Assembly (NCBI GenBank): GCA_903842365.1
Contig: CAIMLU010000004.1
Coordinates: 1 to 44,830, forward strand
DNA: 44,830 bases
Origin: an uncultured bacterium
GTDB taxonomy: Bacteria > Patescibacteriota > Minisyncoccia > Phycocordibacterales > UBA6065
Direction: 5' to 3'
Shown one piece after another: positions 1 to 44,830 of this stretch. The stretch's first letter is position 1, and every line of letters begins with the position of its first letter. The notes below the pieces were generated by a model. The model made no database searches. It was not told the origin of the DNA and saw only the letters and a list, made by a program, of their open reading frames with translations. Made by a program: the position numbers and the translations under genes.

Positions 1-55
1 CCCCTCCTTTTTTATTGCCGAATCATGCACTGTTAGTTATTTATTCCTCCTCTGC

Positions 56-61
56 TACAAT
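56..61 (+). promoter_or_regulatory. Possible -10 box for pnp
   Basis: TACAAT lies about 100 bases before the pnp start. No good -35 match is visible at the right distance. The leader that would follow contains a small hairpin, CCGAA/TTCGG at 112-125. PNPase leaders are autoregulated in enterobacteria, but nothing here proves the same. This is a weak call. Confidence 0.3.
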
Positions 62-163
62 AGAAACACTTACACATAATAAAAGTGGTCTTTGGATAGG
101 CAGGTTTGAATCCGAAATAATTCGGTGTTTCAAGTCTGAAATCTGAAGGCCACCCTACACACA

Positions 164-2317
164 ATGCAAAGTAAAACATTTTCAACCGAATTGGGTGGTA
201 AAAAATTCGAAGCAATCTTTTCTAACCTCGCCGACCAGGCGCATGGATCAGTCATCGTCCGATATGGAGAAACAGCTGTTATGGCAACAGCAGTTATGTC
301 AGCGCAAGAAAAAAAAGGTGATTTCTTCCCACTCACTGTCGACTTCGAAGAGCGTTTTTATGCGGGTGGAAAAATTGCCGGCTCACGATTTGTACGAAGA
401 GAAGGTAGACCATCAGACGCAGCAATTTTGTCTGGCCGTATTATCGACCGAACTATTCGACCGCTTTTCGATGGGCGTATCCGAAATGAAGTTCAAGTTG
501 TTATGACTGTCCTTGCTCTTGGAACCGAAGATGTAAATGTCGCGTCAGTTCTCGCTGCATCACTTGCACTCTCGACATCTGACATTCCATGGAATGGGCC
601 AGTATCAGCAGCTCGTGTTGCTATCAAAAAAGGAACTGGTGATTTAGTTGTAAACCCAACGTACGTTGAAAAAGAAGGCGAACTCACCTTTGACCTCCTC
701 GCCTGTGGTAAGGATGGGATGATTAATATGATTGAAGTTGGTTCAGATGAAGTTCTTGAATCAGTAATCACAGCAGGACTCACCAAAGCGTCAGAAATAA
801 TTGAGACACTCCAGAAATTCCAAAACGAAATCATTAAAGAGATCGGTAAAGTAAAACGCGCTGTCACCATCAAAGAAATCAGTGCAGATGTCGTCGAGCT
901 TTTCAAAACAGAAATTGAACCAAAAATGTTTGAGTACGTTTTCAGCACGACGCCAGGTAAGGCTCGAATGGGGGAATTGGCGGTATTGTGGGATACACTT
1001 GTTGCTGAAAAACTACCTGACGCTGATGGTGGTCTTGCTGCTGCATATTTGGATAACAAGATAAATGACATCATCCACAAAGAGGCGATCGAAAATGGTC
1101 GTAGGGCTGATGGCCGTGGTATTGACGAGCTCCGCCCGCTCTTTGCTCGTGTTGGTGGCATCTCGAGTATGCTTCATGGTACAGGTATTTTCTATCGCGG
1201 GGGAACACATATATTATCTGTCGCAACACTTGGAGGTCCGCAAGATGCACAGTTAATTGATGGAATGGAAGGTGAAGAAATTCGTAGGTACATGCACCAC
1301 TACAACTTCCCTCCATTTTCAACAGGGGAGACAGGACGCATTGGTGGAACCAACCGTCGCATGATCGGTCACGGAGCACTCGCAGAAAAAGCACTCGTAC
1401 CAGTACTTCCAAGTAAAGAAGAATTTCCATACGTCATTCGCGTTGTCTCAGAAGCCTTTGCATCAAACGGATCAACATCAATGGGATCGGTATGTGGTTC
1501 AACGCTCTCACTTATGGATGCTGGTGTACCTATTAAAAAACCAGTTGCAGGTATTGCGTCAGGACTCATGATGGAAACCGTTGATGGAAAATTGAAATAC
1601 AAAGTACTTACTGATATCCAAGGACCAGAAGACCATCACGGCGATATGGATTTTAAAGTTGCAGGCACTCGTGATGGCGTCACCGCAATGCAGATGGATG
1701 TAAAAGTAGAAGGTGTTCCCGTGTATGTTTTGACTGAGGCGCTCGAAAAAGCAAAAGCTGCTCGATTTAAAATCCTCGACGTCATGACCGAAGCGATTCG
1801 TGCACCCCGTGAAGCAATTTCACCACACGCTCCTCAGATTGTTTCAATAAAAATTAAACCAGATCAAATAGGTCTCGTTATTGGTGGGGGAGGTAAAACG
1901 GTTAATGAAATTAGGGAAAAGACCGGCACAGAAATCGATATTGAAGACGATGGCACTGTTTTCATTACAGGAAAAAACGGTTCAGCAGACAAGGCACGTG
2001 CAATCATCGAAGAAATGACACGTGAGTATAAAATGGGTGATACTTTTACCGGTGAAGTTGTCCGTATCGTCGACTTTGGAGCCTTTGTCAAAATAAGCAG
2101 CCGCGCAGACGGACTTGTACATATTTCGGAAATTGCTCCATGGCGAGTTGAAAAAGTGACTGATTACCTCACAATAGGAGACAAAATACCTGTTATTGTC
2201 AAAGAAGTTGACGCCCTCGGACGCATCAGCCTCTCGATTAAACGTGTTGCACCGGAACAATTTAAAGATAAACGACCAGCCACTGTAGTCGAGACACCAA
2301 AGCCAGAAACGAAATAA
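164..2317 (+). CDS. pnp: Polyribonucleotide nucleotidyltransferase (PNPase)
   Basis: Phosphorolytic 3'-to-5' exoribonuclease that degrades mRNA in the cytoplasm. The 717-residue product has the full family layout: two RNase PH cores joined by a helical linker, a KH domain, and an S1 domain. The second core carries the catalytic signature GDMDFKVAGT, with Asp494 and Asp496. The KH domain has its GGGG loop at about 574-577, and S1 spans about 625-697 with GAFV and DGLVHISEI. Length is normal for the family. The ATG at 164 begins MQSKTFS directly before the first conserved strand, and no strong ribosome-binding site is seen. In many bacteria rpsO lies just upstream, and it could be outside this window. 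Identification is firm. Confidence 0.98.
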   Translation: MQSKTFSTELGGKKFEAIFSNLADQAHGSVIVRYGETAVMATAVMSAQEKKGDFFPLTVDFEERFYAGGKIAGSRFVRREGRPSDAAILSGRIIDRTIRPLFDGRIRNEVQVVMTVLALGTEDVNVASVLAASLALSTSDIPWNGPVSAARVAIKKGTGDLVVNPTYVEKEGELTFDLLACGKDGMINMIEVGSDEVLESVITAGLTKASEIIETLQKFQNEIIKEIGKVKRAVTIKEISADVVELFKTEIEPKMFEYVFSTTPGKARMGELAVLWDTLVAEKLPDADGGLAAAYLDNKINDIIHKEAIENGRRADGRGIDELRPLFARVGGISSMLHGTGIFYRGGTHILSVATLGGPQDAQLIDGMEGEEIRRYMHHYNFPPFSTGETGRIGGTNRRMIGHGALAEKALVPVLPSKEEFPYVIRVVSEAFASNGSTSMGSVCGSTLSLMDAGVPIKKPVAGIASGLMMETVDGKLKYKVLTDIQGPEDHHGDMDFKVAGTRDGVTAMQMDVKVEGVPVYVLTEALEKAKAARFKILDVMTEAIRAPREAISPHAPQIVSIKIKPDQIGLVIGGGGKTVNEIREKTGTEIDIEDDGTVFITGKNGSADKARAIIEEMTREYKMGDTFTGEVVRIVDFGAFVKISSRADGLVHISEIAPWRVEKVTDYLTIGDKIPVIVKEVDALGRISLSIKRVAPEQFKDKRPATVVETPKPETK

Positions 2318-2360
2318 TCTATATAAACGCTCGGTTGAAGCACAAAAACAAGTTATCGCG

Positions 2361-2366
2361 TATAAT
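2361..2366 (+). promoter_or_regulatory. -10 box for the 2382 gene
   Basis: A perfect TATAAT sits 15 bases before the ATG at 2382, with a TTGAAG about 20 bases upstream of it (longer than ideal). The predicted transcript would have a leader of under 10 bases. Confidence 0.45.
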
Positions 2367-2381
2367 GAAACAACTTACGCT

Positions 2382-3782
2382 ATGGATCCTCAGAACAAAC
2401 CCCAAAAACCAACAGAACAAGCTGACGTCGCTGGACTTGAAAGCGAGGGTGTTGAGATTGTGTCTGATATAGGAGACGAAGACACCGGCCCAAAGCAAAC
2501 ACTCGAAAAAACCCAAGACGATTTACGTGAGACGCTTGCAGAAATAGAGAACGGAGACAGCGACATTTTTGCAAAAGCAAACGCTGTTCCAGCTACCGAC
2601 CCAGGAAGACCTACTGATTCAAAAGCGCCGAAAATGTACTCAGGCGCTTCACCATTTATTGCACCCAAAGAAGAACCTCGTAAGGCTCCTCTGCCTTTTG
2701 TCGCGGCACCACACGAAGGGGCGCTCTCGAGCACGGGAGGTAAGATACTTGGCACCGGACCAGCGGAAGGATTAAAGAGGCCAGTTATCGGAGCGGGTGG
2801 AAAAATAAACCTTCAAAATGCAATCGAAGGGATGCTTGGTAATACCGTCAAACCAACAGAGATACCAAGGACAGTTGTTGAAGAGCAAAAGAAAGCGTTC
2901 GAAAACTTCAACACCACCAACGATCCATCCATAAAGGCAATCCATACGTATCAATCTGACACCAAAGAAATGGTTACGACTCAGAGCATCTCGGTTGCGA
3001 AAATGGCCCTCGCAGAAGCCCGCAAAAATGAATCTGAAGGAACACCGATCGAGTACATCGACGAAGAAAAAAGAATATACAGAAAAAAAATCTTACTTGT
3101 AACACTGTCGTTCTCCCTTGTTTTTATTGGCATTGGGGCTATGGCGTATGTGTATATAACATACATTAACCCAGCACCACTCCCCACTGTAGTAAGTGTC
3201 ACCAACGTGCAATCTATTATTGAATCAGAAAAATCACAAAACGTTGATATAACAAACTCATATAGTCCGATACAGTCATTCGCAAACACGATAAGCACAC
3301 TACCAAGTAATCAAGGGATCGTAGAGAATATTAATCTCATTAAAAAAATTGATGCAGGAGAACGACTTTCCACAACTGATGAAATATTTGGAGGCAACAA
3401 CACCTCAATACCTTTTCGTGTTCTTAAAAATATTGAAGACAATAAAGTAATGTTCGGTGCACTTGTCCTCCGAAGCTCGACACCGTTTATTGTATTTAAA
3501 ATATCCTCGTTCTCGAATGCGTGGGCAGGGATGCTTGAGTGGGAAAAGACTATTGCAAAAGATCTAGAACCAATAATACGTGTAAACCGCCCTGATGCCT
3601 CAATCTCTGGTGGATTTATTGACGAGGTTATATCAAACAAAGACGCTCGTATTATTAAAGATGAACAAGGCGACATACTTCTCTATTCCTTCATTGACTC
3701 TAACACGCTCGTTATTACCACCTCGCGATCAGTTCTCAAAGAATTAGTTCGACGAGTCACGTCAGCAACAATTATTCAGTAA
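2382..3782 (+). CDS. Single-pass membrane protein of unknown function
   Basis: I do not recognise this 466-residue protein. Residues 1 to about 230 are hydrophilic, rich in Pro, Glu, Lys and Ala, and look mostly disordered. A basic stretch (YRKKILL) precedes one transmembrane helix at about 236-258. A C-terminal domain of about 200 residues then follows, with regular strand-like segments such as IPFRVLKNI and GALVLRSSTPFIVFKI. By the positive-inside rule the long N-terminus is cytoplasmic and the C-domain is outside. It has its own -10 box and a terminator after the stop, so it appears to be a single-gene unit between pnp and the zinc-finger/comM pair. A role linking cytoplasm to envelope is possible but not shown. 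Confidence 0.85.
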   Translation: MDPQNKPQKPTEQADVAGLESEGVEIVSDIGDEDTGPKQTLEKTQDDLRETLAEIENGDSDIFAKANAVPATDPGRPTDSKAPKMYSGASPFIAPKEEPRKAPLPFVAAPHEGALSSTGGKILGTGPAEGLKRPVIGAGGKINLQNAIEGMLGNTVKPTEIPRTVVEEQKKAFENFNTTNDPSIKAIHTYQSDTKEMVTTQSISVAKMALAEARKNESEGTPIEYIDEEKRIYRKKILLVTLSFSLVFIGIGAMAYVYITYINPAPLPTVVSVTNVQSIIESEKSQNVDITNSYSPIQSFANTISTLPSNQGIVENINLIKKIDAGERLSTTDEIFGGNNTSIPFRVLKNIEDNKVMFGALVLRSSTPFIVFKISSFSNAWAGMLEWEKTIAKDLEPIIRVNRPDASISGGFIDEVISNKDARIIKDEQGDILLYSFIDSNTLVITTSRSVLKELVRRVTSATIIQ

Positions 3783-3789
3783 AAAAATA

Positions 3790-3826
3790 AAAACCACCTC
3801 ATACTACCGTTTGAAGTGGTTTTTTT
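3790..3826 (+). terminator. Intrinsic terminator after the 2382 gene
   Basis: AAAACCACCTCA at 3790-3801 pairs with TGAAGTGGTTTT at 3812-3823 with one mismatch. The hairpin ends in a run of seven T. Confidence 0.85.
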
Positions 3827-3857
3827 AGATTTACCTAATTCAAAAAAGTTTTCCAAT

Positions 3858-3886
3858 TTGCAAACAAGTAATCACCCTTGTATCAT
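3858..3886 (+). promoter_or_regulatory. Promoter for the TraR-comM pair
   Basis: TTGCAA at 3858-3863 and TATCAT at 3881-3886 are separated by 17 bases. The expected start at about 3893 gives a leader of roughly 26 bases before the ATG at 3919. Confidence 0.6.
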
Positions 3887-3918
3887 GGTGGTGTTAAGAA
3901 AATAACTAAACACTGATC

Positions 3919-4281
3919 ATGATAGATATTACGAAATACGAAAAAGCTCTCCGTGCCGAACTCGAAACACTTGAAACTGAACTCAAGTCAGTGGGACACA
4001 TAAATACAGATAACCCAGGTGATTGGGAATCAGACGCAAAAGACGTTGATATTAATACATCGGATGAAGCTGACATTGCCGATAACATTAATGCATATGA
4101 ATCAAACACTGCACTCTTAAAACAATTTGAGGTACAGTACAACGACGTCAAGTCCGCACTTGAACGTATTACAAAAGGAACATACGGTTTTTGTGAAGTG
4201 TGTAAAAATCCGATTGAAGCAAAGAGGTTAAGTGCAAATGCAGCAGCACGCACCTGCCTCGAACATATGGATCAGAAATAA
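3919..4281 (+). CDS. TraR/DksA-family zinc-finger protein
   Basis: A 120-residue protein with the DksA/TraR plan: a long helical coiled-coil N-terminal half (EKALRAELETLETELKSV) and a C-terminal zinc finger. The finger reads CEVC near residue 94 and CLEH near residue 114, so the usual fourth cysteine is replaced by histidine, which can still bind zinc. Family members bind RNA polymerase through the secondary channel and tune transcription, some with ppGpp. The acidic coiled-coil-tip motif typical of DksA is not obvious, so the exact activity is uncertain. It stops two bases before comM, so the two are very likely cotranscribed from the promoter at 3858-3886. Confidence 0.85.
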   Translation: MIDITKYEKALRAELETLETELKSVGHINTDNPGDWESDAKDVDINTSDEADIADNINAYESNTALLKQFEVQYNDVKSALERITKGTYGFCEVCKNPIEAKRLSANAAARTCLEHMDQK

Positions 4282-4283
4282 AT

Positions 4284-5801
4284 ATGGGATTCTCAAAAGT
4301 CCGCAGCGCACAGATTTCGATGCTCGATGCTCATATCATCGATGTTGAAACCGACACCGCTCGCGGACTTTTTGCATTCTCGATTGTTGGTCTTCCTGAT
4401 AAGGCAGTAGAAGAATCACGTGATCGCGTCTCTGCGGCACTCAAAAATTCTGGATTTGAATCACCGAAATCATCTAACAAAAAAATAATAGTATCACTTG
4501 CACCAGCGCATGTGAAAAAAGAAGGCTCAGCTTTTGATGTAGCAATCGCCCTCGGTTATTTGCTTGCAGAAGAAATTATTACCTGTGACCCGGAAGGAAA
4601 ATTGTTTCTTGGTGAGCTATCCCTTGATGGAAAAGTCCGACCGATACGCGGAGTGCTTCCACTCGTCGCAAAAGCAAAAGCTTTGGGTTTCAAAGAAGCC
4701 TATGTGCCAAAAGAAAATGCAGATGAGGCGGCAATAGTGGAAGGCATAACCATCTATTCAATAGACGCACTTACTGACATAACAAATCATCTCGAGAGGA
4801 AAAAACATCTTGAGAAACACGTACGCGCAAATGCTCATTCAAAAATTGACCACGATGCTGATGTTGGAGACATCGCAGGAAACGAACATGCGAAACGTGC
4901 AATCACCATAGCGGCGGCAGGTGGTCATAATATTCTTCTTTATGGGCCACCTGGAACAGGTAAAACAATGCTCGCCCGTGCCCTTGCGTCAATCCTCCCA
5001 CCATTCTCATTCGACGAAATGCTTGAGGTAACAGGTATACACTCAATCGCAGGCACCCTTATAAAAAACACGGTAGACACGCCACAAATCAGGTCACCGC
5101 ACCACACGTCTTCATATGTTGCACTTGTTGGAGGGGGAACAACACCACGGCCAGGGGAAGCAACACTTGCTCACCGAGGAGTACTCTTTCTTGATGAATT
5201 TCCTGAATTCGACCGTAAGGTTATTGAGGCTCTCAGAGAACCTCTTGAGGAAGGGTTTGTAACAATTTCACGCGCAAAAGGCACAGCAAAATTTCCAGCA
5301 CGATTTATGCTCGTTGCGGCAATGAACCCATGTCCATGTGGTAATTTTGGAATAAGTGGTAAAAAATGTGTGTGTTCACCACTTTCAATTGAACGGTATA
5401 AAAAGAAAATATCAGGGCCAATTATTGATCGTATTGATATGTTTATCGAAGTTTCAAAAGTATCGCACGGTGCTGTCATCGACCACAGACGAACAGAAGG
5501 TGAAAGTGACACACTACGCAAAATAGTGACCGAAGCACGAAACAGCGCATTGAAACGAAACGGTAAACCAAACCGAGATATATCCACAAAAGAAATTGCA
5601 GCACAAACACATTTAACAAATTCAGCAAAACAAATTCTCGAGTTATCCGCACAGAAACTCGACCTATCAGCACGGGCATGTCATAGAATTATGCGACTTG
5701 CTCGCACAATCGCTGATATGGAATCAGTCAACGATGTTTCAGATAAACATATTCTCGAAGCACTTCAATACCGACCAAAACACGATTTCCTTTCCATGTA
5801 A
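4284..5801 (+). CDS. comM: ComM/YifB-family AAA+ ATPase
   Basis: A magnesium-chelatase-like AAA+ protein of 505 residues, normal for the family. ComM of naturally competent bacteria is a helicase that drives branch migration during integration of taken-up DNA. The N-terminal ChlI-like domain starts with the typical GFSKVRSAQISMLDA. Walker A GPPGTGKT is at 221-228, the Walker B region reads LFLDEFPEF, and the family motif AAMNPCPCG is followed by a conserved cysteine cluster (CVCSP). The C-terminal helical bundle is complete. The start lies two bases after the upstream stop. With the PilB-type ATPase at 37-39 kb it is consistent with a natural transformation system, though comEC is not in the window. 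Confidence 0.95.
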   Translation: MGFSKVRSAQISMLDAHIIDVETDTARGLFAFSIVGLPDKAVEESRDRVSAALKNSGFESPKSSNKKIIVSLAPAHVKKEGSAFDVAIALGYLLAEEIITCDPEGKLFLGELSLDGKVRPIRGVLPLVAKAKALGFKEAYVPKENADEAAIVEGITIYSIDALTDITNHLERKKHLEKHVRANAHSKIDHDADVGDIAGNEHAKRAITIAAAGGHNILLYGPPGTGKTMLARALASILPPFSFDEMLEVTGIHSIAGTLIKNTVDTPQIRSPHHTSSYVALVGGGTTPRPGEATLAHRGVLFLDEFPEFDRKVIEALREPLEEGFVTISRAKGTAKFPARFMLVAAMNPCPCGNFGISGKKCVCSPLSIERYKKKISGPIIDRIDMFIEVSKVSHGAVIDHRRTEGESDTLRKIVTEARNSALKRNGKPNRDISTKEIAAQTHLTNSAKQILELSAQKLDLSARACHRIMRLARTIADMESVNDVSDKHILEALQYRPKHDFLSM

Positions 5802-5836
5802 CAAAAAAACTCTATACCCTATAGAGTTTTTTTGTT
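5800..5836. terminator. Bidirectional terminator, 17-bp arms
   Basis: A perfect inverted repeat: arms 5800-5816 and 5820-5836 around a CCC loop, with A- and T-tracts inside the stem. It serves comM from the left and the LysM-M23 gene from the right. It begins on the last bases of the comM stop codon. Confidence 0.92.
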
Positions 5837-6824
5837 ACTGAAATGGGTTTCGGGCACCACGCACTTCAAAGTGGAGATGAGGTCCTGTTGATTTTCCTGT
5901 ATTTCCAAGAGCACCAATCAGATCGCCTTGATTTACAACATTACCCACAGTAACCCCAACCACACTCATGTGACTATAGAGCGTCTGTGTTCCGTTCGGA
6001 TGGCTTATAACAACATATTTTCCATACCCACCGTTATAACCAGAATCACGAGCAACAATAACCGTACCGGCAGCAGCTGCGAGAATAGGGGATCCAATTG
6101 GCACACCCGCAAAATCAATACCATTATACCCGTGGAGACCTTGAGTTTTAACACCTCCAACAAGGGGGCGGCCGTAGTATCCTTCATAATCAGGACCTGA
6201 TCCACCACGATAAGGGTTGGTGTACGTGGATTTTTTTGTTGCGGGAGTAACAATCATCGGCATTTCACCATCAGGGACAACCACTGTTGAGTTAATAACA
6301 AGTGTTGATGATGCAACAATGTCATTGAAACGCATAATATCATCGATATCAGCTTTATACTTCTTTGCAATCGATCCGATAGTATCACCCTTCTTCACGA
6401 TATGACTAATACCCGTAACTGGAAGTATAACAAGTACATCGCCTTCTTTTATTTTTCTACCAACCAAATCATTGGCCCAAGTAATGGTGTTAATTGATAC
6501 TTTAAACATCTTGGCAATATCACCAAGAGAATCGCCTTTGTGTACGGTGTAGACACTAATCGCGGTTGATTTGATATCCTCTACATCGACAATAGTTCCA
6601 ACAACGCCGGCATCTGGCATAAGCGCAACGTCATCAATAATAGAAACATCTGGTGTTTCTATTGCATCGGGGTCTATTGTATGTGCCGCAGCCAAGACGT
6701 GCATTGAACGAACAGAAATAGGTACGCTATCAACCTGAAGAGCCTCATTCGCATGAGGTCCAAATAAGTCAGATATAAAAGAAAACATTCCCGCATGGAC
6801 GACATAGGGGAAAGAAAAAGCCAC
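5835..6824 (-). CDS. Secreted LysM-M23 peptidoglycan endopeptidase
   Basis: A cell-wall enzyme with two LysM domains (YTVHKGDSLGDIAKMF and HIVKKGDTIGSIAKKY) that bind glycan, and a C-terminal M23 metallopeptidase domain. Visible M23 features are GIDFAG, YSHM and the final PHLHFEVR. In the first metal motif the usual HxGxD reads YNGID, with a histidine two residues earlier (LHGYNGID), so the ligand may be shifted. The coordinates start at a GTG, but this cuts a signal peptide in half. The frame stays open to 6917 and encodes RFFTLITLGVAFSFPYVVHA preceded by basic residues, without any ATG, GTG or TTG. The true start is unresolved. The gene is convergent with comM and divergent from the helicase gene. 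Confidence 0.9.
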   Translation of the reverse strand: MAFSFPYVVHAGMFSFISDLFGPHANEALQVDSVPISVRSMHVLAAAHTIDPDAIETPDVSIIDDVALMPDAGVVGTIVDVEDIKSTAISVYTVHKGDSLGDIAKMFKVSINTITWANDLVGRKIKEGDVLVILPVTGISHIVKKGDTIGSIAKKYKADIDDIMRFNDIVASSTLVINSTVVVPDGEMPMIVTPATKKSTYTNPYRGGSGPDYEGYYGRPLVGGVKTQGLHGYNGIDFAGVPIGSPILAAAAGTVIVARDSGYNGGYGKYVVISHPNGTQTLYSHMSVVGVTVGNVVNQGDLIGALGNTGKSTGPHLHFEVRGARNPFQ

Positions 6825-7116
6825 TCCTAACGTAATAAGTGTAAAAAACCTTGCATATGAGCCCTTTTTCGAATATTTAGAAGAAGGGGTATGTGGAACG
6901 AGTCCTGTAATATTTTTTTAAGTTACTCTGACCTACTGATTTTCAGACAATATGGCTTTGTTAAGCCATGGAAATATCGGAATATGCCTCAACACCCCTT
7001 CACTATACCTTTTATAGGTCGAGGGTCAACCGCTGCATACCCACCCTTTGTCCACATGCTAAAAAAAGGCTCAATCAAGCCATTATTATACAATTTGATG
7101 GTGAGGGCTGGGGTGG

Positions 7117-7122
7117 TATAGT
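7117..7122 (+). promoter_or_regulatory. Extended -10 for pcrA, leaderless
   Basis: TGGTATAGT gives an extended -10 whose hexamer ends six bases before the GTG at 7129. The predicted transcription start falls on the start codon itself. The 6825-7128 gap also holds the unresolved upstream end of the LysM-M23 gene; I see no other gene in it. Confidence 0.6.
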
Positions 7123-7128
7123 TGTCCC

Positions 7129-9072
7129 GTGCATTATCTTGAAACACTCAACCAAAAACAACGCGAAGCGGTAGAAGCAACTGAAGGACCACTCCTCATC
7201 CTTGCCGGAGCGGGAGCGGGAAAGACAAAAACACTTACCCACAGGATGCTCCACTTGATTCACAAAGGAGTAACACCTGGAAAAATACTTGCAATTACTT
7301 TTACCAACAAAGCTGCTAAAGAAATGCGGGAACGTGTTGGATTACTCATTGAACAAGACCCTTCTCTCAACCTACCCATCTCGTTTGACGAGCGACCATT
7401 CGTCTCAACTTTTCATTCACTAGGTGTCCATATTATACGATCGGAAGCACAAACACTTGGACTACCACGTATGTTTTCAATTTTTGATCGAAGTGATAGC
7501 AAACGCGCGATCAAAGAAGCTCTCGAACAACTTGGATACGATACCAAGGAGTTTGAACCAAACGTTGTTCTTTCAATCATATCGAAGGAAAAAGGACTAG
7601 GAGTAACCCACACAGAATACGGACAGCAGGCCGCAACGAGTTTTATGAGCGACCTTATTAAAAATGTCTGGAGGCTCTATGAAGAACGTCTCAAAAAGGA
7701 AAAAGCGCTTGATTTTGACGACTTACTTCTTAAGACGCTCAAGCTGCTTACTGAAAATACACAGGCACGGGAACGATGGCAAAATACATGGGACTACGTC
7801 CACGTTGATGAATATCAAGACACAAACAAAGTACAGTACCTCATCATGCGAGCACTTGTTGGAGATAGGAATAATATTTGTGTTGTGGGTGATGTTGATC
7901 AAAACATCTACAGTTGGCGTGGCGCGGATATTAAAAATATCCTAAATTTTGAACGTGATTTTCCAAAATCACAAATGATTCTTCTCGAAGAAAACTATCG
8001 TTCATCGAAAACAATCCTCGATGCAGCAAACGCAATCATCAAGAAAAACAAAAATCGATTTGATAAAAATTTATTCACCCAAAAAGGTGTAGGGGAGAAG
8101 ATAGCAGAATATGAAGCTTATGATGGCTCTGATGAGGCACGTTTTGTTGCTGATGAAATAAAAAAACTTGTCGATTCAGGGACAAGACCCGAGGAAATTG
8201 CAGTACTCTACCGCGCCAATTTCCAATCACGAGCAATTGAAGAAGCGTTCCTTGAACGAAATGTTCCCTACCAAGTTCTTGGCACCAAGTTCTTTGATCG
8301 AAAGGAGGTAAAAGATACATTGTCGTTCCTGAGAGCTGCAATGAACCCTGATTCACTTTCTGACATATCACGTGTCATCAACGTACCACCCCGTGGTATT
8401 GGTAAAGCAACCATTGCAAAAATATTTTCAGGGAGCGGTGAGACCCTCACCGGCACAACTGCAAAAAAATGGGAGGATTTCAAACGAATGCTCGAGGTAA
8501 TTAAAACCTCTGCTGAAACTGAAAAACCGTCTGATGTCCTGAAAAAAATTATTGAAATTACAGGCCTTGAAAAAGCATTCCTTGAATCTGGAACCGAAGA
8601 AGATGTCGAACGAGTAGGAAACATGAAAGAACTTGTGACCCTTGCGACCAAGTACGATGCATTACCACTTCTGACAGGTATTGAAAAGCTTCTCGAGGAT
8701 GCGTCGCTCCATAGCGATCAAGACGATTTAGAAGAGACACAACAAGCAACGCGCATGATGACCGTCCACTCTTCGAAAGGACTCGAGTTTGACGCAGTGT
8801 TTATTGTTGGCCTCGAACAAGACCTCTTCCCACACAAACCGATGGATAGAGATGCAAAACGAGACAATGAAGAAGAGAGGCGATTGTTTTACGTCGCAGT
8901 CACACGAGCACGAAAGAAACTGTACCTTTGTCATGCAAGTGTCCGAACTATCTATGGGTCACGTGAATTTACCGCGCCATCAGAATTTCTCTTTGACGTC
9001 CCACCAGACCTGATTCACAAAGAAGAGCGGGTTGAAACAGGAAGGGGGAGGGTTATTTATTTAGAGCTCTAA
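7129..9072 (+). CDS. pcrA: UvrD/PcrA-type superfamily 1 DNA helicase
   Basis: ATP-driven 3'-to-5' DNA helicase used in repair, in clearing recombination proteins and in rolling-circle replication. The 647 residues carry all SF1A motifs: Q-motif LNQKQREAV, Walker A AGAGAGKT at 26-33, VDEYQDTN at about 226, GDVDQNIYSWRGAD, ENYRSSKTI, MTVHSSKGLEF at about 544, and FYVAVTRARKKLYL. The protein is slightly shorter than typical PcrA (about 720) because the C-terminal tail is reduced. Start: GTG at 7129, chosen because it gives the correct N-terminus (HYLETLNQKQ) and lies six bases after a good extended -10. UvrD and PcrA cannot be told apart from sequence alone. Confidence 0.96.
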   Translation: MHYLETLNQKQREAVEATEGPLLILAGAGAGKTKTLTHRMLHLIHKGVTPGKILAITFTNKAAKEMRERVGLLIEQDPSLNLPISFDERPFVSTFHSLGVHIIRSEAQTLGLPRMFSIFDRSDSKRAIKEALEQLGYDTKEFEPNVVLSIISKEKGLGVTHTEYGQQAATSFMSDLIKNVWRLYEERLKKEKALDFDDLLLKTLKLLTENTQARERWQNTWDYVHVDEYQDTNKVQYLIMRALVGDRNNICVVGDVDQNIYSWRGADIKNILNFERDFPKSQMILLEENYRSSKTILDAANAIIKKNKNRFDKNLFTQKGVGEKIAEYEAYDGSDEARFVADEIKKLVDSGTRPEEIAVLYRANFQSRAIEEAFLERNVPYQVLGTKFFDRKEVKDTLSFLRAAMNPDSLSDISRVINVPPRGIGKATIAKIFSGSGETLTGTTAKKWEDFKRMLEVIKTSAETEKPSDVLKKIIEITGLEKAFLESGTEEDVERVGNMKELVTLATKYDALPLLTGIEKLLEDASLHSDQDDLEETQQATRMMTVHSSKGLEFDAVFIVGLEQDLFPHKPMDRDAKRDNEEERRLFYVAVTRARKKLYLCHASVRTIYGSREFTAPSEFLFDVPPDLIHKEERVETGRGRVIYLEL

Positions 9073-9094
9073 AAAAGCAGAGAGTGGCATACAG

Positions 9095-9136
9095 AAAAAG
9101 AGAGGGGTTTTGCTTCGCAAAACCCCTCTCTTTTTT
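9095..9136 (+). terminator. Terminator after pcrA
   Basis: Arms 9095-9112 and 9118-9135 form a nearly perfect stem closed by a short CTTCG turn, ending in six T. It lies between pcrA and rsmA, so rsmA needs its own promoter. Confidence 0.88.
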
Positions 9137-9230
9137 CCACACACACCTCCAACAATCAATGTTTTTGTTATTAACTGTAACGCATCAACCTTAGCCATCG
9201 GTTTGCCTTTCCTATTAAAATCGAATACCG

Positions 9231-9236
9231 TAGAGT
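9231..9236 (+). promoter_or_regulatory. Candidate -10 for rsmA
   Basis: TAGAGT ends five bases before the ATG at 9242. An alternative is TACCGT at 9226-9231, 17 bases after TTGCCT at 9203-9208. Either choice puts transcription start at or very near the ATG. Confidence 0.4.
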
Positions 9237-9241
9237 TATTC

Positions 9242-10027
9242 ATGTTTGCAAAAAAATCACTTGGACAAAATTTCCTCCACGATGAAAGCGCCCTTCGGGC
9301 AATCGTTGAGGCTGGAGATGTACAAGCGGGGGACCATATCCTCGAGATTGGACCAGGACTCGGAGCGCTTACTAAAAAACTCCTTGCAACTGGAGCACGT
9401 ATTGTTGCTATTGAAAAAGATGATCGACTTATAGCAATCCTCAATGAAACATTCAAAGTAGAAATTGAAAACAAAACATTCACCCTTATACATGGTGACG
9501 CGCTTGAGGTTGATATAAAGAAACTTGGTTTTAAAAATAATGCATACAAGTTAATTGCCAATATTCCCTACTACATAACAGGGCAAATCCTCAGGCAGTT
9601 TACCGAAAACACACCACGACCAACATGTGCCGTGATGATGGTTCAAAAAGAGGTCGCTGAACGAGCTGTTGCACGAGATGGAAAGGAAAGTATTCTATCG
9701 ATGTCGATCAAAGCATTTGGAGACCCAAAAAAAATTAAAACGGTCCCGCGTGGAGCGTTCAACCCCGCACCAGGTGTTGATTCAGCAATACTCCTGATCA
9801 AAGACATCTATCCACGTTTTGAAAAACAAGAGGAACAAGAGCTTTTTTTTCTTCTCATGAAAGCAGGTTTTGCTGCAAAACGAAAAATGCTCGCACCAAA
9901 CCTCCGGGAGGTTACGACCAACCCACACACACTACTTGTAAATGCAGGTCTCTCTGAAAAAGTGAGGGCTGAAGACTTACACCTTGAAGATTGGAAAAAA
10001 ATTATTTACTACGCGGCAGGTAAATAG
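9242..10027 (+). CDS. rsmA: 16S rRNA dimethyladenosine transferase RsmA (KsgA)
   Basis: Dimethylates two adjacent adenines near the 3' end of 16S rRNA with S-adenosylmethionine, a late step of small-subunit assembly. The family start FAKKSLGQNFL is present. The SAM-binding motif LEIGPGLGAL begins at about residue 34 and the catalytic NIPYY is at 107-111. The length of 261 residues is normal. The frame is open further upstream (to about 9110), but that extension lies over the pcrA terminator and has no family similarity, so the ATG at 9242 is preferred. The last codons (GGT AAA TAG) are part of a long palindrome shared with the convergent gene. Confidence 0.96.
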   Translation: MFAKKSLGQNFLHDESALRAIVEAGDVQAGDHILEIGPGLGALTKKLLATGARIVAIEKDDRLIAILNETFKVEIENKTFTLIHGDALEVDIKKLGFKNNAYKLIANIPYYITGQILRQFTENTPRPTCAVMMVQKEVAERAVARDGKESILSMSIKAFGDPKKIKTVPRGAFNPAPGVDSAILLIKDIYPRFEKQEEQELFFLLMKAGFAAKRKMLAPNLREVTTNPHTLLVNAGLSEKVRAEDLHLEDWKKIIYYAAGK

Positions 10028-10076
10028 AAGGCAAAAAAATACTCCGAAACGGAGTATTTTTTGTCTTCTATTTACC
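10018..10076. terminator. Bidirectional terminator spanning both stop codons
   Basis: The 5' arm 10018-10045 and the 3' arm ending at 10076 match over about 27 bases, with one G-T wobble and one extra A. Both convergent genes end GGT AAA TAG inside the arms. The core hairpin is ACTCCG/CGGAGT with A- and T-tracts. Confidence 0.9.
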
Positions 10077-10463
10077 ACCCGGTAAACCAACACCGGCGAA
10101 TGCCATCACACCAACTGAGTAGAGAGGAAAACAACCTGTTCCAGCATACATCCAACACGCCTGGACGCCAGCAAGGTATGCGCCGAGGTGTGGTGCACCT
10201 GGCATGGTAATTGTATAATTTGGAAATGGAACCGTTCCTTCTGGTACGTATACCATAGGACCGGTCATGGGAGCAGAAGAAAGATAGAGCGGTGCAAACC
10301 ATGACCATAAACTTGCACTACATGTGCATGGTATTGGCGTTATAACTGGATACCCACCCCACGAAAGGAGAGGTGGAACTAAAGCGTAACTGTGAAATGG
10401 TGGCATCATAAAGAGCACCATACTTGTTATCAAAACCGAACTTTTCCAAAAAAAGTTTTTCAT
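10068..10463 (-). CDS. Small secreted or anchored protein of unknown function
   Basis: A 131-residue product starting with a clear signal sequence or membrane anchor (MKNFFWKSSVLITSMVLFMMPPFHSYA). The mature part is rich in Pro, Gly, Tyr and Trp and contains four cysteines: a CTC pair at about residues 46-48, and two near the C-terminus in ACWMYAGTGCFP. These could form disulfides outside the cell. I recognise no family. It begins five bases after the stop of the IPT/TIG gene, so it is the last gene of a leftward operon next to the secretion locus. A surface or pilus-associated role is a guess from position only. Confidence 0.75.
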   Translation of the reverse strand: MKNFFWKSSVLITSMVLFMMPPFHSYALVPPLLSWGGYPVITPIPCTCSASLWSWFAPLYLSSAPMTGPMVYVPEGTVPFPNYTITMPGAPHLGAYLAGVQACWMYAGTGCFPLYSVGVMAFAGVGLPGGK

Positions 10464-10468
10464 ACTAT

Positions 10469-11662
10469 TTAGAATTGAACTTCAAAAAAGAACGGCTCAT
10501 CACTCATACCGGCGTCTGTCTTTGCATATACCGCAAACTTGAATTTTGACCCACTTTTTACGTATGGTGACTCGGTAAAATTTTTCATATATTGAAGCGA
10601 TTTCAAATTAATTGAATTCGACGAGCCAAGAACCCAACCGACCGAAGTATACAGACCCTCGAGACCTGATAAGGAGTCACCACGAACAACAATGGTGCCG
10701 TCCGGACTCACAACAGATGGTTCAACGCTTGTTATCTTGGGAAGAGGTTTTGGACTATTAGTAACCATTATATGTATAGGCCTCTCTGTCGACAGTGTCG
10801 AACCACGACTATTTTTCACATACACATTATATGAGCCTTCAGAAACAGAAGGAGGAATGGTTGTGGTAAAACTCATACCATCGCCACTCTCAGCCGAGAG
10901 AGATGCGGTGTCACCAACATAGAGCGTGTTACCTTGTGATTGAAAACCCATCCCTTTTACAACGACGACACCACCAGGTCTTACTTGATATGGCGACACT
11001 TGAAAAAGTGATGGCGCGACTTTGTCAGCCACTCTGTTATAAAAACCATCGGCAGTATAACGAGGGTCAGGATGAGAAACAGCCTCTTGATACTTGCCAA
11101 CCTGTTTTGCAATCTCGCTTTGCATGAATGAATTCATGTCAGTGGTAATCGCCTGCGAAGCAGTATTATTTCCTGTTGAAATTGGTGCATCTGGTACAAG
11201 CGATGGAATCTTTGTGTCGACAATCTTTCGATCAACAAGGTCCACACCTTGCGCCACAATACCACCCAAGCATGATTTTTTCGCCTCAGGTTTTGTTAAT
11301 ACATCACATAAACTTTTTGACTGTTTCTCGACCGCGAGTGTTGAAATACATTCATCGGTCTCGATGACTGACAAACCATTACACCTAGAAACAAGAGCGG
11401 GTAAAGATGGCGCCGTAATTATTGTTGAGGTGGTAGTTGCAGTAGGTTTTGCAGGGCGGAAACAAGGCTTCGTTGAGTCATCAAACTGCCACACAATACA
11501 ATCCTTTGAATTACTGAGCGTATTATTCTGAGCAGATCCCACATTAATGTTTTGGGAAGGAGTTCCACCAAGCCCATTCCATAAAAACCAAAATACAAAA
11601 AAAACAAACGCAACAACGGCGATACTAATACCAACCCACAACAAAACGTTCTTTTTATTCAC
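10469..11662 (-). CDS. Membrane-anchored protein with a four-cysteine module and IPT/TIG domains
   Basis: The 397-residue product has an N-terminal transmembrane helix (LLWVGISIAVVAFVFFVFWFLW) and an extracellular remainder. A cysteine module follows (CNGLSVIETDEC...LC...SC) with spacing C-x10-C-x13-C-x11-C. One immunoglobulin-like IPT/TIG domain starts at VSPYQVRPGGVVVVKGMGF, and a second, degenerate one starts at ITSVEPSVVSPDGTIVVRG. The start is GTG at 11662 (NKKNVLLW), six bases after TATACT; the frame is open further upstream, but that part looks non-coding. The neighbour at 11761-12438 has the same cysteine spacing and a similar N-terminus, so the two look like paralogues. An adhesin or pilus accessory role is plausible, not shown. 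Confidence 0.82.
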   Translation of the reverse strand: MNKKNVLLWVGISIAVVAFVFFVFWFLWNGLGGTPSQNINVGSAQNNTLSNSKDCIVWQFDDSTKPCFRPAKPTATTTSTIITAPSLPALVSRCNGLSVIETDECISTLAVEKQSKSLCDVLTKPEAKKSCLGGIVAQGVDLVDRKIVDTKIPSLVPDAPISTGNNTASQAITTDMNSFMQSEIAKQVGKYQEAVSHPDPRYTADGFYNRVADKVAPSLFQVSPYQVRPGGVVVVKGMGFQSQGNTLYVGDTASLSAESGDGMSFTTTIPPSVSEGSYNVYVKNSRGSTLSTERPIHIMVTNSPKPLPKITSVEPSVVSPDGTIVVRGDSLSGLEGLYTSVGWVLGSSNSINLKSLQYMKNFTESPYVKSGSKFKFAVYAKTDAGMSDEPFFFEVQF

Positions 11663-11668
11663 ATCACC

Positions 11669-11674
11669 AGTATA
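11669..11674 (-). promoter_or_regulatory. -10 box for the IPT/TIG gene
   Basis: On the minus strand, TATACT ends six bases before the GTG at 11662, predicting a leaderless transcript. No good -35 is visible. Confidence 0.5.
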
Positions 11675-11760
11675 TCGAACCCGCACAAAAGAAGCACGTC
11701 TAACATATTGCCACCTTGAACATAGGACAATATTCAGAAACATGAACCAAATGAGTATTC

Positions 11761-12438
11761 TTATTTTCCAATCAAAGATCCATCTGTTGTATACAAGGTT
11801 GGATCGATATCGCTATGGGCATCAGTTGTGTACGTCGTCGCTGTTGCGTCGGTAGAATTTGTCTTTGGAACGTCCCCGGTACCGCCATTTGTTGGCTTTG
11901 AAATAGACACAAGGCTTGTATCTGTCGTTACCGTACTTGGTTTTGTAACAGTATTCTTACAAACACTCTGTGCATTAGCACTTGTAATATACGCACACAA
12001 AGACACCAGTTTCTTGGAGAAGGCAATCGCAGCAATGCACTCATTCCGATTAATTTCAGAGAGATCGCAACAACTACTTAAAGCAGCAGGGAATTGGCAC
12101 TTGGTGGTAACAACTGGTGGTTTTATACTATCCGCAATTGAAAAAGAGCTTGCTGATGGTTTAATCGTTGAAACAGCGGCAACCTGTTTTGGTGTTGCTG
12201 CAATTTCTGAGGTTGTTGTTGCAACAGTAGAATTAAGATCTACATTAAAATCACTTATCGTCGCTCTTGGATCCGGCTTCTTTGCAACCTCTGTTGGCCA
12301 GCCAAGCGAAAGCGTTTGTTCAGTTTTTGAACCAATCACAGAAACGAGTGGTGCTCGCTGCGAGCTGTACCACAACGCTAAACCAACCACACAAAGCAGT
12401 ACGAAGGAAAGACTAATGACAAGAATTTTTTTATTCAC
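11761..12438 (-). CDS. Membrane-anchored four-cysteine protein, paralogue of the IPT/TIG gene
   Basis: A 225-residue protein with an N-terminal anchor (NKKILVISLSFVLLCVVGLALWY), a Ser/Thr/Ala-rich linker, and a cysteine module CDLSEINRNEC...LC...VC spaced C-x10-C-x13-C-x11-C, identical to its neighbour. The tail ends DPTLYTTDGSLIGK, which resembles the DPRYTADGFYN that joins the module to the IPT/TIG domain in the neighbour. It therefore looks like the same architecture without the Ig-like domains. Start: GTG at 12438, six bases after TATTAT at 12445-12450. It is divergent from the next gene by only 57 bases. Confidence 0.8.
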   Translation of the reverse strand: MNKKILVISLSFVLLCVVGLALWYSSQRAPLVSVIGSKTEQTLSLGWPTEVAKKPDPRATISDFNVDLNSTVATTTSEIAATPKQVAAVSTIKPSASSFSIADSIKPPVVTTKCQFPAALSSCCDLSEINRNECIAAIAFSKKLVSLCAYITSANAQSVCKNTVTKPSTVTTDTSLVSISKPTNGGTGDVPKTNSTDATATTYTTDAHSDIDPTLYTTDGSLIGK

Positions 12439-12495
12439 ACGACAATAATACAACGACGTGCAGAACAGAGCCACCTCAGATATACTGTAACCACA
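12439..12495. promoter_or_regulatory. Compact divergent promoter region
   Basis: Fifty-seven bases hold both promoters. TATTAT (minus strand, 12445-12450) ends six bases before the leftward GTG. TATACT (12481-12486) ends nine bases before the rightward ATG at 12496. Both transcripts would be leaderless or nearly so. The core promoter footprints must overlap. Confidence 0.5.
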
Positions 12496-13383
12496 ATGCA
12501 ATCGAAAACTAAAATCGCAACGACGTTCGCAATCGCACTTGTTATTATCTCTATCGCCTTTGCTACTCGTGAAAAAAACAAGCCTGCAGTAAAAACCACC
12601 CAAGAAGAAGTTCGTGAAATTGTCCAGGCTGCACTACAAAAATCAATCAAAAATCCAGACGCCGAAGCGGTAAAAGCCTGGGAAGATTCAATCTACAAAA
12701 ATCACCCAGAAATGGATGAATTATTGAACGGTACATCGACCACAATTACACTGAGTAGCACCACACAACCAACAGCAACCGATCTCTTTGCGCGTGATTT
12801 GTTGACAAAATACATGGAAGCCAAGCAACAGGGCAAGGAAATCGATGCTCAGGTGCAAAAAGAAATTGTCGATGCAATCCTTGGAAAGACATATGTTATC
12901 GAAGAACCTGAATACGATGGAGCGGGCCTTACCACTATCGCAAACCCAACCCTCTCTGATTTTAAAATGTACGGAAATAAAATGGGTGTAGTAGCAAAAA
13001 CACCTTATCCAGCAAATGTTGTTCATGAAATTAACATATTTCAACAACTCTCACAGGGAGGGCTGAGCGATATGGACCTTGCAAGTCTTGCGGTTATCAA
13101 AAAACGCTATGAATCAATGCGTAGCGCATTTATTGCCATCTCTATTCCGCAAGAACTTACTGAATTTCACCTAAAAATCATTCGTGGTGTTGATGGAATA
13201 CTCAAAGCACTAGAAGGTGCAACCACCATCGACACTGACCCTATTGGATCTATGTCGAAAATAACAAGGTACCAAGAAGCCCTCGACACCATGACCGCAG
13301 CTATTATGGGCATAAAATCGAGCCTCATTGAAAACAATGTTTCATTCTCCCCAAATGAACCCGGTCATTTATTTATGGAATAA
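12496..13383 (+). CDS. Membrane-anchored protein of the secretion locus, unknown function
   Basis: A 295-residue protein with an N-terminal hydrophobic segment (IATTFAIALVIISIAFA) that acts as signal or anchor. The mature part is mainly helical, with regular heptad-like stretches such as TQEEVREIVQAALQKSI and ILKALEGATT. No catalytic motif is visible. It is the first gene of a rightward series leading into the T4SS-like genes and ends 23 bases before the discoidin-domain gene. I recognise no named family; similar anchored helical proteins often accompany secretion loci in this lineage, which is general knowledge rather than something shown here. Confidence 0.8.
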   Translation: MQSKTKIATTFAIALVIISIAFATREKNKPAVKTTQEEVREIVQAALQKSIKNPDAEAVKAWEDSIYKNHPEMDELLNGTSTTITLSSTTQPTATDLFARDLLTKYMEAKQQGKEIDAQVQKEIVDAILGKTYVIEEPEYDGAGLTTIANPTLSDFKMYGNKMGVVAKTPYPANVVHEINIFQQLSQGGLSDMDLASLAVIKKRYESMRSAFIAISIPQELTEFHLKIIRGVDGILKALEGATTIDTDPIGSMSKITRYQEALDTMTAAIMGIKSSLIENNVSFSPNEPGHLFME

Positions 13384-13385
13384 GG

Positions 13386-13398
13386 TATACTTAAAGGA
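13386..13398 (+). promoter_or_regulatory. -10 box plus Shine-Dalgarno for the discoidin gene
   Basis: TATACT at 13386-13391 overlaps the previous stop region, and AAAGGA at 13393-13398 sits eight bases before the ATG at 13407. This is one of few starts in the window with a normal Shine-Dalgarno element. Confidence 0.45.
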
Positions 13399-13406
13399 AT
13401 AATTCT

Positions 13407-15908
13407 ATGACCATGAAGGATGTTTTTAACAAATCAATTGCCGGTGCGCTTGTAGTTGCATTCATCGTGCCAGCGAGTTTCGCCTTCATGCCTAAAAAAG
13501 CGGAAGCTCAGCAGGGAAAAATAAGTGCTTGTGTTGCAGGTTTACTTACAGCAATAGGTGTATCAACGCCAGCATTCCTAAAAGACACCGTAGGGGTCTC
13601 CACAGGACACGGAGGTTCTGTTGTTGATGCAACAGACACTGGAAATTCAGGCGGAATTTCTTTCAACTCCTGTATCCTTCAACCCCTTGCAAAAATAATG
13701 ATTATTACACTCATCCGCCAGATCGGAGCGAGTGTTGTTGATTGGGTTAACAATGGTTTTGAAGGCAAACCGTCCTTTGTCACTGATTTTGAAGGAACCT
13801 TGCGCGATGCTGCTGATAATGCCCTCGGTGAATTTATCGAAGGATCAGAATTAGGTTGGCTCTGTTCAAATTTTTCATTCCAAATCCGCATCGCCCTTGC
13901 GATGAAATATAGCAAACCATGGAAAAGAAAGGCTCAGTGTACCCTTACAAAAATCAATCAAAATATTGATAATTTTGTTCAAAATAACGGAGGTGCTGGT
14001 TGGGATAACTGGTTAGAAGTGACCTCGGAACCTCAAAATAACTGGATCGGCGCTTATTATATGGCCGACTCAGAACTTGCAGCCAGGATGATGAAAGCAA
14101 CGGACATCAAAGAAAAACGCATCACCATGGGCGCGGGTTTTCTTGATTTTGAAACGTGTGACGATTGGGAAACAGACACAGAGGCAATGAACCGCGCATA
14201 TGGTACTCAGGGAGGAACATCTAACACAGTAAACACTAATACGTTTGGTACTCAGGGAGGAACATTTAACACAGTAAACACTAATACGTTTGGTACTCAG
14301 GGAGGAACATCTAACGCAGCAAACACTAATACATTCAATCTTGAACCAGCTTTTGCCCCCGCTGATTTAAGAACAAACGATGAGGTTTTAAATACTAAAT
14401 TTGAGACAACATTACTACCATCATCAAAACCAAAGTGTAAGAAATCATCGACAAAGACCCCAGGAACCATCATCGCAGGAAAATTGAATAGCACCTTTAT
14501 GCAAGGCGATATTCAAGCCGCAGTAGCGCAGGAAATTGATGACGTCATTGCTGCAACCCTGAACCAAATCGCAAAAAAAATGATGACAGGAGCAATGGGG
14601 CTTCTTGGCCTCTCAAAAAAGAAAGGTGGGTCAAATGTAAACTATGGTAAAAAATATGAAGCATTGTATTGGGGAGGACAAACACCCACATCAACAGAGG
14701 CTGCCGATACTGGCGCACAATCAGAAATGGATGCATACCGAAATGAAACGAGTGATTTCAATGCTACCCAGAACTTAATAAACACAAATTCTGACACCGT
14801 TAAAATCAACCAGTATACAGACCAAAAAGCACAAGAAGCGTACAACCAACAACAAGAACAGCTCAACAACATAACAGACCAGTTCACTGGCGTCGTCGAT
14901 GCATCAGAACGAAATGTTGCCCTTGGCAAGACAGCGACACAATCAACAACAGATGCTTCTGCAATGAACGCGGTAAACGGGATCACCACCGAAGGGTCAA
15001 ACACAGTATCAAAACCAGCATCAACCCACCAAGTCACAGCAGACGAAGCTCTTTATAGTGGAAACGCTGGTGACATTCGTCCATGGTGGCAAGTTGACCT
15101 TGGAAGAGTAGAGAAAATAAAAGAGGTTCGTATATACCCAGCTCAAAATAAGCCCGTAAACGTAACACTCGAGACATTTACCATCACTCTTTCAAACAAC
15201 CCAACTGATGCCTCGGCAAGCCCTACTTGGACAAGTGACGTCATTACAGGAACCGCAAACTATCCAATCAAAATTGCAATCCCAGCAACGGGCGCGTGGA
15301 GGTATGCCCGTATAACGAAAAACGCAAAAAAGGACACGTCATGCTACAACAACCCAGCATCATATCAATCTGCCGCATGTTATCACGCACTTGAATTGGC
15401 AGAGGTAGAGGTTATTGTTCCACTTGAAACCACAAACCTATTCCCAGGAACAGCCTCAACAAGTACAAGCTCTGGCACAAACACCGTAAATGGTGATTCA
15501 GGGAAACTTGTGTGGACCACAAATCAAAACAATATCCAGATTTCAAAAGGTAACCTAGTGTCGTTCAACCAAACACTTTCTGGGGCAAATAAATCAAACC
15601 TTACCATTACCACAACGCTCTACGAAGGAACAAAAAATATCACCTTTGGATCGCTTTTTAGCGTCCTAACAGTAGGGTGGGGCAATGGATCAACAGAGCG
15701 AAACTCAATGACGTTTGATAGCACAATGACCCACGGTGCACTCAAATTAACCAATGTATCAACAACAAACGCATCGCAATTTTTCCTCAAATACAACGGC
15801 CTTACCAAAACCTCTACAAAATCAGGAACATACCGAATGGAAGCGATTGTTACCGATGGGGCGGGGAATAACCTTGGCACACTCTCGACACAGTTTGTGA
15901 TACAATAA
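13407..15908 (+). CDS. Large secreted protein with a discoidin (F5/8 type C) domain
   Basis: An 833-residue exported protein. A signal peptide (AGALVVAFIVPASFAFMPKKAEA) is followed by a Cys-containing N-terminal region with a hydrophobic stretch near residue 90. A 15-residue repeat occurs three times at about 266-310 (GTQGGTSNTVNTNTF). A helical Gln/Asn-rich part precedes a discoidin-like domain at about 502-670: NVALGKTATQST at its start, WWQVDLGRVEKIKEVRIYP in the core, and YARI later. Discoidin domains bind carbohydrates or lipids on surfaces. The C-terminal about 160 residues are Thr/Ser/Asn-rich and Ig-like. Its place directly before the VirB6-like gene (six bases) suggests a surface-exposed component or substrate of the apparatus, perhaps for host attachment; this is inference. 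Confidence 0.85.
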   Translation: MTMKDVFNKSIAGALVVAFIVPASFAFMPKKAEAQQGKISACVAGLLTAIGVSTPAFLKDTVGVSTGHGGSVVDATDTGNSGGISFNSCILQPLAKIMIITLIRQIGASVVDWVNNGFEGKPSFVTDFEGTLRDAADNALGEFIEGSELGWLCSNFSFQIRIALAMKYSKPWKRKAQCTLTKINQNIDNFVQNNGGAGWDNWLEVTSEPQNNWIGAYYMADSELAARMMKATDIKEKRITMGAGFLDFETCDDWETDTEAMNRAYGTQGGTSNTVNTNTFGTQGGTFNTVNTNTFGTQGGTSNAANTNTFNLEPAFAPADLRTNDEVLNTKFETTLLPSSKPKCKKSSTKTPGTIIAGKLNSTFMQGDIQAAVAQEIDDVIAATLNQIAKKMMTGAMGLLGLSKKKGGSNVNYGKKYEALYWGGQTPTSTEAADTGAQSEMDAYRNETSDFNATQNLINTNSDTVKINQYTDQKAQEAYNQQQEQLNNITDQFTGVVDASERNVALGKTATQSTTDASAMNAVNGITTEGSNTVSKPASTHQVTADEALYSGNAGDIRPWWQVDLGRVEKIKEVRIYPAQNKPVNVTLETFTITLSNNPTDASASPTWTSDVITGTANYPIKIAIPATGAWRYARITKNAKKDTSCYNNPASYQSAACYHALELAEVEVIVPLETTNLFPGTASTSTSSGTNTVNGDSGKLVWTTNQNNIQISKGNLVSFNQTLSGANKSNLTITTTLYEGTKNITFGSLFSVLTVGWGNGSTERNSMTFDSTMTHGALKLTNVSTTNASQFFLKYNGLTKTSTKSGTYRMEAIVTDGAGNNLGTLSTQFVIQ
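14202..14336 (+). repeat. Three tandem 45-bp in-frame repeats
   Basis: Units at 14202-14246, 14247-14291 and 14292-14336, starting GGTACTCAGGGAGGAACAT. The first two differ at one visible base; the third has drifted at a few positions. Each encodes 15 residues, so copy-number change would keep the reading frame. Confidence 0.95.
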
Positions 15909-15914
15909 AAACCA

Positions 15915-18656
15915 ATGAAAAAGCTCTTGAGTAAAAAACATTCCATACTTACACTAACTATTATCGTGTTTGTGGTGTTTTTGCTTAGTCCTCAAACAGG
16001 AATTGCAGCTGATACCCTTGATGCACTCGGTACAATAGCAAACGTGCTAACAGCTCCTATGAATTTCATACAAGGTATATTTGGTCAAATACTTTATTTC
16101 GTTGTTCTATGGCCACTCAACCTATACGTACGCGCTAATGGTTTTGCCCTTGATGTTATTATAAGAATGACGTTTGGTTTTTCGGCCTTTTACAAAGATA
16201 GCCCCGCAATAAAAGCTGGTTGGGTCGCTGTACGTGATGTGTGTAACTTGTTCTTTATATTCATACTTATCTTTGCATCAATAAAGACAATCATCTATTC
16301 AAAGGTTCAAAAGGATCTCATCAAAAACACCATTCTTGGTGCCATCGCCATCAACTTTAGTATGTTTGTTGTTTTGGCAATGATTGATATTGGAAACATA
16401 CTTTCCATTTGGATTTATAATGCTATTTTGTCCGCAACAGGTACAAGTGGAGGTTTAGGATCAGCGCTTGGTGCAGCATTTAATCCAGCAAAATTTCTTG
16501 GATCAGGCAGCCTTGTACCAAGTGCAATAACCGATAATAGCGGACTCCAGGCAGTGATTATCCTTTGTGTTATAACATTCCTTATTGCACAAACCTTCAC
16601 AAAAGCAAACGCCCTCTTTATAGGACGAATGATTGCCTTTGTATTTCACATCATCCTTGCCCCCGTTGGAATGCTCTCTCTTTTTAAATTAGCACCGAAA
16701 GAATTTAGTGATGAATATGATTGGTGGAAAAACGTGAAAGAAGACGCCTTGATGCCCGTGTACTACCTCCTGCTTCTCTTTGTCTCAATTTACTTTACGA
16801 TTTCAGTAAAAGACACACTCTCAGCCACGAAGGCCGGTGACCTTATTGGTGCTGGAGGCAAGTTCCTGCAGGGTTCGAGTTTTGGCATTGTTGATTTCAT
16901 TATTTTCTACATTATCTATAAGCTTTTTGATCAAAGCTACACAATCGCAAAAAAACACAGTGGTAGTATCACTAGTAAAATAGGAGGGGCTATTAACGCT
17001 GCATTTGAGGTTGCAAAAGTAGTTGCCATGACCATAGCAACAGCGGGTGTAGGAACTGCTTTGCAGGGTAGTAGGCTAGGGCTAAGCCTTGCAAAAACAG
17101 CTGGTGGAACGGGTATGAGGGCTATGGCAGCGCAGAGAGTGCTTACAGCTGCAAGGGGCGCACGAAGCACCGGAACAATGATGACAAAGATAACAGGCGC
17201 CGTCAGTAAGAACTTTGATAAATACGACCTCAAAAAAGCTCCTGGCGTTGGACAGATCGTTGCTGATGCAACAAAAAGTAAAGCTGACATCTACCAAAAA
17301 GGCATGGGTGTAAAGGGTATAGTAGGCGGACTTGTACTATCGGCAAGAGAGACAGCAAAAAATAATCTCGAAAAATTCACCGAAAACGTTATTGCGCCAA
17401 ACAGTGAAGGTGACCTGGATATCGCAGGAAGACAGCGTATGGCTGAGTATGCCAAGAATTTTGTAGACAAAGACCCATCATCACTTCGAGGTCTTGCAGC
17501 TAAACTCATATCAAAAGCAGGAAAGGGAATAGACGCTGCTGCAAAGAAAGAAGTGGATGAGGCTATTGCTGAACAAATGGAAACAAAAGAGATTGAGGTT
17601 AATGGAGTAAAGACAAAAGTAGCCCCTCTTGAGCAAAAAATCACAGCAGATGTAAGTTCACATAAAACCCAAAGCACAATACGTGCACTTGGTGAAAACA
17701 AGAGTGCGATAAAGGAGCGAGAGGAAAAGATAAATAAAGAAAAAGAACCCATTATTGAGTCAGAGAACAAACTGACCCAAGAGATTGCTAACCTCAATAA
17801 AAACCTTGGGGACGTAAAAAAAACTGGTTCTCAATTAGAAACAAAAATGCGTGCAGAGGGTTTTGAAAAAGACCCAGAGAATCTAGAGGACAACTCAGGA
17901 CTCACGGACACCAGTGGAAAACCTATACCCACAACAATGAAAGGTCCTGGGGACAAAATAATGACAGTCGCTGAATACAAAGCCTTACATGCCGCCGCAA
18001 AAAATCGTATTGAACAAGAACACTCAGCGCGAATTACAGAGCTAGCGGGCGAAATAAGTAAAAAAGAAGAAGCACTGAGAGAAAATGAGGGCAAGAGAAA
18101 ACTGATAGAAAAAGAGACGGAGGACGTTCGCCTCGAGATTGAAGCACTCAATAATAATATCAGCGTTGGAGAGTTAAAAGATTACAAAGAAACAAAAAAG
18201 AAACTGGAAGAGATAGACAAAGGTTTATCCGAGGTTGGGTGGCAGTTTGTTCCTAATGAACCAGCAGAAACGACAAAAAGGAGACATGACCTTCTTGAGG
18301 GAAAGAATAAATTAGGAGAAATGGGTGAAAAAGTTGAACGAGCACGTAATCGTAAAGAAAAACCAAAAGGTGTGGACGGAAAGGAAATAGACACCCAAGG
18401 TATGACTGACGATGAAATTAGATACAAGGCTTCTATTGAACAGGTAAAAATGGAACTTCGTGGAGCTGCACTAAAAAACATAAACAAGGACCTGGGTGGT
18501 ACGAAAACATACAAAAATTACACAGAATTGAGCGAAGGTGTAAAAAAGGCACAAGATGATGAAGTAAAGAAAAATCGAGAATTAGTAGAGAAAAAACAAG
18601 CTGAGGAATACTCTAAACCAAAAGAAGAAAAGCCCCCTGAAGAAGAGAAAAAATAA
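15915..18656 (+). CDS. VirB6/TrbL-like channel protein with a long coiled-coil tail
   Basis: A 913-residue inner-membrane T4SS protein. A signal-like first helix is followed by several transmembrane helices to about residue 350 (FFIFILIFASIKTIIY, AIAINFSMFVVLAMIDIG, FIIFYIIYKLF), matching the VirB6/TrbL plan that forms the translocation pore. An Ala/Gly-rich amphipathic region follows. Residues from about 580 to 913 are highly charged coiled coil (KEREEKINKEKEPIIESENKL) ending in a Lys/Glu/Pro-rich tail. Ordinary VirB6 proteins are about 300 residues, so the tail is a large addition and is probably cytoplasmic. It lies between the discoidin gene and an unknown soluble protein. Confidence 0.85.
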   Translation: MKKLLSKKHSILTLTIIVFVVFLLSPQTGIAADTLDALGTIANVLTAPMNFIQGIFGQILYFVVLWPLNLYVRANGFALDVIIRMTFGFSAFYKDSPAIKAGWVAVRDVCNLFFIFILIFASIKTIIYSKVQKDLIKNTILGAIAINFSMFVVLAMIDIGNILSIWIYNAILSATGTSGGLGSALGAAFNPAKFLGSGSLVPSAITDNSGLQAVIILCVITFLIAQTFTKANALFIGRMIAFVFHIILAPVGMLSLFKLAPKEFSDEYDWWKNVKEDALMPVYYLLLLFVSIYFTISVKDTLSATKAGDLIGAGGKFLQGSSFGIVDFIIFYIIYKLFDQSYTIAKKHSGSITSKIGGAINAAFEVAKVVAMTIATAGVGTALQGSRLGLSLAKTAGGTGMRAMAAQRVLTAARGARSTGTMMTKITGAVSKNFDKYDLKKAPGVGQIVADATKSKADIYQKGMGVKGIVGGLVLSARETAKNNLEKFTENVIAPNSEGDLDIAGRQRMAEYAKNFVDKDPSSLRGLAAKLISKAGKGIDAAAKKEVDEAIAEQMETKEIEVNGVKTKVAPLEQKITADVSSHKTQSTIRALGENKSAIKEREEKINKEKEPIIESENKLTQEIANLNKNLGDVKKTGSQLETKMRAEGFEKDPENLEDNSGLTDTSGKPIPTTMKGPGDKIMTVAEYKALHAAAKNRIEQEHSARITELAGEISKKEEALRENEGKRKLIEKETEDVRLEIEALNNNISVGELKDYKETKKKLEEIDKGLSEVGWQFVPNEPAETTKRRHDLLEGKNKLGEMGEKVERARNRKEKPKGVDGKEIDTQGMTDDEIRYKASIEQVKMELRGAALKNINKDLGGTKTYKNYTELSEGVKKAQDDEVKKNRELVEKKQAEEYSKPKEEKPPEEEKK

Positions 18657-18679
18657 ACCTGAAACTAAATAAAACAAAC

Positions 18680-19243
18680 ATGGAACCTGATCAGGAATTA
18701 GTAGCAAAAAAGTATGAAACACTACCCCAAGAGCTCAAAGAGCTCTTGGATTCTCCTGATGTTGGCGTTCAATTGCTTGAGATAGGTGCTCAAAACGGCC
18801 TCCATTACGATAAATTAGGGCTCTTGAGTAATGAAGTAATTAATGTGGTTCTTGGTGCAAAGGGACGTGATGATTTTATGTCAAACATAGAATCACTCCT
18901 CTCTATTGATCCACAAACCGCACAAAACATTACAAACGATGTAAACGAGAAAATACTCAAGCCAGTACAACACCTCTTGTTTGGGGAACACGAGGATCAT
19001 AAAGATATCAAAAAAGAAGATTTGCTTGCCGAAATTGAAAACCCAACCCCACACCAAACAAACAAAGTTGTATCGGTAGCAACACAAGTAAAAGCAGACA
19101 TTCCTCTTCCAGAAACCATTGATCCTGTTCAATCAATAATCGAGAAAAAACTATCAGAAGTCGTCTCCACACCGACCGAACACACGATTATTGAAGAAAA
19201 AAAGAAACCAAAGGTTGATCCATACCGAGAACCCATAGTGTAG
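18680..19243 (+). CDS. Soluble acidic protein of the secretion locus, unknown function
   Basis: A 187-residue protein without signal peptide or membrane helix. The N-terminal about 100 residues are helical and regular (LPQELKELLDSPDVGVQLLEIG, LGLLSNEVINVVLGAKG). The second half is rich in Glu, Lys, Pro and Thr and looks disordered. I recognise no family. It follows the VirB6-like gene by 23 bases and is closed by a terminator, so it ends the first transcription unit of the locus. A cytoplasmic accessory or regulatory partner for the long coiled-coil tail just upstream is conceivable but unsupported. Confidence 0.8.
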   Translation: MEPDQELVAKKYETLPQELKELLDSPDVGVQLLEIGAQNGLHYDKLGLLSNEVINVVLGAKGRDDFMSNIESLLSIDPQTAQNITNDVNEKILKPVQHLLFGEHEDHKDIKKEDLLAEIENPTPHQTNKVVSVATQVKADIPLPETIDPVQSIIEKKLSEVVSTPTEHTIIEEKKKPKVDPYREPIV

Positions 19244-19250
19244 GATATAC

Positions 19251-19279
19251 GCAAAACAGGCCCACGTGGCCTGTTTTGC
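19251..19279 (+). terminator. Hairpin inside the secretion locus
   Basis: Arms GCAAAACAGGCC (19251-19262) and GGCCTGTTTTGC (19268-19279) form a perfect 12-bp stem. It is followed by a short T-rich stretch and separates the VirB6 unit from the PrgI-VirB4 unit. Confidence 0.75.
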
Positions 19280-19300
19280 ATTTTATGCAATAGAGGGCGA

Positions 19301-19306
19301 TAATAG
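19301..19306 (+). promoter_or_regulatory. Possible -10 for the prgI gene
   Basis: TAATAG ends six bases before the ATG at 19313, the same geometry as several other genes here. An in-frame GTG at 19307 directly abuts the box and is therefore unlikely to be the start. Confidence 0.4.
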
Positions 19307-19312
19307 GTGTAT

Positions 19313-19765
19313 ATGCAGTTTCAAGTTCCCCAATTCATAGAAGTCGAAGATAAAATCTTTGGACCACTTACTTTGAAACAATTTATTTACCTTACAGGTA
19401 CTTTTGGTCTTGCGTTTGCCCTATATTCCCTGATAAGCAAAGTAAGTACTGTGCTGGGTATAATTGCAGGTATTCCATGCGTTGGTTTTGGTCTTGCCTT
19501 GGCATTCTATAAGTTCAACGAAAAACCCTTCCTCAATATTATTGAATCCGCGGTAAAGTTTTACTTCTCTGAAAAACTCTATATCTGGAAAAAGAAAGAG
19601 GAGACGAAACCACAAGAGACAATTCGAATAGTACAACAGATGGTAAATCCAAATTTTGCAATACCAAAACTTTCCGACAGTAGACTCAAAGACCTCACCT
19701 GGAGTCTCGACATCAAACAATCAACAACCCCACTTATGAATCAAAAGGGGCAGAATAACATATAG
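19313..19765 (+). CDS. PrgI-family T4SS membrane protein
   Basis: A 150-residue protein of the PrgI family, known from Gram-positive-type conjugation systems, where it accompanies VirB4 and the VirB6-like pore. The diagnostic start MQFQVPQFIEVEDKIFGPLT is followed by two adjacent transmembrane helices (about 24-42 and 47-68) and a cytoplasmic tail containing KFNEKPFLNI. The start is set at ATG 19313, which gives the family N-terminus; a GTG six bases earlier is in frame but less likely. It is followed after five bases by the TraC-like gene and then VirB4, the usual order. Confidence 0.92.
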   Translation: MQFQVPQFIEVEDKIFGPLTLKQFIYLTGTFGLAFALYSLISKVSTVLGIIAGIPCVGFGLALAFYKFNEKPFLNIIESAVKFYFSEKLYIWKKKEETKPQETIRIVQQMVNPNFAIPKLSDSRLKDLTWSLDIKQSTTPLMNQKGQNNI

Positions 19766-19770
19766 CATCC

Positions 19771-20421
19771 ATGCCAACACCACCATCAAAAACAACCCAA
19801 GACTTCGTACCCATCAAAGAAATACGCCAAGGTGTGGCCGTTTTAAAAGATGGATCACTTCGTGGCATTGTCATGTGTTCTTCAATCAACTTCGCTCTCA
19901 AGTCATTTGAGGAACAACAATCAATACTCAACCAATTTCAAAGTTTCCTAAATGGACTCGATTTTTCAATCCAAATTTTTATTCAGTCACGAAAACTCGA
20001 CATACGACCATACATCGCCCTCCTCGAAGGTCGTCTCAAAGAGCAGGTGAGTGAGCTTCTTAAAATCCAAACGCGAGAATATATAAAATTTATCAAAGAT
20101 TTTTCCGAGAAGCAGAACATTATGACAAAAACGTTCTTTGTTGTTGTGCCTTATTCACCAACAATAGTGAGCGGCTCATCAAACCCACTCTCAAGTTTTT
20201 TGGGTGGAAACAACACTTCAACGGCAACCAATGCCACAGACAAAAAAATTGAAATCTTTGAGGAACATCGAAGTCAGCTTGAGCAACGTATGGGAATGAT
20301 TGAACAGGGATTGGCGGGATGTGGAGTGCGCACCGCAGAGTTAGGGACTGAAGAAATTGTCGAACTATTTTATAAGATATTCAACCCTGGGGATACGGAA
20401 AAACCTATTCCTTTAAACTAA
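19771..20421 (+). CDS. TraC-like protein, equivalent to the VirB4 N-terminal domain
   Basis: A 216-residue protein resembling the N-terminal non-ATPase domain of VirB4/TraC (TQDFVPIKEIRQGVAVLKDGSLRGIV, then SFEEQQSILNQFQSFLNGLDFSIQIFIQSRKLD). In most T4SS this domain is fused to the ATPase; here a separate full ATPase follows seven bases later. A Ser/Asn/Gly-rich loop interrupts the middle. It probably docks on the membrane complex and on VirB4. No nucleotide-binding motif is present. The position between PrgI and VirB4 supports the assignment. Confidence 0.82.
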   Translation: MPTPPSKTTQDFVPIKEIRQGVAVLKDGSLRGIVMCSSINFALKSFEEQQSILNQFQSFLNGLDFSIQIFIQSRKLDIRPYIALLEGRLKEQVSELLKIQTREYIKFIKDFSEKQNIMTKTFFVVVPYSPTIVSGSSNPLSSFLGGNNTSTATNATDKKIEIFEEHRSQLEQRMGMIEQGLAGCGVRTAELGTEEIVELFYKIFNPGDTEKPIPLN

Positions 20422-20428
20422 AAACCAC

Positions 20429-22246
20429 ATGGGAATATTTGATTCATTGTTTGGTAAAAAGAATGGCGTACAAAACGTATCCATTGCACCAATTCTTCCT
20501 CAGGAAATATATGAAGCAGGCATCCTTGAACTCAAAGATGTTATTGCACCATCCGCACTCAAAGTCTCACCGCGTGAGCTCAACCTCGGCGACAAGATTT
20601 GTCGTAGTTTTTTCGTTATATCATACCCACGATTTCTCACCGAGAGCTGGTTTGCACCAATCATAAACATTGATAAGGTTTTTAACATATCGATTTACAT
20701 ACACCCAATCGACACAGCAACCGTACTTCGCCAATTTCAAAAAAAAGTTGCAGAGGTTCAAAGCCAGATAGTCGAGCGTGAGAGGAAGGGTCTTGTACGT
20801 GACCCAATGCTCGACACCGCATATCAGGACCTTGAAGGACTTCGTGATCAACTCCAACAAGCACAGGAGAAACTCTTTGAAGTGGGTCTCTATATCACTA
20901 TTTACGCAGAAAAAGAAACAGAGCTCGACAAGATTGAGTCTGAAATCAAATCAATCCTCGAGTCAAAAATGGTATATATTAAACCAGCTCTTTTCCAACA
21001 AGAACAAGGTTTTAAATCAAATATTCCAACAGCATCAGATGAACTCTTGGTCCATTCCAAACTCAATTCAGCGCCACTTTCATCGCTCTTCCCATTTGTC
21101 TCATTTGACCTCACTTCAGACAAGGGGATCCTCTACGGTGTAAATAGACATAATGCATCGCTTGTACTCTTTGATAGGTTTTCACTTGAAAACTATAATT
21201 CGATTACATTTGCAAAATCAGGTTCTGGAAAATCTTACTGTACCAAACTCGAGATCCTTCGAACACTCATGTTTGATACTGAAATTATTATCATTGACCC
21301 TGAAAGGGAATATGAATTCCTTGCGGAATCAGTTGGTGGCAAATACTTCAACATCTCACTCAACTCTGAACACCATATTAATCCATTTGATCTTCCACCT
21401 ATCCAAGAGGATGAATCACCTGCGGATGTGCTTCGTAGCAACATCATTAACCTTGTGGGAATGTTCCGAATAATGATGGGAGGACTCACCTCAGAAGAAG
21501 ACGCGATTGTCGATCGCGCGATCACAGAAACATATGCGCTTAAAGACATTACTCCTGATTCAGATTTTTCAGGTATAGACGCACCACTCCTCTCTGATTT
21601 CGAACTTGTACTTGCGGGAATGGAGGGAGGTGAATCGCTTGCTCAAAAACTTACAAAGTTTACAAAGGGAACATGGGCTGGTTTTATCAACAGACCAACA
21701 AACGTTGATATTAACAGCAAACTTGTGGTCTTCTCACTCCGCGACATGGAAGAAGAAATTAAGCCCGTTGCGATGTATATCGTGACTCACCACATCTGGA
21801 CCGTAGTAAGGAAGAATAAACGAAAGCGCCTCCTTGTTATCGATGAAGCATGGCTCATGATGAAGTCTGATGACACAGCGTCATTCCTCCTCGGGCTCGT
21901 AAAACGTGGTCGTAAATATGGTTTAGGAATAGCAACTATCACCCAAGACGTTGACGACTTCCTAAAATCACAATACGGGCTACCGATTATTACGAACTCA
22001 TCGATGCAAATACTCCTCAAGCAGTCGCCAACATCCATCGATAAACTCCAGCAAATATTTCACCTAACCGACGAAGAGAAATACCTTCTCTTGGAATCAC
22101 AGATAGGTGAGGGAATCTTCTTTGTTGGACTCAAACACGTGGCAATTAAAATTATTGCGTCGTACACCGAAGATCAAATCATCACATCGGACCCATTCCA
22201 AATTCTCGCCATAAAAGAGGCACAGAGAGCGAAAATAGGGCAGTAA
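20429..22246 (+). CDS. virB4: VirB4-family T4SS ATPase
   Basis: The motor ATPase of the locus, 605 residues. An N-terminal recruiting domain is followed by the RecA-like core. Walker A SGSGKS is at 264-269, preceded by NSITFAK. Walker B reads LLVIDEAWLMM, with Asp472 and Glu473, and GRKYGLGIATITQDVDDF follows, the typical VirB4/TraC motif. The C-terminal helical part is complete. VirB4 hexamers energise pilus assembly and substrate transfer. No VirD4 coupling protein, VirB11 or relaxase is found in the window, so this locus by itself does not look like a complete conjugation system. Confidence 0.96.
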   Translation: MGIFDSLFGKKNGVQNVSIAPILPQEIYEAGILELKDVIAPSALKVSPRELNLGDKICRSFFVISYPRFLTESWFAPIINIDKVFNISIYIHPIDTATVLRQFQKKVAEVQSQIVERERKGLVRDPMLDTAYQDLEGLRDQLQQAQEKLFEVGLYITIYAEKETELDKIESEIKSILESKMVYIKPALFQQEQGFKSNIPTASDELLVHSKLNSAPLSSLFPFVSFDLTSDKGILYGVNRHNASLVLFDRFSLENYNSITFAKSGSGKSYCTKLEILRTLMFDTEIIIIDPEREYEFLAESVGGKYFNISLNSEHHINPFDLPPIQEDESPADVLRSNIINLVGMFRIMMGGLTSEEDAIVDRAITETYALKDITPDSDFSGIDAPLLSDFELVLAGMEGGESLAQKLTKFTKGTWAGFINRPTNVDINSKLVVFSLRDMEEEIKPVAMYIVTHHIWTVVRKNKRKRLLVIDEAWLMMKSDDTASFLLGLVKRGRKYGLGIATITQDVDDFLKSQYGLPIITNSSMQILLKQSPTSIDKLQQIFHLTDEEKYLLLESQIGEGIFFVGLKHVAIKIIASYTEDQIITSDPFQILAIKEAQRAKIGQ

Positions 22247-22290
22247 ATAACAAAAGAATCCCCAAAATCGGGGATTCTTTTGTTATTTAC
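22243..22290 (+). terminator. Terminator after virB4, 21-bp perfect arms
   Basis: Arms 22243-22263 and 22270-22290 match over 21 bases with a six-base loop. The left arm includes the virB4 stop codon TAA. The next gene has its own -10 box 17 bases downstream. Confidence 0.9.
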
Positions 22291-22306
22291 ACAACCAACC
22301 ACATGG

Positions 22307-22312
22307 TATACT
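22307..22312 (+). promoter_or_regulatory. Extended -10 for the 22323 gene
   Basis: TGGTATACT forms an extended -10, and the hexamer ends ten bases before the ATG at 22323, giving a leader of only a few bases. Confidence 0.5.
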
Positions 22313-22322
22313 TGTACGTATC

Positions 22323-23318
22323 ATGAATAGATTTTTCGCTGTTGTTGCTATTTTTTTGGTCAGCATTATTGCAACACCTTTTGTTGTACAAGCCCAAGCA
22401 ATAGGTTTCGATAACGAAGTCACAATCCTCACCATCCCCGAGTACCCAAAACCATTTGAGACAATGACGCTCAAGGCACGAAGTTTTTCAACCGATCTTG
22501 ATATTGCTCAATTTAATTGGATAGTGAACGGAAAAACCTATAAACAGGGTACTGGAGTCAAAGACATTAGCGTAACTATGGGTAAACCAGGAACCCTTAC
22601 TGTCGTAAGCGTGGTGATAAAAACAAAAAACGGACAGACAACAACTCAAACTTTTTCATTTCGACCAGCTGACGTAACACTCCTTTGGGAAGCAGACACA
22701 TACAAACCACCTTTTTACAGAGGACACACCACCGCCGCCTTTGGGAGCACATTCCGTATTACAGCTATCCCAGAATTTTTTGATAAAAAAGGTGTCCGGA
22801 TGAATCCAAAAGACCTTGTCTATACATGGAAAAAGAATTACGAGATTGTTGGTGAAGCATCAGGGTATGGAAAGGATAGTTTTATCACAACGAAAACTGG
22901 ATACCTCGACGAGGACGAAAACATATCCGTGGAAGTTTCTTCTCCACGTGAATCGGTTATAGGTAGTACTCACGTTACCATATCACCTACAACCCCAAAA
23001 GTTCTTTTCTACGAAAATAACCCTGCCCTTGGTGTACTTTTTAATAAGGAATTAGGGGGTAGTGTCAACACAGATGCGAGCAGTATTGACCTATTCACGG
23101 CACCATTCGGTATGTCACAATCTAATAGGAACAACCCTATAAACATAGATTGGTCATCTGGAAACACATCTCTCACCGACTTTTTAAGTAAACGATTTAT
23201 CACCATAGACAACAGACTCAACTTAGTACCACTCTCAGTTCAATTCCAAAGCACTAAAAAATTACTCCAAAGTGCCACTGGACAAATTGTTGTTTCATTC
23301 ACAAAATCAAATGAGTAA
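22323..23318 (+). CDS. Secreted Ig-like or PKD-like protein of the secretion locus
   Basis: A 331-residue exported protein with a clear signal peptide (FAVVAIFLVSIIATPFVVQAQA). The mature part is all-beta in pattern: a first domain with YPKPFETMTLKARSFSTDLDIAQFNWIVNGKTY and further strands to about residue 120, and a second with VYTWKKNYEIVGEASGYGKDSF. Both resemble PKD or Ig-like folds common in extracellular proteins. No enzyme motif is seen. Its stop overlaps the ATG of the VirB2-like gene (ATGAGTAA), so the two are translationally coupled and probably work together outside the membrane. Confidence 0.82.
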   Translation: MNRFFAVVAIFLVSIIATPFVVQAQAIGFDNEVTILTIPEYPKPFETMTLKARSFSTDLDIAQFNWIVNGKTYKQGTGVKDISVTMGKPGTLTVVSVVIKTKNGQTTTQTFSFRPADVTLLWEADTYKPPFYRGHTTAAFGSTFRITAIPEFFDKKGVRMNPKDLVYTWKKNYEIVGEASGYGKDSFITTKTGYLDEDENISVEVSSPRESVIGSTHVTISPTTPKVLFYENNPALGVLFNKELGGSVNTDASSIDLFTAPFGMSQSNRNNPINIDWSSGNTSLTDFLSKRFITIDNRLNLVPLSVQFQSTKKLLQSATGQIVVSFTKSNE

Positions 23319-24792
23319 CATAAAAAAAATACTTTTCATCGTCCTTTTATTTGTGTTAATTGGATCAACACCGGTCTACGCAGAAACAACAAGGAATTCA
23401 ATGCGGATGGTTTTTGATGCGGTTTTTGCTACTGGGCCAATTAAATATGAACCAATCACCAATATTCCCGGTGTTACCGATGTGCACCAAAACGGACAAC
23501 CTGCCAACCAAAATCCTGCTGAAATTTTCACTAGTTTATATAAATTTGCAATCGGAATAGCCACTATACTTGCTGTTATTATGATTATGTGGGGAGGTTT
23601 TGAATACATGACAACAGAAGCCTTTACCGGTAAAAACAGTGCAAAAGATCGTATAACATACTCCTTTGTTGGTCTCATCCTTTTGTTAGGATCATACATA
23701 ATACTCAACACCATCAATAGAAACCTACTCACATTTAAAATTACCTTTCCAACGGCAGGAGAAACTGGGATGAACACTGCTGTTACAGCATCACAAGACG
23801 CTCTCAATAAATTTGAAGAAGATAGGGAGACTGCATTGAACACACTTGCAAAGGTAAATGGAGCAAAACGCCTCCTTGAAGAAACAGAAAAAGATTTAAG
23901 TGACGTCAATGCCCAAATGGCACCGCTTGAGGAACGAATAAAAATGGGTAAAGAACTCTCCAAAACCGAAACAGAACTACTAGAAAACCTCACAACACGA
24001 AAAGAAGAGCTTTTAAAACAACAGACAGAGGATCAATCTTTGTATGCCCAAAATACAGAGGGATTAAAAAAACAACTAGACAATCAGTTTACTACAGCTC
24101 TAGATAGAGGATTAACTGATTCAGCTAAAAACATCATGGCAATTCAAAAAAACCAAACAGTGGTGCTTGAAGAATACATAACTCGCGTAAAACCAGCACT
24201 CCAAAGTCAAAAAACTCAACTTGAGGCAAAAATAGCTCAAGTGGGAGAAAGTAATCCAGAGGCACAAGGGTTAAAAAACCAACTAGCCGTCGTCAACGAA
24301 AAACTTGCAGCTGTTACAAAAAATGAGGATGTGATCAGCTCACAAAAACTTGATGCCTACAAACAAGAAGCGGAGGTTGCAATACTAGAGACAAAAAACG
24401 TACAGTGGTGGCAATCAATCAAAAACACTGTCTATGACGCGGAACAAAGTAAGGAAAGGATAAACGAAAATACAACCTATAAAGCCCTCGAAACACCATA
24501 TCCAGCAGACTTCAAAAATACAGTAAATGAAAAACTAGAGGACGCCCTTACTGATTTTAATGAGAAAAGAATAAACGATAAAATAAAAAATGCAGAAGGG
24601 AAGTATAAAGTTTCTTTAAATTCACCTGAGTTTAAAGAAGTGCGTGGCAAAATAATTGAAGGATCAAGGGCCGCTTTTACGAAAGTGCAGTTGACTATCG
24701 AAAACCGAAAAGATGTTAAAATACAAGAAGATAACAGTATTTTACAAGCAACTATGGTTGAAAACCCTGATGGCACTGTAGACATAAAATAG
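23311..24792 (+). CDS. VirB2/TrbC-like protein fused to a long coiled coil
   Basis: A 493-residue protein. The N-terminus has a signal peptide (ILFIVLLFVLIGSTPVYA). Two transmembrane helices follow, at about 76-97 (FAIGIATILAVIMIMWGGFEYM) and 115-136 (YSFVGLILLLGSYIILNTI), with the short polar loop typical of VirB2/TrbC pilins. Unlike ordinary pilins of about 100 residues, it continues with over 300 residues of charged coiled coil (ETEKDLSDVNAQMAPLEERI, KTQLEAKIAQVGE). The ATG at 23311 is chosen over an in-frame upstream codon because it gives a proper signal peptide and couples to the previous stop. It may be a membrane subunit rather than a polymerising pilin. Confidence 0.8.
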   Translation: MSNIKKILFIVLLFVLIGSTPVYAETTRNSMRMVFDAVFATGPIKYEPITNIPGVTDVHQNGQPANQNPAEIFTSLYKFAIGIATILAVIMIMWGGFEYMTTEAFTGKNSAKDRITYSFVGLILLLGSYIILNTINRNLLTFKITFPTAGETGMNTAVTASQDALNKFEEDRETALNTLAKVNGAKRLLEETEKDLSDVNAQMAPLEERIKMGKELSKTETELLENLTTRKEELLKQQTEDQSLYAQNTEGLKKQLDNQFTTALDRGLTDSAKNIMAIQKNQTVVLEEYITRVKPALQSQKTQLEAKIAQVGESNPEAQGLKNQLAVVNEKLAAVTKNEDVISSQKLDAYKQEAEVAILETKNVQWWQSIKNTVYDAEQSKERINENTTYKALETPYPADFKNTVNEKLEDALTDFNEKRINDKIKNAEGKYKVSLNSPEFKEVRGKIIEGSRAAFTKVQLTIENRKDVKIQEDNSILQATMVENPDGTVDIK

Positions 24793-24799
24793 AAAAGGT

Positions 24800-26020
24800 A
24801 TGAAAAAAATTCTCATTGGTATAAGCATTTTGTTGTGCGTCGGTATGGTGATATGGTTTTTCTTCTTTCAAGGTAATGTTGAACAAAACAATACCCCCAC
24901 AAAGAGTGATACCTCTAGTAGCATATTCCCTTTTGGGGAAGGAAACATTGTAAAAACAAAGCCTCAAAAACCAAAAACATCTGATATTAGTGAAGTAAAT
25001 AAGACACCTGATCAGGAATACCTTCCAATACTCAGAAAAATTTGGGATAAACCAGTCGCTGGTGGTGTTATTTTTGACGACGGAAAGTCTACTAAAATCA
25101 GATTCGTTGAACGCTCAACGGGCCATATTTATGAGACGGAGAAGTACTTACCAAAAACAACACGTCTCTCGAATACAACCATACCTCGTGTTGGGGAGGC
25201 ATTGTGGCAAAACGATGGATCAAAAGTTCTCTTGCGTTATTTACGTGACGACAACGAAACGATTCGAACCTTTTCTGGAATTGTGCCAACCACGACAAAT
25301 AGCACGATAGATGGTGTTTTTCTAGCGGACAATATTCAATCACCAGCACTTTTCAAAGACAAGATTGCCTACATAACAACCTCGGTTGATGGGGCAACTG
25401 TTATAACGGCGAACATGGATGGGACTAAAAAAACAGCCATCTTTACCTCACCCTCAAACGAATGGGAGATTTCATGGACTAATCCAAACTCATTAGCCTT
25501 ATGGAGTTCACCAAGCATTGTTTCACCTGGGGCTTTATATTCTCTTAACACAACGAAAGGAACGTATAACCGTGTGGCCTCTGAGGTATATGGAGGTGAG
25601 GGTAAGCTAAACAAAAATGGTAGTTTAATGCTCATTACAGGATCAAAAAACAGTGGATTAGGTACAGCGGTATTCGATGTAAAGAGTGGTGATAAAAAAG
25701 TTTTGGATATAGGAACCGTGGTTGATAAGTGTACATGGAGCCCAATCGCCACATCAACCGTATACTGTGCAGTTCCAGATACATTAACACAAGGCAATTA
25801 CCCAGACGATTGGTATCAAGGACTTATATCAACAGGGGACAGTGTGTGGCGAATTGATACAATAACAGGCTCAAAGGAAAGAATCTTTAGCCCAACAAAA
25901 ACTGAACTTGAAGATCCAATTGATGTAACACATCTTACTATAAACAACAAAGGTGATACGTTGTTGTTTATGAACAAAAAGGACCAGACGCTGTGGTCCT
26001 ACGACATATACGCATTTTAA
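24800..26020 (+). CDS. Membrane-anchored putative beta-propeller protein
   Basis: A 406-residue protein with one N-terminal transmembrane helix (ILIGISILLCVGMVIWFFFF), a disordered Ser/Thr/Lys/Pro linker, then about 320 residues of repeated short strands. Recurrent units such as GEALWQNDGSKVLLRYLRDD, NEWEISWTNPNSLALWSS and TVVDKCTWSPIATSTVYCAV resemble TolB or WD40-like blades (a strand followed by a W-containing turn). The blade count is not certain. It starts eight bases after the VirB2-like gene and ends the locus. A scaffold for extracellular partners is the usual role of such folds; the specific role is unknown. Confidence 0.78.
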   Translation: MKKILIGISILLCVGMVIWFFFFQGNVEQNNTPTKSDTSSSIFPFGEGNIVKTKPQKPKTSDISEVNKTPDQEYLPILRKIWDKPVAGGVIFDDGKSTKIRFVERSTGHIYETEKYLPKTTRLSNTTIPRVGEALWQNDGSKVLLRYLRDDNETIRTFSGIVPTTTNSTIDGVFLADNIQSPALFKDKIAYITTSVDGATVITANMDGTKKTAIFTSPSNEWEISWTNPNSLALWSSPSIVSPGALYSLNTTKGTYNRVASEVYGGEGKLNKNGSLMLITGSKNSGLGTAVFDVKSGDKKVLDIGTVVDKCTWSPIATSTVYCAVPDTLTQGNYPDDWYQGLISTGDSVWRIDTITGSKERIFSPTKTELEDPIDVTHLTINNKGDTLLFMNKKDQTLWSYDIYAF

Positions 26021-26075
26021 ATCACAACAAAATACCCCTGGCACCAATTGGTGCCAGGGGTATTTTGTTGTGATT
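26020..26075. terminator. 56-nt perfect palindrome, bidirectional terminator
   Basis: Bases 26020-26047 and 26048-26075 are perfect reverse complements. The core TACCCCTGGCACC is flanked by A- and T-rich segments. It lies between the convergent propeller gene and yidC, and starts on the last base of the former's stop codon. Confidence 0.92.
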
Positions 26076-26079
26076 ACCC

Positions 26080-26808
26080 TTAAGCTTTCTTCAAACCTTC
26101 TTTTTCCAACTGCTTTCTAACAACATATTCCTGACCAATCATAAACACATTGCTCGTGATAAAGTATATAGCAACAGCGGCGGTGGCATTGTATGCAATA
26201 AAAAGCATCATAATAGGAAAAACGTACTTCATTTGAAACTGAAGCATGGCATTCATATCACCCATAACAGATGCCCCCATTTTCTCCTTCTTTTGTGCTT
26301 TCGGCATAACCATAACACTTTGAATGTACTGTGTAACAGCCGTCACAACAGCAAGAGGGATGTTTTTAGACGTTATATCAACAAGGCCAAGGAAAGACGT
26401 TTTAATGACCTCTGGAACATGTATGAAAGAGTAAAGGATACTTGTATTGATTTCTGTTAAACCATGTGAGGAAAAAATCTGATACAGAGCCAAGAGGATT
26501 GGAATTTGTATAAACAAAACAACAATTCCGGCGAACGGGTTAATTCCTTTTGTTTTATAGAGAGCCATTGTTTGTCGTGCCTGCTCTTCTTTGTTGTCTT
26601 TATGCTTTTCTTTAATAGCATTGAGCTCTGGCTCTACTGTTTTCATTAAAATCTGCGTGCGGGCTGATTTTTTAGAAAGGGGAAACAAAACAACCTTTAC
26701 AAATATAGTAAAAACAATAATCACCATACCTGCATCAAGGAAGGAAAATTTACCGAGCAAAAACACCAAAGCATTGTAGAGCGGGTTGAATATAATGGTA
26801 CTGAACAT
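26080..26808 (-). CDS. yidC: YidC/OxaI membrane protein insertase
   Basis: Inserts and folds membrane proteins, with or without SecYEG. The 242 residues form the conserved five-helix core (FSTIIFNPLYNALVFLL, MVIIVFTIFVKVVLFPLSKKSA, NPFAGIVVLFIQIPILLALY) without the large periplasmic domain of Gram-negative YidC, as in monoderm bacteria. The conserved arginine of the groove is not placed here. The ATG at 26808 is preferred over upstream in-frame codons because those overlap rnpA and add a non-family extension. A TATAAT lies nine bases upstream within the end of rnpA. The order rpmH-rnpA-yidC is the classic origin arrangement. Confidence 0.95.
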   Translation of the reverse strand: MFSTIIFNPLYNALVFLLGKFSFLDAGMVIIVFTIFVKVVLFPLSKKSARTQILMKTVEPELNAIKEKHKDNKEEQARQTMALYKTKGINPFAGIVVLFIQIPILLALYQIFSSHGLTEINTSILYSFIHVPEVIKTSFLGLVDITSKNIPLAVVTAVTQYIQSVMVMPKAQKKEKMGASVMGDMNAMLQFQMKYVFPIMMLFIAYNATAAVAIYFITSNVFMIGQEYVVRKQLEKEGLKKA

Positions 26809-26817
26809 GGTGTGTAT

Positions 26818-26823
26818 ATTATA
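26818..26823 (-). promoter_or_regulatory. -10 box for yidC
   Basis: On the minus strand, TATAAT ends nine bases before the ATG at 26808 and overlaps the stop region of rnpA. It may give yidC expression beyond read-through. Confidence 0.4.
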
Positions 26824-27172
26824 TGATATTTGTTTTTTTAGACAGTGAACCGCTCTTTTCCAGAAGACCCGTAACATCTGGTGTTATGGAACAAATAGAA
26901 ACACCTTTGTTTATCTTAAAAACAAAGCAGTATAGGCCTGGATTTATAGAGTATGTCTTTTGAATTTGCTCAACAACAGCATACCCAACCCTCCTTAAAC
27001 GATGCCTTAATACAGATGTTGGTGCTACTTTTTTTGAAGTAGAAAAAGAGAACCTTGGAACAAGGCCCTCTTTTTTGTATGCAAGCATCGTATAAGTACC
27101 CGATACTTTTTTACCGCTCGAAAAAACCATATTAACGAGCGCAGTATTCATGCGCGCAGATGTGCGCAACAT
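26819..27172 (-). CDS. rnpA: Ribonuclease P protein component
   Basis: Small basic protein of 117 residues that assists RNase P RNA in maturing tRNA 5' ends. The family core is visible as PRFSFSTSKKVAPTSVLRHRLRRVGYAV, equivalent to the SKKV...RNR.KR motif with the RNR-like box degenerate (RHRLRR). Length is typical. It starts 14 bases after the rpmH stop. Assignment rests on this motif plus the conserved neighbourhood. The matching RNase P RNA gene was not recognised in the window. Confidence 0.92.
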   Translation of the reverse strand: MLRTSARMNTALVNMVFSSGKKVSGTYTMLAYKKEGLVPRFSFSTSKKVAPTSVLRHRLRRVGYAVVEQIQKTYSINPGLYCFVFKINKGVSICSITPDVTGLLEKSGSLSKKTNII

Positions 27173-27186
27173 AGATAGGTGGTAAA

Positions 27187-27321
27187 TTATGCAGAAAGCT
27201 TCTTGCGGCCTTTGTGCATCCTACGCTTTATGGTGTTTTTACCATTTGTCGATGACATCCTCTTTAGGAAGCCGTGAGAGCGTGCGTGTTTACGAACCTT
27301 TGGTTTTGTTTTGATTGCCAT
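27187..27321 (-). CDS. rpmH: Ribosomal protein L34
   Basis: Forty-four residues of the large ribosomal subunit. The signature SHGFLKRMSSTNGKNTIKRRMHKGRKKLSA matches the L34 core (HGF..RM...NG..V...R..KGRK.L). The ATG at 27321 (MAIKTKPKVRKHARS) gives the normal length; an in-frame upstream extension has no family similarity and runs through the regulatory region. The N-terminus is less conserved than the usual MKRTYQPS. The promoter must lie in the 153-base gap shared with dnaA. Confidence 0.95.
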   Translation of the reverse strand: MAIKTKPKVRKHARSHGFLKRMSSTNGKNTIKRRMHKGRKKLSA

Positions 27322-27474
27322 ATATAGTGTGAAAATGATTTCAAAGTATCGGTTGTATGTACAGCAAATGTCATAACCGATTGCTTGTAGACATATTATT
27401 AACACACTTAATGATTGTTCACAAGTTTTAAAAAAGGAACAAGACCGTATACTTCAGATAACCAAACAAACTCG
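27322..27474. promoter_or_regulatory. rpmH-dnaA divergent regulatory region
   Basis: Contains TATACT at 27448-27453 (dnaA -10, start about 15 bases before the ATG). There is an inverted repeat ATCGGTT/AACCGAT between about 27350 and 27381. Two 7-of-9 matches to the DnaA box TTATCCACA occur: TTATTAACA at 27396-27404 and TTGTTCACA at 27415-27423. Autoregulation by DnaA is common, but these boxes are weak. Confidence 0.5.
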
Positions 27475-28812
27475 ATGTCTGACCAAAAAAAACTCTGGGA
27501 TAGCGTCCTCGGAAGCGTAGAGCTTCAGGTGTCGAAAGCAAATTTCAATACATGGTTTAAAGATACCTATATTTTGAAAAACGATGACGGTATTATTTAT
27601 GTAGCAGTCCCAAACGCCTTTGTACGTGATTGGCTTTTTAACAAGTACCACAAATGTATCCTGAAGAGCCTGCGTGATTATGGTGGTGATATACGATCAG
27701 TTGAATACGTTATAACAAGGAGCGAACAGAAGAAAGAAACAGACCTACCTAAAAAACAAGAAGTGGGGGAGCTACCACTTCAGGAACCTATTATAAACAA
27801 GGACGACAACCTAAACCCACGATACGTGTTTGAATCTTTCGTTGTGGGACCATTTAACGAACTCGCTCACGCCGCCTCTCAAGCAGTTATAAAGAAACCA
27901 GGTATTGCATACAACCCACTCTTTATTTATGGGGATACAGGACGCGGAAAAACACACCTTATCCAGGCCGTTGGAAACCACCTTAAAAATCACTCAAACC
28001 AGAGGGTTATTTATATAACATCTGAAAAATTTGTCGTTGAGTATGTAAACGCCCTCCAATCAAACAAAATCAACCAATTTAAGGAAAAATACCGAAAATA
28101 CGATGTGTTTATTATGGATGATATTCAATTCCTATCAGGAAAAGAGAAGAGTCAAGAAGAGTTATTCCACCTATTCAACACTCTCTATGACAACAACAAA
28201 CAAATACTCTTTTCTTCAGATAGGCACCCAAACTATATAGACAACCTCGAAGCACGCCTTAAATCACGTTTTAGCGCAGGAATGACGGTTGATATATCAG
28301 CACCAGATCACGAATCCCGCATCGCAATTCTTAAAACGAAAATCAAGACAGTGGGAATCAACCTAACTGACGATGTTATTGATTTTATAGCAAGTAACGT
28401 TGATTCAAACATCAGGGAACTTGAAGGAACCTTCAACTCAATTGTTGTACAATCGCAATTAAAAGGAAGAACCCTTAATTTAATTGAAGTAAAAAACCTC
28501 ATAAAAGACTCATCTAAACCTAAAAAAGCACTCTCGGTAAAGGATGTGGTTAAAACAGTGAGTGGTTATTACAACATAGCAGAGGAGAGTATTTATGAAA
28601 AAACACGTAAAAAGGAGGTTGTTAAGCCGCGCCAAGTTATTATGTTTATTTTGAGGGAAAATTTAAGCATTTCATATCCATCAATAGGAGAAAAGCTGGG
28701 CGGAAGAGATCACACCACGGTCATTCACTCATGTGAAAAGATAAAAGGTGACATCAAGATTGACCAAAAACTTGCACAGGAAATTGAGCACATTAAATCC
28801 TTGTTGTTTTAA
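27475..28812 (+). CDS. dnaA: Chromosomal replication initiator DnaA
   Basis: Binds DnaA boxes at oriC, oligomerises with ATP and opens the duplex. The 445 residues contain domain I (LWDSVLGSVELQVSKANFNTWF), a short linker, the AAA+ domain with Walker A GDTGRGKT at 153-160 and Walker B IMDDIQF at about 214, sensor-like regions, and domain IV with the signature GGRDHTTVIHSCEKI. The ATG at 27475 is chosen: it fits the family N-terminus and lies 21 bases after a TATACT, while the open frame upstream overlaps the promoter. Immediately downstream is a cluster of DnaA-box-like sites. Confidence 0.98.
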   Translation: MSDQKKLWDSVLGSVELQVSKANFNTWFKDTYILKNDDGIIYVAVPNAFVRDWLFNKYHKCILKSLRDYGGDIRSVEYVITRSEQKKETDLPKKQEVGELPLQEPIINKDDNLNPRYVFESFVVGPFNELAHAASQAVIKKPGIAYNPLFIYGDTGRGKTHLIQAVGNHLKNHSNQRVIYITSEKFVVEYVNALQSNKINQFKEKYRKYDVFIMDDIQFLSGKEKSQEELFHLFNTLYDNNKQILFSSDRHPNYIDNLEARLKSRFSAGMTVDISAPDHESRIAILKTKIKTVGINLTDDVIDFIASNVDSNIRELEGTFNSIVVQSQLKGRTLNLIEVKNLIKDSSKPKKALSVKDVVKTVSGYYNIAEESIYEKTRKKEVVKPRQVIMFILRENLSISYPSIGEKLGGRDHTTVIHSCEKIKGDIKIDQKLAQEIEHIKSLLF

Positions 28813-29030
28813 GTGGATAACTATGTGGATAGTGTGTGGGTATACTGTAATAACCGTGTGGGTAAAAAGTTGAAAAAGAGCGCATGTGACGAGAAAGAAG
28901 AAAAAGATACACAAATAAAACAAAGTAATCAACAAAATCTTATAGTTTTTTTTCAGAAAAAAGGCTTCAACGTTGAATAAAAAAAGAAATCCACATATTC
29001 GACCTCTTAATAGGGAAGTAAGGGTTTATA
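28812..29030. other. Predicted origin of replication (oriC)
   Basis: The dnaA-dnaN gap holds four sites close to the reversed DnaA box TGTGGATAA: 28812-28820 (8/9), 28824-28832 (8/9), 28835-28843 (7/9) and 28857-28865 (8/9). A strongly A+T-rich stretch at about 28885-28995 could be the unwinding element. Base composition of the plus strand changes here: to the left it is rich in A and C, to the right in G and T, regardless of gene direction. That is the expected sign of a leading-strand switch. Confidence 0.85.
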
Positions 29031-29032
29031 AT
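29027..29032 (+). promoter_or_regulatory. -10 box for dnaN
   Basis: TATAAT overlaps the first possible ATG (29031) and ends seven bases before the second ATG at 29040. Transcription would then start too late to use the first ATG. Confidence 0.45.
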
Positions 29033-29039
29033 GAAAAAT

Positions 29040-30140
29040 ATGAAATTAGAATGTGTACGAGAAAGACTGAGTGCTCAGTTGTCTAAAATAGATAAAATTC
29101 CATCAAAGAATGCAAACCTACCGATTCTTTCTTGTATTCTTATTTCTGCTCGAAAAGGTGAACTTGTTTTAAGGGCAACAAACCTTGATGTTGGTGTTGA
29201 AGTTTCATTGCCAGCCCATGTTGATATTGAGGGTTCTGTTGCTGTTCCAGCCCAGATGTTTTCTAGTCTCATTTCTCAACTTAAAGGTGATAAGTCTGTT
29301 GTGTTGGAATCGGTTGAGGGAAACGTGAAGGTCTCTTGTGGGGGGGTTGTGTCTGTCGTGAAAGGTCTGTCTCCTGATGATTTTCCTGTGATCCCAGAGG
29401 TTGATTCTGTTGCGAGTACAACTATAAACCCAGAATCTTTTACTAAGGGTATTCTTTCTGTTTCTTTTGCTGCTTCTCAATCGCAGGTTAAACCGGAGCT
29501 GGCTTCTGTGTATGTTTATTCGTTGGATGAATCCCTTGTTTTTGTTTCAACGGATTCTTTTAGACTTGCGGAGAAGAAGGTAAAAATTAAAAACGCCGCT
29601 GATTTTAACCCTGTTATTATTCCGTCTAAAAACGTTGCTGATATTGCCCGCGTGCTTGCTGGTGTCGATGAGGATGTTGTTGTTTGTTTTGATAAATCAC
29701 AGATTCAATTCAAATCAAATTCTTTTATTTTTGTAAGCAGGGTTATTGAGGGAACGTTTCCAAATTATGCTCAGATTATTCCAAAAGAATACAGTACTGA
29801 GGCTATTGTATTAAAATCCGAATTTATTGAGGCTCTTAAAACATCGTCGCTTTTTTCTGATAAGTTTAATCAGATAAAAATGATAATAAGCCCATCGGAG
29901 AAAAAATTTGAAACCCAAGTTAAAAATGGTGATATTGGTGAAATCATATCACGTATACACACCTCGTTGTCAGGTGAGGATGTTGAACTTTCTTTTAACC
30001 AACGTTATATAACCGACTCAATGCAAGCTATTTCATCGGATAGCATTGTATTATCTTTTGTCGGTGCAACTAAGCCGTTGGTTATGAGGGGGGTTGGTGA
30101 TAAAACCTTCCTTTATTTGGTAATGCCTATGAATAAATAG
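29040..30140 (+). CDS. dnaN: DNA polymerase III beta subunit (sliding clamp)
   Basis: Ring-shaped processivity clamp of 366 residues, normal length. Family features: MKLECVRERLSAQLSKIDKI at the start, ANLPILSCILI, the GTFPNYAQIIP motif in the second domain, and the end VMRGVGDKTFLYLVMPMNK corresponding to the conserved LVMPMR. The ATG at 29040 is preferred over 29031 because a TATAAT covers 29027-29032 and because MK-x-x-x-x-R is the family start. Codons are rich in G and T, opposite to dnaA, because it lies right of the origin. It is followed after four bases by a small gene. Confidence 0.97.
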   Translation: MKLECVRERLSAQLSKIDKIPSKNANLPILSCILISARKGELVLRATNLDVGVEVSLPAHVDIEGSVAVPAQMFSSLISQLKGDKSVVLESVEGNVKVSCGGVVSVVKGLSPDDFPVIPEVDSVASTTINPESFTKGILSVSFAASQSQVKPELASVYVYSLDESLVFVSTDSFRLAEKKVKIKNAADFNPVIIPSKNVADIARVLAGVDEDVVVCFDKSQIQFKSNSFIFVSRVIEGTFPNYAQIIPKEYSTEAIVLKSEFIEALKTSSLFSDKFNQIKMIISPSEKKFETQVKNGDIGEIISRIHTSLSGEDVELSFNQRYITDSMQAISSDSIVLSFVGATKPLVMRGVGDKTFLYLVMPMNK

Positions 30141-30144
30141 GTGT

Positions 30145-30399
30145 ATGAATGGTATTGGTGATTATTTAAAGAGATACGTAGGGATTCATAGTGCTCTTGA
30201 ACAAAAAAAAAATATTTTTAGCGGTGTTGTTTTTGATGTGTTGCATGTTGATATTTCAAAAAAAACAATTCAATTTAAAGACACGACCGTTTCTATTTCT
30301 GGTTTAAATTCAAGCGAGCGAACTCTTCTGTTCTTAAAGAAGAAAAACCTCATTGAAGGGTGTTTGAAAAAAGGATTGGTTATTATTGAAATACGATAA
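30145..30399 (+). CDS. Small basic protein, possible DciA-like (DUF721)
   Basis: An 84-residue protein directly after dnaN. The pattern is an N-terminal helix (IGDYLKRYVGIHSALEQKKNIF), a strand pair (KTIQFKDTTVSISGLNSSERTLLFLKKKNLIEGC) and a short final strand (GLVIIEIR). The strand-then-helix part resembles the DUF721/DciA fold, in which exposed strands precede a helix with hydrophobic spacing. DciA helps load the replicative helicase in bacteria lacking DnaC. Position beside dnaN fits this. The match is weak and based on pattern only, so the function stays tentative. Confidence 0.6.
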   Translation: MNGIGDYLKRYVGIHSALEQKKNIFSGVVFDVLHVDISKKTIQFKDTTVSISGLNSSERTLLFLKKKNLIEGCLKKGLVIIEIR

Positions 30400-30443
30400 A
30401 AAAATCTCCCCTAAGGGAGATTTTTTTATCGTATTTCAATAAT
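30382..30443. terminator. Bidirectional terminator, 29-bp perfect arms through coding ends
   Basis: Arms 30382-30410 and 30415-30443 are perfect reverse complements around CTAA. The left arm contains the last six codons (stop included) of the 30145 gene. The right arm contains the stop and last codons of the penicillin-binding protein gene. Confidence 0.92.
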
Positions 30444-32949
30444 TGAATGATATGGTTTTTTCTGTTTTGTTAAATATTGAATCCGTTACCTCAAAAGTGA
30501 GTTTGTTTACCCCTGCTTTTGCGTTCAACATTTTTTTTCCATCGAGTGTTATTTTTTGATTTTGACCAATTGCTGAGCCTATATACATATCGTTGAGGTA
30601 TATGTTTGTTTTTGTGATAGGGAACCTTCGTTCATTTGCGATATGTATTTCATATACCGAGTCCCCATTTAAAGTGTCGTTTTCATTAATACCTGTTATT
30701 TGAATTACAGGCATATTTTCTGGTACATGAACATTGTCATATCCTGTTGGCTGTGCAATATTTGCTTGGCTTATATTGTTGTTCTGTACCCATTTTTGGA
30801 CACCCGCTTCCCAATGTTCAAACTGAGAATCTTTTGTTGGGTCTTCGGGTTTTTCACCTCGTGGGTTATTTTTATTAACCCAATAAAGAATGCTATGGAT
30901 ATTTGGTAGTACTCGATCCTCCTTTGTTTCTTCTGGTGTTAGGTTTGTTGCAAGCTTTCCTGATATAGAATCAATGGTGTATACATCACCACCTTCCCAA
31001 ACACCACGGAGGACTGGTTTAAGGCGTGGTGGAATATCCTCTGGTTTCTTGAAGTATTCTTTTGGGACGGTATCGAGTGCTATTTTCATAATATCACTCC
31101 AGATCGGAGCAACTATTTGACCGGCAACCTTTTTCTCCATAGGACTATTGTTGTTGTTTCCAGCCCACACACCTACGGCGATATTGGGACTAAATCCAAT
31201 CGTCCAAGCATCGCGATAATCATTCGTGGTACCTGTCTTAACAGCAATATCACGGTTGTTGAAATAGAGTACTGATCGTGGTCCGTATGCGGGTGTTCGC
31301 GCTGTGTTGTCACTCAATACATCTGCTATTGTACGTGCTGTGTTCGGTGATAGAACAGATCCCTCGTTTGTTCTTCGTACATATAATTCTTCGCCCGCTT
31401 GGTTTTTAACCGAGAGAATTGCATTGTGTGTTTTATAATATCCATCCGACGCAAATACGGCGTATGCATTTGTCATATTAAGGAGTGAAACTTCACCACC
31501 ACCAAGCACAAGGGTTAATCCATATCTATCTGGATCATCAAGGGAAGATAGTCCCATTGCTTGGGCAGTTTTTATTGCATTAGGAAGACCTGCAAGATAG
31601 AGCGTTTTAATCGCTGGTATGTTGATTGATTGCGCAAGTGCGTTACGCATGGTGATGGGTCCTCTAAAAATCCCATCATAATTTTCTGGGTGGTAGCATG
31701 TTTTTGGATCGATATCTCTGTAGTTCTTCGGTGTACCATCAATGGTACATTCAGTGCTAAATTCTGTTGGAACATCAAAAAGAACAGTATCTGGTGTAAA
31801 CCCTTTTTCAAATGCGGTTGCATACACAATGGGTTTCATGGTTGAACCTGGTTGCCTATTTGCAGTTGTTATATTGAAGTTTCCATCAATTTCTTTGTCA
31901 AAGTAATTCCTTGACCCAACCATGGTTTGAATATTTCCTGTTTTAGGATCAAGTATGACGATACCCAAATTCTCAGCGTTAAAATTTTTCTCATTACTTA
32001 ATGCACGTTCTTTCGCAAGCTTCTCAACCTTGTCTTGTAGCTCGTAATTTAGGGTTGTTTTTATGGTCAATCCACCACTATTGATTATATCTACGCCAAA
32101 TTCTTTTTCTAATTCATCTTTTACAAACATTACAAAATGAGGTGCTTTTATTCCAAAACTACGTTGTGTTTTAAATTCAACTTTTTCAGCACGTGCAGCA
32201 GCATGGGTTTTATTATCAATAAAACCAATCTCAAGCATTTTGTTCAATACGAGATTTTTACGGGCATCGAGTTTATCTTTATTGTTTCCATAAGGAGAGT
32301 AGGTTGTTGGTGCTTGTGGGATTGCTGCAAGATATGCCGCTTCTGCAACAGAAACATCTTTTGCCGTTTTACCAAAAAATTCTTGAGAGGCTTCTTCTAC
32401 GCCATAAACATTGCCACCATATGGTGATTCATTTAGATACACCCCTAAAATCTCATCTTTTGAAATTGTTTGTGTGAGTTTGATTGCAAGCACCCACTCT
32501 TTAATTTTTCGTGTGATTGATTTGTCCTGAGTAAGGAGTGAATTTTTTATTACTTGCTGTGTAATGGTTGACCCACCTTGAGAATACCCACCACTGGTAA
32601 TATTTGCGAGAATTGCACGTAGAAAGGAAATTGGACGAATTCCCATATTTTCATAAAAAGTATCATCCTCAATTGCTACAGCAGCCTTTTTTATGTTATC
32701 TGATATATCGTCTGTGGGAACAACTGTTCTTCGTGATCCTTTAAAAATGTCATAGAGGAGTATCGTACCTGTATTATCGTAAATTTTTGTTGATTGTGAT
32801 ACTTTGCGTTGCTCAAATGAGTTAAGATCGGGTATTCGAAATGTAGAGAGCCAGATTAGGACACATGCGCATGTAATAAATACAAAAGAGGCGAGTGTTA
32901 AAGCGATGTGATGTCTACGAGTATTTTTGTGGTGTGCATGTTTCTTCAT
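30436..32949 (-). CDS. Class A penicillin-binding protein (PBP1A type)
   Basis: Bifunctional peptidoglycan synthase of 837 residues anchored by one N-terminal helix (about 14-36). The GT51 glycosyltransferase domain has AIEDDTFYENMG (Glu94 the likely catalytic base), GGSTITQQ at 125-132 and KIKEWVLAIKL. The transpeptidase domain has STMK at 369-372 (nucleophile Ser369), SIN at 441-443 and KTGT at 571-574. The C-terminal about 150 residues contain an Ig-like domain (VIQITGINENDTLNGDSVYEI). All catalytic motifs are intact. It supports a peptidoglycan wall, together with the LysM-M23 enzyme. It is transcribed alone, convergent with the dnaN unit. Confidence 0.97.
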   Translation of the reverse strand: MKKHAHHKNTRRHHIALTLASFVFITCACVLIWLSTFRIPDLNSFEQRKVSQSTKIYDNTGTILLYDIFKGSRRTVVPTDDISDNIKKAAVAIEDDTFYENMGIRPISFLRAILANITSGGYSQGGSTITQQVIKNSLLTQDKSITRKIKEWVLAIKLTQTISKDEILGVYLNESPYGGNVYGVEEASQEFFGKTAKDVSVAEAAYLAAIPQAPTTYSPYGNNKDKLDARKNLVLNKMLEIGFIDNKTHAAARAEKVEFKTQRSFGIKAPHFVMFVKDELEKEFGVDIINSGGLTIKTTLNYELQDKVEKLAKERALSNEKNFNAENLGIVILDPKTGNIQTMVGSRNYFDKEIDGNFNITTANRQPGSTMKPIVYATAFEKGFTPDTVLFDVPTEFSTECTIDGTPKNYRDIDPKTCYHPENYDGIFRGPITMRNALAQSINIPAIKTLYLAGLPNAIKTAQAMGLSSLDDPDRYGLTLVLGGGEVSLLNMTNAYAVFASDGYYKTHNAILSVKNQAGEELYVRRTNEGSVLSPNTARTIADVLSDNTARTPAYGPRSVLYFNNRDIAVKTGTTNDYRDAWTIGFSPNIAVGVWAGNNNNSPMEKKVAGQIVAPIWSDIMKIALDTVPKEYFKKPEDIPPRLKPVLRGVWEGGDVYTIDSISGKLATNLTPEETKEDRVLPNIHSILYWVNKNNPRGEKPEDPTKDSQFEHWEAGVQKWVQNNNISQANIAQPTGYDNVHVPENMPVIQITGINENDTLNGDSVYEIHIANERRFPITKTNIYLNDMYIGSAIGQNQKITLDGKKMLNAKAGVNKLTFEVTDSIFNKTEKTISFNY

Positions 32950-33019
32950 AGGTGTAATAATACGCTAAACACGCAAGGTAACAAGACAAAGGGCTCCGTT
33001 TCTGATAAATTTTTAACCT

Positions 33020-34252
33020 ATGATAGGAATGTTTAAAAAACACACGGTTGTGATTGATGAGTTTCGTATAAACGAATTGCTGGAACGCTCTGTTGAAAAT
33101 ATCTTTCCAAACAAAGAAGTTTTAAAAAAAGCACTCATGTCTGGAAAGAAGCTTTCTTTTTATTTTGGTATTGATCCAACGGGCCCAACTATACATATGG
33201 GTCACCTTATCCCTATATTGGTAGCACAGAAGCTTCAAAACTTGGGGCACCACATTATTCTCCTTATGGGTGATTTTACAGCAATGATTGGTGATCCAAC
33301 AGACAAATCAACAACCCGAAAACAACTCACCAGAAAAGAGGTTTTAATAAACCTGTCTGCGTACAAAAAACAACTTGCTCGATTTATTCGCCTTACCGGT
33401 CACAATAAGGCTCAAATTGTTTTTAACAGCACATGGTTGGGTCAAATGAGATTTGATGATGTTGTTCGTTTAACATCACTTATGACGGTTGATCAAATGC
33501 TCAAACGAGATATGTTTGATAAACGTGTGCAAGAAGGAAAACCAATTTTTATCCATGAGTTTTTATACCCCTTAATGCAGGGGTATGACAGTGTTGCGCT
33601 TGATGTTGATGGTGAAATTGGTGGGAATGATCAAACGTTCAACATGCTTACCGGTCGTGACCTTATGAAAACCATTAAAAAGAAGGAGAAGTTTGTGATT
33701 GCAACAAAACTCCTCGTAGACCCTTCTGGTAAGAAGATGGGTAAAAGTGAGGGTAATATGATTATGCTCTCTGATTCACCAAGTGATATGTTTGGAAAAG
33801 TGATGAGTTGGTCGGATGCGATGATTATTCCAGGATTTACGTACTGCACCTCAGTGCCTATGAAAAATATTCACGCTGCACAAGAACGCCTTAATCAAGG
33901 CAATAACCCTCGTGATGAGAAAGCGTCTCTTGCTGAAGCTTTTGTCGAGATGAATTACGGTAAGGAGGCGGCACAAAAAGCACAAACCTCATTTTTTAAT
34001 TCATTCTCAAAAAAAGAAATGAGTGAAGATGCATTGGTTGTTGTGTGTGAGGAAGGTGATGATCTTGCGACAAAACTTATCGAAGCGAACATTATTCCAT
34101 CAAAATCAGAATTACGCCGTCTTATTTTAGCTGGTTCTATTTTTAATGTCTCACAAAATGAAAAAGTATCACTTGAGTCATTTAAGATATTTAAGTCTGG
34201 TAATCTTAAAATAGGGAAGCATCGATTTGTAAGGATTGAGTGTGCTGAGTAA
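33020..34252 (+). CDS. tyrS: Tyrosyl-tRNA synthetase
   Basis: Class Ic aminoacyl-tRNA synthetase charging tRNA-Tyr, 410 residues. The HIGH-type motif is HMGH at 59-62 after YFGIDPTGPT, and the KMSKS-type motif is KMGKS at 239-243. The tyrosine-specific GDFTAMIGDPTDKS is present. A C-terminal S4-like RNA-binding domain (about 345-410) includes IIPSKSELRRLILAGSIF. Two nearby ATGs are possible, 33020 and 33029; a TATGAT overlaps the first, so 33029 (MFKKHTVV) is a real alternative. It is convergent with the small acidic gene. Confidence 0.96.
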   Translation: MIGMFKKHTVVIDEFRINELLERSVENIFPNKEVLKKALMSGKKLSFYFGIDPTGPTIHMGHLIPILVAQKLQNLGHHIILLMGDFTAMIGDPTDKSTTRKQLTRKEVLINLSAYKKQLARFIRLTGHNKAQIVFNSTWLGQMRFDDVVRLTSLMTVDQMLKRDMFDKRVQEGKPIFIHEFLYPLMQGYDSVALDVDGEIGGNDQTFNMLTGRDLMKTIKKKEKFVIATKLLVDPSGKKMGKSEGNMIMLSDSPSDMFGKVMSWSDAMIIPGFTYCTSVPMKNIHAAQERLNQGNNPRDEKASLAEAFVEMNYGKEAAQKAQTSFFNSFSKKEMSEDALVVVCEEGDDLATKLIEANIIPSKSELRRLILAGSIFNVSQNEKVSLESFKIFKSGNLKIGKHRFVRIECAE

Positions 34253-34285
34253 CAAAAAAGCCCTTATGAGGGCTTTTTTGTTACT
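34248..34285. terminator. Bidirectional terminator, 17-bp perfect arms
   Basis: Arms 34248-34264 and 34269-34285 around TATG. The tyrS stop codon is inside the left arm. The core is GCCCT/AGGGC with six A and six T. Confidence 0.92.
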
Positions 34286-34589
34286 ACCAATTATTTTCCT
34301 TGAATTCTTCTGGTAAAAAATCATCTGTATCGGTTTCAAGTCCATTGTTTGCCGTGCTATTTTCATCAGATCCATAGTACGCATCTTGCTCGTCCTCACC
34401 CTCATCGCTTGTTATTTTTTTTGGATCAAAATCCTCCTCTGCTTCCTCAAGTGGAACCACCCCTTCTTTAAACTCTTTTGGTTCAGGTGGTTCAGTTTCA
34501 GTTATCTTTTCTTCACCTTCTGTAACCTCAACGTCTTTTTCGACAAATTTATTTTCCGTTGCAGTTTTTTTTGTTGTTTTTGTTGCCAT
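34284..34589 (-). CDS. Small, highly acidic, probably disordered protein
   Basis: A 101-residue protein (start at ATG 34589, MATKTTKK) with a short Lys/Thr-rich head and a long Glu/Asp-rich tail (EGEDEQDAYYGSDEN). No membrane segment, cysteine or catalytic motif is visible. I recognise no family. The ATG at 34607 is in frame, but it overlaps a GATAAT-like -10 element, so the downstream ATG is preferred. Such acidic tails occur in RNA polymerase delta-type subunits, nucleic-acid mimics and chaperone-like proteins; none is supported here. It is a single-gene unit between tyrS and ruvC. Confidence 0.7.
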   Translation of the reverse strand: MATKTTKKTATENKFVEKDVEVTEGEEKITETEPPEPKEFKEGVVPLEEAEEDFDPKKITSDEGEDEQDAYYGSDENSTANNGLETDTDDFLPEEFKENNW

Positions 34590-34678
34590 AATTCGTTGCG
34601 TGATCATTATCTATGGGTTTAAATGTATTTTTACCAAATGGTTTTTCCCTTGGGAAGTGGTTTGTGTGGATAAGTGGT

Positions 34679-35161
34679 TTATAAAAACAAAAAACGTTCT
34701 GTGGCAAATAGTGTGAGCCCTATTGCGATTGCGTCATACTCATCATCGAGCGCGTCTTTCTCAAACCTTGTAAGTTTTTTTACCATAAAAACAACTTGTT
34801 TTTTATCGCTTTTTCCATATCCTGTTACAGCGATTTTTATATGTGCTGGGCTGTATTCAAACACCTGTAGTCCTGATTGAACACACGTTGCTAATAGTGC
34901 ACCCCGTGCCTCAGCTACAAGGAGCGCTGTTTTTTTGTTTGCGGAAAAGAAGAGTGTTTCAATTGCGAGTGCCGTTGGTTTGTATTCCTCAATAATTCTT
35001 ACCACCTCTTGTGCAATAAGGTTAAGCCTCTTTGGGTGTGATTCTTTGATTGATGTATGAAAACAGTCCGAATACACGATGGTTTCTTTTGTTGATTGTG
35101 TTTTTTCTAAAATAGCGATGCCTAAACGTTCGTATCCAGGGTCAATTGCGAGTATCCTCAT
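34679..35161 (-). CDS. ruvC: Holliday junction resolvase RuvC
   Basis: Cuts Holliday junctions after RuvAB branch migration. The 160 residues start MRILAIDPGYERLG, where the Asp of the DPG motif is the first catalytic acid. AIETLFFSANKKTAL supplies the Glu, and DALDDEYDAIAIG carries the final acids. Length is normal. The ATG at 35161 is chosen because it matches the family start and lies six bases after TATAGT. A hairpin terminator separates it from yebC, so ruvC is its own unit. ruvA is not in the window. Confidence 0.95.
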   Translation of the reverse strand: MRILAIDPGYERLGIAILEKTQSTKETIVYSDCFHTSIKESHPKRLNLIAQEVVRIIEEYKPTALAIETLFFSANKKTALLVAEARGALLATCVQSGLQVFEYSPAHIKIAVTGYGKSDKKQVVFMVKKLTRFEKDALDDEYDAIAIGLTLFATERFLFL

Positions 35162-35167
35162 ATGGTG

Positions 35168-35173
35168 ACTATA
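35168..35173 (-). promoter_or_regulatory. -10 box for ruvC, leaderless
   Basis: On the minus strand, TATAGT ends six bases before the ATG at 35161, so the start codon would be at or beside +1. Confidence 0.55.
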
Positions 35174-35202
35174 CACTGGGTGCTATTACAAATACAAGCA
35201 AT

Positions 35203-35230
35203 ATAAAACCGCTTACATAAGCGGTTTTAT
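35203..35230 (-). terminator. Terminator after yebC
   Basis: Arms ATAAAACCGCTTA (35203-35215) and TAAGCGGTTTTAT (35218-35230) are perfect, with a minimal loop. It lies four bases beyond the yebC stop and before the ruvC promoter. Confidence 0.8.
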
Positions 35231-35233
35231 TGA

Positions 35234-35761
35234 TTAGTCAACATTAGTGAACACTTCTTGCACCTCATCGTTATCTTCAAGTGCATCAACAAGTTTTTCA
35301 AGAAGGATTAGATCTTCATCAGAGAGGGGAACGGTTGTTGATGCTGTCCATGAGGAACCTTCTCGTTTGAATGCCCACGACGCACTCCCTATTGCGGCGA
35401 GAGCAAACCCGTTCTCGGTAAGTATATGTTTTATTTCTTGAGCCGCTTTGTTTTTATTCGACGTAAGCGCTTCAATAATAATTGCTGATCCACCCGGACC
35501 GTATGTTTCATAGGTTATAGATTCAAGTCCAACTGATCCTTCTGTTGCTTTTTTTATCGCACGATCAATTGCATCGTTTGGCATGTTAACCTCTCTTGCC
35601 CTTTCGATTGCCGTTCGGAGTCCTGGGGCGTCTTTATTTCCTTTTGCTTTACGCGCTTCATCGGTTATAAGTCTTGAAAATTTTGAGAAGTGTTTCGATT
35701 TTTGAGCGTCAGTCTTGGCTTTCTTATGCTTTATCTGTGACCATTTATTATGTCCTGACAT
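35234..35761 (-). CDS. yebC: YebC/TACO1-family protein, shortened
   Basis: A YebC-type protein, a family linked to translation of proline-rich stretches and in some cases to transcription regulation. The diagnostic start MSGHNKWSQIKHKKAKTDAQK is perfect, followed by FSRLITDEARKAKG, AIERAREVNMPNDAIDRAIKKA and YGPGGSAIIIEALTSNKNKAA. The usual length is about 240 residues; this has 175, with domain 3 cut down (WAFKREGSSW then LVDALEDNDEVQEVFTNVD). The ending still matches the family C-terminus, so this is an internal loss rather than a truncation. It lies downstream of ruvB by 37 bases, a conserved yebC-ruv link. Confidence 0.94.
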   Translation of the reverse strand: MSGHNKWSQIKHKKAKTDAQKSKHFSKFSRLITDEARKAKGNKDAPGLRTAIERAREVNMPNDAIDRAIKKATEGSVGLESITYETYGPGGSAIIIEALTSNKNKAAQEIKHILTENGFALAAIGSASWAFKREGSSWTASTTVPLSDEDLILLEKLVDALEDNDEVQEVFTNVD

Positions 35762-35798
35762 TTTTTTAAATGTTACTTTTCTGTGTAATAGAAGTTAC

Positions 35799-36827
35799 CT
35801 ATATGGTATCGCGCATGTGATCGTATCCTTTTGCTGTTACGGTACGTCCGCGAGGTGTTCTTTCTATAAGGCCCAGCTTGAGAAGGTATGGCTCATATAC
35901 TTCCTCAACTGTTTCTTGTTCTTCGGAAAGTGAGGCGGCAACTGTATTGAGTCCAACAGGACCACCTCCAAAAGTATTAATGATGGCATGGAGTAGTTCG
36001 CGATCGGACTTATTGAGTCCCAAAGAGTCAATACCGAGCATTGTGAGGGTTTCTTCGACGATACTACGTGATATGGTTGTTTTTCGTATTTGTGCCAAAT
36101 CACGAACGCGTTTAAGAAGAAAGTTCGCGGTTCGCGGTGTAAACCTACTTCGTTCGGCAATTACAAGTGCTGATGGTGTATCCATTTCTACACCCAAGAG
36201 CTTTGCAGATCGTTTAATAATCTCCTCTATTTCGTTTTTTGAATAAAATTCAAGTTTGTGTACGCCTCCAGAAAATCGTGATCGAAGTGGGGAAGAGAGG
36301 AGTGCGACTTTTGTTGTAGCACCAACAAGTGTAAAAGGTGGAAGGTCGAGCTGGATGGTTCGCGCCGAGGGGCCTTTGCCGATAATGATATCAAGTACCC
36401 CTGATTCCATTGCTGGATAAAGGACTTCCTCGATTGATTTATTAAGTCTATGTATTTCATCTATAAAAAGAACGTCTCCTGAGGATAGATTAGTGAGTAT
36501 TGATGCTAAATCACCAACTTTTTCAATTGCAGGGCCTGAGGTTTGTTTCATTTGAGCACCAAGTTCTTTTGCAACAAGGTGTGCGAGTGTTGTTTTTCCA
36601 AGACCTGGTGGACCGTAAAAAAGGATGTGTTCAGGTGGGTGATTACGTTCTTTTGCAGCAGATAAAAGGATTTTAAGATTCTCTTTTATTGATACCTGTC
36701 CAACGTATTCATCCCACGAGGAAGGTCGTAGTGTTTGGTCAAGAAAAAGAGAGTCGCCTTTAGAAAAGGCTTGATTTTCCTTGCTATTATTGGCATCTAG
36801 AGGTTGAGGGCGAGAAGGGCTTGACAT
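35799..36827 (-). CDS. ruvB: Holliday junction helicase RuvB
   Basis: AAA+ motor of the RuvAB branch-migration complex, 342 residues, normal length. Walker A GPPGLGKT is at 72-79, Walker B DEIHRL at 123-128, sensor-like GATTK and RSRF follow, and the C-terminal winged-helix part ends TPRGRTVTAKGYDHM, typical of RuvB. The first 25 residues are poorly conserved. Its ATG (36825-36827) overlaps the -35 box of a strong opposing promoter for a structured RNA, so the two start sites are physically entangled. yebC follows in the same direction. Confidence 0.97.
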   Translation of the reverse strand: MSSPSRPQPLDANNSKENQAFSKGDSLFLDQTLRPSSWDEYVGQVSIKENLKILLSAAKERNHPPEHILFYGPPGLGKTTLAHLVAKELGAQMKQTSGPAIEKVGDLASILTNLSSGDVLFIDEIHRLNKSIEEVLYPAMESGVLDIIIGKGPSARTIQLDLPPFTLVGATTKVALLSSPLRSRFSGGVHKLEFYSKNEIEEIIKRSAKLLGVEMDTPSALVIAERSRFTPRTANFLLKRVRDLAQIRKTTISRSIVEETLTMLGIDSLGLNKSDRELLHAIINTFGGGPVGLNTVAASLSEEQETVEEVYEPYLLKLGLIERTPRGRTVTAKGYDHMRDTI

Positions 36828-36849
36828 ATAAAATACTTTATGCTAGACT
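36821..36849 (+). promoter_or_regulatory. Consensus promoter of the structured RNA
   Basis: TTGACA at 36821-36826, exactly 17 bases, then TAGACT at 36844-36849 preceded by TGC (extended -10). This is among the best sigma-70-type matches in the window. The predicted start at about 36856 coincides with the first base of a strong hairpin. Confidence 0.8.
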
Positions 36850-36855
36850 ACAAGT

Positions 36856-37200
36856 ACAAGCTCGATTGGTAAGAGCTTGTCTCGTTTCAGAGCTATGAAT
36901 CTCTAAGGAATTAAGTCTTCACGGCTTACTAGTGTTTCCTTTGAGGACGTTCTGGTTAATACTTCGGTATTTTACTGGGCCTATCCTTGAAACAACATTT
37001 AACTTACGCGGGCGTCGCTTAAGTATTCCTTGGAGATTTATGGCCCGGAATCTCTTTCAAACCTCGCCCTCATGTGTGCGGGGTTTGTTGTTTGAACTGT
37101 ACTCTCTGTTTCAAAAGAGTGCAATGTGTACAACGTAAAAGGACACAAAAGTCTGTTAAAATCAAAAAACACCAGGAATTTCCTCATGTTTTTTGATTTG
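36856..37200 (+). ncRNA. Unassigned structured RNA, about 345 nt
   Basis: This gap between ruvB and the PilB gene has no convincing protein but much RNA structure on the plus strand. An 8-bp hairpin lies at 36856-36880. A 10-bp stem with one mismatch pairs 36901-36910 with 36936-36945. AATAC/GTATT at 36958-36971 is closed by a canonical C(UUCG)G tetraloop. ACTTA/TAAGT at 37002-37024 has an inner GCG/CGC stem. GAGATT/AATCTC is at 37033-37054, and its loop can pair (GGCCC, 37042-37046) with GGGCC at 36977-36981, a possible pseudoknot. A 9-bp stem lies at 37059-37086. A terminator-like hairpin ends it at 37159-37199. The size resembles tmRNA or RNase P RNA, but I see neither the tmRNA tRNA-like arm nor the RNase P GAGGAAAGTCC signature. 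Bases 37201-37330 hold nothing I can assign. Confidence 0.65.
37159..37199 (+). terminator. Terminator-like hairpin of the structured RNA
   Basis: AAATCAAAAAACA (37159-37171) pairs perfectly with TGTTTTTTGATTT (37187-37199), with an inner AGGA/TCCT stem. T-rich sequence follows. It could also act on the minus strand. Confidence 0.7.
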
Positions 37201-37330
37201 TCTTTTAATCTGACGGGTGACCTAATTCTTCTGAGTGAAGCTGTTGGTGATTGAAAGCGTTCCTGTTGTGCGAGGTTTCTTTGGGCGAATCTTATATATG
37301 TTGTCTGGGTGATGTTAAACCAAGTTTGGT

Positions 37331-39013
37331 CTATTCAGTTTCAAGGTCGACAACTCGACCAAGTTCATCAAGCGATGTTAAACCCTTTAAAACTTTAAGA
37401 ATTCCATCTTCACGAAGAGTTGGAATACCTTGGTGTTTTGTTGCCGCCCGTACTTCTCGTTCCGATGGATTTTTAATAAGGACATCTTCAAGTGTTTGGT
37501 CTGCAAGTATCGCCTCATAAATACCAATACGGCCCTTGTATCCAAGACCGTTACATATAAGGCAGCCTTTTGCACGGAATATTTTTTTTGAGTTTACACC
37601 TTCAATAAGTGTTTTATCAAAAATGGTATTAAGTGAGTCTTCAATAATTTTTCTCTCCTCATCAGTTGGAGTGTCTTCTGTTTTACAGCTTGAACAAAGT
37701 GTTCGAACAAGACGTTGTGCGAGTGCGATGTTTAATGCTGAGATGAGTGTTTTAGGACTGATACCAAGGTCGATTAATCGTGGAAATGTACCTGCGGCTG
37801 AATTTGTGTGGAGTGTTGAAAACACAAGGTGACCCGTGAGAGCTGCGTTCACTGCCGTTTCTGCTGTCTCGGAATCGCGGATTTCACCAACCATAATAAC
37901 ATCAGGGTCTTGACGGAGTGCTGCGCGGAGCCCAAGTGCGAACGTGTATCCTTTGTCTGCATTTGTTTGGGTTTGAGTAATTCCTTTTAAGTGATACTCA
38001 ATTGGGTCTTCGATAGTGAGAACTTTTACACCTGGATCATACACTTTACTCAAGAAAGCATAGAGTGTTGTTGTTTTTCCAGATCCAGTTGGCCCAGTGG
38101 TGAGGAGTAATCCTTTTGGTCGCCCTATTTCATGGGTAAGTATTCCTAGGAGTTTTTCGGGAATACCCATCGCTTCTAAAGGAACCTGGATAGACTTTGG
38201 ATTGAGGATTCGCATAACAATTGATTCGTTGTATGCACCAGGGAGGAGGGAGGTTCGGATCTCGATTTCTTCACTATCTAATTTAATACTAAAACGGCCG
38301 TCTTGAGCCTCGGATTTAACATTTAACTTTAGACCAGAAAGGAGTTTTATGCGCGAGAGCACGAGTGGATATGTTTCTACATCAAGACCTATAATATCTG
38401 TTAAAACACCATCAAGACGATATCGTAATCGTGTTGATGTTTCTTCAGGTTCGATGTGTATGTCTGATGCCTTGGTTGCAAGTGCTCCACCAAGAATGAT
38501 CTCGAGTATTTTTGAAATACGAAGACCTTTCTTCATTTTTAAAATATCACTCACGATTCGCTTAACATCTTCGGTCGAGTGAATTTCACTTAAGAATGTC
38601 TTGATTTCCTCACTTGATATTTCAAGGGCCCCAGCCTTACTTTGTTCTGAATGAGAAAGGTCTGCATAGCGGACCCATGCTTTCTCAAGGCTATTCTGAG
38701 AGACAACAACCTGGGTTACTTCGTAATTTTGGTTTTCAAGTGATGTAAGAATCTCACCCAGTTTTGGGTGGTTAGGGGAGAGTACTCCTACTTTAATTTT
38801 TTTTCCAATAAGTGAAAAACCAACGACTCTTGTTTCGCGGGCAATGTGTTCAGGAATAACACGCAAAGCATCCATGTTTATAGGAATGGGGCCAAGGTCT
38901 GCGTATTCAAGACCATTTCTTCCTGCAACAATTTGGGCAAGATCCTCCTCCTCTTTTTTCTTGAATTCCTCAAGTTGTTTTATCTGCTTTTCCTCATCAA
39001 ATATAACTGTCAT
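37331..39013 (-). CDS. pilB: PilB/GspE-type type IV pilus assembly ATPase
   Basis: Hexameric ATPase that extends type IV pili. About 560 residues from ATG 39013: an N-terminal MshEN/GspE domain (DLAQIVAGRNGLEYADLGPIPI), then the core with ASDIHIEPEE, Walker A GPTGSGKT at 307-314, an Asp-box-like TIEDPIEYHLKG, Walker B DVIMVGEIRD, and the His-box-like GHLVFSTLHTNSA. A zinc tetracysteine motif follows (CSSC...CLIC). The frame extends to a TTG at 39058, but ATG 39013 gives the common start TVIFDEEKQ and lies seven bases after TACAAT. Other pilus genes are outside the window. It is divergent from the lipoprotein gene. Confidence 0.95.
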   Translation of the reverse strand: MTVIFDEEKQIKQLEEFKKKEEEDLAQIVAGRNGLEYADLGPIPINMDALRVIPEHIARETRVVGFSLIGKKIKVGVLSPNHPKLGEILTSLENQNYEVTQVVVSQNSLEKAWVRYADLSHSEQSKAGALEISSEEIKTFLSEIHSTEDVKRIVSDILKMKKGLRISKILEIILGGALATKASDIHIEPEETSTRLRYRLDGVLTDIIGLDVETYPLVLSRIKLLSGLKLNVKSEAQDGRFSIKLDSEEIEIRTSLLPGAYNESIVMRILNPKSIQVPLEAMGIPEKLLGILTHEIGRPKGLLLTTGPTGSGKTTTLYAFLSKVYDPGVKVLTIEDPIEYHLKGITQTQTNADKGYTFALGLRAALRQDPDVIMVGEIRDSETAETAVNAALTGHLVFSTLHTNSAAGTFPRLIDLGISPKTLISALNIALAQRLVRTLCSSCKTEDTPTDEERKIIEDSLNTIFDKTLIEGVNSKKIFRAKGCLICNGLGYKGRIGIYEAILADQTLEDVLIKNPSEREVRAATKHQGIPTLREDGILKVLKGLTSLDELGRVVDLETE

Positions 39014-39020
39014 GGCGTCT

Positions 39021-39026
39021 ATTGTA
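39021..39026 (-). promoter_or_regulatory. -10 box for pilB
   Basis: On the minus strand, TACAAT ends seven bases before the ATG at 39013, supporting that start over the TTG at 39058. Confidence 0.45.
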
Positions 39027-39051
39027 TCGTGTTTGGGTTGGTAAACGATGC

Positions 39052-39079
39052 TTGACAAATTCTATTTTTGTAGTACTAT
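39052..39079 (+). promoter_or_regulatory. Promoter of the lipoprotein gene
   Basis: TTGACA at 39052-39057 and TACTAT at 39074-39079 with 16 bases between. The expected start is about nine bases before the ATG at 39095. Confidence 0.65.
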
Positions 39080-39094
39080 TAAATACAGAAATTT

Positions 39095-39619
39095 ATGAAA
39101 AACATAATAGATAGGGTGTTCTTTATCATCAGCATCGGAACGGTTTTTTTGCTGTTCCTGGGTGGGTGCGCAGTTGGAGTGCGTCCTGTAGGACCCCTCG
39201 TTCTTGAGGGTGGTTCACCTATGGCGCAGCTGAATAGCCCTTCAAGAAACTTCAGGGACACGATGCGTCGTCCCTCCTATGATTGGAGGTACACCACCTT
39301 CTGTTACAGGGCCATACGGGGGAGTATTGGTGGCGATTCGCTCGCTATCACCTACACCAATCCAAATTATGTTGCTGTACTTAATCAAGGCAATATAGTT
39401 TTGTCCGACAAGGAGACCTTTATAGGTGACTTGTCAAAAATTCCAAGCGCTTTTCGTGGTGACAATATTATTATCGTCATCGACTTCTATGAAAAGGGTA
39501 CGGGAAATTGGGTGGGTGATGCGCATATCTCCGTGCACATTAATGGTGCTGATAATTTTCAGCGCTACAACGTGCACATTCAAGGTCCGTGTGATCGGAC
39601 AATATACGCATCTTATTGA
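39095..39619 (+). CDS. Orphan lipoprotein
   Basis: A 174-residue protein with a lipoprotein signal: hydrophobic FFIISIGTVFLLF then LGGC, the cysteine being the expected lipidation site. The mature part has strand-like segments (SLAITYTNPNYVAVLNQGNIV, DNIIIVIDFYEKGTGNWVGDAHISVHING) and two further cysteines (FCYRA, GPCDR) that could pair. No family is recognised. Its G+C content looks higher and its codon choice less A/T-biased than in neighbours, so recent transfer is possible. It has a consensus-like promoter and its own terminator, and a copy of a dispersed hairpin repeat lies just downstream. Confidence 0.8.
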   Translation: MKNIIDRVFFIISIGTVFLLFLGGCAVGVRPVGPLVLEGGSPMAQLNSPSRNFRDTMRRPSYDWRYTTFCYRAIRGSIGGDSLAITYTNPNYVAVLNQGNIVLSDKETFIGDLSKIPSAFRGDNIIIVIDFYEKGTGNWVGDAHISVHINGADNFQRYNVHIQGPCDRTIYASY

Positions 39620-39638
39620 TTAGGGTTAGTTTTGCGAG

Positions 39639-39668
39639 GAGGCTATTTTAACGAGTAGCCTCTTTTTT
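39639..39668 (+). terminator. Terminator after the lipoprotein gene
   Basis: GAGGCTA (39639-39645) pairs with TAGCCTC (39656-39662), followed by six T. Confidence 0.88.
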
Positions 39669-39678
39669 ATTCTGACCA

Positions 39679-39813
39679 GCGAGGAGTGTGGGCGAGCATC
39701 CTCGCACACAACGTCAGAGCGACCAAAATCTCTTGAGCAAAGCGATTAGAGATTGGAAGTACTCTTGTGGTGCGACGTCAGAACAAATTGGTTTGTTCTT
39801 CGAATTCCACAAG
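39679..39813. repeat. Hairpin-rich repeat element, copy A
   Basis: Three stems in a row: GCGAGGA/TCCTCGC (39679-39705), CCAAAATCTC/GAGATTGG (39723-39756), and CTTGTGG/CCACAAG (39764-39813) enclosing AGAACAAA/TTTGTTCT (39780-39799). The segment 39719-39772 recurs at 43946-44000 with few differences. It lies between the lipoprotein terminator and tsaE. An open frame crossing it in the tsaE frame is not credible protein. Confidence 0.8.
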
Positions 39814-39848
39814 CGTCAGCCCAAGGTGGTTTATTGCCTATATTTATG

Positions 39849-39854
39849 GATAAT
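39849..39854 (+). promoter_or_regulatory. Possible -10 for tsaE
   Basis: GATAAT ends seven bases before the ATG at 39862, favouring that start over the ATG at 39853, which overlaps the box. Confidence 0.35.
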
Positions 39855-39861
39855 GGGGGAT

Positions 39862-40293
39862 ATGTTTATACGCTCAATTGGAGAGTTAAAAGATTTTGCC
39901 AAAGAGATAGTTGATTCACTTAAGGCAAATGAGAGGGCAACTATTATTGCCCTTGATGGAGATTTAGGTTCTGGAAAGACGACTTTTTCAAAGTGTATTG
40001 CAGCCCTTTTGGGGGTTAAGAATCAAGTACAAAGCCCCACTTTTGTTATTATGAAATCCTATAACATAGAAGACGATAAGCGTTTTAATAACCTTATCCA
40101 TATTGATGCGTATCGTTTTGATGATCCTAAAGAGGCAGACCAAATACGATGGAATGAACTTGTTTTGGAACCAAGAAACCTTGTGTTGGTGGAGTGGCCC
40201 GAGAAATTAGGTGACAGACTTCCAATTGGAACTATGCGTATTTGTTTCTCCTTTGTCGATGAGACAACCCGTGAGATTTCCGTAGTAGAATAG
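39862..40293 (+). CDS. tsaE: tRNA threonylcarbamoyladenosine ATPase TsaE
   Basis: Small P-loop ATPase that with TsaB and TsaD makes the t6A modification on ANN-decoding tRNAs. The product is 143 residues from ATG 39862. Walker A GDLGSGKT is at 33-40, followed by the family motif SPTFVIMKSY, then HIDAYRFDD and VLVEWPEKLGDRLP. Length is typical for TsaE (about 140-160). The open frame continues upstream to about 39688, but that part is the translation of a repeated hairpin element and is rejected. polA starts five bases after the stop, so the two overlap in transcription. Confidence 0.95.
   Translation: MFIRSIGELKDFAKEIVDSLKANERATIIALDGDLGSGKTTFSKCIAALLGVKNQVQSPTFVIMKSYNIEDDKRFNNLIHIDAYRFDDPKEADQIRWNELVLEPRNLVLVEWPEKLGDRLPIGTMRICFSFVDETTREISVVE
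40286..40291 (+). promoter_or_regulatory. Possible -10 for polA inside the tsaE end
   Basis: TAGAAT covers the last tsaE codons and ends six bases before the ATG at 40298, the same geometry as other candidate leaderless genes. Confidence 0.35.
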
Positions 40294-40297
40294 GGTT

Positions 40298-42682
40298 ATG
40301 AAAAAAAAGAGCAGGGAACGACTTGTCATTCTTGATACACACGCAATTCTTCATCGTGCGTACCACGCTGTGCCTGACTTTGTCACGTCGACAGGGGTTC
40401 CCACAGGCGCTTTGTTTGGACTTGTGTCGATGGTGCTTTCTATAGTTGAAACACTTAAACCTGATTACGTTGTTGCTGCTTTTGATTTACCAAAACCAAC
40501 ACATAGACATGAGGCATATAAAGAATACAAAGCAGGACGTTTGAAGACTGACGGTGCTCTTGTTGAACAGATAAAACGAGCGCGAGATGTGCTGGGAGCC
40601 CTATCGATCCCAACATATGACCGTGAAGGATTTGAGGCTGATGATATTTTGGGGACTATTGTTGAAAATGAAAAAAATAACAGTGATTTAGAAATTATTA
40701 TTGCAACAGGTGACGCGGATGCATTTCAACTTGTCTCAGGTAATAAGGTGCAAGTCTTTACCATGAGAAAAGGTGTAAAGGATGTTGTTTTATATGATGA
40801 AGCGGCCGTTGTTGAGCGTTATGGTTTTATTCCAACCCTCCTTCCTGATTACAAAGGCCTCCGTGGTGACCCTTCTGATAACATTATTGGTATTAAAGGC
40901 ATTGGTGAAAAAACAGCAACAATCCTCATAAAAGAGTTTGGAACTATTGAATCAATGTATGAAGCGCTTAAAAAAAGTGAGGAGCGTTTCAAGACGGCTG
41001 GTATTACGCCCCGTGTTATAGGTTTGTTACGTGACGGTGAAGAAGAGGCTCTCTTTTCAAAAACACTGGCAACAATTCGTCGTGATGCACCTATTGAATG
41101 GTCTCTTCCTGAAAAGAGGTGGGTTGAAACAATTTCGGTTGATGAGGCTGGTGCACTTTTTATGCAACTTGAATTTCGTGCAATGAAGTCACGGCTTGAA
41201 AGTGCTTTAAAAAAGGTGTCAGGGGGTAGTGTGATTACCGCTTTTGCGGTTGAGCCCGCAAAAACAGTGAATGAAATTTCCGAGCAGGAACTTAAAGAAC
41301 TTTGTGTTGCTTTATGGGTATTTGATTCAAATATTACAAACCCCAACACCGAAGATATTCTTTCGTTTGCAAACACAAAAACACTTAGAGAAGCACAGCC
41401 ACTTGTACTGGAAGCTCTCACGAGGAGAAATGCCGTACGTATATTTGAGGATATTGAAAAACCTCTTATCCCTGTTGTTTCTGCAATGGAAAAACACGGT
41501 GTACTGATCGATAAAACATTTTTACAAGAGCTTGGTGTTACATATCGTGCTGAACTTGAAAAACTAGAAAAATCTATTTATATCCATGCTGGGTGTGAAT
41601 TCAATGTTGCGTCGCCAAAACAGCTCGGTGAAGTTTTGTTTTCCAAAATGGGTCTCAAGGTTGCTCGGCAGAAAAAAACCGCAGGAGGAGCCCTTTCAAC
41701 AAAAGAGTCAGAGCTTGAAAAAATGCGCGACCTCCATCCAATTATTGGAGAAATTTTACAGTTTCGTGAGTTGGCAAAATTATTGGGTACGTACATCGAG
41801 GCAATACCACCGCTTCTTGATGGGGGAGACCGACTCCATGCTCGATTTATTCAAACGGGTACGGTCACGGGTCGAATGGCGTCAGAAAATCCAAACCTTC
41901 AAAATATTCCAAATAAAACAAACCTTGGTCGTGCAATACGAAAAGCTTTTATTGCACCTAAAGGACGAGTGCTCCTTTCTCTCGATTATTCACAGATTGA
42001 ATTACGAATTGCCGCCTTCTTGTCCAAGGATCCATCGTTTATAGAAATTTTTACAAGTGGGCAAGATGTTCACACTGCTGTTGCGGCAAAAGTGTTTAAT
42101 GTCTCCATTGATGATGTTACAAAAGAAATGCGTTCAAGGGCGAAGGTTATAAATTTTGGCATCTTGTATGGTATGGGGACCCTTGCACTCAAACAGAATT
42201 TAAATTCCTCTCGCGAAGAAGCGCAAACATTCATGGACGAGTATTTTGCACGCTTTCCTGAGCTTGCAGGGTATCTCAATAGAACAAAAGAAGAGGCGGG
42301 GAGGCTTGGTTACACTGAAACGTATTTTGGACGCCGTCGTTATTTTGAGGGACTCAAATCACACCTTTCGTTTGTAAAAGCAACTGCGGAACGTATGGCC
42401 ATAAACGCACCAATACAAGGGACGTGTGCTGATATGGTTAAAATAGCCATGCGTCGTATTAATGAGTGTATCCAGGAACGTTTTACACACAAAGCTGACC
42501 TAGTGCTCCAGGTGCATGATGAATTGGTGTATGAAGTTGATAAAGATATATCAGTTGAGTGTTCATGTGCCTTTAAATCAATTATGGAATCAGTTATACC
42601 TGCAAAAGACATTTCGGGTATTGTTTGTGTCGCAGAAGCGCGAGTTGGTACGAGTTGGGAGGATATGGAAAAGGTGAAATAA
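40298..42682 (+). CDS. polA: DNA polymerase I, reduced 3'-5' exonuclease region
   Basis: Repair and Okazaki-fragment polymerase, 794 residues. The N-terminal 5'-nuclease domain is complete (LVILDTHAILHRAYHAVP, GFEADDILGTI, TGDADAFQLV, GLRGDPSDNIIGIKGIGEKTA). The polymerase domain has motif A LSLDYSQIELR (Asp563), motif B RSRAKVINFGILYGMG and motif C QVHDELVYE (Asp741). Between them, the region expected to hold the proofreading domain is only about 90 residues (about 310-400), with no DxE exonuclease motif, so it should lack 3'-5' proofreading. Full-length family members have about 900 or more residues. It is followed by holA after seven bases. Confidence 0.97.
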   Translation: MKKKSRERLVILDTHAILHRAYHAVPDFVTSTGVPTGALFGLVSMVLSIVETLKPDYVVAAFDLPKPTHRHEAYKEYKAGRLKTDGALVEQIKRARDVLGALSIPTYDREGFEADDILGTIVENEKNNSDLEIIIATGDADAFQLVSGNKVQVFTMRKGVKDVVLYDEAAVVERYGFIPTLLPDYKGLRGDPSDNIIGIKGIGEKTATILIKEFGTIESMYEALKKSEERFKTAGITPRVIGLLRDGEEEALFSKTLATIRRDAPIEWSLPEKRWVETISVDEAGALFMQLEFRAMKSRLESALKKVSGGSVITAFAVEPAKTVNEISEQELKELCVALWVFDSNITNPNTEDILSFANTKTLREAQPLVLEALTRRNAVRIFEDIEKPLIPVVSAMEKHGVLIDKTFLQELGVTYRAELEKLEKSIYIHAGCEFNVASPKQLGEVLFSKMGLKVARQKKTAGGALSTKESELEKMRDLHPIIGEILQFRELAKLLGTYIEAIPPLLDGGDRLHARFIQTGTVTGRMASENPNLQNIPNKTNLGRAIRKAFIAPKGRVLLSLDYSQIELRIAAFLSKDPSFIEIFTSGQDVHTAVAAKVFNVSIDDVTKEMRSRAKVINFGILYGMGTLALKQNLNSSREEAQTFMDEYFARFPELAGYLNRTKEEAGRLGYTETYFGRRRYFEGLKSHLSFVKATAERMAINAPIQGTCADMVKIAMRRINECIQERFTHKADLVLQVHDELVYEVDKDISVECSCAFKSIMESVIPAKDISGIVCVAEARVGTSWEDMEKVK

Positions 42683-42689
42683 TACACAT

Positions 42690-43421
42690 ATGTTTTTTCT
42701 TGTTACTGGAACAGATACAGATAAGGCCCGTGCAAAAGCGCGTGAACTCATTTCGCTCATGGAAAAAAAGCGCCCTGACGCAACGTCAATCCGTGTTCTT
42801 GCTGACACAGCAACAATGAGTATGGTGGATGAATTGGTATTATCTCAAGGCTTATTTGAAGCCAAGACGATCACTTTTTTTGATGAGGTGTTTGAAAATG
42901 AAGACGTTGGAGCACGGGTGATTGCTGTTGTTGATGCGCTTAAATTGTCACAAAACGGTTTTGTTCTTTTCGAAGAAAAACTTTCAAAGAAAAATCTCGA
43001 GATATTGTCGGGTTCTGCAGAGAAAGTGTTTCATTTTGATTCAACAGAACCATCAAGTGATTATTCAATGTTTCCAATCGCTGACGCTTTTGGTTCGTGT
43101 GACAAACGTTCCTTATGGCTCCTTATTCGTGAGGCACTCGATCACGGTTCACCAGCAGAAGAAATTCACGGGATCATGTGGTGGCAGGTGAAGGCAATTG
43201 CAATAGTTCGTATTGCAAAAGATGCTAAATCAGCGGGGCTTGCACCTTTTGTTTTTACAAAAGCAAAACGCTTTAGCATGGCTTTTTCATCAGAACAAAT
43301 TGAAAAAATCATGTGTGATTTGGTCGCCATATACCACAAGGCTCATAGGGGAGAGATTGATTTCAATGTTGCGCTTGAACGCTTTGCTCTCGATTTTCCA
43401 GTGTCACATGTTGAAAAGTAA
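42690..43421 (+). CDS. holA: DNA polymerase III delta subunit-like protein
   Basis: Probable clamp-loader delta subunit, which opens the DnaN ring. The 243 residues start MFFLVTGTDTDKARAKARELI, like the family start (YLLYGxDxYLxxxxxxxI). GLFEAKTITFFDEVFEN corresponds to the conserved segment that names delta (LFGEKRLVVLRN), and the C-terminal helical part (EIHGIMWWQVKAIAIVRIAKDA) fits domain III. It is much shorter than the usual about 340 residues. The similarity is patchy, so the call is good but not certain. Position after polA fits a replication function. The tRNA promoter begins inside its last codons. Confidence 0.8.
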   Translation: MFFLVTGTDTDKARAKARELISLMEKKRPDATSIRVLADTATMSMVDELVLSQGLFEAKTITFFDEVFENEDVGARVIAVVDALKLSQNGFVLFEEKLSKKNLEILSGSAEKVFHFDSTEPSSDYSMFPIADAFGSCDKRSLWLLIREALDHGSPAEEIHGIMWWQVKAIAIVRIAKDAKSAGLAPFVFTKAKRFSMAFSSEQIEKIMCDLVAIYHKAHRGEIDFNVALERFALDFPVSHVEK

Positions 43422-43439
43422 TTAAAACGCTGATAGTAT
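43411..43439 (+). promoter_or_regulatory. Promoter for tRNA-Lys
   Basis: TTGAAA at 43411-43416, 17 bases, then TAGTAT at 43434-43439 preceded by TGA (extended -10). The -35 lies in the last codons of holA. The expected start at about 43446 is just before the decayed tRNA copy. Confidence 0.65.
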
Positions 43440-43466
43440 GCCACATACGCACTCAAAACCTCTTTG

Positions 43467-43500
43467 GGTAGAGCGTCTCCCTTTTAAAGGGTGGGTCTGG
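43467..43500 (+). pseudogene. Decayed tandem copy of tRNA-Lys
   Basis: Thirty-four bases match the D-arm to variable-loop part of the tRNA 72 bases downstream. GGTAGAGC and the anticodon-loop core CTCCCTTTTAA are kept, with a few substitutions and a two-base gap. No acceptor stem or T-arm can be formed, so it is not functional. The 72-base offset equals about one tRNA length, pointing to an old tandem duplication. Confidence 0.75.
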
Positions 43501-43521
43501 AATAGTTACATATAAACACAT

Positions 43522-43594
43522 GCGCCCTTAGCTCAGTTGGTAGAGCATCTCCCTTTTAAGGAGTGGGTCGTTGGTTCGATTCCAACAGGGCGCA
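43522..43594 (+). tRNA. tRNA-Lys (anticodon TTT)
   Basis: The cloverleaf folds well: acceptor GCGCCCT/AGGGCGC, D-stem GCTC/GAGC, anticodon stem TCTCC/GGAGT (outer U-U mismatch), anticodon loop CTTTTAA giving TTT, T-stem GTTGG/CCAAC with TTCGATT, discriminator A. CCA is not encoded and must be added enzymatically. The 3' end takes part in an inverted repeat with sequence downstream. Confidence 0.97.
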
Positions 43595-43645
43595 CAAACG
43601 CGATCCAAGAAAACCTGCACTGCTGCAGGTTTTTGCGTTTGTGCG
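43591..43645 (+). terminator. Terminator of tRNA-Lys with outer stem into the tRNA
   Basis: The inner hairpin AAAACCTGCA/TGCAGGTTTT (43610-43633) is a normal terminator. An outer perfect 11-bp stem, CGCACAAACGC (43591-43601) with GCGTTTGTGCG (43635-43645), includes the last tRNA bases, so it would compete with acceptor-stem folding in the precursor. Confidence 0.8.
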
Positions 43646-44050
43646 AACCGGAGCGATGTTTGTTCAGTAGAACAAACCGCGAGGTAGGGCCGAGGAAATT
43701 CTGGTTCGACAGAACCAGAATTATCCGTGGCCACAAATCATATGGTGGTTTTCGGTTGTGCTGTGCGAGCCGGAGGCCGACGGGCCGAGGCGGGTGAGTT
43801 CGGGATAAGGGACCCGAACGTAAAACCTTCTTGAGACGGTACTCCGTCCAAAAGGTGTACTGACCATGTAATGGTCGCGAGATTTTTCAGCAGAAAAATA
43901 CTTGTGACCACATCCATGCGAGCCAGGGCCGAGGAATTTTCGAGCGCGACCAAAATTTCTTGAGCGATAGCGATTAGAAATTGGAAGTACTCCTGTGGTG
44001 GCGGCGAGAAAATATCCGTGGCCACAAACTGCCAGTGGCAGTCTTTTTTC
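43646..44050. repeat. Intergenic array of hairpins and short repeated modules (copy B included)
   Basis: No credible gene. Hairpins: GTTTGTTC/GAACAAAC (43658-43677), AATTCTGGTTC/GAACCAGAATT (43697-43722), GTTCGGG/CCCGAAC (about 43798-43820), GACCAT/ATGGTC (43862-43876), TTTTTC/GAAAAA near 43885, CCAAAATTTC/GAAATTGG (43950-43984), and CTGCCA/TGGCAG (about 44028-44042) followed by six T. Recurrent modules are GGGCCGAGG (three times: near 43687, 43783 and 43926) and ATCCGTGGCCACAAA (43723 and 44014). Bases 43946-44000 repeat 39719-39772. Confidence 0.75.
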
Positions 44051-44060
44051 CCCCAAACCC

Positions 44061-44088
44061 TTGACACCCCCCTATTTTCCATTACCAT
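44061..44088 (+). promoter_or_regulatory. Promoter of the DNRLRE gene
   Basis: TTGACA at 44061-44066 and TACCAT at 44083-44088, 16 bases apart. The leader of about 77 bases contains a small hairpin GTGCA/TGCAC near 44111-44125 and no clear Shine-Dalgarno site. Confidence 0.55.
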
Positions 44089-44171
44089 CCCTCCCCGGAT
44101 GAACCTTGTTGTGCATTTTTGCACGACATTGTCTCTGTTCTTCCACAACACAATCAGACTGCCTTAGTTAA

Positions 44172-44830
44172 ATGAAAACCAAATTATTTGGTTCAGTATT
44201 TGTATTAACGAGCGCTCTTCTTCTGAAGAGCGCTTTTGCTGGGACTGTTATATATCAACCGAGTCCATTCAATGGACGAGACATCTGGATTACGAGCCAC
44301 TACCCATACAGCTCAAACGGTGGAGACTACGGACTTGATAATGGTGACATCACTGTCGGTGGTTGGGGCGACTGGTATAACGGCGCGATCAAGTTCGATC
44401 TCGAAGGATTACCAAACACACCAACCAACGTCGAAATGTGGCTTTTGCCCCATACATATCCGAACAGTACCTCTCAACGCGTTGGTATGAAATTCTACGT
44501 TCTCACCAATACTTGGAATACTAGTTCGGGTTGGTATAACACATCGTGGACAGGCATGCTGCTCGGTACTGCACCTGCTCCGGTAGTTGATAGGTGGAAC
44601 CCGTACGGGATTACCGTCACGTACAACCAGTGGAAAAGTGGAAGCAGGGTAAACCAGGGATTCATGCTTGCTCCAACAGGCAATAATAACCAGTTTAACT
44701 ACTTCTACGCTTCCAATCACACGGTTCCGTCTCAGCGGCCCAAGCTTGTGATTACGTACAATGATGCCTCGTATCCTACGCCTCCCGCCTTCAAGTTACC
44801 GCTTCCAAGTGGTTACAAGTGGTGTGTGAC
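44172..44830 (+). CDS. Secreted DNRLRE-domain protein, partial (possible cell-wall peptidase)
   Basis: An open frame from ATG 44172 runs off the window end, 219 complete codons. It starts with a signal peptide (MKTKLFGSVFVLTSALLLKS, then AFAG). The following about 180 residues match the DNRLRE plan found in surface proteins, with a modified GGDYGLDNGDITVGGWGDWYNGAIKFDL, AEMWLL-like strand segments and the ending SQRPKLVITYND. The visible end, FKLPLPSGYKWCVT, resembles the entry to an M23-type peptidase domain in other bacteria (LPFPxGxxWxVTQG), but this is a guess until the rest is seen. G+C content is higher than around it. It is preceded by the hairpin array. Confidence 0.85.
   Translation, partial: MKTKLFGSVFVLTSALLLKSAFAGTVIYQPSPFNGRDIWITSHYPYSSNGGDYGLDNGDITVGGWGDWYNGAIKFDLEGLPNTPTNVEMWLLPHTYPNSTSQRVGMKFYVLTNTWNTSSGWYNTSWTGMLLGTAPAPVVDRWNPYGITVTYNQWKSGSRVNQGFMLAPTGNNNQFNYFYASNHTVPSQRPKLVITYNDASYPTPPAFKLPLPSGYKWCV

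Follow-up and report, generated by a model that had tools for sequence, protein, structure and literature searches.

A hairpin repeat at two sites of the window

The window analysed here comprises the 44,830 nucleotides of contig CAIMLU010000004.1, from an uncultured bacterium of the order Phycocordibacterales. An initial annotation had pointed to a hairpin of about 54 bases that occurs twice with a paired base change in its stem, and had suggested selection on the fold and a MITE-like element, a regulatory RNA element or a new repeat family. We therefore asked what this repeat is and how it came to be dispersed.

The copies lie exactly where they had been reported, at 39719-39772 (54 nt) and 43946-44000 (55 nt), both on the + strand, as are their parts and host repeats described below. 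Four substitutions and a one-base insertion separate them, and a 92-nt query from copy 2 matched copy 1 with an E value of 1.7e-15, far beyond chance for such a length. The paired exchange of C-G for T-A was confirmed: copy 1 has the stem AATCTC/GAGATT and copy 2 the stem AATTTC/GAAATT. A second TGTGG/CCACA stem, said to follow both copies, was not conserved: CCACA occurred within 45 nt downstream in 8 of 143 copies compared with a background of 3.6%, and TGTGG is part of the element's own conserved tail.

In copy 1, the net unit CGAC...GTGGTG spans 39720-39772 and is preceded by a G. Its 5' foot CGAC (39720-39723), identified by conservation of the alignment columns, stands opposite GAAG (39756-39759), and the 5' arm AATCTC (39727-39732) pairs with the 3' arm GAGATT (39749-39754) as a covarying helix. 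The apical loop TTGAGCAAAGCGATTA (39733-39748) has the layout common to most copies, a GC/GC mini-hairpin between GA and GA, and this loop is a site of nested insertion in other copies. The conserved tail TACTCTTGTGGTG (39760-39772) forms the end of the element, which is equally abrupt in unrelated contexts and is confirmed by empty sites. Copy 2 (net unit 43947-44000) has the covarying arms AATTTC (43954-43959) and GAAATT (43977-43982), the apical loop TTGAGCGATAGCGATTA (43960-43976) and the tail TACTCCTGTGGTG (43988-44000). Beyond a two-base bulge, CC/GG pairs close the stems of both window copies at the base.

Each copy interrupts another repeat. Flank comparison placed copy 1 in a larger repeat at approximately 39670-39830, broken at CGTCAGAG^CGACGTCAG (the caret marks the point of insertion) and present also on contigs C63 and C52 of the same genome. 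Copy 2 splits the host hairpin ATTTTC-GAGCG^...GCGGCGA-GAAAAT (43936-44013), which is uninterrupted on contig C41.

Distribution of the family

Besides the two window copies, the genome of origin (G000; 813 kb in 66 contigs) held five other full-length copies. Two of these adjoin each other head to tail on C63, and C52, C38 and C65 carry a single copy each, which brings the full-length total to seven. One further copy, on C10, was broken up. The sequence of copy 1 recurs in both tandem copies on C63 and on C52. A covariance model built from 26 diverse copies detected the element (E<=0.01) in 115 of 397 genomes of the order, with up to 55 copies per genome, and in one genome outside the order from a phylum sample of 379. 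The exact 24-mer GAAATTGGAAGTACTCYTGTGGTG was found in GTDB only in records of Parcubacteria, Patescibacteria, Lloydbacteria and Nomurabacteria and in one other bacterial record. With copies numbering in the hundreds, the proposal of a new repeat family was borne out, and it was clearly not the case that the genome held two copies only or that further homologues lacked paired changes.

A weak HMM match at 37219-37269 of the window fell within a pilB-like gene and was taken as chance. Likewise, the sole 18-mer match among viral contigs, considered as a sign of viral spread, sits within a phage gene and was attributed to chance.

This is apparently a family of mobile hairpins of about 54 bases, in one group of tiny Parcubacteria, that has not been described previously. 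An incomplete literature search found no paper linking REPs to Patescibacteria or MITEs to the candidate phyla radiation, which is weak evidence of novelty. Few mobile units with exactly mapped ends are as small as this element, which is widespread among reduced genomes that are commonly regarded as streamlined.

Conserved anatomy and covariation of the stem

Throughout the family the unit reads (G)CGAC, stem, apical loop, return stem, GAAG and the tail TACTCYTGTGGTG, for a length of 53-59 nt. Its ends are CGAC and GTGGTG on one strand, or CACCAC and GTCG on the other. Stems have 6-9 pairs and are AT-rich, and the outer C-G pair at the foot was either kept or altered on both sides in 109 of 110 alignment rows. 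The usual apex is TTA-GA-GC-(3 nt)-GC-GA-TTA, and many copies contain GCGAAGC, which as DNA forms an extraordinarily stable mini-hairpin. This mini-hairpin has been used in PMC4686876 among others. In other copies, such as L059 and L116 (CGACC..GGGAG), the GC pairs were swapped for other pairs while the GA flanks were kept, and still others had a plain longer stem instead, as in L054 with ACTCGC/GCGAGT.

Selection on the fold, as initially suggested, was supported by compensatory changes in excess of both shuffled and slid controls. The covariation score was 0.213 compared with 0.101 for shuffled alignments, a value reached in none of 500 shuffles, and slid controls scored 0.128 at most; the alignment of 110 distinct rows had been fitted to the named structure, so that these scores are biased towards it. 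When helices were counted independently of the alignment, from the ends of each copy alone, 102 of the 110 distinct cores had perfect Watson-Crick pairing over at least 6 bp, and these helices comprised 31 different sequences. The stem therefore stays paired as its sequence changes. Folding energies of single copies were only modestly better than those of shuffles (DNA z scores of -0.6 and -2.3 for the window copies), and for this reason the structural argument rests on covariation. As the stems are AT-rich, energy by itself would have missed the structure.

Variant units (L057, L056, L046 and L048-L050) were also seen, which carry a small hairpin, GGAAGTGCCnnnnGGC or GGAAGTCCCTTTAGGG, in place of the tail. 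Some of these sit at GGAAG^TACTC of another unit.

Empty sites, tandem arrays and nesting

Filled sites were compared with uninterrupted counterparts. The empty site of window copy 2 is the continuous ATTTTCGAGCG|ACGGCGAGAAAAT on C41 (locus L008), and a second pair is provided by a filled locus in G014 (L058) and an empty one in G097 (L034). In G288 and G309, a different dispersed hairpin, CATGGCTGATTTTTAAGGAG^CGAAGCGACTATAAAAATCGCC, holds several copies in its loop, and uninterrupted repeats of that hairpin align without a gap across the junction. In G238 and G342, copies fill two positions of a larger element with AGGACTTACGCAAACGG and CCGTTTGCGTAAGTCCT at its ends. Between sister species, the copy at G288:C87:2639 was absent from the flank-aligned matching site of G364. 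In every clear case, insertion added the unit with at most one ambiguous base, no longer duplication and no consistent deletion. The net insertion in G353 appeared one base shorter than elsewhere, probably because the loops compared are not true ancestors. The list of 79 filled/empty matches includes self matches at tandem junctions, and 79 is not the number of empty sites.

Copies were also found within and beside one another. In G032 (L025), a copy with a ATTGTTTTC stem lies within the loop of another copy, whose stem is TAAATTTC, at GAG^CGAAGCGA; the loop of one unit in L057 holds two others, and more nesting was present in L046 and L180. Tandem junctions read GTGGTG|CGACC on C63 and elsewhere, and GTGGTA|CGAC in G180. 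Judged from these genome comparisons, the data show that the element moves as a precise unit, from CGAC to GTGGTG or GTGGTA, with a one-base ambiguity.

Two host repeats were also noted. The element bounded by AGGACTTACGCAAACGG and CCGTTTGCGTAAGTCCT (L180-L184; G342 and G238) is palindromic, has many copies and is often filled by the 54-nt unit. The separate dispersed hairpin CATGGCTGATTTTTAAGGAGCGAAGCGACTATAAAAATCGCCACCCTGTG in genus g64 (L227-L233 of G288, and L237-L239) is a target of the element and has the same GAGCGAAGCGA apex.

Target preference

With tandem copies included, G was found at position -1 in 71% of sites and at -3 in 59%, and the next base after the unit was C in 64%. With tandems left out, GAG^ preceded 31 of 121 sites (26%), compared with a background of 2%. 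Inverted repeats spanning the junction were also over-represented at the sites. A flanking stem score of at least 8 was obtained for 12.7% of 118 sites and for 2.0% of nearby positions (p about 2e-8), and a score of at least 7 for 14.4% of sites and 3.4% of nearby control positions. About half of the 15 strongest loop cases belong to one repeat type of G353, and the independent cases are therefore fewer than this count. One target was the loop of a terminator (L019).

Proposed movement and the search for the mover

The repeat is probably a REP-like, non-autonomous mobile hairpin, the folded single strand of which would be moved in trans by a putative enzyme; this reading draws on sequence comparison throughout. 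The precise ends, lack of duplication, 5' target, loop preference and stem compensation together suggest that the folded strand is the moving unit and often the target, and the loop preference in particular points to a folded single strand as target. We propose that a strand-transfer enzyme acting in trans recognises the element as a folded single strand, which would most likely be DNA exposed during replication or uptake, and that the CGAC/GAAG foot, the GA-GC-loop-GC-GA apex and the tail would serve as recognition and cleavage signals, by analogy with IS200/IS605 ends and REPs. The comparisons show that the unit inserts preferentially after (G)AG and into hairpin loops, its own included, so that copies stack in tandem and nest, and that its stem stays paired as the sequence changes. 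The covariation and insertion data do not separate DNA from RNA as the folded form.

Candidate movers were sought in carrier genomes, and no responsible enzyme was found. Y1_Tnp genes were present in 18 of 20 high-copy genomes, but Y1_Tnp was undetected at E<=10 in seven of eight further carriers, including G180, which is 100% complete and carries 25 copies. In a set of 98 genomes, Y1 was weakly associated with the element, being present in 19 of 26 carriers and 39 of 72 non-carriers (p=0.11), and only two of about 50 fetched Y1 loci held a copy of the element, roughly 1.1 and 2.4 kb away. The genome of origin gave a single Y1_Tnp match, a fragment with an internal TAG at G000:C29:25728-25886. 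Reverse transcriptase (PF00078) was missing from seven of 12 carriers, G180, G288 and G342 among them. No larger coding element with the same two ends was found among all tails lacking a preceding hairpin foot (1.08 Mb). As both Y1 and reverse transcriptase were absent from many carriers and Y1 loci were not flanked by the repeat, the mover may be another enzyme, a Y1 gene that is gained and lost, or a host process. We tentatively raise the possibility that movement is independent of Y1 and directed at loops, with another enzyme or a host replication or uptake factor inserting folded single-stranded units and so nesting hairpins across the order.

We considered whether the element might instead be a conventional REP whose mover is a REP-associated tyrosine transposase (RAYT, a Y1 HUH enzyme). 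Its size, intergenic placement, duplication-free insertion and hairpin with a conserved foot all fit, as do the Y1_Tnp genes of the high-copy genomes. In tandem or circular form, moreover, the GTGG of the tail would occupy the place of the REP guide, 2 nt 5' of the following hairpin (PMC6006769). Single copies, however, have no GTAG or GTGG tag 5' of the hairpin, the base of the stem is not G+C-rich, and the Y1 distribution given above is that of a gene missing from most of the further carriers tested, not significantly associated with the element and rarely near it. We therefore rejected RAYT as an obligate mover and general explanation, and consider this origin unlikely.

Somewhat less probable still is passive spread, in which template switching or homologous recombination between hairpins would copy loops into loops without a dedicated enzyme. 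Nested and tandem copies are indeed frequent, and the loop sequence GAG-CGAAGCGA is often common to target and element, but the same precise ends recur in many unrelated contexts that share only a G, such as ACGGATG^TAGTTCG and GCAGCAAG^CTGTTCC.

In favour of a functional RNA element that spread via duplication, acting as a terminator, mRNA stabiliser or regulator, are the covarying stem, a GA-rich apex and internal loop of a type common in RNA too, and the many copies near genes, the nearest gene on the 5' side being a median of 158 nt away. Orientation to neighbouring genes was mixed, however, which argues against a cis-regulatory RNA: the 99 intergenic copies comprised 38 in the -- arrangement, 26 ++, 18 -+ and 17 +-, with copies equally frequent between divergent and between convergent genes. 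Insertion into terminator and other loops, and nesting, fit no fixed cis function, and the element matched no Rfam family. The regulatory RNA element initially suggested is thus improbable. Movement via an RNA copy, by reverse splicing or reverse transcription into hairpin loops, is very improbable: loop targeting without duplication does resemble insertion into folded RNA or single strands, but the unit is much too short for a self-splicing intron, and the absence of PF00078 from seven of 12 carriers means that reverse transcriptase is not a general mover.

Relation to known repeats

The element, which we favour as a REP-like hairpin moved in trans, acts like a REP but fails the definitions of both GTAG and CGTC REPs. 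Its likeness to GTAG REPs and REPINs (RAYT, TnpA-REP) lies in a short, extragenic, gene-free hairpin with many copies, a foot motif beside the stem and no long target duplication. GTAG REPs are defined by a resident RAYT and by a GT[AG]G guide 5' of a G+C-rich stem, which we applied as GT[AG]G 0-2 nt 5' of the stem and G or C in three of the first four pairs. In contrast, the element has a 5' foot of (G)CGAC in nearly all copies with GTGG in the 3' tail only, its stems are of the type AATTTC/GAAATT or TTGTTTTCT/AGAAAACAA, a Y1 gene is missing from many carriers, and Y1 loci are not flanked by the repeat. It differs further in its 13-nt conserved 3' tail and in units that are single, head-to-tail or nested rather than in inverted pairs.

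Like the CGTC-tagged REPs (Di Nocera 2013, PMC3733652), the element is a small hairpin with no known dedicated transposase, but it has neither the CGTC tag nor the CCA-like tail that mark the two ends of those REPs. Some REPs are also reported to lie within other palindromes, and how CGTC REPs move is a stated open question (PMC3733652). As the targets of the element include multi-copy repeats, its filled and empty sites can be read directly, and the movement of transposase-less REPs thereby becomes testable by genome comparison. A repeat of the general CGTC-REP kind (GATCCCGTT..AACGGGATGAC) in G353 hosts the element in its loop. The very small dispersed repeats of cyanobacteria (Elhai 2008) are reportedly about 21-27 bp; they share with the element a size of tens of base pairs, mobility and placement within other repeats, but belong to a different phylum. 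Transposase-less CGTC REPs, REPs within palindromes and these cyanobacterial mini-repeats are the closest conceptual precedents.

Hairpins of IS200/IS605 are recognised as single strands and insert after a short target without duplication (PMC6006769), and both IS200/IS605 and REP transposases act on folded single-strand DNA (PMC6006769, PMC8266576). The element likewise has a short conserved 5' target and no duplication, but differs from IS200/IS605 ends and mini-elements in having one hairpin per unit and no coding relative with its ends that we could find. The label of MITE-like element holds in part, in that the unit is short, gene-free and mobile. It lacks the terminal inverted repeats of MITEs (15-30 bp), as its stem is internal and CGAC and GTGGTG are not mutually inverted, and the target-site duplications looked for in the flanks were not seen, with filled/empty comparisons showing at most 1 nt and none of 2 nt or longer.

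Genomic context and additional repeats

Among 131 copies with enough flank, 99 lay outside open reading frames of at least 80 aa, the others overlapping mechanically called frames. Judged against real genes, both window copies are intergenic, the first upstream of a tsaE-like gene and the second between tRNA-Lys and a gene that starts near 44166 (gene names were read from translations). A strand bias following GC skew was considered and found unconvincing (66 vs 45 copies). In the Rfam search of the window, tRNA was the only match.

Other repeats were noted in the same window. Other nested hairpins, with the motifs GCCGAGGAA...ATCCGTGGCCACA and TGTGCGAGCCGGAG..., are dense at 43600-44060; relatives lie on C41 and C46, and G014 (L056) contains a block resembling this one. 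They represent at least one additional dispersed hairpin family. Positions 43460-43497 are 84% identical to part of tRNA-Lys (43532-43569), 72 bases upstream of that part, and are a possible degenerate tRNA copy, with no ARAGORN or Rfam call. Perfect inverted repeats occur at 26020-26075 (28 bp, no spacer) and 30382-30443 (29 bp, 4-base spacer). Finally, a 45-bp unit, a multiple of three in length, is repeated three times in tandem at 14201-14335, the repeats being 93-98% alike.
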